Source of the DNA: Nitrospirota bacterium
Lineage (GTDB): Bacteria; Nitrospirota; Nitrospiria; 2-01-FULL-66-17
NCBI GenBank assembly: GCA_040757335.1
Contig: JBFLXB010000029.1
Coordinates: forward strand, 1-50,736
Direction of reading: 5' to 3'
Length of the DNA: 50,736 bases
Shown here: one piece after another, positions 1 through 50,736 of the stretch
Position numbering within the stretch: the first letter of the stretch is position 1
How the letters are laid out: every line of letters starts with the position of its first letter
The notes under the pieces: generated by a model
What the model was told of the DNA's origin: nothing
The model's database searches: none
Seen by the model: only the letters and a program-made list of their open reading frames with translations
Translations under genes and position numbers: made by a program

Positions 1-2
1 AC

Positions 3-1115
3 GATGCGGCCCGCCTGGCCGATGATCCGGTGCACAAACTCCTGCTCGATCGCGATCCGGTCGCCGGGGACGCGTTGGCCTCGCAGCCCACGCTCTCGCG
101 CTTTGAGAACGCGGTCGGGCCGAAAGACCTGCTGCGGCTGGGGAGGGACCTGGCCGAGACGGTGATCGCGCATCACGCGGCGCGGCGGAAGGGCCGGGCC
201 TGGCAGATCACCATCGATCTGGACCCCACCGACGATCCCACGCACGGCGCCCAGCAACTCGCGCTGTTCAACGGGCACTATGGGACGTGGTGTTACCTGA
301 CGCTGCTGGGGTTTCTGCGCTTTGACGACGAACCCGAGCAGCACCTGTTCGCGGCCCTGCTGCGGCCCGGCACGGCCTCCCGCCAGGGCGTCAGCGGCCT
401 GCTGGTGCGCGTGATCGCGCGGCTGCGGAGCGCGTTCCCGAAGGCGCGGCTGCTGGTGCGGCTCGATGGCGGCCTGGGGATCCCGGAGTTGCTGGATCGG
501 CTGGAAGCCGTCGGGGTGGACTATGTCATCGGGCTGCCGACGAACGCCGTGCTGCGGCGGCGGGCGGAGAAGGCCCTGCGCAAAGCCCGTCGGCGGGCCC
601 GCGAGACCGGCCAAACCGCCACCGCCTATACCGAGTGCGGGTACGCGGCCAAGACCTGGTCCCGGCGGCGCCGGGTGGTGATCAAGGCGGAGGTCGTCGC
701 CCATCCCGGCCGGGCGCTCAAGGATAACCCCCGTTTCGTCGTCACTAATCGTCCCGAGCGGGCCCAGGCGGTCTACGAGCAGCTCTATTGCTATCGGGGC
801 GAGATCGAGAACCGGATCAAGGAACTGCTGCACGGGCTGGAGGTGGATCGCACCAGTTGCTCGCGCTTCTGGGCCAACCAGTTCCGGGTGCTGCTGACCG
901 CCGCGGCCTACGTGCTGCTGCAAGAGTTGCGGCGGCACGCGGCGCACACGGTCTGCGCCCGCGCGCAGGTCACGACGCTGCGCGAGCGGCTGCTCAAGCT
1001 GGGGGCGCGGGTGGTGGTCTCGGTGCGCCGCATCGTGCTGCACCTGCCCGCGTCGGCGCCCTTTCGCGAGGCGTGGCGGCAGGTGGCCTTGGCCGTCGGA
1101 GCGCGAGCGGGGTAG
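3..1115 (+). CDS. IS1380-family transposase (N-terminus outside window)
   Basis: DDE transposase of the IS1380 group; it would catalyse cut-and-paste movement of its own element. The reading frame is open from base 3, reading DAARLADDPVHKLLLDRDPV, which continues the family N-terminal region, so the gene begins before the window and the internal GTG at 30 is not the start. Visible family features are the TIDLDPTDDPTHG block with catalytic acidic residues, FNGHYGTWCYLTL, the LVRLDGGLGIPELLD block and the C-terminal YCYRGEIENRIKELLHGLEV motif bearing the last catalytic Glu. The ORF is intact to a TAG stop. The downstream end of the element is interrupted by an intron, but the coding part is not. 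Confidence 0.9.
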   Translation, partial: DAARLADDPVHKLLLDRDPVAGDALASQPTLSRFENAVGPKDLLRLGRDLAETVIAHHAARRKGRAWQITIDLDPTDDPTHGAQQLALFNGHYGTWCYLTLLGFLRFDDEPEQHLFAALLRPGTASRQGVSGLLVRVIARLRSAFPKARLLVRLDGGLGIPELLDRLEAVGVDYVIGLPTNAVLRRRAEKALRKARRRARETGQTATAYTECGYAAKTWSRRRRVVIKAEVVAHPGRALKDNPRFVVTNRPERAQAVYEQLYCYRGEIENRIKELLHGLEVDRTSCSRFWANQFRVLLTAAAYVLLQELRRHAAHTVCARAQVTTLRERLLKLGARVVVSVRRIVLHLPASAPFREAWRQVALAVGARAG

Positions 1116-1425
1116 GCTGCACAGCTGCCGACCAGGGGGGGAACCGACACCGGGGGCGTGGTGCGTCTTTGGCAGGCCGGAACCCGGCGCCCGCGAGGCG
1201 GCAGCCGCTGTCTGAGGCCGTGGGAGACCCGAAAGGCCTGAGGCGCGTGCCTCGGCGGCGTCATCACGATGGGGAATATCCCGATATGAGCTTTATCCAT
1301 GCGCTTCGGTAGAGTCGAGAATGGGCGCGGTAGCCGCAGGTCCGGGGAGTTGCTGTTTCCGCCCGCTTTCGCGTGTTGGCGGTGCCTCAATCCGTCCATG
1401 ACCCCGTTTCCCATCCCCGCTCATC

Positions 1426-1458
<33 letters not shown>

Positions 1459-1481
1459 TCCGACTGGTTTCACGAAAAGGC

Positions 1482-2999
1482 TCACGGACGAGCCCCCACA
1501 TGCACCGTGCGAAGCCGCAGGACCCCCAAAGCACCGAAGATCATGTCGTCGTCGAAACGGCGGGTGCCTCGCGTGGGCACCTTGTGGCGACGCCGAAGGA
1601 AGTGCCGGACGCGTTCGTAGACGTGATTGTCCACCGCCCGATACGCGAAGAGACGTGTCCCATAGCTGAAGTAGTTGGACCAGCCTCTGAGCAGCCGGTT
1701 GAGCTCCTTGCCCACCGTGGGCCAGGGGCTCTGGTTGCTGGGTCGCAGGATGGTCCGGACCTTCCCCTTCAGTTGCTGGACCGACTTCTTCGACGGTTTC
1801 GCGGCCAGATACCAGTGACCATCCTTGCGGTACCGCTCCGGCCCGAAGGTGTACCCGAGAAAGTCGAAGTGTTCCTCGCGCGCGTTTCGGATGCACGTCT
1901 TGGTGTCGTTGAGGGTCAGACCGATCGCCGCCAGCACGCATCGCGTCCACGCCAGAGCGGGTTCCGCCTTCCCCCGACTGAGGATGACGAAGTCGTCCGC
2001 GTAGGCCACGAGCCGGGCGGCGAACTCCCGGTCCTTGCCTCGCTCCTGAAAGACCCGGAGGAATCGGTTCAGATAGATGTTCGCGAGCAGCGGGCTGATG
2101 ACGCCGCCTTGCGGCGTTCCCCTCCGGCTGCCCTTCCCACCTGTCATGCGCCGATGGCCTCGTTCGTCCGTTTCCTCCACGGGCGTCTGGAGCCACGCCT
2201 TGATCAACCGCAGCATCTTCCCGTCCGACACGCGTCGGGCGATGGACGGCATCAGTTGATCATGGGGAATGGTGTCGAGGTACTGGCTCAGGTCTGCGTC
2301 CACCACCTCCGTGTATCCGTCGCACAACGCTCGGTGCACTCGCTCCACGGCGCCCCCCGCGCTGCGGCCCTCTCGGTAGCCAAACGCGCTGTCGCTCAAG
2401 TCCGCCTCGAAGATCGGTTCCAACACCAGCTTGGCGGCGGTCTGCGCCACGCGATCCCGAATCGTCGGGATCCCGAGCGGCCGCTGCCCGCCTCCCGGCT
2501 TCGGGATCAGCACCCGTCGCACCGGACTGGGCTGGTACGTCTCCGTTCGCAGTGCCTCCCTCAGACTCGCGAGCCACTCCTCGAGCCCCGCCGCCTCGAT
2601 GTCGCCGAACGTCATCCCGTCCACGCCCGGCGCGCCCCCGTTGCTGCGGGCCAGCCGATAGGCGTGGTCCAAGATGTCCTCCCGGTACACCTTGTCGTAG
2701 AGCAGGTAGAAGCGGAACGCTGGTGCTGCCTTCGCCTTCTCATACAGTCCCTTCCGCAGGTTCCGGATCTTTTCCGGGGTTTTCAGACTCACGTCAATCC
2801 CCTCATCCTCTGCCCGCCTCCGGGCCACCCAGAAGTGAGGCCCCCGTCCCTCCACCCTCGTTACGGGCTTCATCGGTACCATGGGCCTCTCCGACTCCCG
2901 CCCGGGCCGCCAGCTCTCCCGGCGTCGGCCGTCGCGACCGGCCATCCCAAACGGGTCTCCCACGTTGCCCAGTCGACCTTCACCGCGTGCGGTCCCCAT
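1482..2999 (-). CDS. ltrA: Group II intron reverse transcriptase/maturase
   Basis: Multifunctional intron-encoded protein that helps the intron RNA splice and copies it into DNA at new sites. The RT palm is at about residues 160-345: DADLS with the first catalytic Asp (235), TPQGGVISPLLANIYLN (295-311) and the YADD box (333-336). The thumb/maturase domain X carries GWSNYFSYG near residue 420. No HNH endonuclease signature is evident after domain X. The start is uncertain: the frame is open to 2999, but a start at the Met of MVPMKP (about 2882) fits the usual N-terminus (KPVTRVEGRGP) better. The ORF is intact, so the intron may be active. Confidence 0.92.
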   Translation of the reverse strand: MGTARGEGRLGNVGDPFGMAGRDGRRRESWRPGRESERPMVPMKPVTRVEGRGPHFWVARRRAEDEGIDVSLKTPEKIRNLRKGLYEKAKAAPAFRFYLLYDKVYREDILDHAYRLARSNGGAPGVDGMTFGDIEAAGLEEWLASLREALRTETYQPSPVRRVLIPKPGGGQRPLGIPTIRDRVAQTAAKLVLEPIFEADLSDSAFGYREGRSAGGAVERVHRALCDGYTEVVDADLSQYLDTIPHDQLMPSIARRVSDGKMLRLIKAWLQTPVEETDERGHRRMTGGKGSRRGTPQGGVISPLLANIYLNRFLRVFQERGKDREFAARLVAYADDFVILSRGKAEPALAWTRCVLAAIGLTLNDTKTCIRNAREEHFDFLGYTFGPERYRKDGHWYLAAKPSKKSVQQLKGKVRTILRPSNQSPWPTVGKELNRLLRGWSNYFSYGTRLFAYRAVDNHVYERVRHFLRRRHKVPTRGTRRFDDDMIFGALGVLRLRTVHVGARP

Positions 3000-3288
3000 T
3001 ACCCCGGCGAGCCGGAGCGCAGCGTGTCTCGGTTGCTCTGCACTCCGCAGCGGCCTTCTCCGTTATTCAGGCGGATCGGCACTCGCATCGTCACTTTCGA
3101 GGCCTGCTCAGGGTTCACTCGCGTTACGGCCCGCGGCTTCGCTCACCCACCCGCGGTGGGCTTCACCCAGGGCTTCACGTGCGACGTGCCTGGGTCGCTT
3201 CCGGGGTGCACCGAGAACTCCCCAGATGAGACTTTCACTCATGCGTCGACTGGACCTTCTTCGTGGCGCACTGAATAATGCGGGCTAA

Positions 3289-3469
3289 CAGGTTGCTCAA
3301 AAAGTTCCAGCCGCAAGGCCGCAGCGAGGAGGGAACCGGAAAGCGCTTCGCGCCGCTTTGTGGCGCTGTCAATGCCACGTTCCGCTCGCTTGGCGAAGCA
3401 GCGTACTGGGTCGTACGTGAGGATTCCCGACGAGCGAGAACGCAGCGGATGGACTTTTTCAGCAACCTG
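3289..3469 (+). repeat. Structured dispersed repeat, copy R1 (181 bp)
   Basis: Ends form an inverted repeat: CAGGTTGCTCAAAAAGTTCC at 3289 and the complement of CAGGTTGCTGAAAAAGTCC at 3451-3469. The interior carries the family apical hairpin CGTAC-TGGGTC-GTACG followed by TGAGG, and the AACGCAGCGGATGG block near the right end. It lies between the IS1380 right end and the trmFO promoter. No coding potential is recognised. Confidence 0.75.
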
Positions 3470-3481
3470 CGGTTCGTTTGC

Positions 3482-3511
3482 TTGACAGGCTTTCCGCACC
3501 GCCCGTAAAAT
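3482..3511 (+). promoter_or_regulatory. Promoter of trmFO-xerC-hslVU
   Basis: TTGACA (3482-3487), an 18-bp spacer and TAAAAT (3506-3511). The transcription start would be near 3518, giving a leader of about 20 nt to the ATG at 3537. It begins only 12 bp after repeat R1. Confidence 0.75.
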
Positions 3512-3536
3512 CGGTCCTCTTACGCGACAGGTAGAC

Positions 3537-4862
3537 ATGGCTCAGACTGCACCGGAATTGACCGTCCTCGGGGGCGGGTTGGCGGGCTGCGAGGCCGCGT
3601 GGCAGGCGGCCGAGCGCGGCGTGACCGTCGCGCTCTACGAGATGCGGCCGATGCGGCCGACCGCCGCGCACAAGACCGACCAGCTCGCGGAACTGGTCTG
3701 TTCCAACTCGCTGGGGTCGGCGGAGATTACCAACGCAGCGGGCATCTTGAAGGAAGAGATGCGGCGGATGGGCTCGCTGGTGGTCCGCGTGGCGGACACC
3801 TGCCGCGTGCCGGCCGGCGCGGCCCTGGCCGTGGATCGCACCGAATTCGCGGCGCGGATCACCAAAGAGATCAGCACGCACCCCAACATCACGGTGCTCC
3901 GCGAAGAGATATCGGAGATCCCCGCGAGCGGCCCGGTGATCGTGGCCACCGGTCCGCTGACCTCCGACGCGCTGGCCGAGTCGCTCAAGAAGCTGACGCG
4001 TGCGGAACGCCTGTATTTCTTCGACGCGATCTCGCCGATCGTGGACGGCGAGACGGTCGATCGCTCGATCGCGTTTCCGGCATCGCGGTACAACAAGGGC
4101 GGGGACGATTACCTCAATTGCCCCATGACCGAAGACGAATACAGCGCCTTCTACGCCGCGCTGCTCGCCGCGGAGAAGGTCCCCACTCGCGAGTTCGAAA
4201 AGACGCCGTACTTCGAGGGCTGCATGCCCATCGAGGTGCAGGCGGAGCGCGGACGCCAAACCCTCCTGTTCGGTCCCATGAAACCGGTCGGGTTGGTCGA
4301 TCCGCGCACGGGCCAACGCCCGTTCGCCGTGGTCCAGTTGCGGCCGGAAGACATGCACGGCCAAGCCTACAACCTGGTCGGGTTCCAGACCAAACTCAAG
4401 TGGCCGGAGCAAAAACGGGTGTTCCGTATGATTCCGGGGCTCGCGCAAGCGGAGTTCTTGCGCTTCGGCAGCCTGCACCGCAATACCTTCATCAATGCGC
4501 CGTTGTTGCTCCGCGAAACGTTGCAGCTTCGGTACGACCCGCGGATCTTCTTCGCGGGCCAGATCGTTGGAGTGGAGGGTTACACCGAATCCGCGGGCAT
4601 GGGCCTGCTGGCGGGGATCAACGCGGCGCACGTGATTCAACACAAACCCCTGTTGATCCCGCCACCGACCACGACGTTGGGCACGCTGATCACCTACCTC
4701 ACCACCAGCGACCCGCGGCACTTTCAGCCCATGAACGTCAACTTGGGGCTGTTTCCCCCGCTGCCCACCCGCATCGTGCAGCGGGACGTGCGCAGGCAGA
4801 AAATCGTTGACCGCGCGTTGACCGACCTCGACCGGTGGAAGACCCAATCACTCGCGTCTTAA
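3537..4862 (+). CDS. trmFO: Folate-dependent tRNA (uracil-54-C5) methyltransferase TrmFO
   Basis: Makes ribothymidine at position 54 of tRNA, using methylene-tetrahydrofolate as carbon donor and FAD as cofactor. It is the alternative to SAM-dependent TrmA. The N-terminus has the Rossmann FAD motif [12 protein letters not shown] (about residues 9-20), followed by the family block [15 protein letters not shown] and [10 protein letters not shown]. The C-terminal [20 protein letters not shown] segment is the second FAD-binding region. Length, 441 aa, matches the family. It leads a gene cluster with xerC, hslV and hslU and overlaps xerC by 28 bp. Confidence 0.97.
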
Positions 4863-5767
4863 CGATCCTCGAAACCGAGCGCGCGGCCTCGGCCGAGACC
4901 CTTCGGGCCTACCGGTCCGATCTGCGGCAGTACTCGGCCTTTCTCCGCGACCCGGATCAGGCAATGGACCTGTCGAGCCCGTTGGGCCAAGGCCCCCTCG
5001 CAGATCCCGTACGTTTGCTGGCGGCCACTCGCGTGGACATTCGCGCGTATCTCGCGTGTCTCAAGCGGCGCGGGGTGAAGAAATCGTCCGTCATGCGCAA
5101 GCTCGCCGCGATCCGCACGCTGTACCGCTATTTGTGGCGCGACGGCACCATTCCCGCCAGTCCCGCCGCCGGAGTAGCCACCCCCAAGCAAGAGAAGCCG
5201 CTGCCGCGGGCGCTCTCGGTTGATGCGGCCAAGGCGGTGGTTGAAGCCCCTCGCGGCACCGCGACGCGGGCGTTGCGCGATCGAGCGGTCCTCGAGACCT
5301 TCTACTCCACCGGCGCGCGATTGTCCGAATTGGCGGGCCTGAACGCGGGCGACCTCGACCCGGAAGCCGGCGTGGTTCGGCTGTTTGGAAAGGGGAGGAA
5401 AGAACGGATCGTCCCGATCGGCTCCAAGGCGTTGGCCGCGATTCAAGCCTTCCGGGAAGCGATCGGGGTCCGGCACACCGGCGCTCTGTTCGTAGGAGAA
5501 TCCGGGCGGCGGTTGTCGAGTCGCACCATCGCGCGGATCGTCACCGCAGCGGGTCGAAGGGCCGGCGAACCGGACACGAGCCCCCACTCGCTGCGGCACA
5601 GCTTTGCCACGCACCTGCTGGAGGGCGGGGCCGATCTGCGCGCCATCCAGGAAATGCTCGGCCACGCCTCGCTCGCCACCACGCAACGGTATACGCACCT
5701 GACGGTCGATCACCTGATGAAGGTGTACGACGACGCCCACCCCCGCGCGCGGCGCAAAGCGTCATGA
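4835..5767 (+). CDS. xerC: Tyrosine recombinase XerC
   Basis: Site-specific recombinase that, with XerD at dif, resolves chromosome dimers. The N-terminal SAM-like core-binding domain spans about residues 1-105. The catalytic domain has the full tyrosine-recombinase set: R162 (GARLSE), K186, H251 and R254 ([10 protein letters not shown]), H277 (LGHAS) and nucleophile Y286 (TTQRYTH). The start is GTG at 4835, overlapping the trmFO end. The stop overlaps the hslV start as ATGA, implying translational coupling. xerC next to hslVU is a common order. Housekeeping XerC is preferred over a phage integrase because of this context and its 310-aa length. Confidence 0.95.
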
Positions 5768-6306
5768 CTCTGCCTATTCGATCAACCACCGTGCTGTGCG
5801 TACGCCTCGAACGCGAGGTGGCCATGGCAAGCGACGGTCAGGTCACGATGGGAACCACGGTGATGAAGTCCAACGCGCGGAAGATCCGGCGAATGGCCAA
5901 CGACCGCGTGCTCGCGGGTTTTGCCGGCTCGACCGCCGACGCGTTGGCATTGTTCGACAAGTTCGAAGCCAAGCTCTCCGAGTACCACGGCAACCTGAGT
6001 CGCGCGGCCGTGGAGCTGGCCAAAGACTGGCGCACCGATCGCGTGCTGCGGCGGCTCGAAGCGTTGCTCGCGGTGGCGGACCTGACCAGCTCGCTGCTGA
6101 TCTCCGGCACCGGAGACGTGGTGGAACCGGAGGACGGCATCCTGGCGATCGGGTCCGGGGGACCGTACGCGCTGGCCGCGGCACGCGCGCTCATGGGCCA
6201 GCCCGGCCTGACCGCGGAGGCGATCGTGACCCGCGCCATGACGATCGCCGCGGGCATCGACATTTACACGAACGAGTCGATCGTCGTCGAAACGCTGAAG
6301 GGGTAG
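5764..6306 (+). CDS. hslV: ATP-dependent protease subunit HslV
   Basis: Proteolytic chamber of the HslUV (ClpYQ) protease, a Ntn-hydrolase dodecamer that degrades unfolded proteins unwound by HslU. The active-site threonine is expected at residue 8 (MTLPIRS then TTVLCVR), so a 7-residue propeptide must be removed. The DGQVTMG segment and the C-terminal [15 protein letters not shown] are family signatures. Its ATG overlaps the xerC stop by 4 bp, and hslU starts 9 bp downstream. Confidence 0.97.
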
Positions 6307-6315
6307 CGCCTGTCC

Positions 6316-7731
6316 ATGAATGGTCCTACGAACCCCGAAGGCACCGAATCAATCCCAGTCTTGGACGACATGACGCCTCGGCAGATCGTCGAGGCCCTGG
6401 ATCGCTACGTGGTGGGCCAGAAATCCGCCAAACGTATGGTGGCGATCGCGCTGCGCAACCGGTGGCGCCGGCGCCGCCTCGCGCCCGATCTGCGCGACGA
6501 GGTGCTGCCGAAGAACATCATCATGATGGGGCCGACCGGCGTGGGAAAGACCGAAATCTCCCGTCGATTGGCGAAACTCGCGCGCGCGCCGTTCCTGAAA
6601 GTGGAGGCCTCTAAGTTTACCGAAGTGGGATACGTGGGGCGGGACGTGGAGTCCATGGTGCGCGACCTGCTGGAGCTCGCCATCACCATGGTCAAAAGCG
6701 AGTCCACCGAACGCGTCAAAGACAAAGCCGCCAAACAGGCGGATGAACGCCTACTCGACCTGCTGCTCCCTCCGCCCGCGCTGCGCACCCCGAGCGGGGT
6801 GTATGACCCGACGCGCGAGACCGCGCCGCCTGGTTACTCGGATTCGTACGATCAGACCCGCGAGAAACTTCGGCAACAACTGCGCGACGGGAAGCTGGAA
6901 GAACGCACCGTGGAAGTGGAGGTCAAAGAGAAGGGGCCCGCCCTGCCCGTGGGCGTGATCTCCAACGTCGGGATGGAGGAGATGGAGAGCAGCCTGCGCG
7001 ACATGTTGGGCAACCTCTTCCCCGGGAAGAAAAAGCCGCGGAAGATGACCGTGGCCGAGGCGCGCCAAGTCTTGGAGCAGGAAGAAGCCGCCAAGCTGAT
7101 CGACATGGACGAGGTGGCGCGCGAGGCGATTCGCCGCGCGGAACAGGACGGCATCATCTTTCTCGACGAAATCGACAAGGTCGCGCGACGCGAGCACGGG
7201 ATAGGCCCGGATGTCTCGAGGGAAGGCGTGCAGCGCGACCTGCTGCCCATCGTGGAGGGGTCCACGGTCACCACCAAACACGGGCCGGTCAAGACCGACC
7301 ACATCCTGTTCATCGCAGCCGGGGCGTTCCACATCAGCAAACCGTCGGACTTGATTCCCGAGTTGCAGGGGCGGTTTCCCTTGCGAGTCGAACTCGACCC
7401 GCTCACCCAAGAAGACTTTGTCCGCATACTAACCGAGCCGCGGAACGCGCTGATCAGGCAATACGTGGCTTTACTCGCCACCGAAAACGTGGACCTCTCG
7501 TTCACGCCCGACGCCATCGAGGAAATCGCCTCGATCGCGGTGCTGGCCAACGACCGGATGGAGAACATCGGCGCGCGGCGGCTCTTCACGGTGATGGAGC
7601 GGCTCCTGGACACGGTGTCGTTCGACGCGCCCGAACTGACCGACAAGAAGCTCGTGATCGACGCCGCATACGTCAAGAAATCGTTGGCCGACGTCGTGAA
7701 AGACGTGGATTTGAGCCGGTATATTCTGTGA
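6316..7731 (+). CDS. hslU: HslUV protease ATPase subunit HslU
   Basis: AAA+ unfoldase that feeds substrates to HslV. It has the family N-terminus [16 protein letters not shown], Walker A GPTGVGKT (residues 72-79), the pore-loop region VGYVGRD, a long intermediate I-domain at about 110-245, Walker [10 protein letters not shown] (280-288) and the C-terminal tail LSRYIL, which docks into HslV. At 471 aa it is somewhat longer than E. coli HslU, mostly from an N-terminal extension and a Pro-rich stretch in the I-domain. Confidence 0.97.
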
Positions 7732-7739
7732 AGTGAAAG

Positions 7740-8711
<972 letters not shown>

Positions 8712-8754
8712 TGCTTTGGTTTCTTCGTTGTCTCAAACCTCGATGGCCGCCTGG

Positions 8755-8934
8755 CCGTCGAGGAAGGGTCAGATGCAAGGCGGAGCAAGCCGTCGCGCCC
8801 GGAGCGTACCGGGTTGTACGTGAGGCGAGTGGCGCCACGAAGAAGTGGCGCCAAGCTACGAGCGCCGCCGAGACGGTGAGGCGGCCGTGGCACCTTGAGA
8901 AGCGGCAACGCCGCAGATGGCCCTGCATCGACGG
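8755..8934 (+). repeat. Structured dispersed repeat, copy R2 (long form)
   Basis: Begins CCGTCGA and ends TCGACGG. It contains CAGATGCAAGGCG, the apical hairpin CGTAC-CGGGTT-GTACG with TGAGG, two further hairpins (GGCGCCAC/GTGGCGCC around 8830-8852 and GCCGCC/GGCGGC around 8863-8886), and the GCAACGCCGCAGATGG block. The central insert of about 60 bp is nearly identical to that in copy R4. It lies between argB and tRNA-Leu. Confidence 0.8.
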
Positions 8935-8945
8935 ATCAGGCAGGA

Positions 8946-9031
8946 GCCGAAGTGGTGGAATGGCAGACACGGCGGACTCAAAATCCGCTGCGGGCAACCG
9001 CGTGGGGGTTCAACTCCCCCCTTCGGCACCA
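8946..9031 (+). tRNA. tRNA-Leu(CAA)
   Basis: Acceptor GCCGAAG pairs with CTTCGGC, followed by discriminator A and an encoded CCA. The anticodon stem GCGGA/TCCGC encloses loop CTCAAAA, giving anticodon CAA. The long variable arm (TGCGGGCAACCGCG) is typical of leucine tRNA, and the T-arm is GGGGGTTCAACTCCCCC. Confidence 0.96.
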
Positions 9032-9040
9032 CCTGTTTTT

Positions 9041-9104
9041 CCGGTAGTAGTACTCTGACCCCAATTCTTGACCCGGTAATAGTACTCTGACCCCAATTCT
9101 TGAC
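9041..9104. repeat. Two tandem 32-bp repeats after tRNA-Leu
   Basis: Two abutting 32-bp units (9041-9072, 9073-9104) differ at one base. Each is CCGGTARTAGTA followed by CTCTGACCCCAATTCTTGAC. The complementary strand reads GGGGTCAGAGTAC. From memory such GGGGTCAGAGT motifs often flank REP-associated tyrosine transposases, but none is present here. Confidence 0.85.
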
Positions 9105-9245
9105 CTTTCGCCGCATCCGTCACCGAGATCCCCAGCGGCACGATCACCATCTCATTTCATTCAGGACCTCACCGGGGTGTGGCGGGTTGTGCATTGGACC
9201 GACACGCTCAATCAATGGCTTCGACATTGTGATTTCGGGAGTCGG

Positions 9246-9749
9246 CTACTCGACCGACAACCACCGGTTGCGCTCCAATCGGAACACCGGCGGCGGAACC
9301 TTCTTCGTTTTGGTCTTGAGCTTGCGGGCGATCTCCAACAGCGTCTCGCGCGCCTTGTCTCCGTCACCCACCATTGCCAGCGCTCGGACCAGACGATCGG
9401 TGGGTGCACCCAAGGCCTTGATCGCGCCGGTCTCCACCCTCGACAAATACTCGGGCGTCACCCCCAGGAGCGCGGCAAATTCTTTGGCGGGGAAACCCAC
9501 GTGCTTGCGTAGAAAGCGCACCTCCGGGCCGCTCAGGAGCGTCGGCTGCCGGATCAACGTGTCGGCAATGAGCCGATGCAGCTCCGCAATTCGGGGAATG
9601 ACCGGCGACTCGCCCTTGCACTTAGGGCACCACCGCACCACGATCCCCACCAAGTAGACGTTCTCCAACCCGCTCAACACGTAGTGGTAGGGAGCGTCGT
9701 CCGTTGTCTTCCGCTCGACCATCTCCACGTCACACGTGTAGCATTTCAT
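9246..9749 (-). CDS. MqsA-like antitoxin (zinc-binding N-terminus, HTH C-terminus)
   Basis: Likely antitoxin and autorepressor. The N-terminus has the YgiT-type zinc site: CYTCDVEM at residues 3-10 and WCPKCKG near 40-46. The C-terminal half is an Xre-type helix-turn-helix (RFLRKHVGFPAKEFAALLGV, then PEYLSRVETG), as in MqsA. At 167 aa it is longer than E. coli MqsA (131 aa). It follows the toxin gene by 18 bp, the toxin-first order of mqsRA. The palindrome in the promoter upstream of the toxin is the probable operator. Confidence 0.85.
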   Translation of the reverse strand: MKCYTCDVEMVERKTTDDAPYHYVLSGLENVYLVGIVVRWCPKCKGESPVIPRIAELHRLIADTLIRQPTLLSGPEVRFLRKHVGFPAKEFAALLGVTPEYLSRVETGAIKALGAPTDRLVRALAMVGDGDKARETLLEIARKLKTKTKKVPPPVFRLERNRWLSVE

Positions 9750-9767
9750 GATCCACTCCTCCCCGCG

Positions 9768-10088
9768 TTATCGTCTCCGCACGCTCAGCGAGAACACCGT
9801 AACCACGATCAGGTTCCCGTTGATCTCCACCACGCAGGCCGCCCGTCCGCCGTCCACGATCGTGCCATCGATACGGTATCGCCAGCCGCCCCGCTGTGCC
9901 TGACTGTGTTCGGTCACCCGCCCGGAGCGCAGGACGTGCCGGACATCATGGATGTCCAGCCCCCACTTCCGCAGTCGCTCTTGCGCGTGGGGCGTGACCT
10001 CGACAGTCCCTTTCTCCCACAGCTCGCGAATCCGCCGAAGGACCCATTTCGGGTTGTGAGGGTCCTGAAGCGGCACCACCTCGCCCAT
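9768..10088 (-). CDS. DUF4258-family putative toxin
   Basis: About 106 aa from the ATG at 10088; the frame is open further upstream to 10184, but that would place the start above the promoter. The core EVTPHAQERLRKWGLDIHDV followed by RHVLRSGRVTE and the C-terminal ACVVEINGNLIVVTVFSL matches the DUF4258 fold (BECR/RelE-like), members of which are paired with MqsA-like antitoxins. The ribonuclease role is inferred from the family and partner. It is first in a two-gene operon. Confidence 0.8.
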   Translation of the reverse strand: MGEVVPLQDPHNPKWVLRRIRELWEKGTVEVTPHAQERLRKWGLDIHDVRHVLRSGRVTEHSQAQRGGWRYRIDGTIVDGGRAACVVEINGNLIVVTVFSLSVRRR

Positions 10089-10125
10089 CGTCCCTGGACT
10101 CGTCTGTGATAAACGGATGAAACCG

Positions 10126-10155
10126 ATTATTAGGATGGCTTGACAATATGTCAAG
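10126..10155 (-). promoter_or_regulatory. Promoter and palindromic operator of the toxin-antitoxin operon
   Basis: On the minus strand TTGACA (10149-10154) and TAATAAT (10126-10132) are 16-17 bp apart, so transcription starts near 10118, about 30 nt before the toxin ATG. The perfect palindrome CTTGACAATATGTCAAG (10139-10155) covers the -35 box, so binding of the HTH antitoxin there would block transcription. Confidence 0.75.
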
Positions 10156-10190
10156 TTAGAGAGGTAAGTCAAGGGGTGGAGCAATCTGCT

Positions 10191-10207
10191 CGGGCAACCG
10201 CGTGGGG
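10191..10207 (+). repeat. 17-bp copy of the tRNA-Leu(CAA) variable arm/T-stem
   Basis: CGGGCAACCGCGTGGGG here is identical to 8991-9007 inside tRNA-Leu(CAA), exactly 1200 bp upstream. The two copies bracket the tandem repeats and the toxin-antitoxin operon. It may be an attachment-site scar or a tRNA fragment. Confidence 0.6.
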
Positions 10208-10352
10208 CCCTCCACTCCGGCTGAGCGCCTCTTCCAATTCCCCGAAGTCGGCGCCTTGCAGGACACCGATGCTGCCGCCATCCTACAGGACAGGAGCAGG
10301 TTGCGATGCACCGTGGTGTTTCCAGTGCCCCCCGATCCCATCGTTCAGATCA

Positions 10353-10401
10353 CTGGCTGAAATTCTTTCGGGTGCTATGATTTCGCCTGGAGTTGCAGGA
10401 C
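10353..10401 (+). promoter_or_regulatory. Extended -10 promoter region of the SH3 lipoprotein gene
   Basis: TGC-TATGAT (10374-10381) is an extended -10 box, followed by CCTGGAG as the ribosome-binding site and the GTG start at 10402. The whole 53-nt segment aligns without gaps to the region upstream of the PilZ gene (13041-13093), 42 of 53 identical. Confidence 0.6.
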
Positions 10402-11166
10402 GTGGTTACCCAGTTACAAAAATGTCGAGGACCTTGGCCCTATCCCTTGGGTCTGTTGATTGTTGCGGGTGGTCTGATGGCAGGCTGCGCTTCTCTGACC
10501 AGCCAGCAGGCTGAGCAGAAGGTTGCTGGTCAAAAGCTCCAAGAGGCGTTGACCAAACAGACGACCGCCAATCAAGAACTGGAAGGCAAGCTCGCGAGAC
10601 TCCAATTGCTGTTGCTCGAAAAGGAGGCCAAGAACAAAGACCTCGACCAGCGACTCGACGAAGCGATTCTGGAGGTCGTGCGAGCCAAAGCCAAATTGCG
10701 AAGCCTGGAAAGCAAGGCGGAAGCCGTCTCGACCCTGGCCGAGGGAGAGATCGCGTTGAAAGCCCTGAAAGCCAATGTTCCCGGAGCGGAGAAAGACGCG
10801 GACTTCCTCCAGGCCGAACAACTCCTGAAGGCGAGCGGGCTGGAGCTCAAGAAAGAAAACTACGGGGGGGCCCTCTACCTCGCCGCCCAGGCCAAAGGCA
10901 TCATCTACGAACGCCAGGAGCGATCGACCGGTCGAGAGAACACGCCGATGATGGCTGGCGAGGTGCCGTTCGCCAGCCCGCTCCCGCTTCGGTTGGTCAG
11001 TTCGAGCAAGATCAGGGAAGGTCCCGGCCTGGATTCGAAGGTCCTGTTTACGCTGCCGGAAAAGAGCACGCTGGTCGGTTACTCATACAAGGGCCTTTGG
11101 GTTCGCGTGCGAACCCAGGACACCCGTAGCGGCTGGGTTTACTACAACCTGATTGCCGGGCGGTAA
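10402..11166 (+). CDS. Lipoprotein with coiled coil and C-terminal SH3 domain
   Basis: Envelope lipoprotein of unknown role. A signal peptide ends in the lipobox LMAGC (about residues 25-29). Residues about 35-105 are a strongly charged, heptad-like coiled coil (QEALTKQTTANQELEGKLAR and on). Residues 110-155 form a further helical region. The C-terminus (about 180-254) is a bacterial SH3 domain: SSKIREGPGLDSKVLFTLP and GWVYYNLIAGR. SH3 domains of this kind often bind peptidoglycan. I prefer the GTG at 10402 to the TTG at 10393 because a GGAG ribosome-binding site lies 9 bp before it and it aligns with the PilZ start in the shared upstream sequence. It is convergent with the GGDEF gene, 10 bp apart. 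Confidence 0.85.
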   Translation: MVTQLQKCRGPWPYPLGLLIVAGGLMAGCASLTSQQAEQKVAGQKLQEALTKQTTANQELEGKLARLQLLLLEKEAKNKDLDQRLDEAILEVVRAKAKLRSLESKAEAVSTLAEGEIALKALKANVPGAEKDADFLQAEQLLKASGLELKKENYGGALYLAAQAKGIIYERQERSTGRENTPMMAGEVPFASPLPLRLVSSSKIREGPGLDSKVLFTLPEKSTLVGYSYKGLWVRVRTQDTRSGWVYYNLIAGR

Positions 11167-11176
11167 GTCGAAGGAA

Positions 11177-12643
11177 TCAGCTCGCGAGGCCAAGGTCGGG
11201 CTGTCGATCGGCACCCGCGATCACCACCCGGTTGCGCCCGTTCCGTTTCGCGTGGTACAAGGCGCCGTCGGCTCCGGCAATAATCGCCTCCGGGGTCTTC
11301 CCGTGCTCCGGAAAGGTCGCCACGCCGATGCTGACCGTGACGGCCGCCAAGTCCGTCTCCCCACCGAGCCTCGCCGTGCTCGCTCTTTTCCGAATACGCT
11401 CTGCGACCTCGACTGCCTCGTCGCTGCTCGCTTCGGGTAACAGCACGATGAACTCGTCGCCGCCGTAGCGCGACGCATAGTCCATACTCCGCAACGATTC
11501 CCTCAAGATTGCCCCGATGCCCTTCAACAGGGCATCTCCCGCCTGGTGACCCAACGTGTCGTTGTACTCTTTGAAATGATCGGCATCGATCATCGCGACG
11601 GAGAATTGGTGACGGCATCGCGTGGCCCGGGCCACCTCGCTCGCCAGCACGTCCATAAAATGTTTGCGATTGTACAGCCCGGTCAAACTATCGGTAATGG
11701 AGACCGTCTGAAGTTCTTGGTTCCTGTCGCTCAGCATCCGGTTGATGGTTGCCAGTTGGTCCTGACTCTGGCGCAAGCGCTCCACCATCTCGTTGAACGC
11801 TTCAGTCAAATACCCGACCTCGCCGCGACCGATCACCGGGAGTTTCACCCCCAGATCCCCTTCCGCGACCTTGGCTGCGCCGTCGGCCAGACGGTTGAGG
11901 GGGCGGACGATCGTCAGGCCCAACACGTACGCGGCGAGGCCGATGGCCAAGAGAAGGCCCAAGCCGATCGCTGCGGTCAGACTCCGGATTTGAACGGTCT
12001 GAGCGTAGACTTCCTCTTTCCCGATCTGAGCCACGACTCCCCAATCCAACTGTGCGAGCGTCCTTAACACCCCGATCACCGGTTTCCCCTGCCCATCAGG
12101 GTACTCGAGCAACGCCGAATCCGTTTCAGGCCGGCGGGCGGTGTCGAAGAGTCGGCTGAGGTGTTTGAGGGTAATGCCTTCCGACGAGGTACGGTTCGAC
12201 TTCGCGATCACAGCCCCGTCGGGTGCGATCAGGTAGGACGCGCCGGTGGCAGCGAGTGTGGACCGGTCGAGGATCTTCTCCACCGTGTGAAAGTTGAGTT
12301 TGACGGCCAGGAGGCCCAAGAACCGGCCGTCCTGGGCCCTGATCGGCACCGCGATCAGCATCACCATCTTGCGAAGGGTCGGATCCTGGTAGGCCTGACC
12401 CATGATCGGCGTATCGGCTTTGGCGCGCGTCTGCCAGTCGGGCGGAAAGCTCAGGGCGCTGACCTGGCTGGCGCTGGTGGCGATCGTCTGGGTCTTGGTG
12501 TTGACCACCACCAACTCTTCGTAATCGCCGAACTTGCTGCGCACCGACTTAAGGTAGTCGTTGAGACGGTGGAGGGCAAGCGTTTTGACGCCCGGAGGAG
12601 GCCCCGCACGCGGTAATCGTGTCCAGATTCTCCGAGACTTCAT
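11177..12643 (-). CDS. Cache-HAMP-GGDEF diguanylate cyclase, main reading frame (5' frameshift)
   Basis: Membrane-bound sensor expected to make c-di-GMP from two GTP. In this frame: the extracytoplasmic Cache domain (about residues 20-215; YEELVVVNTKTQTIATS and GRFLGLLAVKLN), a second transmembrane segment (225-245), HAMP (246-300) and GGDEF (315-475) with intact RYGGDEF (392-398) and an inhibitory I-site RSMD (385-388). The first transmembrane helix and the start of Cache are in another frame at 12549-12938. A one-base length change in the CCCC run at 12602-12605 would join the two into a protein of about 587 aa. So this is either a recent frameshift or a sequencing error; an isolated product would lack its membrane start. 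Confidence 0.88.
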   Translation of the reverse strand: MKSRRIWTRLPRAGPPPGVKTLALHRLNDYLKSVRSKFGDYEELVVVNTKTQTIATSASQVSALSFPPDWQTRAKADTPIMGQAYQDPTLRKMVMLIAVPIRAQDGRFLGLLAVKLNFHTVEKILDRSTLAATGASYLIAPDGAVIAKSNRTSSEGITLKHLSRLFDTARRPETDSALLEYPDGQGKPVIGVLRTLAQLDWGVVAQIGKEEVYAQTVQIRSLTAAIGLGLLLAIGLAAYVLGLTIVRPLNRLADGAAKVAEGDLGVKLPVIGRGEVGYLTEAFNEMVERLRQSQDQLATINRMLSDRNQELQTVSITDSLTGLYNRKHFMDVLASEVARATRCRHQFSVAMIDADHFKEYNDTLGHQAGDALLKGIGAILRESLRSMDYASRYGGDEFIVLLPEASSDEAVEVAERIRKRASTARLGGETDLAAVTVSIGVATFPEHGKTPEAIIAGADGALYHAKRNGRNRVVIAGADRQPDLGLAS

Positions 12644-12938
12644 AGGAGCTGGAAAAGACCCGGACTTCGTACAAACGCTCCTTGAGCCATAGATCGAGTT
12701 CTCGGACGTTCTGTCCGGTGATGTCCCTCAGTTGATCGGCCACCTTGTCCGTGAGAAACCGATTCGCGTACACGTAGAAGAGCCACCCGATCGTCACCGA
12801 CGGGATCAAGGTGGCCAGGAGGGAGAAGACCAGGATCTTTCGCCTGACGCTGTCGAGGCGAACGCGATGAAGAGCTTTGGCCAGAATGTGTTCCCAGGAA
12901 AGCACGTAGTCCCCGCTGATTTCGGACGGCGCCTGCAA
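12549..12938 (-). pseudogene. N-terminal piece of the frameshifted GGDEF protein
   Basis: Starts with TTG at 12938. It carries a cytoplasmic start, one transmembrane helix (KILVFSLLATLIPSVTIGWL) and the first Cache helix (DITGQNVRELDLWLKERLYE), then runs into nonsense after SYEVSENLDTI near 12625. The continuing homologous sequence (VKTLALHRLNDYL) is in the frame of the downstream ORF. Removing one G (minus strand) from the GGGG run at 12602-12605 restores a continuous frame. Confidence 0.8.
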
Positions 12939-13040
12939 TCGGAGCGACCAGGCCTAGTGTAGTGCCCGACAAGGCGGTGTCAACCGGCCCGGTGCTCCGT
13001 CCCGCAGCGCCGAGCGCGGGGGCGTCGCGTAACAAAATCC

Positions 13041-13089
13041 CTGGCCGAATTTCTCGCGGGTGCTATCATAACGCCTGGAGTTTCGAGAC
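13041..13089 (+). promoter_or_regulatory. Extended -10 promoter region of the PilZ gene
   Basis: TGC-TATCAT (13061-13069), then CCTGGAG and the ATG at 13090. It is collinear with the segment upstream of the lipoprotein gene at 10353. The short leader (about 15 nt) means this block contains most of the upstream control region. Confidence 0.6.
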
Positions 13090-13437
13090 ATGGTCAACGG
13101 ATCGCACAACGGTCGCGACACGCGCTGGGGAGAGCGCGTCACGGTACGCACCCCGGTGACAATTCGGTGGGAGGATCGCGATCGGTCCGGGGTGATCCAT
13201 CATCTGAGCGTCTCGGGGTGTTTTATCGAAACCGCGTTCCCCTATCCCTCCGGGACCACGCTCCGACTGTCCTTCGTGCTCGAGCCCGACGTCTCCAGGA
13301 TCGAAGTCGACGCCAGGGTGGTGATGCGAAATCTCGGCGGGATCGGCCTTCGGTTCTTGTTCCAGGAAGAAGACACGCCGCTACGACTCAAGCGCTGGGT
13401 CGACGCCCACATCCCGTACCGCGGCGTCCTCCGCTGA
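13090..13437 (+). CDS. PilZ-domain protein
   Basis: Single-domain c-di-GMP receptor candidate, 115 aa. The RxxxR motif (RWGER) is at residues 12-16, and the second motif region HHLSVSGCFIE has His where Asp or Asn usually begins the (D/N)xSxxG signature, so c-di-GMP binding is likely but not certain. The C-terminal GIGLRFLF completes the barrel. It is divergent from the neighbouring GGDEF gene, an arrangement that pairs a c-di-GMP producer with an effector. Confidence 0.88.
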   Translation: MVNGSHNGRDTRWGERVTVRTPVTIRWEDRDRSGVIHHLSVSGCFIETAFPYPSGTTLRLSFVLEPDVSRIEVDARVVMRNLGGIGLRFLFQEEDTPLRLKRWVDAHIPYRGVLR

Positions 13438-13450
13438 TCCGCACCACCCC

Positions 13451-13479
13451 TTGACACGGGAAGGCGTCGTCCGTACGCT
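13451..13479 (+). promoter_or_regulatory. Promoter of the redoxin gene
   Basis: TTGACA (13451-13456), 17 bp, TACGCT (13474-13479). The predicted transcription start at about 13486 leaves almost no leader before the GTG at 13489. Confidence 0.5.
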
Positions 13480-13488
13480 CGTCCCGTC

Positions 13489-14064
13489 GTGTTGACCGCA
13501 TCGACCATGCTGGCCCTCGGAACCGCGGCTCCCGACTTTCGCCTCCGCGACACGACCGGGCGGGTGGTCAATCGGGACGACTTCAAGCACGCCCCGGCCC
13601 TACTGGTCGCGTTCATCTGCAACCACTGCCCGTACGTGAAACATATCCGAAGCGGGTGGGCGGCGTTTGCGCGGGAGTATCAGAGCAAAGGGCTCGCCAT
13701 CGTGGGCATCAACAGCAACGACGCGGCCGAGTACCCTGAGGACGGTCCGAAGAAAATGATCGACGAGGTGACGGCCGCCGGCTACGTCTTCCCGTACCTC
13801 TATGACGAAACGCAGGCCGTCGCGCAGGCGTACCACGCGGCCTGCACGCCGGATTTTTTCCTGTTCGATTCAGGCCGGCGGTTGGTGTACCGCGGCCAGT
13901 TCGACGACAGCCGACCCGGCAACAACGTGCCGGTCACGGGCAAAGATCTGCGCGACGCCTGCGACGCCGCGCTCGCCGGCCAACCCGTTCCCGCCACGCA
14001 GAAACCCAGCATCGGTTGCAATATCAAGTGGAAGCGGGGTAACGAACCCGCATACCTTCGGTAA
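13489..14064 (+). CDS. Thioredoxin-fold redoxin (PRX-like family)
   Basis: Cytoplasmic thiol-redox protein of the AhpC/TSA-redoxin superfamily. LGTAAPDFRLRDTTGRVV is the typical start of the fold, and AFICNHCPYVKHI (about residues 40-52) holds the CxxC-like active-site pair C-N-H-C. GINSNDAAEYPED and PDFFLFDSGRRLVYRGQFDD complete the fold. Its substrate is unknown. The N-terminal LTASTMLALGT matches how close relatives begin, so I keep the GTG start rather than the ATG at 13507. Its TAA stop forms the first three bases of repeat R3. Confidence 0.88.
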   Translation: MLTASTMLALGTAAPDFRLRDTTGRVVNRDDFKHAPALLVAFICNHCPYVKHIRSGWAAFAREYQSKGLAIVGINSNDAAEYPEDGPKKMIDEVTAAGYVFPYLYDETQAVAQAYHAACTPDFFLFDSGRRLVYRGQFDDSRPGNNVPVTGKDLRDACDAALAGQPVPATQKPSIGCNIKWKRGNEPAYLR

Positions 14065-14186
14065 GCCTGTTCAGGAGGGGCCATCTGCGGCGTTGCCGCT
14101 GCGCTTCCGGTGCTCACGTACGCACACAGTACGCTCCGCTCCGGTTCTCGCGGCGCCTTGCATCTGGCCCCTCCTGAACAGGCTTA
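14062..14186 (-). repeat. Structured dispersed repeat, copy R3 (short form)
   Basis: Has a perfect 22-bp terminal inverted repeat that starts TAAGCCTGTTCAGGAG. Read on the minus strand it contains CAGATGCAAGGCG, the hairpin CGTAC-TGTGTGC-GTACG with TGAG, and GCAACGCCGCAGATGG. The upstream gene's stop codon is the first three bases of the element. No T-tract follows, so it is not a standard intrinsic terminator. Confidence 0.85.
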
Positions 14187-14230
14187 GGGGGTAAGTCCTC
14201 AGCAACCTGGTTCGCGTTTTTAGGGAACGT

Positions 14231-15862
14231 CTACGTGGGGCAGATAATTTTGCCCTGATCCGGATTGACAATCCCGTCGCGGTAGTCGATCGGCACGTCG
14301 ATCACGGTCGGCACGCGCTGATCCAGGGCCTCTTTGAGCAGCGGGCCGAAGTCGTCAGCTCGCTCCACCCGGTAGCCTTTGGCCCCGAACGCCTCGGCAA
14401 GGAGGACCAGGTCGGGGTTGCCGAAGTCGATGCCGAACGCGGCGCCAAACTGGCGCTCCTGTTTCCAGCGAATCAGGCCGTATCCCTCGTCGCGGAATAC
14501 GACCACCACGAACGCGACGCCGAGCCGCACCGCGGTTTCGAGTTCCTGCACGTTCATGAGGAACCCGCCGTCGCCGCAGACCGCGACCACCCGCCGATCA
14601 GGCTCGATGAGCGCGGCCGAGACCGCCCCGGGCAACGCGATGCCCATCGACGCAAACCCGTTGGAGATCAGCACCGTGTTCGGCTCGTAGGCCGCGAACA
14701 ACCTGGCCACCAGGAGCTTGTGGGCGCCCACGTCGCTGATCACCACGTCGTTCCGGCCCAGCGCGCGGCGCAGCTCGCGCAGCACCCTGGCGGGTTTCAT
14801 CGGCATGACCGGCGATTCCGCGTCGCGATCGAGATCGCTGAGGATCGCTTCCCGCAGACGACGGGGGTATCCGCGGTCGTGCGCCTGCGTCACCTCTCCC
14901 CGCAGCAGCTCGAGCGCCTCCCGCACGTCGCTGACCACCTCCACCTCCGGTTGGTACATCGCGTCGGTCTCCGCGGGCGTGAAATCGATGTGCACGATCG
15001 GCTTGTCGCCGTTGGGGTTCCAATGGTACGGGGCGTATTCGACCTGGTCATACCCCACCGTGACGATGAGGTCCGCCGCGTCGAACCCACAGGACACGAA
15101 GTCTCTCGCCTGCAGGCCGATCGAGAGCAACGATAACGGGTGGTCGGCAGGCACCGCGCCTTTGGCCATGAAGGTGTTGGCCACCGGGATCGCGGTCTTC
15201 TCGGCAAACGCGACCAGCTCCCCCGAGGCCCCGCCCCGAATCACGCCGTTGCCCGCGAGGATAATGGGGTGGTGGGCCTTGTCGATTAGGTCCGCGGCGG
15301 CGCGCAGCGAGGGGCGATCCGGGGACGGCCTCCGGGTGCGACGGCTCGCCAGCGGCGCCCCTTCGGCGCGCTCGCCCGCCAAGTCTTCAGGCAGTTCGAT
15401 GTGGCAAGCCCCGGGTTTTTCCGCCTGCGCGGTCTTGAAGGCGTGGTGCACCACCTCGGGGATGACCGAGGCCCGTTCCACGCGGGTGTTCCACTTGGTC
15501 AACGGCGCGAAGGCTTCGACGATGTTCACGTACTGGTGCGATTCCTTGTGCACTCGCTCCAAACCGGCCTGCCCGGTAATCGCCACCAGCGGCGCGTGGT
15601 CCAGGTTGGCGTCGCCGATCCCGGTCGCCAGGTTGGTCGCGCCGGGGCCCAGGGTGGCCAGGCAGACCCCGGCTCGGCCGGTCAGCCGTCCGTACACGTC
15701 GGCCATGAACGCCGCCCCCTGCTCGTGCCTGGTGGGGATGAATCTGATCGTGGATCGCGAGAGGGCGTCCAACAGGTCCATGTTCTCTTCGCCGGGAAGC
15801 CCGAAGATGTATTCCACGCCCTCGGCCTCCAGACATCGGACAAAGAGCTCCGCCGCGGTCAT
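14231..15862 (-). CDS. Acetolactate synthase-like thiamine-diphosphate enzyme
   Basis: Joins two pyruvates to acetolactate if it is a true member; closest in style to the AlsS/catabolic group. The start is the ATG of MTAAELFVRCLEAEGVEYIF. The pyrimidine-binding domain has the catalytic Glu in RHEQGAAFMA (about residue 49), a central FAD-fold domain spans about 190-330, and the TPP domain has GDGGFLMN with a D in FRDEGYG in the second metal-ligand position. At 543 aa it is typical. No ilvN regulatory gene accompanies it, so a branched-chain biosynthetic role is not assured. It is the last gene of a coupled operon, overlapping the NTF2-like gene by 4 bp. Confidence 0.9.
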   Translation of the reverse strand: MTAAELFVRCLEAEGVEYIFGLPGEENMDLLDALSRSTIRFIPTRHEQGAAFMADVYGRLTGRAGVCLATLGPGATNLATGIGDANLDHAPLVAITGQAGLERVHKESHQYVNIVEAFAPLTKWNTRVERASVIPEVVHHAFKTAQAEKPGACHIELPEDLAGERAEGAPLASRRTRRPSPDRPSLRAAADLIDKAHHPIILAGNGVIRGGASGELVAFAEKTAIPVANTFMAKGAVPADHPLSLLSIGLQARDFVSCGFDAADLIVTVGYDQVEYAPYHWNPNGDKPIVHIDFTPAETDAMYQPEVEVVSDVREALELLRGEVTQAHDRGYPRRLREAILSDLDRDAESPVMPMKPARVLRELRRALGRNDVVISDVGAHKLLVARLFAAYEPNTVLISNGFASMGIALPGAVSAALIEPDRRVVAVCGDGGFLMNVQELETAVRLGVAFVVVVFRDEGYGLIRWKQERQFGAAFGIDFGNPDLVLLAEAFGAKGYRVERADDFGPLLKEALDQRVPTVIDVPIDYRDGIVNPDQGKIICPT

Positions 15863-16281
15863 GACGATGATTCGTCTTCGGTCGTGCGAAAGATGGGGGA
15901 GCCGTGGTGGTGCACCAGCAGCCATTGGCCGTTGCGCCGCTCGAACACGTTGGTTGCGAGGATCTGGCTGGTGTGTTCCTCGTCGGCCTGGCGACTGGTG
16001 ATTTCTTCGATGCAGATCAGCCACCCGATATCACCCTGGACCGTGAGGTGGAGGATGTGCGGGGTGAAGGTCATGGCCGACGTGTTGTTGAAGATGCGCA
16101 CCCACGCGTCGCGCACGTCGGACCACCCCGACAACGGGCCCCACCCGGGATGGACGCACTGCACGGGCGCGGTGACGAGCCAAACCGCTTCCATTTGTTT
16201 GATGTCCAGGCTTTCGAACGCGCGGTAGAAGCGCTCGTTGGCCGCCAACACCGCCTCTTCCACCGCCAGCCAATCGGTCAT
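15859..16281 (-). CDS. NTF2/SnoaL-like protein
   Basis: 140 aa with an alpha helix-curved beta-sheet pattern typical of SnoaL_3/NTF2-like proteins: an N-terminal helix (VEEAVLAANERFYRAFESLD), VHPGWGPLSGWSDVRDAW and a C-terminal strand ATNVFERRNGQWLLVHHHGS. Such proteins are small enzymes or ligand-binding subunits; the substrate is unknown. Its ATG overlaps the stop of the small zinc-ribbon gene, and its stop overlaps the acetolactate-synthase-like start (ATGA), suggesting coordinated synthesis. Confidence 0.85.
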   Translation of the reverse strand: MTDWLAVEEAVLAANERFYRAFESLDIKQMEAVWLVTAPVQCVHPGWGPLSGWSDVRDAWVRIFNNTSAMTFTPHILHLTVQGDIGWLICIEEITSRQADEEHTSQILATNVFERRNGQWLLVHHHGSPIFRTTEDESSS

Positions 16282-16514
16282 CGACCTGCCCTCGGCTTAC
16301 CCGCGCGCGGTTTGGCGATGAGCTTCAAGGTTCCCTGCGTGGCCGTGGCGAACGGCGTGCCCTGATCAGTCAGGGCCTGGCGCGTCTCGTCGTAGTCCCG
16401 GTCGTTGCCGTAGGCGAGCAACAGCATTTTGCAGGTGTCACACGTGGCCACGTCCCGGTGCCGCTTAAGATAGCGCTTGGCCGAAGTCTGGCAACAGGGG
16501 GAAAGCCCCTTCAT
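16278..16514 (-). CDS. Small CxxC zinc-ribbon-like protein
   Basis: 78 aa, not recognised as a named family. SPCCQTS at residues 5-11 and ATCDTCKM at 23-30 provide four cysteines spaced like a zinc ribbon; the C-terminus is basic (KLIAKPRAGKPRAGR). The ATG directly follows the yjbQ stop (TGA-ATG) and its stop overlaps the NTF2-like start, so it is a real member of the operon despite its size. Confidence 0.7.
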   Translation of the reverse strand: MKGLSPCCQTSAKRYLKRHRDVATCDTCKMLLLAYGNDRDYDETRQALTDQGTPFATATQGTLKLIAKPRAGKPRAGR

Positions 16515-16928
16515 TCATTCCCCGATGATCTTCACGAGCACGCGTTTCCGGCGTCGCCCGTCGAACTCGGCGTAGAAGATCTGTTCCCACGTGCCGAAGT
16601 CCAGCTTGCCGTCGGTGATCGCCACCACGACCTCTCGGCCCAGCACCTGCCGCTTGATGTGTGCGTCGCCGTTATCTTCGCCGGTCAGGTTGTGGCGGTA
16701 GTCGCCTTCCTGCGGGACCAGGCGCTCCAAGAACGCCTCGTAATCCGCCAAGAGCCCGGACTCGTCGTCGTTGATATAGACGCTCGCCGTGATGTGCATC
16801 GGGTTGACGAGACACAGACCCTCTCTGATCCCGCTTTTCTTGACCGCGGCCTCGACCTGCGGCGTGATATTGATGAACTGCCGCCGAGTGGGCGTATGAA
16901 ACCAGAGTTCTTCGCGGTAGCTCTTCAT
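16515..16928 (-). CDS. yjbQ: YjbQ/UPF0047 family protein
   Basis: 137 aa from the ATG at 16928 ([21 protein letters not shown]). The frame is open upstream, but that extension would cross the aroC promoter. Family marks are [38 protein letters not shown] and the His/Asp/Gly-rich [21 protein letters not shown] ending. Family members show weak thiamine-phosphate synthase activity, but the physiological role is unsettled. It is first in the four-gene operon and divergent from aroC. The thiamine link is notable because the last operon gene encodes a thiamine-diphosphate enzyme. Confidence 0.92.
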
Positions 16929-16964
16929 GGGCGTGAGGGTTGGTCTTCTTCGACGCTGCGCGTG

Positions 16965-16970
16965 TATAAT
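16965..16970 (+). promoter_or_regulatory. -10 box of aroC
   Basis: A perfect TATAAT 24 bp before the aroC ATG. The -35 region is weak (TTGGTC at 16940-16945, 19 bp away). An AGGGGAA ribosome-binding site precedes the ATG. Confidence 0.6.
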
Positions 16971-16993
16971 GCCACCTACCCAAGGGGAACGCA

Positions 16994-18058
16994 ATGGCGG
17001 GCAACAGCTTTGGACAAGCGTTTCGTCTGACCACCTTCGGCGAAAGCCACGGCGCCGCGTTGGGGGTGATCGTGGACGGCTGCCCGGCGGGCCTGCCGCT
17101 GGCCGCGGAGGAGATCCAGCGCGACCTCGACCGCCGCAAGCCCGGCCAGAACCTGCTGACGACGCAACGACAAGAGAGCGACCGGGTCGAAATTCTCAGC
17201 GGCGTGTTCGAGGGCCACACCACCGGCACCCCGATCGCCATGATCGTGCGCAACGAAGACGCGCGCCCGCAGGATTACAGCCGGATCAAAGACCTGTTCC
17301 GCCCCGGCCACGCCGACTTCACGTATTGGAAAAAGTACGGCCGCAGGGATTACCGCGGCGGGGGCCGCGCGTCCGCGCGCGAGACCATCGGCCGCGTGGC
17401 GGCAGGGGCGATCGCGCGCAAGCTGCTGGCCGGCCACGGCGTGTCCATCGTCGGCTACGTCACGCAGGTCGGACCCGTCAAAATCACCAAGAAAGACTTC
17501 TCGGCCATTGACCAGAACGCCGTGTTCTGCCCGGACCCCGAAGCCGCCGAGAAAATAACCCAGGTCATCAAGGACGCACAGGCGGCGAAGGATTCGGTCG
17601 GCGCAATGGTCGAGATCGTGGCGCGCGGGGTGCCCGCGGGCTTGGGCGAACCCGTGTTCGACAAACTGGACGCCGAGCTGGCCAAGGCCATGATGTCGAT
17701 CAACGCGGTCAAGGGCGTGGAGATCGGCGACGGCTTCCGAGTGGTTGAACTGCGCGGCAGTCAGAACTGCGATCCCATCACGCCCAGGGGCTTCGCGAGC
17801 AACCACGCCGGCGGCATCCTGGGCGGCATCTCCAACGGGGATGAGATCGTCATCCGCATGGCGCTCAAGCCCACGTCTTCGATCGCGATCGAGCAGGACA
17901 CCGTCGACGTGCGCGGCAACCCCGCCAAGATCGCCACCAAGGGCCGCCACGACCCCTGCGTGGGCATTCGTGCCGTGCCCATCGGAGAAGCCATGATGGC
18001 CCTGGTCCTCGCCGATCATTTTCTGCGGGACCGGACGAGTCGGCTGGATAAGCTGTGA
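16994..18058 (+). CDS. aroC: Chorismate synthase
   Basis: Last step of the shikimate pathway: converts EPSP to chorismate using reduced FMN. All three family signatures are present: [18 protein letters not shown] (residues 16-33), [20 protein letters not shown] (around 103-122, with SARET following) and the C-terminal [17 protein letters not shown]. At 354 aa it is typical. It starts just after the divergent yjbQ and its stop overlaps the start of the small gene at 18055. Confidence 0.98.
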
Positions 18059-18249
18059 GCGACGTACGGCACATCCCGCCTCCTGACGCCGAACGTCGAA
18101 TCTGGCAGTGGGCGGAGTTGACTAGTCTTTCGCTGGAGCTGATGGAGGCCGCCATACGGCGCGAACACCCCGCTCTGTCCGATGAGGAAATCCGCACTAA
18201 GATGGTGGAGCGCTTGCGGGCGTACCGAGCGCTGCGCAAGCCGGCTTAA
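18055..18249 (+). CDS. Small helical protein paired with a nucleotidyltransferase
   Basis: 64 aa, starting at GTG and overlapping the aroC stop by 4 bp. It is predicted all-helical, with [20 protein letters not shown] and then [21 protein letters not shown] recognise this as a recurrent small-protein type found upstream of nucleotidyltransferases but know no function. Its stop overlaps the next start by one base (TAATG). A shorter cousin (SLEL...RRE) is at 49962, again just before a nucleotidyltransferase. Confidence 0.75.
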
Positions 18250-18827
18250 TGACACCGTCGCCAAGAATCCTCCGCGAACGTCTCGTCACAGTCTGCGAAT
18301 TTTTCGAGCGACAACGAATCAAATATATGCTCGTCGGCGGACTCGCCGTCGGAATCTGGGTCGCGCCGAGGGCTACGTCCGACTTGGATTTCGTGGTCGG
18401 CATTGACGAATCCCGGCTCCCGGCCTTGGCCGAAGCCGCAGAACAAGCCGGCTTCGTGATTTTTGATCCTAAACCGGTTCGATTTCAGCGCATGATGCTG
18501 TTCCGCATGTTCCTCAAAGAGGAGCGAGATCTACTCTTGATTGACTGTCTACTGGCGGGAGACGACTACACGAAGCAGGCGCTCTCTCGCACCGTCCAGA
18601 TCGCTATTGCAGGGCACTCGGTGGAGGTTTGTGCTCCCGAAGACCTCCTCCTGCTCAAACTCGTCGCGGCTCGTGGACTGGATTTGGCTGATGCTGAAAA
18701 CGTGGCCCGTTTTCAGCATCAGCGGATGGATCGGTCTTATTTGGCCACGTGGGCCGAGCGCCTTGCCGTTTCGGAAGCTCTCACCCAACTCATGACGAAC
18801 GCCGCATCGCCGGACAAGCCAACCTAA
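18249..18827 (+). CDS. Nucleotidyltransferase of the MNT/AbiEii-like superfamily
   Basis: 192 aa. The N-terminal nucleotidyltransferase core is LVGGLAVGIWVAPRATSDLD followed by FVV (residues about 28-50): the glycine pair and the TxDxD metal-binding aspartates. LLLIDCLL supplies the probable third acidic residue (Asp about 98), and APEDLLLLKLVAARGLDLAD is the common C-terminal helix. Relatives serve as toxins (AbiEii) or antitoxins (MNT of MNT-HEPN pairs), but here the partner is neither AbiEi nor HEPN. The function is therefore open. It is coupled to the small gene upstream and, through it, to aroC. Confidence 0.85.
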   Translation: MTPSPRILRERLVTVCEFFERQRIKYMLVGGLAVGIWVAPRATSDLDFVVGIDESRLPALAEAAEQAGFVIFDPKPVRFQRMMLFRMFLKEERDLLLIDCLLAGDDYTKQALSRTVQIAIAGHSVEVCAPEDLLLLKLVAARGLDLADAENVARFQHQRMDRSYLATWAERLAVSEALTQLMTNAASPDKPT

Positions 18828-18841
18828 CAAGGAGACCGCCG

Positions 18842-19048
18842 ATGCAAAAGAACGTCGGAAGCCTGGATCGCTTCTACCGGTTCGGCATCGGCTTTCTCTC
18901 CGTCGCCTTGGTCGTGGTCTCGGAATCGATCCTGCTCAAAATCGTCTTCGCGCTCGTGGCCATCTTCGGTATCGTCACCGCGTTCACTGGCTATTGCCCC
19001 CTCAACGCAAAGTTCGGAGTCGATACCACGAAACGAAAATCACGCTGA
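18842..19048 (+). CDS. DUF2892 small membrane protein
   Basis: 68 aa with an AAGGAG ribosome-binding site at 18829. NVGSLDRFYRFGIG is the DUF2892 start, followed by two hydrophobic helices (about 14-28 and 31-50) and the conserved TGYCPLNAKFG. Similar to the membrane tail of YgaP; the role of the stand-alone form is unknown. It ends the aroC-side gene group and is convergent with the TIGR03545 gene. Confidence 0.88.
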   Translation: MQKNVGSLDRFYRFGIGFLSVALVVVSESILLKIVFALVAIFGIVTAFTGYCPLNAKFGVDTTKRKSR

Positions 19049-19245
19049 GGCCATCCGCCCGCCTGTAACAGTCCAGTCAGACCATTAGCTTCACACCGCT
19101 AAGGCCATGCCGTTTTCTCGCGCGTCTGGCTGATCAAACCTTTTAAAACCACCGGGGTTGTGTGGAAGTGGCGGGCCACTCTTCGAATGGGACCCGGTTC
19201 AAACAAACACAGCGGACGGCAATGAATGATTGATGAATAATTGAT

Positions 19246-19265
19246 ATTCGTGACAATTCGTGACA
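19246..19265. repeat. 10-bp tandem duplication in a convergent intergenic region
   Basis: ATTCGTGACA occurs twice in direct tandem, just after the TIGR03545 stop. The 220-bp gap 19049-19269 is AT-richer than its surroundings and holds no other recognisable feature; no clear intrinsic terminator is present. Confidence 0.6.
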
Positions 19266-19269
19266 GGAA

Positions 19270-21054
19270 CTAAAACGGCAGCTTCAGGCCTTTGATCTTG
19301 GGTGCAAGTTGCTCGCTGAGCAGCTTGTTGAGCGCGTCGCTGCGCGAGGCCAGGGCTTGGCCCAGTTCCCCGTAGCCCGCGAGTTGCTTCTTCAGATCCT
19401 CCAGCGGCCCGTTTACTTTTTCCGCAATGGCGGCTTTCAGGTCGGCCTCGAGTCGAGCCGCTTGCTCCGAGACCATCTTCCCCACGGCGTTTTTGAGCAC
19501 GGCGTCCAAATCCGATGTCACCTTGACGTCAGGGTTCCGGGTCGTGCCGGTGACCGTGGCGCCGAGATGGAAGGCTTGGACGTCCGCCAGGGCCGAAGCG
19601 ATCGCCTCTGCCACGCGCCCCTCGGGTTTGTGCTCGCCGGTTGAGAAGTGCACACCGGAGAGTCGGGAATCGATGGTCGCGTCGAGGGCGCCGCTCGCGA
19701 TCACGGCTTTCAGATCCAGATCGGCTTTCGCGCCGTCGAGCACCACCGGCCACTTGGGGTTGTCCGAGAGCACGGCGCGCTGGATGCCGTACCCGTCGGC
19801 GTTGAGGGTCACGGTATCGCGCGGCTGGTCCGGTCGCACGCGGTTGATTTCGCCGCGCAGGGCCACGGTGCGCAATTGTTGGAGCTTGTCGCCGGCGAAC
19901 TCAAACGTGGTGGGCGCGCCCAGGATGTCCTGGTCCGGCGTGATCCGAAGGACTTCACCTTTCAGCGTGCCCGCGGGGATTTCAGCTGTGACCCGCGCGG
20001 TGCGGATCAAAAAGTCCGGCAGGGGTTGGCGCTCACGAAATTTCACGTCGATGCCTTTGCCGCGCAGCGGTTTGACCTGTTCAGGCCCCCCGGTCTTGCC
20101 GGCGCTCGCCAACGCGGGCTGGAGCCGTTCGTACCACGCCGCGCTGGTCTTGGCCCAGTATCCGATGTTCCCGCCGAACAGCGCGGCAGCCACGTTCCCC
20201 ATTCCGCCGGCGGTCAGGCTGTACTTTTCCCTGAGCCGCTTGAGGTCCGCCTGCGGCGCGGCCGCGACTTCGTCGATGCGGCGCTTGAACGCGGCCAGGT
20301 CTTTGGACAAGTCTTCGCGCGCGCCTTTGACCTGATCCAGGTCCGCCATCACGTCCTTGCGCAGCTGGGCGGCTTCCGCCACGTTGCCCAGCAACGCCTC
20401 GGCTCCGCCTTTGGCCGATTTTCTGATCTCATCGGCCCGGCGTCGGTACTCATCCAGCTTCGCCTTGTCGGACACCTGCGCCACGCGTTGCTTCCAGCGC
20501 TCGCGCCCCGCGTCGATCTCGCCCCGCACGGTTTCCACGAGCTTGAGCGATTCCAAATCCTCCTTGGCCAGGATGTCCTTGGCGCTGGGCAAATCGAGCG
20601 AGGGCATGGCAAAAAACGAGTCTTCCCCTTCTTTGGATTCTTCCTTCTTCTCTTCCCGGCGGACGATCGCGCCCGATGTCTGGCGCTGGGTGTTGAACTG
20701 CATCCCGTCGATCGCCATCTCGTCGATGATCACCTTGCGCCGCAGGAGTTGGAGCGCCTCCATCCCGAACGCCATACGGGTGATCTCGACCGCGTTCCGC
20801 ATGGGCTGGTCGGGGTTGGTGACTTGTAACCGCTTCAGTTCGATCCCCAGAGGGATGAGCGAGACATCGGCGTGGTCCAACTCCACCTTTGCGCCGACCA
20901 ATTTGCTCCCGGCCGCCTCGATGGCGCGCTCCACCAGTCCATCGATCACCAAGAACCAGATCGCCAACCCGAGGCCGACCACCGCCACGAACGCGATCAG
21001 ACCCGGCCAGCGAATCCGCACCGCTCCAATCCACTTCACGAGCCGGTCCCCCAA
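19270..21054 (-). CDS. TIGR03545 family membrane-anchored protein
   Basis: 594 aa. An N-terminal transmembrane helix (LIAFVAVVGLGLAIWFLVID, residues 19-38) anchors a large extracytoplasmic part: an AsmA-like beta region (LVGAKVELDHADVSLIPLGI), a long charged coiled-coil middle (about 130-290) and a C-terminal beta-rich region. The family is known as the partner of TIGR03546, with no assigned function. The AsmA-like start suggests envelope or lipid transport, which is only an inference. It overlaps the upstream TIGR03546 gene by 19 bp. Confidence 0.85.
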   Translation of the reverse strand: MGDRLVKWIGAVRIRWPGLIAFVAVVGLGLAIWFLVIDGLVERAIEAAGSKLVGAKVELDHADVSLIPLGIELKRLQVTNPDQPMRNAVEITRMAFGMEALQLLRRKVIIDEMAIDGMQFNTQRQTSGAIVRREEKKEESKEGEDSFFAMPSLDLPSAKDILAKEDLESLKLVETVRGEIDAGRERWKQRVAQVSDKAKLDEYRRRADEIRKSAKGGAEALLGNVAEAAQLRKDVMADLDQVKGAREDLSKDLAAFKRRIDEVAAAPQADLKRLREKYSLTAGGMGNVAAALFGGNIGYWAKTSAAWYERLQPALASAGKTGGPEQVKPLRGKGIDVKFRERQPLPDFLIRTARVTAEIPAGTLKGEVLRITPDQDILGAPTTFEFAGDKLQQLRTVALRGEINRVRPDQPRDTVTLNADGYGIQRAVLSDNPKWPVVLDGAKADLDLKAVIASGALDATIDSRLSGVHFSTGEHKPEGRVAEAIASALADVQAFHLGATVTGTTRNPDVKVTSDLDAVLKNAVGKMVSEQAARLEADLKAAIAEKVNGPLEDLKKQLAGYGELGQALASRSDALNKLLSEQLAPKIKGLKLPF

Positions 21055-21557
21055 TTGGAATACGACCGGTACATCTGGAAGAACCGCGTCGCGGTCAACG
21101 CCTGCACCACCCGTAATTTCTTGACCTTCGCCAGGACGCGGTCCCGGTACTTTCTAATGGCCCAGTTGAAGCCCAAGACGGTGGGCACGAACAAGACGAG
21201 CGACGCGAGCAGGCTCCCCATGACGATGGAGTTGTTGAACCGCTCGATCCGCCAGAGCGTGGAGTTGTAAAGCGAGGTCCAGAGCCCTTCAAGGGACGGG
21301 GCCATCAGCACCGCGAGCCCGAGTCGATGAAACGACGGATCGAGGAGGTAGGCCACGCCGGAGAAGAACGCGGTGCCGAGCAGGAACGCGGACAGGTTCA
21401 CGCGCAGGAGCAGTACGATTAACAAGACGAGCAGATTGTGCAGGCTCCAGAACGGCGTGAGCCCCGCGATGAGGGAGAACGCCAGCGCGAGACTGATCTG
21501 ACCGGGTTCGGTCTCGGAGTTGAGGACCGTGAGCAGTTTAGCGGTTGCGCGCAGCAT
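21036..21557 (-). CDS. TIGR03546 family integral membrane protein
   Basis: 173 aa with three or four hydrophobic segments (LALAFSLIAGLTPFWSLHNL, LLVLLIVLLLRVNLSAFLLG, MGSLLASLVLFVPTVLGF). It is of the DUF2062-like small membrane type and co-occurs with TIGR03545. It is first of the two-gene unit; tRNA-Leu(TAA) lies about 40 bp upstream. Confidence 0.85.
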   Translation of the reverse strand: MLRATAKLLTVLNSETEPGQISLALAFSLIAGLTPFWSLHNLLVLLIVLLLRVNLSAFLLGTAFFSGVAYLLDPSFHRLGLAVLMAPSLEGLWTSLYNSTLWRIERFNNSIVMGSLLASLVLFVPTVLGFNWAIRKYRDRVLAKVKKLRVVQALTATRFFQMYRSYSNWGTGS

Positions 21558-21595
21558 CCCTGAGCGTCACGTCCTTGTCAACGGATCAACCGTTC

Positions 21596-21682
21596 TGGTG
21601 CCGGCGCCCGGGGTCGAACCGGGATGGGGTTGCCCCCGAGGGATTTTAAGTCCCTTGCGTCTGCCGATTCCGCCACGCCGGC
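21596..21682 (-). tRNA. tRNA-Leu(TAA)
   Basis: Acceptor GCCGGCG pairs with CGCCGGC, with discriminator A and encoded CCA (21596-21598). The anticodon stem AGGGA/TCCCT encloses loop CTTAAAA, giving anticodon TAA. It has a long variable arm and T-arm CCGGTTCGACCCCGG. Confidence 0.96.
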
Positions 21683-21713
21683 GTGCGGACACAGACTGCG
21701 GCTGGGCGCCGCG

Positions 21714-22331
21714 TCAGCCGCCGGGCGCAGGCGGCGCGGTCTGCGGATGTTTGAGCGAGTCGACCACCTGCCGGAGCTCCGTCGCGTGCGGATAGTCCGG
21801 GTGGGCTTTCATCAGGGCTTCCCATTTGGCGATCGCCTTCTGCTGATCGTGTTTATCCTCCAGCAGGATCACACCCAGGTTGTAGAGCGCCGCCGCGTTT
21901 TGGGGGTCTTTGGCCAGCACGCGGTTGAGTTCCGCGATCGCGTCATCGGTCTTACCCAGAAAGCGCAGCGCGATGGCCAGATCCATCCGGATTTCGGTGC
22001 GAGCGGGATCGACCTTGAGCGCGCGCTCGTACCAGTCCTTGGCGTGGTCGAAGCGTTTCAACGCCAGGTTGGCGTTGCCGAGCGCGGCCATCGCCTCCAC
22101 GTCTTTCGGGTCCTTTTCCACGCGCATTCGGTACTGCACGATGTCATCCATCGCCTTGGCGAGTGCCGGGTCCTGGGGGACCGGCGGACCGCCGGGGACG
22201 TCGGATGACGCGGCCGGCGGCGGGGCTTCGGCTGGCGGCGACTCCTTCTTGTCACACGCAGTGACCACCGCGAGGACAATCGCCAGCGCGCACCATGCGA
22301 GTGGGACGCGATGAATATTGTTCAGTGGCAT
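21714..22331 (-). CDS. TPR lipoprotein (paralogue 1)
   Basis: 205 aa. The signal peptide ends at AVVTAC, a lipobox with the lipidated Cys at about residue 26. A Pro/Ala-rich linker (to about 55) precedes three to four TPR motifs (MAALGNANLALKRFDHAKDW, MDLAIALRFLGKTDDAIAEL, LYNLGVILLEDKHDQQKAIA). Probably a periplasmic scaffold. It is clearly paralogous to the lipoprotein at 24305-24991; both share EKDPKD before the first TPR. The GGDEF gene lies between them. Confidence 0.87.
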   Translation of the reverse strand: MPLNNIHRVPLAWCALAIVLAVVTACDKKESPPAEAPPPAASSDVPGGPPVPQDPALAKAMDDIVQYRMRVEKDPKDVEAMAALGNANLALKRFDHAKDWYERALKVDPARTEIRMDLAIALRFLGKTDDAIAELNRVLAKDPQNAAALYNLGVILLEDKHDQQKAIAKWEALMKAHPDYPHATELRQVVDSLKHPQTAPPAPGG

Positions 22332-22411
22332 GCGGCGAATTGTAGCGGAGCCGTCGAGAACGTGTCAAACGAGTGGCGAAGCACCTCGCAGCGCGCCAAG
22401 CGCGCGACCCG

Positions 22412-24226
22412 TTACGCGGCCTTGGCGATGTTGGCGGTGTCCCCGTCGGCCGGCTTGACCGCATGGACGCACCCGCCGCCCGTGGCCTTGGCTTGGTACA
22501 AGGCGAAATCCGCGGCCCGCAGCAGCGACTCTTTGTCGCGGCCGTGCTCGGGATACGCCGCCACCCCCAAGCTGGCCGAGAGCGCGATCCGATCCTGCGC
22601 CACGGTCAGAGGCAGGCTCGTGATCCGGCGCAGGATCCGGTTGGCCGCGGCCATCGCGTCTTTGAGCGTGGTCTCGGGGAACAAGACGAGCATTTCGTCG
22701 CCACCGTACCGCCCGGCCACGTCGGTGGTACGCGTCACCGAGCGAATCGCGTCGCAGAACCGGCGGATGGCGGCGTCACCCGCCTGATGGCCGCCCTTCT
22801 CGTTGATCGCCTTGAGATTGTCCACGTCGATGAAGACCAGCGCAAACGGCCGACCGTGCCGCGCCGCAAGGAGGAATTCGTCCGTCAACCGGTCCTCGAA
22901 GGCCCGGCGGTTGACGAAGCCCGTGAGGCCGTCGACCGTGGCGAGGCGCTCGGCCTCCTCGCGGAGCACGATGAGCCGAAGCGCCTGCGCAGCGTCGTGG
23001 GTAATCCTGACGACCAGATCCTCATCCGCATCCGAGAACGTTCCATGCCCGGGATCGAACAGGTAGAGCTGCGAGCGCGCGCCGGCTTCGACCGCGACCG
23101 GCACCGTCATCAAGGCACGGACGGCGCCTGCCCACGGAAGACCCTGCAAGCGGGCGTCGTGCTCCGCCGCCTGGATGCGCAACGGGCGATCCCCGGAGGG
23201 CAACGCCGAGATCAAGGCCTGCCGCTCGTCGAGCGTTGCGGCAGGTCCCGGCGCGATTCCGGATTCGATCAGGTGCACGACCTCCCCGTGGTCGTTGAGC
23301 ACCGCCAACACCCCGTACTGGGCGTCGGTCGCGGAGCACGCGAAGGTTGCCAGCGTGCGCGACACGTCGTCCCTCGAACCTCCTCGGCGGAACGCGCGGC
23401 CGGCCGCGTAGAGCACCTCCAGGCGCCGGGACCGGCGCTGCGCCTCTTCCTGCGAGACCGTCAACCGATCCACCAACTCGTTGAACGCGCCGGAGACCCT
23501 CCCGATCTCGTCGTGGCCGCGGACCGTCAACCTCGCATCGCCGCCCGAGGTCAGGGCCGAGATGCCCTGGGTGAGCGACGCCAGAGGACGCATCAGCCAG
23601 CGGGGGATCAACGCGAACGCAATCACCAATCCCACGGGCAGCCCGATCGCCAACGCGATGAGCAGTCGTGTCGCCGTGGTGGCGTAAGCGGCCGCGCGCT
23701 GCCTCCAGTCGGTGAGGTCGGCGTCGACCAGCGCGTGAAACCGAGCGGCCTTGGCGTTGACCTCGTCCGAGAGGCGATTGACCGTGTTCATCACCCGGAT
23801 GGCTTGAGGGTCGCCCGCCGGGTGTTCGACAAACAGCACCTCGACCGCGAGCGTGCTCAGGTGCGCGACGTCGTCGTGAATATCGCGCGCGACCGTCTGC
23901 CACTCGGCATCCCCATGGTCGCGTTGCAACGCGGAGAGCAGCCCGGAGATTTCGAGCACCGATCGGTCGAAAGCGTCGCGGCGAGACACGTCTTCGGTCA
24001 AGAGATAGTCGTTCACCGGAGCCAGCAAACCGGCCAGGTCCAGTTGCAGGCGATCCGTCAACGCCATGCGCGAGGCGAGGCGCTCCGCGTCGCGTGTGGC
24101 GCGGGCCAGGTCGTTGATCACGTAACCCAGCCCCGCGGTGACGCCCGCGACCAACAAGGCCGCCCCGGCCGCGACAAGCGTCAACCGCGCGCGCATGGAA
24201 TAGGTCATGGCCATCAAGAGCCGCAC
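22412..24226 (-). CDS. Membrane sensor with HAMP, GAF and GGDEF domains
   Basis: 604 aa. Transmembrane helices at about 14-36 and 187-207 flank a helical extracytoplasmic sensor of CHASE3/four-helix type. HAMP spans about 208-262, a GAF domain about 265-420 (TLATFACSATDAQYGVLAVL) and GGDEF about 425-590. The signature is GGDEM (508-512) instead of GGDEF; the first four residues, which matter for catalysis, are intact, so activity is plausible. An I-site RTTD (499-502) suggests product inhibition. It lies between two TPR lipoprotein genes in the same orientation. Confidence 0.9.
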   Translation of the reverse strand: MRLLMAMTYSMRARLTLVAAGAALLVAGVTAGLGYVINDLARATRDAERLASRMALTDRLQLDLAGLLAPVNDYLLTEDVSRRDAFDRSVLEISGLLSALQRDHGDAEWQTVARDIHDDVAHLSTLAVEVLFVEHPAGDPQAIRVMNTVNRLSDEVNAKAARFHALVDADLTDWRQRAAAYATTATRLLIALAIGLPVGLVIAFALIPRWLMRPLASLTQGISALTSGGDARLTVRGHDEIGRVSGAFNELVDRLTVSQEEAQRRSRRLEVLYAAGRAFRRGGSRDDVSRTLATFACSATDAQYGVLAVLNDHGEVVHLIESGIAPGPAATLDERQALISALPSGDRPLRIQAAEHDARLQGLPWAGAVRALMTVPVAVEAGARSQLYLFDPGHGTFSDADEDLVVRITHDAAQALRLIVLREEAERLATVDGLTGFVNRRAFEDRLTDEFLLAARHGRPFALVFIDVDNLKAINEKGGHQAGDAAIRRFCDAIRSVTRTTDVAGRYGGDEMLVLFPETTLKDAMAAANRILRRITSLPLTVAQDRIALSASLGVAAYPEHGRDKESLLRAADFALYQAKATGGGCVHAVKPADGDTANIAKAA

Positions 24227-24304
24227 CGGACGCCACGAAAGAATAGCAAAGTTACCGGCGGGCGCTACCCGGCAGGGGACGCCGGCGTCCGGTGCGAGGA
24301 GGGC

Positions 24305-24991
24305 TTACGAGCCCGAGGAAGGACGCGCGGGGCTTCGCGTCAAATCCGCTTCGATCTGGGCGATCTGTTGTCTGACCTCGGCCGCGGCCGGGGCCTCGGG
24401 GTACAGGCGCAACCAGGTGTTCCACGTCTCGACAGCCTTGCGCTTGTCCTGTTTGTCATAAAGGTAAAGAAAGCCCAAATTGTAGAGCGTGTTCTCGTGT
24501 CGCGGATCCGCGGCCAGGTTCTTTTGCAGCTCGGCAAACGCCTGCTCGGGCTTGCCCCCGTATTTGTACGCGATCGCCAGATTGGTCCGGACCTCGAGGT
24601 TCTGCGGGTCGACGGCCAGCGCGCGTCGATACAGATCCTGCGCCGCGTCGAAGCGGGAGATCATCATGTTCGCGTTCGCCAAGGAGACCAACGCCTCGAG
24701 ATCCTTGGGGTCCTTCTCCAGCCGCGTCTTGAACGCCATGATGTCTTCCATGGGGTTGCGGGTGCCTGGGGGCAGCGACCGGTTGGCGGCCAGCGCCGAT
24801 GGATCAGCCGGAGCCGAGGGGGTGGTCAGCGGAGGGTGATTGGGCGGGAGCGCGGTGTTGGGCTGGATCGGAGGGGGAAGGCCGGCTTCGCCGACGGGCT
24901 CCGGGAGCCCCTCGCCTTGAGGCTTCTGGCAGCCTTGCACCAACAGGCCCGCGAAGACGCACAGTGCGGCAACCCCAACGATCGCTCTCAT
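24305..24991 (-). CDS. TPR lipoprotein (paralogue 2)
   Basis: 228 aa from the ATG at 24991. MRAIVGVAALCVFAGLLVQG then Cys is a clear lipoprotein signal. A long Pro-rich linker (residues about 25-75) leads to TPR motifs (LVSLANANMMISRFDAAQDL, TNLAIAYKYGGKPEQAFAEL, LYNLGFLYLYDKQDKRKAVE). It is paralogous to the protein at 21714. The frame upstream of this ATG crosses the mini-repeat and is not coding. Confidence 0.87.
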   Translation of the reverse strand: MRAIVGVAALCVFAGLLVQGCQKPQGEGLPEPVGEAGLPPPIQPNTALPPNHPPLTTPSAPADPSALAANRSLPPGTRNPMEDIMAFKTRLEKDPKDLEALVSLANANMMISRFDAAQDLYRRALAVDPQNLEVRTNLAIAYKYGGKPEQAFAELQKNLAADPRHENTLYNLGFLYLYDKQDKRKAVETWNTWLRLYPEAPAAAEVRQQIAQIEADLTRSPARPSSGS

Positions 24992-25051
24992 ACTCGTCAC
25001 TCTGCCTCCGGTTTGGTCCCTGCCCCGTTGTGAAAAACGCGAACAGCGTCG

Positions 25052-25094
25052 CAGGTCGCTCAAAAAGCTCCAGCCGCAAGGCCGCAGCAACCTG
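25052..25094 (+). repeat. Miniature relative of repeat R1
   Basis: Starts CAGGTCGCTCAAAAAGCTCC and ends GCAGCAACCTG. It matches the left about 35 bp of R1 and its last about 10 bp, with the middle deleted. It abuts the fumC TAG stop (25095-25097), placing it at that gene's 3' end. Confidence 0.7.
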
Positions 25095-26525
<1,431 letters not shown>

Positions 26526-26630
26526 GATGTCTCTCCGTCGTTCAGCAGGCGCGGATTGTATCACAATCCACCGGATCAACGGATGTTTCGACCTCTGGCG
26601 GCACGCTCGCACGCCCCTCCACATATCCGG

Positions 26631-26636
26631 TATAAT
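26631..26636 (+). promoter_or_regulatory. -10 box of the RNase D gene
   Basis: A perfect TATAAT, 68 bp before the ATG at 26705; no convincing -35 box is seen. Confidence 0.45.
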
Positions 26637-26704
26637 TTCAGCGTGCGACGAGATCGTCGATTTTCACACCGTTTCAGGGGTAGGACACAGACGTTGACCG
26701 GCCG

Positions 26705-27841
26705 TTGATGACTTCGCCTTCAGACTACGTATACATCACCTCTGCCGATGACTTGGCTCAGGCCGCCTCGATCTTGCGCCAAGCCACGGTGTTGGGAGTG
26801 GACACGGAATCGGACTCGCTGCACTCGTATCAGGAGCGTGTGTCCGTCATCCAGGTGAGCGACGGCAAGTTGAACGCGGTGGTCGATCCCTTGCTGCTCC
26901 CCGACGTCCAGCCCTTGGCGCCGCTGTTGGCCGACCCGGGCATCGTCAAGGTGTTTCACGGCGCGGACTACGACGTGGTGGGACTCAAGCGCGACTTCGG
27001 ATTCGGGATCGTGTCGATCTTTGACACGTGCCTCGCGGCTCAGGCCGCGGGTGAACCCAAGTACTCGCTGGGCGACCTGCTCGTACGCTACTTCGACGTG
27101 ACCCTCGAGAAGAAATACCAAAAGGCGCACTGGTCCAAGCGCCCGCTGTCTGCGGACATGCTGGCCTACGCGGCCAAGGACACCCAGTATCTCCCGTCCC
27201 TCTACGAGATCCTGCGCAAAGAAGCGCAGGCCAGGGGCCGTTTGCCCCAGATCGAAGAAGAGGGAGAATGGGTCAGCCGTCGGGAGTGGACCGGACGCGC
27301 GTTCGTTCCGGACGACTACCTGCGCATCAAAGGCGCGCAGGCGCTGCCGCCACCCGCGCAACGCGTGCTGCGCGCGCTGGCCGTGGTGCGCGACGCGTTG
27401 GCCAAGCGGGCCAACCGTCCGCCGTTCAAGGTGATCTCCGGCGACGACCTGCTCGCGATGGCCGTGAAACAACCCGCCACGCCCGCCGATCTGGAGGCCT
27501 TGTTTCCCTCGACGTCGGCCTCCGCTCGCCGCGAGCCCCGCCGGTGGCTGGAGGCGATCCGCGAGGGCCTGGCCGACAAGTCGCCGTTGCCCCAGCGCAG
27601 CGGGTTGCGCTTCGAACCGTTTTCCGCCGCGCAGGAACGGGCCTTTGCCCGCTTACGCGTGTGGCGCACCAATCAGGCCAAAGACGAAGGCGTGGAACCC
27701 GCCATGGTGTTTTCCACCGACCAGATCAAGTCGATCGTGCGCGCATGGCCCAAATCCGCGGAGGCGTTCGCCGCGATCCCCGGCATCCGCCGCTGGCAGG
27801 TCGCCCGCTACGGTGAAACCGTGCTGGCGCTGCTGGAATAA
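26705..27841 (+). CDS. rnd: Ribonuclease D
   Basis: 3'-to-5' exoribonuclease that trims tRNA and other small RNA precursors. The DEDDy exonuclease domain comes first: GVDTES (D33, E35), VFHGADYDVVGLKRDFG and YAAKDTQYLPSLYE (Tyr-type third motif). Two HRDC-type helical domains follow (about 210-300 and 310-375; QRVLRALAVVRDALAKRANR and AIPGIRRWQVARYG). At 378 aa it is typical. Divergent from fumC. Confidence 0.95.
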   Translation: MMTSPSDYVYITSADDLAQAASILRQATVLGVDTESDSLHSYQERVSVIQVSDGKLNAVVDPLLLPDVQPLAPLLADPGIVKVFHGADYDVVGLKRDFGFGIVSIFDTCLAAQAAGEPKYSLGDLLVRYFDVTLEKKYQKAHWSKRPLSADMLAYAAKDTQYLPSLYEILRKEAQARGRLPQIEEEGEWVSRREWTGRAFVPDDYLRIKGAQALPPPAQRVLRALAVVRDALAKRANRPPFKVISGDDLLAMAVKQPATPADLEALFPSTSASARREPRRWLEAIREGLADKSPLPQRSGLRFEPFSAAQERAFARLRVWRTNQAKDEGVEPAMVFSTDQIKSIVRAWPKSAEAFAAIPGIRRWQVARYGETVLALLE

Positions 27842-27966
27842 CCGTCCGCGACCAAAGGTTCCACGGTCCGCCACGCCGTCCTCGTCATAAGTCCTGCGCT
27901 TGACAGAAGGAGTTTCCGCTCTCCGATCACATCCGGCCGTAGCCCGCACACGAAACTCGCGTTCCC

Positions 27967-27996
27967 TTGACTTCATCGCGCGGGATGCGCTAGAGA
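27967..27996 (+). promoter_or_regulatory. Promoter of the mscS-trehalose synthase operon
   Basis: TTGACT (27967-27972), 18 bp, TAGAGA (27991-27996). The ribosome-binding site CGGAGAA precedes the ATG at 28025. Confidence 0.5.
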
Positions 27997-28024
27997 GCCT
28001 AGCATCCCCCTACGGAGAATCGGA

Positions 28025-29089
28025 ATGGATCCCACCACGCTTCGCCAAATTGCGATCTCGGCCGCCGTGTTTGCGGCGGTGACCGGAGGCGCGTTGTTCG
28101 CGCGGCGCCTGCTGCTCTCGCTCTTCCGGCGGTGGGCGGCCAAGACCGAGACGGCGCTGGACGACGTGCTGCTCAGCGTGATTCGTGGGCCGTCGATCTT
28201 CTGGGCCATTGCGTTGGGCCTGTACGTGGGCATCGGCACGTCCGTGCTCCCGCCGCGGATGGTCCAGCTCTCGTTTTGGGGGCTCCACGCGCTGGTGATC
28301 CTGTCCTTCACCTTCGTCGCCGCCAACGTGGCGTCGCACGCGCTGCGGTTCGCCGCCCAACGCGCCGACCTGCCCCTCACCGGCTTGGCGCAAGGGGTGG
28401 TCAAAGGCGTCGTCATTGCGCTGGGCGTTGTGGTCCTCCTCGGCACCCTGGGGGTCTCGATCACGCCGATTTTGACGGCCCTGGGTGTGGGCGGCTTGGC
28501 CGTCGCCCTCGCCCTTCAGGACACGCTGTCCAATTTGTTTGCAGGGATTCACATCCTGATAGAGAAGTCGATCCGCGTGGGGGACTTCATCCGGTTGGAG
28601 AGCGGGGAGGAGGGGTACGTCACCGACATCGGATGGCGGACCACCCGGATTCGTTTATTGCCGAACAACGTGGTGATCATTCCCAACAACAAGCTCGCGC
28701 AGGCCCGCATCGTCAACTTCAACCTCCCGGAAAAGAAGCTGGCGCTCCTCATCCCGATCAGCGTGTCGTATGAAGCGGACGTGGATCTGGTCCAACGGAT
28801 TCTCGTGGAGGAAGCCACACGCGGCATCGGCCAGATTTCCGGCCTCCTGGCCGAACCCGCGCCGTTTGTACGATTCATTCCGGGGTTCGGCCAGTCGTCA
28901 TTGGATTTCACGCTGATTTGCCACGTCGGTGAGTTCGTGGACCAGTTCCTGGTCCAACACGAGCTGCGGCTGCGGGTTCTCAAACGCTTTCGGGACGAGG
29001 GCGTGGCGATCCCGTTCCCGTCGAGGACCGTCTACGTGCACGGGGAGTCCGCGCTCTCCGCGTCGACTCCGGGAAAGGACGGCGCATGA
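28025..29089 (+). CDS. mscS: MscS-family mechanosensitive channel
   Basis: 354 aa. Transmembrane helices at about 5-25, 58-76, 84-105 and 125-150 precede the pore helix TM3, ALGVGGLAVALALQDTLSNL (Gly/Ala-rich, as in MscS). The beta domain follows (IEKSIRVGDFIRLESGEEG, VTDIGWRTTRIRLLPNNVVI, PNNKL), then a mixed alpha-beta C-terminus. The channel would vent solutes on osmotic downshift. It overlaps the next gene by ATGA, so channel and trehalose-6-phosphate synthase are translationally coupled. The paired function suggests an osmotic response unit. Confidence 0.93.
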   Translation: MDPTTLRQIAISAAVFAAVTGGALFARRLLLSLFRRWAAKTETALDDVLLSVIRGPSIFWAIALGLYVGIGTSVLPPRMVQLSFWGLHALVILSFTFVAANVASHALRFAAQRADLPLTGLAQGVVKGVVIALGVVVLLGTLGVSITPILTALGVGGLAVALALQDTLSNLFAGIHILIEKSIRVGDFIRLESGEEGYVTDIGWRTTRIRLLPNNVVIIPNNKLAQARIVNFNLPEKKLALLIPISVSYEADVDLVQRILVEEATRGIGQISGLLAEPAPFVRFIPGFGQSSLDFTLICHVGEFVDQFLVQHELRLRVLKRFRDEGVAIPFPSRTVYVHGESALSASTPGKDGA

Positions 29090-31323
29090 AGATCTCCCTG
29101 CGTCTGATCGTCTCGCTGGTGGTGGTCCTGACGGCCGCGATTGCGTTGTTCACGTTGAGCCAGACGCGGCAGGAATACGCCCGTTCGACCAACGAACTTC
29201 TGCGGCGCGCCCAGCTCTTGGGCGAGGGCCTTCAAGAAGCCGCGGCGCCCGCGCTCGCGGCCCAGAACGCCCGCGCGCTGCAACGCATCGTGGACAAGTT
29301 CGCCAACCGAGAGCGCCTCGCCGGCATCGCGGTGTTCGATCCGGCCGGCGCGACGCTCGCCGTCACGACGAGCCTGCAGGACGTGGCCTCGTTCGTGCGT
29401 CCCCAGACCGTGTTGGAGTCCGATCGCGACCAGGCGCGCCTGATCGAACGCGACGGTCGGACGTTTCACGTGTACGCGCTCCCGTTGACCGACGACGATC
29501 GGGTGCTCGGCGTCTTGGCCGTGGTGCACGACGCAGACCACATCCGCGCAAGGGTCACACAGATCTGGACCGAAAATTTTCTGCGCCTGCTCACCTACGC
29601 GTTCGTGATCGCGGTGACCACGCTGATCGTCGTCCGCTGGAGCATCGAAGGGCCCATTGCCCGGATGGCCGACTGGATGAAACAGCTCCGCCTCGGAAAC
29701 GGCACGGCGGCCAAGCCGCCGATTTCGGGACCGCTCTTCAAGCCCTTGGCGTCCGAGGCCGCTCGCATGGTGAACACCCTCGCCCAAGCCCGGGCTTCGG
29801 CCGAACACGAAGCGCGGCTCCGGCTGACGTCGGAATCGTTGTGGACCGCGGAACGGCTCAAAGAGTTCGTTCGCACCAAACTCCAGGGACGGGCGTTCGT
29901 GCTGGTGTCCAACCGAGAGCCCTACGTTCATACCCGTCGCGGGAAAGCGATCGAGTGGGTGGTCCCGGCCAGCGGCCTGGTGACGGCCCTCGAACCCGTG
30001 ATGCGCGCCTCCGAGGGGCTCTGGGTGGCGCACGGCAGCGGCGACGCCGACGCGCTCACGGTCGACGAGCACGACCGCGTGCGGGTGCCACCCGACGAAC
30101 CCGTGTATACCCTTAAACGCGTGTGGCTGACCAAGGAGGAAGAAGAAGGCTATTATTACGGCTTCGCCAACGAGGGGCTCTGGCCGCTCTGCCACATCGC
30201 CCACACGCGTCCGATTTTCCGGGGCGACGACTGGGCCGCGTACCAAGCCGTGAACGCGAAGTTCGCGGCCGCCGTGCTCAGCGAGATCAAGGAGAGCCCG
30301 GAGCCCGTGGTGCTGATCCAGGACTATCACTTCGCCTTGCTGCCTCGACTGATCAAGACCGCTCGTCCCGACGCGCGGGTCGGGTTGTTTTGGCACATCC
30401 CCTGGCCCAACCCCGAAGCCATGGCGATCTGTCCCTGGCAGCGGGACATCCTCCACGGGATGTTGGGCGCCGACCTCATCGGGTTTCACATCCAATTCCA
30501 CTGCAACAACTTCCTCGACACGGTGGACCGCGCGCTGGAGTGTCGGATCGACCGGGAGCGTTTCTCCGTCACCCGTGAGCAACAGACCACCCTCGTCCGT
30601 CCGTACCCCATCAGCGTGGCGCCGTGGTTCGAACCCGATCCCGGACCGCAGGCCCGCGAGGCGCTGCTCAAGGAACACGGGGTGTCGCCCACGGTGCGGA
30701 TCGGCGTGGGCGTGGACCGGCTGGATTACACCAAGGGGATCGTCGAACGATTCCGCGGCATCGAGCGGTTTTTCGACAAGTACCCCGACTTCAGGGAGCA
30801 GTTCACGTTCGTGGAGTTGGGTGCGCCGAGTCGTACACATATCCCCCGTTACCACGACTTGGTCAGCGAGATCGACGCCGAAGCCGAGCGGATCTCGTGG
30901 CGGTTCCGCACGAAAACCTGGACCCCGCTCATCTTCCTGAAACAACACCATACCCATCACGACATTCTCAGATGGTATCGCGCCGCGGATCTGTGCCTGG
31001 TGACGTCGCTGCACGACGGGATGAACCTGGTGGCCAAGGAGTACGTCGGTGCCCGCAGCGATGGGACGGGCGCGCTCATCCTCAGCCCCTTTACCGGCGC
31101 GGCGCGCGAGCTGACGGACGCGCTCATCGTCAACCCGTACGACACCGAACAGATGGCCGACGCCATCCGTTACGCGCTGGGGATGCCGTCGGAAGAAGAG
31201 CGTCGTCGGATGGCGAACATGCGCGAGCAGATCCGTTCAGCCAACATCTATCGGTGGGCCGCAGCCCTGGTGGCCGACGTCGCCGAGGTCCGCGTGGCGT
31301 CTCCGGAACCGTTCGGCGCGTGA
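29086..31323 (+). CDS. Membrane sensor (HAMP) fused to trehalose-6-phosphate synthase
   Basis: 745 aa. The N-terminal 260 residues resemble a chemoreceptor or histidine kinase input: TM1 about 8-24, an extracytoplasmic sensor about 26-165 (IAVFDPAGATLAVTTSLQDV is PAS/Cache-like), TM2 about 166-184 and a HAMP-like linker about 185-262. Residues about 268-735 are a GT20 trehalose-6-phosphate synthase, which joins UDP-glucose and glucose-6-phosphate. Visible sites: LVSNREP (273-279), WHIPWP (436-441), VDRLDYTKGI (543-552, catalytic Arg/Lys) and HDGMNLVAKE (643-652). E. coli OtsA is about 474 aa and soluble, so the input half is an addition. No trehalose-6-phosphate phosphatase is in the window. 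The fusion suggests direct membrane control of synthesis (inference). Confidence 0.93.
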   Translation: MKISLRLIVSLVVVLTAAIALFTLSQTRQEYARSTNELLRRAQLLGEGLQEAAAPALAAQNARALQRIVDKFANRERLAGIAVFDPAGATLAVTTSLQDVASFVRPQTVLESDRDQARLIERDGRTFHVYALPLTDDDRVLGVLAVVHDADHIRARVTQIWTENFLRLLTYAFVIAVTTLIVVRWSIEGPIARMADWMKQLRLGNGTAAKPPISGPLFKPLASEAARMVNTLAQARASAEHEARLRLTSESLWTAERLKEFVRTKLQGRAFVLVSNREPYVHTRRGKAIEWVVPASGLVTALEPVMRASEGLWVAHGSGDADALTVDEHDRVRVPPDEPVYTLKRVWLTKEEEEGYYYGFANEGLWPLCHIAHTRPIFRGDDWAAYQAVNAKFAAAVLSEIKESPEPVVLIQDYHFALLPRLIKTARPDARVGLFWHIPWPNPEAMAICPWQRDILHGMLGADLIGFHIQFHCNNFLDTVDRALECRIDRERFSVTREQQTTLVRPYPISVAPWFEPDPGPQAREALLKEHGVSPTVRIGVGVDRLDYTKGIVERFRGIERFFDKYPDFREQFTFVELGAPSRTHIPRYHDLVSEIDAEAERISWRFRTKTWTPLIFLKQHHTHHDILRWYRAADLCLVTSLHDGMNLVAKEYVGARSDGTGALILSPFTGAARELTDALIVNPYDTEQMADAIRYALGMPSEEERRRMANMREQIRSANIYRWAAALVADVAEVRVASPEPFGA

Positions 31324-31410
31324 CCGCCTCACCGGCACGGCCGACGTGCACGCCCTGCTGGCGCGCTGGCTGCAACTGATCGAGGATCGGACGACCAGCT
31401 CACATTCCCT

Positions 31411-31440
31411 TTGACACCGGTCGATCACCGCGCGTAGACT
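31411..31440 (+). promoter_or_regulatory. Promoter of the Nudix gene
   Basis: TTGACA (31411-31416), 18 bp, TAGACT (31435-31440); transcription would begin about 16 nt before the GTG start. Confidence 0.6.
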
Positions 31441-31462
31441 GGCGTGGCCGGTCGACGGCAGC

Positions 31463-31909
31463 GTGGACACTAGACACCAGACATCCGCAGGGGGGATCGT
31501 GTTCCGGCGCAACGACGGCCGCGTCGAGGTGGCCTTGATCGCCCGGACGAGTCCCGCAAAGCGACGGATCTGGGCGCTTCCCAAAGGGTGGGTCGAACCG
31601 GGCGAGACCATCGAAGACGCCGCGCTGCGCGAAATTCGCGAGGAAACCGGCCTGACCGGCCGCCTGCTGGATCCCCTCGGGCAGATCGAATATTCGTTTT
31701 ACTCCCCCAGAGACCACACCAGGATTCACAAAACCGTCCACTTCTTCCTCGTCGAATACCTCGGCGGAGATACCGCGGACCACGACCACGAGGTGGAAGA
31801 GGCTCGCTGGTGGCCGCTGGACGAAGCCCTGGCGCAGATGACCTACGAAAGCGAGCGCCGGGTGATGGCACAGGCCAGGGATCGACTGCTGACGTCCCAC
31901 GCGACGTGA
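31463..31909 (+). CDS. Nudix hydrolase
   Basis: 148 aa. Hydrolyses a nucleoside diphosphate linked to another group. The Nudix box is GWVEPGETIEDAALREIREE followed by TGL (about residues 41-63), matching GX5EX7REUXEEXGU. TSAGGIVFRRNDGRVEVALI with PKGW resembles the diadenosine polyphosphate hydrolase/MutT-like subgroup, but the substrate cannot be fixed. GTG start; the stop overlaps the next gene's GTG. Confidence 0.93.
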   Translation: MDTRHQTSAGGIVFRRNDGRVEVALIARTSPAKRRIWALPKGWVEPGETIEDAALREIREETGLTGRLLDPLGQIEYSFYSPRDHTRIHKTVHFFLVEYLGGDTADHDHEVEEARWWPLDEALAQMTYESERRVMAQARDRLLTSHAT

Positions 31910-32664
31910 GCACCCGCAACGTCACCGAATTGCCGCTCACGTATTCCGCCATGCTCCGCGGCCGGCCGGTCACGTATCGAGTGGTGGTCAGTCACCGGGC
32001 CCGCTCCTGGCGTCTGTCGATCCATCCCCACACCGGCTTGTCGATCATCCTGCCGGCACGATCCCGCCTTACGGTCCACGAGCTGCTCGATGCCCACGCC
32101 GATTGGATCCACCGCGGCCTCGACCGAGCGGCTCGCCGCCCGCTTCCCCGACGAACGCCGCTGGCCGATCGCAGTCCGCTTCCGTACCTGGGCACGGTCC
32201 TCCGCCTGGAGATCGATCGGCATCTCAACGGCCCGCCACGGCTGGAGTCGGAGCGCGGTATCCTGCGGGTCGGCACCCACGGCCCTCGTCGACTGGTGCA
32301 GGAGGTGGAGGCGTGGTACCGACAACGGGCCGACGCCCTCTTTCCGGAGCGACTGTGCGTCCTCAACGCGACGTTGGGGTTTCGCTTCGCCCGGGTGACG
32401 ATCCGCGATCAACGCACGCGCTGGGGCAGTTGCTCCACGGCCGGCAACCTCGCGTTCAATTGGCGTCTGCTCCTGGCGCCGCTCGCCATCGTGGATTCGG
32501 TGGTCGCTCACGAGCTCACCCATCTGGTGGATCCGAGCCACGCCCCGAGTTTTTGGCGCCGGCTCGCGGTGATCGACCCCGCCTACCGGGAGCACCGCAC
32601 GTGGTTGCGACAGTACGGCTCCTGGTTATCGCTCGGATGTGAACCCCCTCCCGCGCTCCCCTGA
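31906..32664 (+). CDS. YgjP/DUF45-type metal-dependent protease-like protein
   Basis: 252 aa from the GTG at 31906, overlapping the Nudix stop by 3 bp. TIRDQRTRWGSCSTAGNLAF is the conserved block of the family and VVAHELTHLVDPSHAPSFW holds the HExxH zinc site with the third His ten residues on. Proteins of this type (YgjP, SprT-like) are zinc metallohydrolases; the substrate is not known. The frame is open upstream inside the Nudix gene, but the coupling and the family start argue for the GTG. Confidence 0.88.
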   Translation: MSTRNVTELPLTYSAMLRGRPVTYRVVVSHRARSWRLSIHPHTGLSIILPARSRLTVHELLDAHADWIHRGLDRAARRPLPRRTPLADRSPLPYLGTVLRLEIDRHLNGPPRLESERGILRVGTHGPRRLVQEVEAWYRQRADALFPERLCVLNATLGFRFARVTIRDQRTRWGSCSTAGNLAFNWRLLLAPLAIVDSVVAHELTHLVDPSHAPSFWRRLAVIDPAYREHRTWLRQYGSWLSLGCEPPPALP

Positions 32665-32822
32665 AGGGGCACGGCAAGCCCGTTCCTTGCGCCTTGCTGC
32701 CGGGCGCTTCAAAACCGTCGGGGCGTTTCCCCTGTGCAGGAAAACACTGGGCCTCGCAAGGGCTTCTTTCAGCCCTAGAGCCGCTTGCCGGGGTCATTGG
32801 AGTGTTGTTAAGCTCGACCGAC

Positions 32823-35195
32823 ATGAAGCCAACCCTTCCGCCCGGCCTTGAGCTCGAACGACGGACCCAGATCCTGATCGAGTGGCCGGTTCTCTTGACC
32901 CGGCTCGCCGAATATGCCGTCACCCCGATGGGCAAAGAGTCCTGCGCCACGCTGCGCGGGACCAGCGACGCGTCGGCTGCAGCCGACGCGTATGAGGACG
33001 TGCGCGAATGGTCGAGGCTTCACGATCGCGGCGGCGATCTCCCGATGGCCGCGGATTGTGATCCCCGTGCCGCGCTGCGCGCCGCGATCCCGGGGGGACT
33101 GCTCAACGCCGAGCTGTGCCGCGACATCGCCGTGGTCCTGGATGAGGCCCGCGACGTCCGGCGAGCCGTCGCGCGGCACCCGGACCTGCCGCGGCTGACC
33201 GCCCGCGCCGAAGCGCTCGACGAGGTGCCCGCGGTTCGGCGTGAGTTGGCGGAGGCGATCGATCCGCAGGGCCGGCTGCGGGAGTCGGCCACGCCGGAAC
33301 TCCTGCGCCTCCGGCGGGAGGTGGACCGCCAGCGTCAGGCCATGATCGAGCGCGTCGGCGAGTTGGCGCGGGCGCCCCAATACGAGCCGTGGCTGCAGGA
33401 CACCTTTGTCACGCAGCGCGAGGACCGGTACGTGCTCCCGGTCAAAATCGAGCACCGCACAAAAGTCTCCGGAATCGTCCACGACCTGTCGGCGACCGGC
33501 GCCACGGTCTTCATTGAACCCGAGGAACTGGTCGCGGCGAACAACGACCTCAAGTGGGCGGAGATGGCGGTTGCCCAGGAGATCGAGCGCATCTTCCGGC
33601 GCCTGACCGACCTCATCGCCGCCCACCGCGCGAGGATCGAGGCCAACGTGGAGATCCTCACCCAGTGCGACGTCATCCAGGCCAAAGGTCGGCTCGGTGC
33701 GGCGTATCGCGGATCCATCCCGGTCGTGTCTCGAAGCGGGGCGATCGCGTGGCGCGGGCTGCGCCATCCGTTGCTCGCCCTCCGCGGTTCAGCGGTGGTG
33801 GCCAACGACGTGCTGTTGGACCCCACGGTCCGCGCCCTGGTGATCTCCGGTCCCAACACCGGCGGGAAAACCGTGCTCCTCAAAGCCATGGGACTGGCGG
33901 CGCTCATGACGCGCGCCGGTATTCCGTTGCCCTGCGACCCCGAGTCCGCCTCGCCGGTGTTCCCCGCGGTGCTGATGGATGCGGGCGACGAACAAGACCT
34001 GGCCCGGGATCTGTCCACGTTTGCCGCACACATCCGGGTGATCTCCGCCCTCCTGGCCGCTGCGCCGGGCGGAGCGCTGATCCTGCTGGATGAGGTCGCC
34101 ACCGCCACGGACCCTGAAGAAGGCGCCGCCCTCGCCCAGGCCCTGGTCGAGGCGCTCACGGCGCGGGGAGCGCTGACCGTGGTCACGACCCACTACGCCG
34201 CGCTCAAAGCGTGGGCCGCCGACGAGCGCAGCTCGGGGGCCCGCGTCAGCGCGGGCATGGGATACGACGTGGACGCCATGGCGCCGACGTACCGGCTCTC
34301 GCTCGGCCGGCCCGGAGCCAGCCTGGGTTTGGAGGTGGCCGCCCGTTTGGGTCTCCCGGCGTCGATTTTGGACCGCGCGAAAGCATTGGTAGCTCCGCAG
34401 GCCGCAGCCCTGGCCGGAGCGATCGCGTCGCTCGATCGCGAACGCCGAGCCGTCGAAGAGCTCAGGATGCGCCTGAACGCGCTGGAGGTCTCCACGCGCG
34501 ACGCGGCCCTGCGCCAGGACGCGGCAGCAGCGGCGCTGGAACGCGAGCGCGACGAGTTCGCCCGGAGCAAGCGCACCAGGCTCGCTGCCGAAGTTCGCCG
34601 CGCCAAAGCCGACCTCGATGCCGTCCTGGACGAGGCCCGTCGGGAGTCCGACCCGCGAACGATTCGCGCGCTCAAGGCCCGGATCGACGCCGTGACCGCG
34701 TCGATCGAACCCGCCGCTGCGGCGCCCGAGACCGCGAGGCCTCCCGAACTCGAGGCCGGAGCAATGGTCCGGGTGGCGTCGCTCGGCACCGACGGCGTCC
34801 TGCTCGACGCCACCCGCGGGCGCCGGCGCGTGCGCGTGCGCGTGGGAGACCGCGAGGTCTCGGTTTCGACCAGCCAGCTCCGACCAGGGCCCGCCGTGGT
34901 GAAGGAGTCGGAGACCCGTTCGGGAAACGGTGAACGAACCGTGGCCGCGCCGGGCCCGGAAACGCTCAACGTGATCGGCGCGCGCGTGGACGAGGCGTTG
35001 GAGCGCATCGATCGCGCGCTGGATCAAGCCGCGGCTGCGGGCGCTACGCGGCTGCGCGTCCTTCACGGCCACGGCACCGGACGACTCAAGAGCGCGATCC
35101 GCACCCACCTCGCCACGTCCCCGTACGTGGAGTCGCACCGGCCCGGCGAGGACGTCGAGGGCGGCGACGCCGCGACGATCGTGGTCTTGAAGTAA
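32823..35195 (+). CDS. mutS2: Endonuclease/ATPase MutS2
   Basis: 790 aa from the ATG at 32823 (MKPTLPPGLELERRTQILIE). MutS-like core and clamp at about 1-320, Walker A GPNTGGKT (343-350), Walker B LILLDEVATATDP (about 419-431), a long coiled-coil linker (about 520-640) and a C-terminal Smr domain (about 712-790) with LRVLHGHGTGRLK. MutS2 suppresses homologous recombination or rescues collided ribosomes in different species. It lacks the mismatch-recognition domain, unlike MutS. uvrA follows. Confidence 0.95.
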   Translation: MKPTLPPGLELERRTQILIEWPVLLTRLAEYAVTPMGKESCATLRGTSDASAAADAYEDVREWSRLHDRGGDLPMAADCDPRAALRAAIPGGLLNAELCRDIAVVLDEARDVRRAVARHPDLPRLTARAEALDEVPAVRRELAEAIDPQGRLRESATPELLRLRREVDRQRQAMIERVGELARAPQYEPWLQDTFVTQREDRYVLPVKIEHRTKVSGIVHDLSATGATVFIEPEELVAANNDLKWAEMAVAQEIERIFRRLTDLIAAHRARIEANVEILTQCDVIQAKGRLGAAYRGSIPVVSRSGAIAWRGLRHPLLALRGSAVVANDVLLDPTVRALVISGPNTGGKTVLLKAMGLAALMTRAGIPLPCDPESASPVFPAVLMDAGDEQDLARDLSTFAAHIRVISALLAAAPGGALILLDEVATATDPEEGAALAQALVEALTARGALTVVTTHYAALKAWAADERSSGARVSAGMGYDVDAMAPTYRLSLGRPGASLGLEVAARLGLPASILDRAKALVAPQAAALAGAIASLDRERRAVEELRMRLNALEVSTRDAALRQDAAAAALERERDEFARSKRTRLAAEVRRAKADLDAVLDEARRESDPRTIRALKARIDAVTASIEPAAAAPETARPPELEAGAMVRVASLGTDGVLLDATRGRRRVRVRVGDREVSVSTSQLRPGPAVVKESETRSGNGERTVAAPGPETLNVIGARVDEALERIDRALDQAAAAGATRLRVLHGHGTGRLKSAIRTHLATSPYVESHRPGEDVEGGDAATIVVLK

Positions 35196-35311
35196 CGCAT
35201 CGCCGTCCACACCCGCTGTAGTCCGCGGGGCCGCCGCTGTGTTACGATCTGGAGCGTGAATTCGTCTCGTTGGGGCGTTCACCTGAGCGCCCCAAACGTG
35301 TTTCTGGGAGC

Positions 35312-38161
35312 ATGCTGAAGAACTCCATCATCATCAAAGGCGCCCGCGAGCACAATCTCAAAAACCTCGACCTGACGATCCCGCGCGACCGATTGGTGGT
35401 GATCACCGGGTTGTCGGGCTCCGGCAAATCCTCGCTCGCGTTCGACACCATTTTCGCTGAGGGGCAACGCCGCTACGTGGAGTCGCTCTCCGCCTATGCG
35501 CGCCAGTTCCTCCAGCAGATGGACAAACCCGACGTGGACTCCATCGAGGGGTTGTCGCCCGCCATTTCCATCGAGCAAAAGACCACGAGCAAGAACCCCC
35601 GCTCCACCGTAGGCACCGTGACCGAGATTTACGACTATTTCCGGCTGCTGTTCGCACGCGTGGGCACGCCCACGTGTCATCGCTGCGGGCGGCCCATCGC
35701 CGCCCAAACCGTGTCGCAGATGGTGGACGCGGTGATGGCGCTCCGCGCGGGCGCCAAGATCCAGGTGCTGGCCCCGATCGTCCGCGGGCGGAAAGGTGAA
35801 TACCGCAAAGAGCTCTCGCGCCTGACGCAGAAGGGCTTCGTGCGCGCCCGGGTCGACGGCGCGTGGGTCCAGCTCGAAGACGTAGTCGAGCTGGACAAGA
35901 AAAAGGCCCACACGATCGACATCGTGGTGGACCGTCTTGCGGTGAAGCCCGGCATCGAGCGGCGCCTGGCCGATTCGCTGGAAGCGGCGTTGCCGTTGGG
36001 CGACGGCGTGGCGATCGTCAACGAGGACGGGAACACGGACCACGTCTTCAGCGAACGCTTGGCGTGCAGCACGTGCGGAGTCAGCTACCCCGAAATCGAG
36101 CCCCGCATCTTCTCGTTCAACAGCCCGCACGGCGCCTGTCCGGCGTGCGACGGGCTGGGCGTCAAGGCGGTCTTCGACCCCGGCCGTGTGGTGCCCAACC
36201 CGTTACTGTCGCTGCGAGACGGCGCGATCCGACCGTGGCTGCGTCGCACCTCCGGCTACTATGACGATCTGCTGGAAGCCGTGGCGCGACACTACGGGTT
36301 CTCGGTCCGCGCCCCGTTCGCCGACCTCTCGCCCGCGCAGCGACAGGTGATCCTGTACGGGTCGGGCGCCGACGCGGTGGAGGGCTGGATCGAAAAAGAC
36401 GGCCGACGCCATCCGGTTCGTCGCCCGTTCGAGGGTGTTATTCCCAATCTGGATCGACGGTATCGTGAGACCGAGTCCACGCTGCTGCGGAGCGAGTTGG
36501 AGGAGTTCATGACCGAGCAGCCCTGCCCGGCGTGTCAGGGCGCCCGGCTCAAACCCGCGAGCCTGGCGGTGAAGGTCGGCGGGTTGTCGATCGCGGAGGT
36601 CACCCGGCTGTCGATTCGAGCGGCCGACCGCTTCTTTCGCGACCTGCGGTTGAACGAGCAGGGCGCCGTCATCGCGCAGCGAGTGCTCAAAGAGATCCGC
36701 GAGCGCCTGGGATTTCTGGTCAACGTCGGGGTCGATTATCTGACGCTGGACCGGGCGGCCGCCACGTTGTCGGGCGGGGAGGGACAGCGCATCCGGCTGG
36801 CCACCCAGATCGGATCGTCGCTCGTGGGAGTGCTCTACATCTTGGACGAGCCGTCGATCGGATTGCACCAGCGCGACAACCAGCGGCTGCTGGCGGCCTT
36901 GCTTCGGCTGCGGGACCTCGGCAATTCGGTCATCGTGGTCGAGCACGACGAGGAGACCATCTTGGCCGCGGATCACGTGATCGACATGGGTCCCGGCGCC
37001 GGGATTCACGGCGGCGCGGTGGTGGCCGAGGGCCCGCCCAAGGCCATCATGGCTCACCCGGGCTCGCTGACCGGGCGATACCTCACCCGCGAGCGGGTGA
37101 TCGCGCTGCCGCCGCGGCTCCGCCCAACGGACCGGTCCCTGACGATCGAAGGAGCCTCCGAACACAACCTCAAAGACCTCACCGTGTCGATCCCCTTGGG
37201 ATTGCTGACGTGCGTGACCGGCGTGTCGGGATCGGGGAAGAGCACCCTGGTGATCGACATCTTGTACAAGACGCTCGCGCGTCGGCTGTACCGGGCGGCG
37301 GAGCGGCCCGGCGCGTGTCGCGCGATTACGGGTGCCGAGGCCCTGGACAAGGTCGTCAACGTGGACCAGTCCCCGATCGGACGCACGCCGCGTTCCAACC
37401 CCGCCACGTACACCGGAGTGTTCGGGTTCATCCGGGATCTCTTCGCCCAGCTGCCGGAGTCCAAGGCGCGCGGATACAAGCCCGGCCGGTATTCGTTCAA
37501 CGTCAAGGGCGGCCGGTGCGAAGCGTGTCAGGGCGACGGCGTCATCAAGATCGAGATGCACTTCTTGCCGGACGTGTATGTGACGTGCGGGGCCTGCCAC
37601 GGCCAGCGGTACAACCGCGAGACCCTCGACGTGCGATACAAGGAGCGGTCGATCGCCGACGTCCTGAACATGACGGTGGAACAGGCGCTGGAGTTCTTCG
37701 CCGCGATCCCGGCCATCAAACACAAACTCGACACGCTGCGCGACGTGGGCCTCGACTACATCCGGTTGGGCCAGGCGGCCACCACCCTGTCGGGGGGCGA
37801 AGCGCAGCGGATCAAACTGTCGAAAGAACTCTCGCGTCGCGCCACCGGCAACACCCTCTACATTCTGGACGAACCGACCACGGGGCTGCATTTCGCCGAC
37901 ATCCAGCGGTTACTGGACGTGTTGAATCGCCTGGTGGAGGCCGGCAACACCGTGGTGGTCATCGAACACAACCTCGATGTGATCCGTAACGCCGACCACG
38001 TGATCGACCTTGGTCCGGAGGGGGGAGACGGAGGCGGCGACGTCGTGGCGGCCGGCACGCCCCACGACGTCTCGCGGGTCGCCCGATCATTTACCGGCCG
38101 ATTCCTCCGCCGCAGCGCCGCCGAGGCATCGCCCGGACGCGTCGCGCGGCAAATTCCCTGA
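35312..38161 (+). CDS. uvrA: Excinuclease ABC subunit A
   Basis: DNA-damage sensor of nucleotide excision repair; a dimeric ABC ATPase that loads UvrB. 949 aa from the ATG at 35312 ([20 protein letters not shown]). Two ABC modules: the first Walker A GLSGSGKS (33-40) with [17 protein letters not shown], the second GVSGSGKST with [16 protein letters not shown]. Zinc-binding cysteine pairs are present ([15 protein letters not shown]...CGACHGQ). [20 protein letters not shown] is a diagnostic UvrA block. Full length. Confidence 0.98.
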
Positions 38162-38245
38162 CACGCCGCCCACCCGCATCGCCCGGTCGAGTGAGGCCCA
38201 CGCCGGCAGGATTGCTTCGTCGCCCCGCTACCCCTTCCGGTTGGC

Positions 38246-38275
38246 TTGCCTCCTGCGAAGCGATCACCCTATAAT
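38246..38275 (+). promoter_or_regulatory. Promoter of hemF
   Basis: TTGCCT (38246-38251), 18 bp, a perfect TATAAT (38270-38275). Transcription from about 38282 gives a leader of nearly 50 nt. Confidence 0.7.
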
Positions 38276-38330
38276 GCGGGCCGTTGTCCGTATCTCGTCT
38301 GGACAAGGGTGAGTGAAGGGTCGGTGCGTG

Positions 38331-39131
38331 ATGGACATGCGACAACAGATGGAACGCTACACCCTGGATCTGCGCGATCGGATCTGTCGCGCGTTCGAAT
38401 CCCTCGACACCGCCAAGTTCGAACAACGGGCCTGGCGGCGCGAAGGCGGCGGGGGCGGCGGGGTGATGTCGAGCATGCGCGGCCGGGTCTTCGAGAAGGT
38501 CGGCGTCAACTGCTCGACGGTGTGGGGCGAGATGGACGCGGAGATGGCGGCCAAGCTCCACAGCAAAACCACGAACTTCTTCGCCACCGGTATCTCGCTC
38601 GTGGCCCACATGGCGAACCCGCTCGTTCCCGCGGTCCACATGAACGTCCGCTACCTGGAAATGGACCGGTGGTGGTTCGGGGGCGGCACCGACCTCACCC
38701 CCTACTACCCGTTTGAGGAAGACGTGCGGGACTTCCACGACGCGCTGCGTCGCGCCTGCGATCGGCACGATACGGGCTATTACCCCCGCTTCAAACAGTG
38801 GTGCGACGAATATTTCTTTTTACCCCATCGCAACGAGCCCCGCGGGGTGGGCGGGATCTTTTTTGACTACCTGAACGACCGCGAGCCGGAAGCGCTTTTT
38901 GCGTTCGTGCGCGAAGTCGGCGACACGTTCGTCACGATTTACCCCGAGATCGTGCGCCGCCGCAAAGATCTGCCTTTTACACCCGCGCAGCGCGAACACC
39001 AGCTCCAGCGCCGAGGCCGCTACGTGGAGTTCAATCTGATCTACGACCGGGGCACGCTGTTCGGACTGAAGACCAAGGGCGATGTGGAGGCGATTTTGAT
39101 GTCCATGCCTCCCGTGGTGACTTGGCCGTAG
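38331..39131 (+). CDS. hemF: Oxygen-dependent coproporphyrinogen III oxidase
   Basis: Haem biosynthesis: two oxidative decarboxylations of coproporphyrinogen III with O2. 266 aa from the ATG at 38331 (a GTG at 38313 is possible). Conserved blocks: GGGGGVMSSMRGRVFEKVGV, HMNVRYLEMDRWWFGGGTDL, RNEPRGVGGIFFDYLND and GRYVEFNLIYDRGTLFGLKT. The need for O2 implies aerobic or microaerobic life. Its TAG stop touches repeat R4. Confidence 0.97.
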   Translation: MDMRQQMERYTLDLRDRICRAFESLDTAKFEQRAWRREGGGGGGVMSSMRGRVFEKVGVNCSTVWGEMDAEMAAKLHSKTTNFFATGISLVAHMANPLVPAVHMNVRYLEMDRWWFGGGTDLTPYYPFEEDVRDFHDALRRACDRHDTGYYPRFKQWCDEYFFLPHRNEPRGVGGIFFDYLNDREPEALFAFVREVGDTFVTIYPEIVRRRKDLPFTPAQREHQLQRRGRYVEFNLIYDRGTLFGLKTKGDVEAILMSMPPVVTWP

Positions 39132-39318
39132 GAGCCCGTCCATGACCGGCCATCTGCGGCGTTGCCGGTCTTCAGGTTCCACGGCCGCCTCACCGTCTCG
39201 GCGGCGCTCGTGGCTCGGCGCCACTTCTTCGTGGCGCCACTCGCCTCACGTACGCACTTAGTACGCTGCGCTCCGGTGCTCGCGGCGCCTTGCATCTGAC
39301 CACTCCTGAACGGGCTCC
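39131..39318 (-). repeat. Structured dispersed repeat, copy R4 (long form)
   Basis: Ends pair as GGAGCCCGTCCATGA / GGAGCCCGTTCAGGA. Read on the minus strand: CAGATGCAAGGCG, hairpin CGTAC-TAAGTGC-GTACG with TGAGG, the GGCGCCAC/GTGGCGCC and GCCGCC/GGCGGC hairpins shared with R2, and GCAACGCCGCAGATGG. It starts at the last base of the hemF stop codon. Confidence 0.85.
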
Positions 39319-39355
39319 GCGTGTTTGCGATACTTCGAACACGCGTTAAGAACGC

Positions 39356-40102
39356 CTACGTGATTCGGCGCCGCAGGGCGGCCACTTCTTGCGCCGTTAA
39401 CTGTCGCGCTTCGCCGGGCTTAAGGTCGCCCAGCGCTACGGGGCCGATGCGGATGCGCACCAGGGTTTCGACGCGATAGCCGAGCCGGGCGCACATCCGC
39501 CGGATCTCGCGGTTTTTGCCTTCGATCAGGGTGATCTCCAGCCAGGTGCCGCGCGGCGACTCGCGGACCACCGAGACGGAGACCGGCGGCCCAAAGTCAT
39601 CGACTAGAGAAACGGGAGACGCCAAGCGCGTCACGTGCTCGCGCGTCATGCGCGGCCGCACGCGCACGTGGTACGTTTTGGGGATCAGGGATTGCGGATC
39701 AGCCACCCCGGCTCCCCAACGGCTATCGTTGGTCAGCAGCAGAAGGCCCGAGCTGTCTCGATCCAACCGCCCCACCGGCGCGAGCCACACTGACGCGCCG
39801 CCAAGGTCGGACGACGCGAGCACACCGTAGATCGTCCGACGCCCGTGTTCGTCCGCGCGCGTGGTGACGACGCCTTTGGGCTTGTGCAGCGCGAGATAGA
39901 ACCGCGGTCCCGTCGCAACGGGAACACCATCCACCGCGAAACGATTGCGTTCCAGATCCACCCGCCGATCCGGATCGCGCACCACACGCCCGTCCACCGC
40001 CACCCGCCCCGCCTCGATCCAGTCTGAGGCCAGGCTCCGAGACGTGACTCCAAGCTTCGACAGCGCCCGAGCAAGGCTGACGGCGCCCCTGCTAACTACC
40101 AC
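39356..40102 (-). CDS. rluB: RsuA/RluB-family rRNA pseudouridine synthase
   Basis: 248 aa, GTG start. N-terminal S4 RNA-binding domain (VSLARALSKLGVTSRSLASD, about 8-55), then the synthase domain with catalytic Asp in VGRLDRDSSGLLLLTND (about 118-134) and the family ending EGKNREIRRMCARLGYRVET. Paralogues RsuA, RluB, RluE and RluF are hard to separate; RluB-type (23S rRNA U2605) is the best guess from length and S4 domain. Convergent with hemF. Confidence 0.88.
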   Translation of the reverse strand: MVVSRGAVSLARALSKLGVTSRSLASDWIEAGRVAVDGRVVRDPDRRVDLERNRFAVDGVPVATGPRFYLALHKPKGVVTTRADEHGRRTIYGVLASSDLGGASVWLAPVGRLDRDSSGLLLLTNDSRWGAGVADPQSLIPKTYHVRVRPRMTREHVTRLASPVSLVDDFGPPVSVSVVRESPRGTWLEITLIEGKNREIRRMCARLGYRVETLVRIRIGPVALGDLKPGEARQLTAQEVAALRRRIT

Positions 40103-40157
40103 GACGCATCCTGCTCTTAGGGAGGGTTGCCATGTTTTCCCGATCGCGTTGCGATCG

Positions 40158-40280
40158 GAGCCTGTTCAGGAGCGCGCCAGATGCAAGGCGGCGCGAGCAC
40201 CGGACCGGAGCGTGCTGTTCTGCACGTGAGGACCGGCTGCGCAGCGCCAACGCCGCAGATGGCCGCTCATGGACGGGCTA
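40158..40280 (+). repeat. Structured dispersed repeat, copy R5 (short form)
   Basis: Left end GGAGCCTGTTCAGGAGCG, right end complementary as TAGCCCGTCCATGAGCG. Contains CAGATGCAAGGCG, the apical hairpin CGTGC-TGTTCT-GCACG (both arms changed relative to CGTAC/GTACG), TGAGG and CAACGCCGCAGATGG. The TAG stop of the HD-domain gene (minus strand, 40278-40280) forms its right terminus. Confidence 0.85.
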
Positions 40281-41708
40281 GACGTTGGTTTTGATGTGGG
40301 CCCCTTCTTGGCCGAGGACCTTTTCCGCGATGGCCGCCAATTCCAAGTCGTTGGCGTGGTCCTTGGCGAAGATTCGACACTGCACCAGTCGAGCGGGGAT
40401 AAAGTCGAGGAACTCCTGCAGAGGCTCTTTGGAGACCGCGCGCGAGGACGGGTTGTAAACATAGATCTGCTTGCCGCCCATGCGCAGGGGATTGACAGGC
40501 CGCGGGTCCTGGTAGGCGAGGTCGACCCGGAAGTCGAGTGATTTGAGCTTGGGCGGCAGCGCCGCCTTGATACCCGCTTCGAGCGCCTGCTCGGTGATGA
40601 ACGTCCGACCGCGGCCGGGCTCGCGCAAGGAGAGCGTGGCGTCGTACGCCATTTTCCACATCACGTCGCGCTGCAGAATTTTCCGCCATCCTTCGCCCAG
40701 CGCGCGTTTGGCCCGGCTGGTGGCCCGGGGCCAGGCGCGAACCGCTTCCATCAGCGACCAGTCCGTGAGCTCCAGGTACTGATCCATCTTGTCCAACGGG
40801 TTGTGCGGGAAGACGAACCGCATGGTCTCGGAAAAGAGATCGCGCAGGTGGAGGTCGATCGCCCGCGTGGTGCGGTGATAGTACACGTTGGTGTAGAGAT
40901 ACAGGCGCGCGTTGAGGAACATGGTGAGCGCGGAGCACCCGGCGCGGTGCAACGTCCACCCTTGATCCGTGATGAAGGTGTAGTGGATCAGCCGGTCAAG
41001 ATCCACCGGGCCGATCGCCACCCCGCACATGTACGCGTCGCGCAGGACGTAATCGAGGTTGTCCGCGGTGTAGATCCCCGCGATCAGCGGCTGAAGAAAT
41101 CGCAGCCAGGTCGGGTACTGCGACGGATCGTGGTCGCTGTGTTTGCAGATCAGGAATCCAATGTGCTCGGGATCCAGCACCTCGCGGGGCGCGAACGGTC
41201 CGTGCGGGCTGCGCCGGATACGACGGATCACGCCGCCCAGTTCGTCGATCACGATCCGCCGACCGATGACCTCGTGGGTGATCCCGAACCGATCGAGGAA
41301 GTTGTCGTCGAAAAAGTGGCAGAACGGCCCGTGTCCCACGTCGTGCAGGAGCGCGGTCACGCGCATGAGTTCCTCCACGTACGGGGCGGACGGACAATCG
41401 GGAACCGCGGCTTTGAGCGACGGATAGAGGTGCGTGGCGAAGCGACCGGCCACGTGCATGGCCCCGACCGAATGCACGAACCGGGTGTGCTCCGCCGAGG
41501 GAAACACCCAGCGCGCGCTCTGGAGTTGATAGACGTACCGCAGCCGCTGCACCCACGGCGTGTCGATCAGATCCTTCTCGGTCGCTTCGCGGCTCCCGTC
41601 CCCCTCCCGCGGAACCGTAAACGTGATGTACCCGTGGATGGGATCAGCGATCAGCGCCGCGCCCTGATACTGCGCCGGCCGCCGCGAACTTGAAGTGTTG
41701 TTTCGCAT
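40278..41708 (-). CDS. HD-domain phosphohydrolase (dNTPase/SAMHD1-like)
   Basis: 476 aa from the ATG at 41708. DPIHGYITFT near the start, SAEHTRFVHSVGAMHVAGRF (71-90, first His) and TALLHDVGHGPFCHFFDD (118-135, HD pair) form the metal site of the SAMHD1/dGTPase-like group; ADNLDYVLRDAYMCG supplies the last Asp. Probably hydrolyses dNTPs or another nucleotide; the substrate is inferred from family only. Long C-terminal extension. It ends on repeat R5 and begins close to repeat R6. Confidence 0.9.
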   Translation of the reverse strand: MRNNTSSSRRPAQYQGAALIADPIHGYITFTVPREGDGSREATEKDLIDTPWVQRLRYVYQLQSARWVFPSAEHTRFVHSVGAMHVAGRFATHLYPSLKAAVPDCPSAPYVEELMRVTALLHDVGHGPFCHFFDDNFLDRFGITHEVIGRRIVIDELGGVIRRIRRSPHGPFAPREVLDPEHIGFLICKHSDHDPSQYPTWLRFLQPLIAGIYTADNLDYVLRDAYMCGVAIGPVDLDRLIHYTFITDQGWTLHRAGCSALTMFLNARLYLYTNVYYHRTTRAIDLHLRDLFSETMRFVFPHNPLDKMDQYLELTDWSLMEAVRAWPRATSRAKRALGEGWRKILQRDVMWKMAYDATLSLREPGRGRTFITEQALEAGIKAALPPKLKSLDFRVDLAYQDPRPVNPLRMGGKQIYVYNPSSRAVSKEPLQEFLDFIPARLVQCRIFAKDHANDLELAAIAEKVLGQEGAHIKTNV

Positions 41709-41749
41709 TGGGTTTATCTCTTGCTTCTGCGGCGCCGTACACGCGCCGG

Positions 41750-41873
41750 CCGACCGCCGAGACGGAGGCGAATGCAAGGCGGAGGCGAGGTTTCGCCCCG
41801 GAGCGTACTGTATGCGTACGTGAGGAGCGAAACCGACCCGACAACGCCGCAGTCGCCCCGTATCGGCGGTCGG
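41750..41873 (+). repeat. Structured dispersed repeat, copy R6 (short form)
   Basis: Terminal stem CCGACCGCCGA / TCGGCGGTCGG differs from the other copies but pairs perfectly. Inside: ATGCAAGGCGG, an inner stem GGTTTCGC/GCGAAACC, the apical hairpin CGTAC-TGTATGC-GTACG with TGAGG, and CAACGCCGCAG. It lies immediately after the RNase P RNA 3' end. Confidence 0.85.
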
Positions 41874-41883
41874 TTCAAAAGCG

Positions 41884-42277
41884 GCACGCCAGAGCAAGAC
41901 CTAAGCCGAATTCTGTCCCCGCCGGAGTCCGACGGGGGATGATCATTTCTCTGGGACCGCGGTTTCCCGCGGCCTCGTGCGACCTGACCCGAGGACTCGG
42001 GCGGGCCACCCTTCTCTCCCCGAGGGGAGAACGTCCTCCTATTTGGTCTTGCTCCGGGTGGGGTTTGCCGTGCCCCCTTGGTCGCCCGCGGGGCGGTGGG
42101 CTCTTACCCCACCGTTTCACCCTTACCCCGACATGGGATCATGCCGGGGCGGTTTGTTTTCTGTGGCACTTTCCGTCCCCTTGCGGAGCCTCCGCGTTAC
42201 GGAGCACCCTGCCCTTCGGAGTTCGGACTTTCCTCTCCGGACGAACCGGAGCGATCATCCGTCCTGCTCTGGCGTGC
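41884..42277 (-). ncRNA. rnpB: RNase P RNA (bacterial type A)
   Basis: Catalytic RNA that matures tRNA 5' ends. Minus strand: P1 pairs GCACGCCAGAGCAGGAC with its complement at the 3' end (GTCTTGCTCTGGCGTGC). The P3-P4 region reads GAGGAAAGTCCGAACTCC, J-regions CAGGGTGC and GGGTAAGGGTGAAACGGTG are conserved, and the 3' P4 strand is ACAGAATTCGGCTTA. Length is about 394 nt. Ends are set by P1 pairing, accurate to a few bases. Confidence 0.95.
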
Positions 42278-42283
42278 GCGAGG

Positions 42284-42313
42284 ATTATACGCGGCCGCGC
42301 CTCACGATGTAAA
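42284..42313 (-). promoter_or_regulatory. Promoter of rnpB
   Basis: Minus strand TTTACA (42308-42313), 18 bp, TATAAT (42284-42289), directly ahead of the RNA 5' end. Confidence 0.75.
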
Positions 42314-42453
42314 CGTGCAGCGGGCCACCTCTCACGTGGCGCAGCAACGTGCAGCGCGCCACAAGCTGGCACGCAATATCCATGCGCCGCCGGATCATCC
42401 GTGGAAACGACGGCCCTTCAAACAGCCCAACCTCTCAGGGCCGAACCCTTAAC

Positions 42454-42496
42454 CGGACATTTCTACTTGGGGGAGAAGCGGACATTTCTATTTGGG
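42454..42496. repeat. Two direct copies of an 18-bp motif upstream of hup
   Basis: CGGACATTTCTACTTGGG (42454-42471) and CGGACATTTCTATTTGGG (42479-42496), 17 of 18 identical, starts 25 bp apart. They are 40 bp upstream of the hup -35 box. In the 410-bp non-coding stretch 42279-42689 the only other features seen are the rnpB and hup promoters and the hup leader. The motif may be an operator pair or an IS-end remnant. Confidence 0.6.
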
Positions 42497-42535
42497 CTTT
42501 ACAAGCAACGAATGACACGCGCGACAAATGGCGTC

Positions 42536-42565
42536 TTGACAGCATGCGCGGGGCCTTGCTATGCT
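42536..42565 (+). promoter_or_regulatory. Promoter of the HU gene
   Basis: TTGACA (42536-42541), 18 bp, TATGCT (42560-42565). Transcription from about 42572 would leave a leader of about 118 nt before the ATG at 42690, long for this window, and able to form GC-rich hairpins (about 42590-42640). Confidence 0.75.
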
Positions 42566-42689
42566 ACGCGCATTTCATTTTCGGTATGCGGGTCGCGCGG
42601 CTCGGCACCACGCTTGGCCGCGTGGCTACGAGGATGTGGGAGGGCGGGACGTCGGGCACCATCACATTCACTCGGACCAGGAGGGGCGC

Positions 42690-42962
42690 ATGACCAAAGC
42701 AGAGTTGATCGACAAGATTGCCGGTTCAGCGGGGATCTCCAAAACGTCGGCCGGGAAGGCGCTCAGCGCCTTTGTCACCGGCGTCACGGGCGCGCTCAAA
42801 AAGGGCCAGCGAGTGTCGCTCGTGGGCTTCGGTACCTTCGCGGTGTCCAAGCGTAAGGCGCGTATGGGCCGTAACCCGCGCACCGGGGAGGCGATCAAAA
42901 TCGCCGCCACCAAGGTTCCCCGTTTTTCCGCTGGCAAGACGTTCAAATCCGCTATTCGTTAA
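42690..42962 (+). CDS. hup: DNA-binding protein HU
   Basis: 90-aa histone-like protein that bends and compacts [43 protein letters not shown] and [10 protein letters not shown] are the family signature with the beta-arm RNPRTG; the C-terminus [12 protein letters not shown] is HU-like. AGGAGG precedes the ATG. IHF subunits are a possible alternative, but the C-terminus favours HU. Confidence 0.95.
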
Positions 42963-43037
42963 GACCGGCTCTCGCGCCCCGTCGCGCGGGTCTTAGACAT
43001 TCGAGCGGCTGTGGCGGAACGTCGTCACAGCCGCTCG
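42961..43037 (+). terminator. Two stem-loops after hup
   Basis: A 7-bp stem TAAGACC/GGTCTTA (42961-42996) includes part of the stop codon, and an 11-bp stem GAGCGGCTGTG/CACAGCCGCTC lies at 43004-43037. Neither is followed by a T-tract, so intrinsic termination is uncertain. Confidence 0.4.
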
Positions 43038-43054
43038 CGCGTCGAGCGAATCGC

Positions 43055-43084
43055 TTGACAACGCGGAAAGCCATTAAGTAGGAT
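43055..43084 (+). promoter_or_regulatory. Promoter of tRNA-Val
   Basis: TTGACA (43055-43060), 18 bp, TAGGAT (43079-43084), about 18 bp before the tRNA. Confidence 0.7.
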
Positions 43085-43102
43085 GGGCACTCCGCGGAGG
43101 CC

Positions 43103-43177
43103 AGGCACGTAGCTCAGGGGGAGAGCGCTACCTTGACACGGTAGAGGTCGGCGGTTCAAGACCGCCCGTGCCTACCA
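43103..43177 (+). tRNA. tRNA-Val(GAC)
   Basis: Acceptor AGGCACG pairs with CGTGCCT, discriminator A and encoded CCA. The anticodon stem CTACC/GGTAG encloses loop TTGACAC, giving anticodon GAC. D-arm GCTC/GAGC and T-arm GGCGGTTCAAGACCGCC are normal. Confidence 0.96.
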
Positions 43178-43389
43178 TCCGAGCGTACTGAGCGCCTCGC
43201 GGGCCCCGTTTTCCCGGGCCGAGAAGCGAAATCCTCAACGGGTGTGTACTGGAAAGGTGTATTCTGGACCGTCATGAATTGTGTGGACTTTTTGAAGCCA
43301 TTCCGGTGTGTTGTGCAACGCGCCATGCCGCTGCCACCTGTTCGCCACGCCTCTTGATTCCCTCCCGATGATCGTCGAACACCCGCTGT

Positions 43390-45363
43390 ATGTCGGCTGA
43401 CATGCGCCAGATCACGCTGACGTTCCCCGACGGCACGACCAAGGCATACCCGGCCGGGGTCACCCCTTTGACCGTGATCGAGGGACTGAATCCTGCGGTC
43501 AGGGCCCGCGCGGTGTCGCTCAGGGTGAACGGTAAACCGTCCGACTTGCACACGCCGCTGACCCACGACGCGCAGGTCGAGCCGCTGGCCTTCGATACCC
43601 CCGACGGGCGCGAGGTGTTTCGTCACAGCTCGGCGCACTTGATGGCGCAGGCCGTCAAGCGCCTGTTCCCCGGCGTCAAGCTGGCGATCGGTCCCGCGAT
43701 CGAAGACGGCTTTTATTACGACTTCGACTACGACCGCCCCCTGACTCCCGAGGACCTCGACAAGATCGAGACCACGATGCAAGAGTTGGCCCGGACCGGG
43801 TGGTCGATCGAGCGCCAGGAGATGCCCAAGGCGGACGCGATCCGGTTCTTTCGCGAGCGCGGTGAGCCGTATAAGGTCGAAATCATCGAAGGGATCCCCG
43901 ACCCCACCGTCAGCCTGTACAAACAAGGCGAGTTTATTGACCTGTGCGAAGGACCGCACCTGGCCACCACCGCCGGGGTCGCGCATTTCAAGCTCATGAC
44001 CGTCGCAGGCGCGTACTGGCGCGGCGATGAAAAGAACCGGATGTTGCAACGGATTTACGGCACGTCGTTCCCCACCCGCGAAGAGCTCGACGCGCACCTC
44101 GCCCGGTTGGAAGAAGCCAAACGCCGCGACCACCGCAAACTGGGCCGCGATCTGGATCTGTTTTCCATGACCGACGAGGTGGGCCCGGGCCTGGTGTTGT
44201 GGCACCCCAAGGGCGCCCGCATCCGCCGGACCATCGAAGACTTCTGGCGAGGGGAACACGACCGCGCGGGGTACGACATGGTCTACAGCCCTCACGTGGC
44301 CAAGCTCGAGCTGTGGAGGCGCAGCGGCCACGTGGACTTTTATCGCGACAACATGTTCGCGCCCATGGACGTTGAAGGGATCGAATACGAACTCAAGCCC
44401 ATGAACTGCCCCTTCCACATCATGGTCTACAGGTCGCATCCCCGGAGCTACCGAGACCTGCCGGTGCGATTCGCCGAACTCGGCACGGTCTATCGCTTCG
44501 AACGCTCGGGCGTCCTGCACGGCTTGTTGCGGGTGCGCGGGTTTACGCAGGACGACGCGCATCTGTTTTGCCGCCCCGACCAGCTCCAGCACGAAATCAC
44601 CACCGTGCTGGAGTTCGTGACCGCCATGCTGACCACCTTCGGCTTCCCGGATTTCGACATCTACCTCTCCACGCGCCCCGAGAAATACGTGGGCGCGTTG
44701 GATCGCTGGGACCTTGCCACGTCGGCGTTGGAGGGCGCGCTCCGCGCCAAGGGTCTGGCCTATCAGGTCGACCCCGGTGAAGGCGTGTTCTACGGTCCCA
44801 AGATCGACATCAAGATCAAAGACATCCTCAAGCGGTCCTGGCAGTGCGCGACGATCCAGGTGGACTTCAATTTCCCCGAGCGGTTCGGGCTGGTCTACAC
44901 CGGCGAAGACGGAAAGGAGCACCAGCCGATCATGATCCATCGAGCCCTGCTCGGCTCGCTCGAACGGTTCCTCGGCGTGTTGATCGAGCACTACGGCGGC
45001 GCGTTCCCGACCTGGCTCGCGCCCACGCAAGCGATCGTGTTGCCTATCGCGGATCGTGTACACCCCTTTGCGCGCGAGGTCGCGGGCACGTTGGCCGGCC
45101 GAGGCATCCGGGCCGAGGTGGACGCCCGCAACGAGAAGATCGGGCTGAAGATCCGCGAGGCCCAGTTGGCCAAGATCCCGTACATGCTGGTGGTCGGCGA
45201 CCGCGAGGCCGCAGCAGGCACCGTGTCGGTTCGCCGGCGCGACGGCCAGGAACTGCCCGGCCAGCCGGTTTCGGCAGTGGCTGAGCACATCGAATCGGAA
45301 ATTCGTTCGCGTGGAGCCGGCCCCTCCACGGGAACAGGACCCGTGCCCAAGGGCCGGGCGTGA
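43390..45363 (+). CDS. thrS: Threonyl-tRNA synthetase
   Basis: Class II synthetase with zinc-assisted threonine recognition and editing. 657 aa: TGS domain (about 5-65; LTFPDGTTKAYPAG), editing domain (about 66-240; HSSAHLMAQAVKRLFPG and LCEGPH), catalytic core (about 250-540; YELKPMNCPFHIMVY, RVRGFTQDDAHLFC, PIMIHRALLGSLERFLG, giving the Cys and two His of the zinc site), and the anticodon-binding domain (about 550-645). Starts at ATG 43390 or 43402; no strong ribosome-binding site is seen. Heads the thrS-infC-rpmI-rplT cluster. No T-box leader was seen upstream. Confidence 0.97.
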   Translation: MSADMRQITLTFPDGTTKAYPAGVTPLTVIEGLNPAVRARAVSLRVNGKPSDLHTPLTHDAQVEPLAFDTPDGREVFRHSSAHLMAQAVKRLFPGVKLAIGPAIEDGFYYDFDYDRPLTPEDLDKIETTMQELARTGWSIERQEMPKADAIRFFRERGEPYKVEIIEGIPDPTVSLYKQGEFIDLCEGPHLATTAGVAHFKLMTVAGAYWRGDEKNRMLQRIYGTSFPTREELDAHLARLEEAKRRDHRKLGRDLDLFSMTDEVGPGLVLWHPKGARIRRTIEDFWRGEHDRAGYDMVYSPHVAKLELWRRSGHVDFYRDNMFAPMDVEGIEYELKPMNCPFHIMVYRSHPRSYRDLPVRFAELGTVYRFERSGVLHGLLRVRGFTQDDAHLFCRPDQLQHEITTVLEFVTAMLTTFGFPDFDIYLSTRPEKYVGALDRWDLATSALEGALRAKGLAYQVDPGEGVFYGPKIDIKIKDILKRSWQCATIQVDFNFPERFGLVYTGEDGKEHQPIMIHRALLGSLERFLGVLIEHYGGAFPTWLAPTQAIVLPIADRVHPFAREVAGTLAGRGIRAEVDARNEKIGLKIREAQLAKIPYMLVVGDREAAAGTVSVRRRDGQELPGQPVSAVAEHIESEIRSRGAGPSTGTGPVPKGRA

Positions 45364-45410
45364 TGCGCCGGGGCTCGGCGGAACAGAACCGAGCGGACGG
45401 ACTGAGTCGG

Positions 45411-45420
45411 TAAAGGAGGT
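45411..45420 (+). promoter_or_regulatory. Ribosome-binding site that fixes the infC start
   Basis: TAAAGGAGGT is a near-perfect Shine-Dalgarno. Five bases later comes ATC at 45426, in frame with infC; no ATG lies at that spacing. Confidence 0.8.
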
Positions 45421-45425
45421 CATCT

Positions 45426-45929
45426 ATCGCAGGGAAACTTCGGGTTAACCAGGAAATTCGAATCCGCGAAGTGCGGGTCATCGGCCCCAACTCCGAGCAG
45501 CTCGGGATCCTTGCGATCGGCGACGCGCTCAAACGCGCCGAAGAAGCGGGGTTGGACCTCGTGGAAGTCGCGCCGACCGCCAGCCCTCCCGTGTGCCGGA
45601 TCATCGACTACGGGAAATACCGGTACGAGCAGGCGAAGAAACAACACGGGGCCAAGCAGAAATCCGCGCAGCTCAAGGAGGTCAAGCTCCGCCCCTTCAC
45701 CGACACGCACGACCTTGAGTTCAAGACGCGCCACGCGCGCGACTTCCTGGCCGAGGGACACAAGGTGAAGATCACCGTGATGTTCCGGGGCCGCGAGATG
45801 GCGCACCAGGAAGCGGGGCGGAACGTGCTGGCCAAGGTGATCGAGCAGTTGGGATCCGCAGCGCAGGTCGAACAGCAGCCGCGGATGGAGGGTCGGAACA
45901 TGAGTATCTTGCTGGCGCCCAAACACTGA
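45426..45929 (+). CDS. infC: Translation initiation factor IF-3 (ATC start)
   Basis: Prevents premature subunit joining and checks the start codon. From ATC at 45426 the frame reads (I)AGKLRVNQEIRIREVRVIGP, the expected IF-3 N-terminus, so the GTG at 45471 is too late by 15 residues. 167 aa: N-domain with GPNSEQLGILAIGDALKRAE and linker YEQAKKQ, then the C-domain (VKLRPFTDTHDLEFKTRHAR, FLAEGHKVKITVMFRGREMA). A rare start codon (AUU in E. coli) is the known basis of IF-3 autoregulation; ATC probably serves the same purpose here. Confidence 0.95.
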   Translation: MAGKLRVNQEIRIREVRVIGPNSEQLGILAIGDALKRAEEAGLDLVEVAPTASPPVCRIIDYGKYRYEQAKKQHGAKQKSAQLKEVKLRPFTDTHDLEFKTRHARDFLAEGHKVKITVMFRGREMAHQEAGRNVLAKVIEQLGSAAQVEQQPRMEGRNMSILLAPKH

Positions 45930-45940
45930 AAGGAACCACG

Positions 45941-46159
45941 ATGCCACGAACGGGAAAAAAGATGAAAACACACCGGGGCGCGCACAAGCGGTTTCGGACC
46001 ACGGGGTCGGGGAAGATCGTCCGCAAGCGCTCGGGCAAGCGCCACCTCTTGAGCCACAAGAGCGCGCGTCGAAAACGCGGCTACAGCCTGCCCGCGGTGC
46101 TCAGCCCCGCGCAGCAGGACATGATCAAGCGTCTACTTCCCTACGGGGGAAAGACCTAA
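45941..46159 (+). CDS. rpmI: 50S ribosomal protein L35
   Basis: 72 aa, basic. KMKTHRGAHKRFRTTGSGKI and HLLSHKSARRKRGY are the L35 signatures. The start MPRTGKKMKTHRG has a few more residues than the usual MPKMKTHRG; the ATG at 45962 is an alternative, but an AAAGGAA ribosome-binding site supports 45941. Lies between infC and rplT. Confidence 0.96.
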   Translation: MPRTGKKMKTHRGAHKRFRTTGSGKIVRKRSGKRHLLSHKSARRKRGYSLPAVLSPAQQDMIKRLLPYGGKT

Positions 46160-46194
46160 CACGCACGACCGTATCAGATTGAAAGGAGTAATCG

Positions 46195-46560
46195 ATGCCT
46201 CGCACCAAAGGCGGACCCAAAACTAAAGAACGACGACGCAAACGCCTCAAGCTGGCCAAAGGCGCCTTCGGCGGCAAGAGCCGCCTCTTCCGCACCGCGA
46301 CCGAGCTGGTGGACAAAGGACGCCAGTACGCGTTCCGCGACCGCCGCGCGCGCAAGCGAGACTTCCGCCGGCTTTGGATCGCCAGGATTTCCGCGGCCAC
46401 GCGGATGGAAGGCCTGTCCTACAGCCAGTTCATGGCCGCGCTGAAAAATCTGGGCGTCACGCTGAATCGCAAAGTCCTTGCAGAGCTGGCGATCGCGGAT
46501 CCCGCGGGATTCTCCAAGATCGTGAGCCAAGCCAAGACCAAAACTGCAACGGCAGCGTAA
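46195..46560 (+). CDS. rplT: 50S ribosomal protein L20
   Basis: 121 aa. Early 23S rRNA-binding protein, needed for 50S assembly. RRRKRLKLAKGAFGGKSRLF, YAFRDRRARKRDFRRLWIAR and GLSYSQFMAALKNLGVTLNR are family blocks. AAAGGAG precedes the ATG. Last gene before the terminator at 46583. Confidence 0.97.
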   Translation: MPRTKGGPKTKERRRKRLKLAKGAFGGKSRLFRTATELVDKGRQYAFRDRRARKRDFRRLWIARISAATRMEGLSYSQFMAALKNLGVTLNRKVLAELAIADPAGFSKIVSQAKTKTATAA

Positions 46561-46582
46561 CCGGACGGATTGGGAAACTTGA

Positions 46583-46612
46583 GAGGGGCGCGCAAGCGCC
46601 CCTCTTCGTTTT
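46583..46612 (+). terminator. Rho-independent terminator of thrS-infC-rpmI-rplT
   Basis: Stem GAGGGGCGC / GCGCCCCTC (9 bp), loop GCAA, then TTCGTTTTT. It ends at the base next to the pheT stop, so it separates convergent operons; the minus-strand side lacks a good T-tract. Confidence 0.9.
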
Positions 46613-48301
46613 TCAGGATTGAGAAATGAGCGGGTCCAGGGCCAGATCAAATGCTGCGCACGGCATGCCGATGCCCCAGACTTCCAGGACCGACGGCGAC
46701 ACTTCGCCGATCACGCCGATCGGCTGATCGTCTATGAGAATGGTTCCCGCGCGGCCGTCGATGAAAGTCGGGTGCTGGACCGGGTCGAGACGATAGTTCA
46801 CATTCAGGGCGTAACAGAGATTTTCCAACGCAGCGTGGACTTCGGAAAACGCAGCCTCCGCATGAGCGATCAGCACGGCGGCTCGCATGTCCGTTCGACA
46901 ACCCACTTCTGCGGCGGGGTCGACGGTCACGGCCTCGCCCACCTCGAACACCCGATGGGGATACACCGCCTTGGAGCTGGCCGCCTCCACGCGAAGCAGC
47001 GACGCCAGCAAATGGGGACGGAGCACCGCGAAGGTTTCGACCATGGGATTGTCCACCTCGACCAACCCACTTTCGACCGTCCGATCACCCATTCGCTCCA
47101 CCACCTCGTGCCGCGAGGTAAGGATGTTGTCCATGGTTTCCTGGAAGCCCAACCCGGTCAGGAGCTCGCGTACGCGGTCCGCATAGCGCTCGATCGCCGA
47201 CAGTGCGCCCACCGTGAACTGGCCCGGCATTTCGGGCGCGAACGAGTCGTAGCCGCGCGCGATGGCGATGTCTTCGACGATGTCGATGGGGTGCAGGATG
47301 TCGTCGCGGTGAGACGGAGGCGTGACCTTCAGGGTCGGACCCGATCCTGACACGCGATGGCCATATCCGGTGAGGAGGCGACCCGCCTCCGGCGGCCGGA
47401 TCGACTCACCCAGCACCTGCTCGATCAAGTTCAACGGAACGGAGATGGCTTGGGTGATCTCCCGCGGCGTGATTATCTTGCGTCCCATGGGCGTGGCCCA
47501 GGGGTAGTCGATGGTCACGGGTTCGACCGTTGCGCCGCGATCAGCCAGGTTGGCGGCCCAGATATTCACGGCTAGGACCACCATGCGCAGATCCGTGCCC
47601 GTGACTTCGACCAAGAGATCGTCATCACCCACCGCGACCGCGCCCAGGGCTTGGCTGTTGATGATCGGCGGGAACGAGAGGACCTCCCCGCGCGCATCGA
47701 CCAACAACGGGTACCGCGGGCTGTCGGCGATGATCTTGCCGTATGCCATGCCCTTGGGATGTTCGGCCAGAATTTCGCGCAGGGTCATGGTCCGGTCAAC
47801 GCCCAGCGGCACGAAACTGGCCTCATCAGGCGCTGAGGTCGTGTACGACACCGGAAAAACGATTTTCTGCAGCGGGTACAGGCCGATGGACACGGTCTGA
47901 CGCTTGCGGCCGTACAACTCGGCGAGCTTCTCCTGCGTCTGGATGAACTGTGTGAGCAGCGTGTCCGTCACTCCGACATTGCGCGCCACGCAGGCCCCGA
48001 TGTAGGGCCGCACCTGACGGACGTCGGCCGTCACCTTGATGCGGTGCGCGCTCGACGGCCGAGCTGCCCTTCGCGGCGGCTTCGACGGCTTGATCGGCCG
48101 CAAGTGCCGCGCGATCCCTTCCACGCACCACAGATCCGGTCGGTTCGTATCGTTCAGCTCGATGCGCAACTCGCCAGTGGCTTCGACATACTCCTTCAAT
48201 TCGCCTTTGACCAGAGAAAGCGAGGATTCGAGTTGCGCAGGGGTGAACTGTTTGTTGGCAAGGGCTTCGAGATCGGACTTCAGAACTGTAATAGTAGGCA
48301 T
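46613..48301 (-). CDS. pheT: Phenylalanyl-tRNA synthetase beta subunit, archaeal type
   Basis: 562 aa against about 800 for the bacterial beta chain; the bacterial tRNA-binding and C-terminal anticodon-binding extensions are missing. MPTITVLKSDLEAL at the start and ELNDTNRPDLWCVEGIARHL (48-67) are archaeal/eukaryotic-genre signatures. B3/B4-like editing region at about 110-265, B5 at about 285-350 (TPREITQAISVPLNLIEQVL), then the catalytic-like core with DIVEDIAIARGYDSF. Six bases after the pheS stop. With pheS it forms the (alpha-beta)2 enzyme that charges tRNA-Phe. No bacterial-type copy is in the window. Confidence 0.94.
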   Translation of the reverse strand: MPTITVLKSDLEALANKQFTPAQLESSLSLVKGELKEYVEATGELRIELNDTNRPDLWCVEGIARHLRPIKPSKPPRRAARPSSAHRIKVTADVRQVRPYIGACVARNVGVTDTLLTQFIQTQEKLAELYGRKRQTVSIGLYPLQKIVFPVSYTTSAPDEASFVPLGVDRTMTLREILAEHPKGMAYGKIIADSPRYPLLVDARGEVLSFPPIINSQALGAVAVGDDDLLVEVTGTDLRMVVLAVNIWAANLADRGATVEPVTIDYPWATPMGRKIITPREITQAISVPLNLIEQVLGESIRPPEAGRLLTGYGHRVSGSGPTLKVTPPSHRDDILHPIDIVEDIAIARGYDSFAPEMPGQFTVGALSAIERYADRVRELLTGLGFQETMDNILTSRHEVVERMGDRTVESGLVEVDNPMVETFAVLRPHLLASLLRVEAASSKAVYPHRVFEVGEAVTVDPAAEVGCRTDMRAAVLIAHAEAAFSEVHAALENLCYALNVNYRLDPVQHPTFIDGRAGTILIDDQPIGVIGEVSPSVLEVWGIGMPCAAFDLALDPLISQS

Positions 48302-48307
48302 GTCGTA

Positions 48308-49879
48308 CTACAAGGTTGCTGTAGCGCGGTGGGCGCGAAGCTGTTCAAGGTCTGGCGTGAAGAGATCCCGGATGTCCGATAACCCCAGCGCGGTCATCGC
48401 CATCCGATCCAACCCCAACCCCCAGGCAATGACAGGGACTTTCACCCCCAACGGTCGCGTGACCTCCGGTCGGAACAGGCCTGCACCGCCCAGTTCCATC
48501 CAGCCCAGCTTGGGGTGCCTGGCGTGCATCTCCACCGAGGGCTCGGTATATGGGAAATACGCGGGGAGGAACTTGACTTCGGGGGCGCGCGCGACTTCTA
48601 CGGCAAACAGGCGCAACAGGCCCAACAACGTCCGGAACGTGATGTCCTCACCCAGCACAATGCCTTCCACCTGAAAAAAGTCCGGCGCGTGCGTGGCGTC
48701 GACCTGATCGTAGCGAAAGCAGCGCGCGATCGAAAAGTACTTGCCCGGAATCTTGGGCCCGCTCGCCATGGTGCGCGCAGAAACGGATGTACCCTGGCTG
48801 CGCAGCACCAGGCGCCTGGCACGTGTGGGGTCGAACGGATAACGCCAACCCACCGAACCCGTGCCCTTGCCGTTCTCATGCGCGCGGGCCACGTTGGTGG
48901 CGAACGGCTCTGAAATCGGCTGTGATTCGCGCGGTTCGCGCACGAAGTACACGTCGTGGATCTCGCGCGCGGGGTGAAACTGCGGCATGAAGAGCGCGTC
49001 CATGTTCCAGAACTCGTTTTCAACCAGCGGACCGCGCATCTCCTCGAAGCCCATGGACACGAGTCGCGTCTTCACTTCATCCAGAAACGCCCGATACGGG
49101 TGTTTGCGCCCGCCGAACACCCGCGCGGGGCGCAATCCGATGTTGTATTTGCGAAACGTCTTGCCGCGCCATGCTCCGTCTTTGAGCAAGTCGGGCGTGA
49201 GCTGTGAGATTTCTTCGGACAACCCGAGGCCGCGCTCGCGAACGGCTCGGGCAAGCGCAGCACCGACGTCGGTCAGCGCGAACGTGCGTTCTTTATCTTC
49301 ATCGATTCGGAAGATCCCCTTAGCCTTACCGCGCTTGGTGAAATGTTGTTCGACCAGACGATCCGACGCAGTCGCGGGTTCGTTCATCACCCGCGATCCT
49401 GCCCGACCCAGTGTTTCAATTTCGTGTTGCAGCGCCTGCAATTCGCCAAGGTCAGCGCCCGGCACGGCCTCCAGCACGCCGCCTTCACCAATACGAATCG
49501 CACCCAGTCCCTTCAGCGTTCCAACCGCGCCGCTGACTTCGTCCGGCTCCAGCCCACGACCCGATCGTAAATCCCCGACGGTCAACCGCTGGCCTTCGGA
49601 GAGCCACTTGAGTATGCGAAGCTCGGGGATCAAATCGGTGGCATAGCGCTTTCCGGCCTCGGCCAGCGCTGCCCGCCGCGTCACGCGCTCGCTCTCTACG
49701 CGGACCGCGCCTTTGGTGAGCAGCCACCCCAGCGCCATGGAGAGCTGCGACGCAGCCAGCCCGCTCCCCTCTCGCAGCGCCACTTCGGATGCCGCGGATT
49801 GATCGCCAAACGCGCGAAACACGCGAGCCTCCAGCGGATGGAGACCATCCAGAAGCGCCTGAATTTCTGGGGAAAGCAT
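48308..49879 (-). CDS. pheS: Phenylalanyl-tRNA synthetase alpha subunit, archaeal type
   Basis: 523 aa from the ATG at 49879, against about 330-350 for the bacterial alpha chain. The N-terminal 200 residues are winged-helix DNA/RNA-binding-like repeats found in archaeal and eukaryotic PheRS (LEARVFRAFGDQSAASEVAL, LRILKWLSEGQRLTVGDLRS). Catalytic core: MGFEEMRGPLVENEFWNMDA, LVLRSQGTSVSART, PGKYFSIARCFRYDQVDATH (motif 2), GIVLGEDITFR and the C-terminal WGLGLDRMAM (motif 3). Promoter at 49888-49916 puts the transcript start close to this ATG. Confidence 0.94.
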   Translation of the reverse strand: MLSPEIQALLDGLHPLEARVFRAFGDQSAASEVALREGSGLAASQLSMALGWLLTKGAVRVESERVTRRAALAEAGKRYATDLIPELRILKWLSEGQRLTVGDLRSGRGLEPDEVSGAVGTLKGLGAIRIGEGGVLEAVPGADLGELQALQHEIETLGRAGSRVMNEPATASDRLVEQHFTKRGKAKGIFRIDEDKERTFALTDVGAALARAVRERGLGLSEEISQLTPDLLKDGAWRGKTFRKYNIGLRPARVFGGRKHPYRAFLDEVKTRLVSMGFEEMRGPLVENEFWNMDALFMPQFHPAREIHDVYFVREPRESQPISEPFATNVARAHENGKGTGSVGWRYPFDPTRARRLVLRSQGTSVSARTMASGPKIPGKYFSIARCFRYDQVDATHAPDFFQVEGIVLGEDITFRTLLGLLRLFAVEVARAPEVKFLPAYFPYTEPSVEMHARHPKLGWMELGGAGLFRPEVTRPLGVKVPVIAWGLGLDRMAMTALGLSDIRDLFTPDLEQLRAHRATATL

Positions 49880-49887
49880 GGGACGGG

Positions 49888-49916
49888 ATGCTAGCAAAGG
49901 GCCTGGGGGAAGTCAA
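49888..49916 (-). promoter_or_regulatory. Promoter of pheST (probably leaderless)
   Basis: Minus strand TTGACT (49911-49916), 17 bp, TAGCAT (49888-49893). The expected transcript start, about 49881, is within two bases of the ATG at 49879, and no ribosome-binding site is seen. Confidence 0.6.
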
Positions 49917-49926
49917 CGAATGCAGA

Positions 49927-49955
49927 TTGAATGCCGGGCTGGCATGTAATAGAAT
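49927..49955 (+). promoter_or_regulatory. Promoter of the small-protein/nucleotidyltransferase pair (probably leaderless)
   Basis: TTGAAT (49927-49932), 17 bp, TAGAAT (49950-49955). Transcription would begin at about 49962, the A of the ATG. No ribosome-binding site is seen. Confidence 0.55.
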
Positions 49956-49961
49956 CCCGCT

Positions 49962-50144
49962 ATGTCCGACGACATTCCCAGATCCCCGCTCACCGGCCGC
50001 CGCGCCAGCAAGTTGGGCGACGAGATGGCGCTTGCCAAAATCGAACACGCGCGGAGCATGACCATGGAGCAGCGCCTCCTCGTATCCCTGGAACTCTCCG
50101 ATATGTGCCTTCTGCTGAGGCGCGAGTGTTCCGACAAGCACTAA
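49962..50144 (+). CDS. Small helical protein paired with a nucleotidyltransferase (second copy)
   Basis: 60 aa, predicted helical after a basic N-terminus (SPLTGRRASKLGDEMALAKI). The segment MTMEQRLLVSLELSDMCLLL followed by RRE resembles [12 protein letters not shown] of the protein at 18055. No known family function. It overlaps the nucleotidyltransferase start by 19 bp, so the two are made together. Divergent from pheST. Confidence 0.7.
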   Translation: MSDDIPRSPLTGRRASKLGDEMALAKIEHARSMTMEQRLLVSLELSDMCLLLRRECSDKH

Positions 50145-50614
50145 AGGACATTGTTCGCCGCCTCGAACAGGCAAAGGCTGATGGCCTGCTCCGCGGGTAT
50201 GCGTTAATCGGCGGACTGGCCACGGGAGCCTGGGGCGCACCGCGCGCGACCCAGGATATCGATTTTGCCGTCGCAACAGCCGGCGACCACCCTAAGCTCG
50301 CTCAGGCGCTCGGGGCCCGATTCCGTTCGGGAGGGCCCGACGATCCTTTACCGGGGGTGTTTACGCTCTCAGTCCAAACCGGAGGCGACTCCATTCCCAT
50401 TCAACTGGTCGTACTCCCGCCTCGGTGGATCGAGATCGTGATGAATCATGTCCAACCGGCAACGATTCTGGACTCATCCGTACCTGTCGTCTCGTGGCAG
50501 GCTCTCGTTCTTCTGAAACTCTACGCCGGTGGACCGCAGGACCTGTCGGACGCGAGAGCGATCCTCGCAGTCAGGCAACCGAAACCTGAGGAGATCAGGG
50601 AGATGTCGAGCCTA
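50126..50614 (+). pseudogene. Nucleotidyltransferase, 3' end cut by an IS element
   Basis: Starts at GTG 50126 and reads VFRQALKDIVRRLEQAKADG, then LIGGLATGAWGAPRATQDID followed by FAV: the same core as the enzyme at 18249 (LVGGLAVGIWVAPRATSDLD). IPIQLVVLP carries hydrophobics but no clear third Asp, and WQALVLLKLYAGGPQDLSDA matches the C-terminal helix. Compared with the intact homologue about 20 residues are missing after position 163, where IS sequence begins (CTAG at 50612-50615). The frame runs on into the IS to the window end. Confidence 0.75.
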
Positions 50615-50736
50615 GGAGCCTGTCCGAGTAATCGGCTTGTGTCGGCTATCCATTTCGTGTATAGTTCGCGGGACCCTTGCGACGAACGGAGGCCCCATGA
50701 GCAAGACGTATCGGCCCTACGAACCGGACCAGGTGT
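50615..50736 (+). mobile_element. Left end of an IS1182-like insertion sequence (runs off window)
   Basis: From about 50615 the sequence GGAGCCTGTCCGAGTAATCG has no counterpart in the nucleotidyltransferase family and is followed 82 bp later by a transposase start. The flanking CTAG could be the target. The right end is outside, so the inverted repeat cannot be confirmed. Confidence 0.65.
50697..50736 (+). CDS. IS1182-family transposase, first 13 residues
   Basis: The ATG at 50697 opens MSKTYRPYEPDQV, the typical first residues of IS1182-type DDE transposases (RPY-x-P-x-Q). A GGAGGCCCC stretch just before may serve as ribosome-binding site. The rest is outside the window, so the family is a judgement from a short stretch. 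Confidence 0.6.
   Translation, partial: MSKTYRPYEPDQV

Follow-up and report, generated by a model that had tools for sequence, protein, structure and literature searches.

An archaeal-type phenylalanyl-tRNA synthetase in Nitrospirota, probably an ancient replacement of the bacterial enzyme beside rplT

By the sequence of both its subunits, the phenylalanyl-tRNA synthetase (PheRS) encoded at the locus described here, in a Nitrospirota bacterium, is of the archaeal/eukaryotic heterotetrameric type, and this PheRS is an old, inherited trait at the level of the phylum rather than a peculiarity of one bacterium. As a whole explanation we favor, with moderate confidence, an ancient replacement of the bacterial pheST, probably at its native site next to rplT, after which the new pair came to face rplT convergently. 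A single origin, this order of events, an archaeal donor and the enzymatic activity itself are what we infer.

The pheS-pheT locus and the type of its products

The locus lies near the end of the window, by which we mean the whole stretch of 50,736 nucleotides that was analyzed (contig JBFLXB010000029.1, assembly GCA_040757335.1), in a host genome of 3.56 Mb that is assembled in 61 contigs and 99% complete. The features are as follows.

43390-45363, + strand: thrS, bacterial-type ThrRS (profile match)
45471-45929, + strand: infC, IF-3 (profile match)
45941-46159, + strand: rpmI, L35, 72 aa
46195-46560, + strand: rplT, L20, last gene of the thrS operon, facing pheT tail to tail (profile match)
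46582-46605, both strands: 10-bp perfect hairpin between rplT and pheT (folding)
46613-48301, - strand: pheT, beta subunit of the archaeal-type PheRS, 562 aa (HMM profiles)
48308-49879, - strand: pheS, alpha subunit of the archaeal-type PheRS, 523 aa, class II catalytic core preceded by an N-terminal extension

The pheS and pheT genes are separated by 6 bp, and thrS-infC-rpmI-rplT faces them end to end across a convergent gap of 52 bp that contains the hairpin. Folding of the hairpin region gave z-scores of -3.3 on one strand and -3.9 on the other, better than 200 of 200 shuffles on either, and a T-run follows on the + side, that of rplT; the hairpin is probably a terminator shared by rplT and pheT. 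For pheS, a TTG six codons upstream of the ATG given in the first-pass annotation is a possible alternative start. Elsewhere in the window, a group II intron occupies 1309-3244 (- strand), in which a reverse transcriptase/maturase ORF (1482-2999; RVT_1, GIIM) lies between a D1-D4 match (3119-3244) and a second intron match (1309-1460). An ORF divergent from pheS (49931-50734, + strand) runs off the contig, has no Pfam or NCBIfam match and may be spurious. The 16S match of the host genome comes in three pieces that cover model positions 9-1228 only (G000:C14:67533-68776, away from contig ends), and insertion, chimera or incomplete assembly are possible causes.

The archaeal genre of both subunits, claimed when the DNA was first annotated, is borne out by profile scores. 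PheT reached 462.9 bits against the NCBIfam model pheT_arch TIGR00471 (cut-off 282.65; residues 1-556), as against 120.3 bits for pheT_bact, which is below the cut-off of 402.65 and confined to model positions 406-694. For PheS, the archaeal alpha model NF003210 gave 560.5 bits (cut-off 350), and since this match spans residues 13-519, it covers the long N-terminal extension; Pfam matches of winged-helix type in that extension (MarR_2, DUF2582) stayed under cut-off. The only Pfam domains of PheT are B5 and CLM, with neither a B8-type long C-terminus nor an EMAP-II-like B2 match, and its 562 aa compare with about 690-810 aa for the bacterial-type beta subunits of related genomes. The motif NDTNRPDLW, already pointed out in the first-pass annotation, occupies residues 50-58, with a core that does not vary among ten diverse relatives. 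Among solved structures, human cytosolic PheRS (3l4g) is closest in sequence, together, for beta, with a Pyrococcus horikoshii fragment (2cxi), and bacterial PheRS chains of known structure score far below both. With the archaeal/eukaryotic enzymes the Nitrospirota one shares a short beta subunit without B8 and an alpha subunit with an N-terminal extension. A chance match is excluded because of the HMM scores together with conservation throughout the class, and neither the scores nor the grouping of the two chains are bacterial.

Residue roles were assigned by alignment together with PMC3275996 or general knowledge. Thirteen catalytic positions of the class II core (e.g. Q403, E405, A485 and R492) are invariant across 67 PheS sequences; among B3/B4 positions aligned to the editing pocket, S209, E232 and T234 are invariant in 71/71 PheT and L200 is kept in 68/71. 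N215, invariant in ten diverse sequences, corresponds to the editing residue Asn217 of P. horikoshii PheRS, which in archaea takes the place of the His used for editing in bacteria (PMC3275996). By homology, the enzyme would activate Phe with ATP and then charge tRNA-Phe, and its B3/B4 site would putatively edit Tyr-tRNA(Phe).

A profile search found no bacterial pheT in the 99%-complete host genome, so that the replacement suggested in the first-pass annotation was not refuted by a bacterial gene elsewhere, and pheS-pheT is predicted to be the host's sole source of a heterotetrameric Phe-tRNA ligase. The second, weak match of that search (C1:432039-432266, within a 649-aa frame) covers model positions 41-123 only and was set aside as probably an EMAP-like domain belonging to a different protein, putatively MetRS. 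Contamination or misassembly that fused archaeal DNA to a bacterial contig has nothing in its favor beyond the initial surprise, and we rejected it as virtually certain to be wrong, since the same genes with the same neighbors recur across dozens of independent assemblies, several of which consist of a single contig.

Distribution in Nitrospirota and the cognate tRNA

The archaeal pheT cut-off was passed by 120 of 127 genomes of the window's class, the remainder being mostly incomplete or fragmented, and by 143 of 255 genomes of the phylum, about half of the sampled Nitrospirota. The bacterial pheT cut-off was passed by 119 of 296 phylum genomes, none of which belongs to the class, and bacterial-type pheT was absent from all of the approximately 110 class genomes sampled for it. 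Outside the class, the archaeal type occurs in groups f12, f13, f16, f19, f20 and f37 (f-numbers are our labels for families and groups; f1 is the family of the window). The trait is thus not limited to this bacterium or its sisters, and its presence throughout the class and in several other Nitrospirota groups means that the event is ancient. The remark of the first-pass annotation that the context did not look spirochaetal was correct, the phylum being Nitrospirota.

Several variants were seen in this survey. Bacterial pheT has two forms in Nitrospirota, one of full length (f14, f17) and one short, which matches model positions 156-798 only and is without the N-terminal part (f15, f21, f26 and many others). 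In one 95%-complete class genome, pheT lies in three pieces and more than one frame (G235:C12:299132-300156), reflecting sequencing error or decay. The f20 loci (L110-L117) encode far more divergent archaeal-type PheT and PheS on long branches and represent a fast-evolving group. In the phylum Armatimonadetes the archaeal type is rare, with 3 of 151 genomes (loci L003, L124 and L125).

The tRNA-Phe genes, located by RF00005 and ARAGORN, are of interest for an enzyme of this type. Host tRNA-Phe (C1:432563) has G34 A35 A36 and A73 together with U20 and U59, which is the bacterial form: the former are common to all domains, U20 and U59 are determinants in E. coli, and yeast and Aeropyrum pernix tRNA-Phe use G20 (PMC9976931). 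The enzyme thus differs from archaeal/eukaryotic cytosolic PheRS in working beside a tRNA-Phe with U20 instead of G20. A U20-specific pattern matched tRNA-Phe in 218 of 292 phylum genomes, among them genomes of either PheRS type, f37 and most archaeal-type families included; f3/g5 gave no match at all, and f2/g2 matched in part. In the f3/g5 and f2/g2 genomes that miss the pattern, position 20 or the loop length would differ, and the tRNA could have followed its enzyme; a tRNA-Phe of the families that miss the pattern was not found within the fetched loci. According to PMC3275996, PheRS of the archaeal/eukaryotic type does not cross-react with bacterial tRNA-Phe, and this reported lack of cross-reaction, combined with a tRNA-Phe of bacterial form, suggests that tRNA recognition by the enzyme may have shifted to serve the U20 tRNA-Phe.

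Gene order, trees and the history of the replacement

The first-pass annotation had placed the pair at the usual pheST site beside rplT, inverted, and both the position and the conservation of the inverted layout in relatives were confirmed in a sample of loci from many families. Among the 45 archaeal-type loci of this sample that contain rplT, pheT adjoins rplT convergently in 43 (33 in the class and 10 outside it, f20 included). The remaining two, both of f37 (L099 and L100), have rplT followed by pheS-pheT on the same strand. The five bacterial-type loci with rplT (f17, f21, f22, f26 and f27) all show the canonical co-directional order rplT-pheS-pheT. These bacterial pairs share genomic place and catalytic role with the archaeal-type ones, but the protein type differs and, save in f37, the orientation is opposite. 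In most of f5 and in f6, f12, f14 and f16, pheST lies away from rplT.

In the explanation that we favor, a bacterial pheST downstream of rplT would be the ancestral state, and an archaeal-type pheST would have replaced it, probably in the native position that f37 would still show, in the ancestor of the class and of several sister groups; later, in the line leading to all other groups, pheST would have become convergent with rplT. The archaeal-type genes of f37, at the canonical site and in the canonical orientation, support replacement at the native site, and the f16 loci count against this explanation, since f16 is the sister of f37 in the PheT tree and has its pheST away from rplT. Replacement in place, as proposed in the first-pass annotation, thus gains from f37, but the second step may not have been a simple local inversion. 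Upstream of pheS in most convergent genomes, and on its strand, lie rpe, rsmB and fmt, often with a gene for an M48 peptidase between rsmB and fmt; pheST in most relatives thus ends an fmt-rsmB-rpe operon converging on rplT, and the flip may have been a relocation to that operon.

The main rival for this second step is that pheST joined the end of the fmt-rsmB-rpe operon, that this operon ended up facing rplT convergently and that the native pheST was lost, the place beside rplT being a mere by-product; we consider this unlikely, though it deserves attention. The order fmt-rsmB-rpe-pheS-pheT is kept in f2, f3, f4, f5, f7 and f8 and partly in f12, f19 and f42, the operon link persists where pheST lies away from rplT (most of f5, f12), and an rsmB-rpe pair unlinked to pheST is found in f37 and in bacterial-type genomes, all of which favors such a relocation. 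However, f1, f13, f20 and f40 retain the convergence of pheT and rplT without rpe beside pheS, and the archaeal-type pheST of f37 sits exactly at the canonical site. In f1, the link of pheST to rsmB-rpe is lost and the rsmB-rpe pair lies on another contig.

The PheT tree comprised 69 rows with human, fungal and P. horikoshii (1-348) sequences as outgroup, i.e. one archaeal PheT and no spirochaete sequence. All bacterial archaeal-type sequences fell on one side (99/96), as tested against this thin outgroup; the first split separated f37 plus f16 (98/85) from all other rows (99/95), and the root was unchanged on dropping either outgroup. The PheS tree did not resolve the deep branching order, and a search of viral contigs, plasmids and phages for archaeal outgroups returned no archaeal-type relatives. 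The window's own class is not one clade in the PheT tree, and Armatimonadota PheT are nested within Nitrospirota. Such nesting would imply that the archaeal-type PheRS was passed on from one bacterial group to another, which is possible, but a Nitrospirota-only clade was not rejected (AU p 0.124). Both the mixed class and the Armatimonadota rows, as well as the much more divergent PheT of f20 (320-390 bits, long branch), would also fit several independent acquisitions, from archaea or from other bacteria, in different Nitrospirota groups. We regard this as very improbable, because f20 is nested and has the same convergent layout, because a Nitrospirota-only clade was not rejected, and because one common gene order is hardly expected as a repeated outcome.

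A tree of ThrS, IF3 and L20, rooted on bacterial-type genomes, placed f37 outside all convergent genomes (99/98), and a topology in which one split divides co-directional from convergent genomes was not rejected (AU p 0.145). In this tree f17, which has the bacterial type in canonical layout, lies as a long branch inside the convergent group; a topology uniting f17 with the remaining bacterial-type rows was marginally rejected (AU p 0.042). The nesting of f17 among archaeal-type groups, together with the short and full-length forms of bacterial pheT, which suggest more than one origin, would be expected if the archaeal type were ancestral in Nitrospirota and the bacterial-type groups had regained a bacterial pheST. 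We think such regain improbable, as the bacterial PheRS type is the usual one in bacteria and the canonical order in five of five bacterial-type loci with rplT is what an ancestral state predicts. With the favored replacement retained, the most inclusive claim, that an archaeal-type enzyme is the sole PheRS in a large part of the phylum, that it replaced the native genes at their site, that f37 is a living intermediate, and that tRNA-Phe kept U20 and U59 while the enzyme changed its recognition, is put forward tentatively, with slightly less than even confidence.

Relation to known systems and implications

Archaeal-type PheRS is known in Spirochaeta, Borrelia and Treponema (Andam and Gogarten 2011, PMC3191353), a paper in which Thermococcales are given as relatives and Nitrospira goes unmentioned. 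The spirochaete enzymes share with the present one a bacterial host and two subunits that are archaeal in type and size, and have served as a synapomorphy of a clade; the phylum is different. Another interdomain replacement of aminoacyl-tRNA synthetases is that of the archaeal TyrRS and TrpRS of CPR bacteria, in which tRNA identity is archaeal too (PMC5370408), whereas the tRNA-Phe here stayed bacterial in form. No published report of an archaeal-type PheRS in Nitrospirota was found in the open-access literature. As the type was already known from spirochaetes, the kind of finding is not new, and we rate the Nitrospirota as a new and large case, of which the layout series and the bacterial-form tRNA are unusual assets.

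Essential aminoacyl-tRNA synthetases serve as phylogenetic markers and as orthogonal tools. With much of the Nitrospirota carrying the PheRS of another domain, bacterial pheT models miss or underscore these genes, and trees of pheS and pheT mislead. The phylum offers a graded series for studying the swap of an essential enzyme, from a bacterial pheST in place through an archaeal-type one in place to an archaeal-type one in convergent orientation, and the combination of a bacterial-form tRNA-Phe with an archaeal-type enzyme makes the orthogonality of PheRS and tRNA directly testable.
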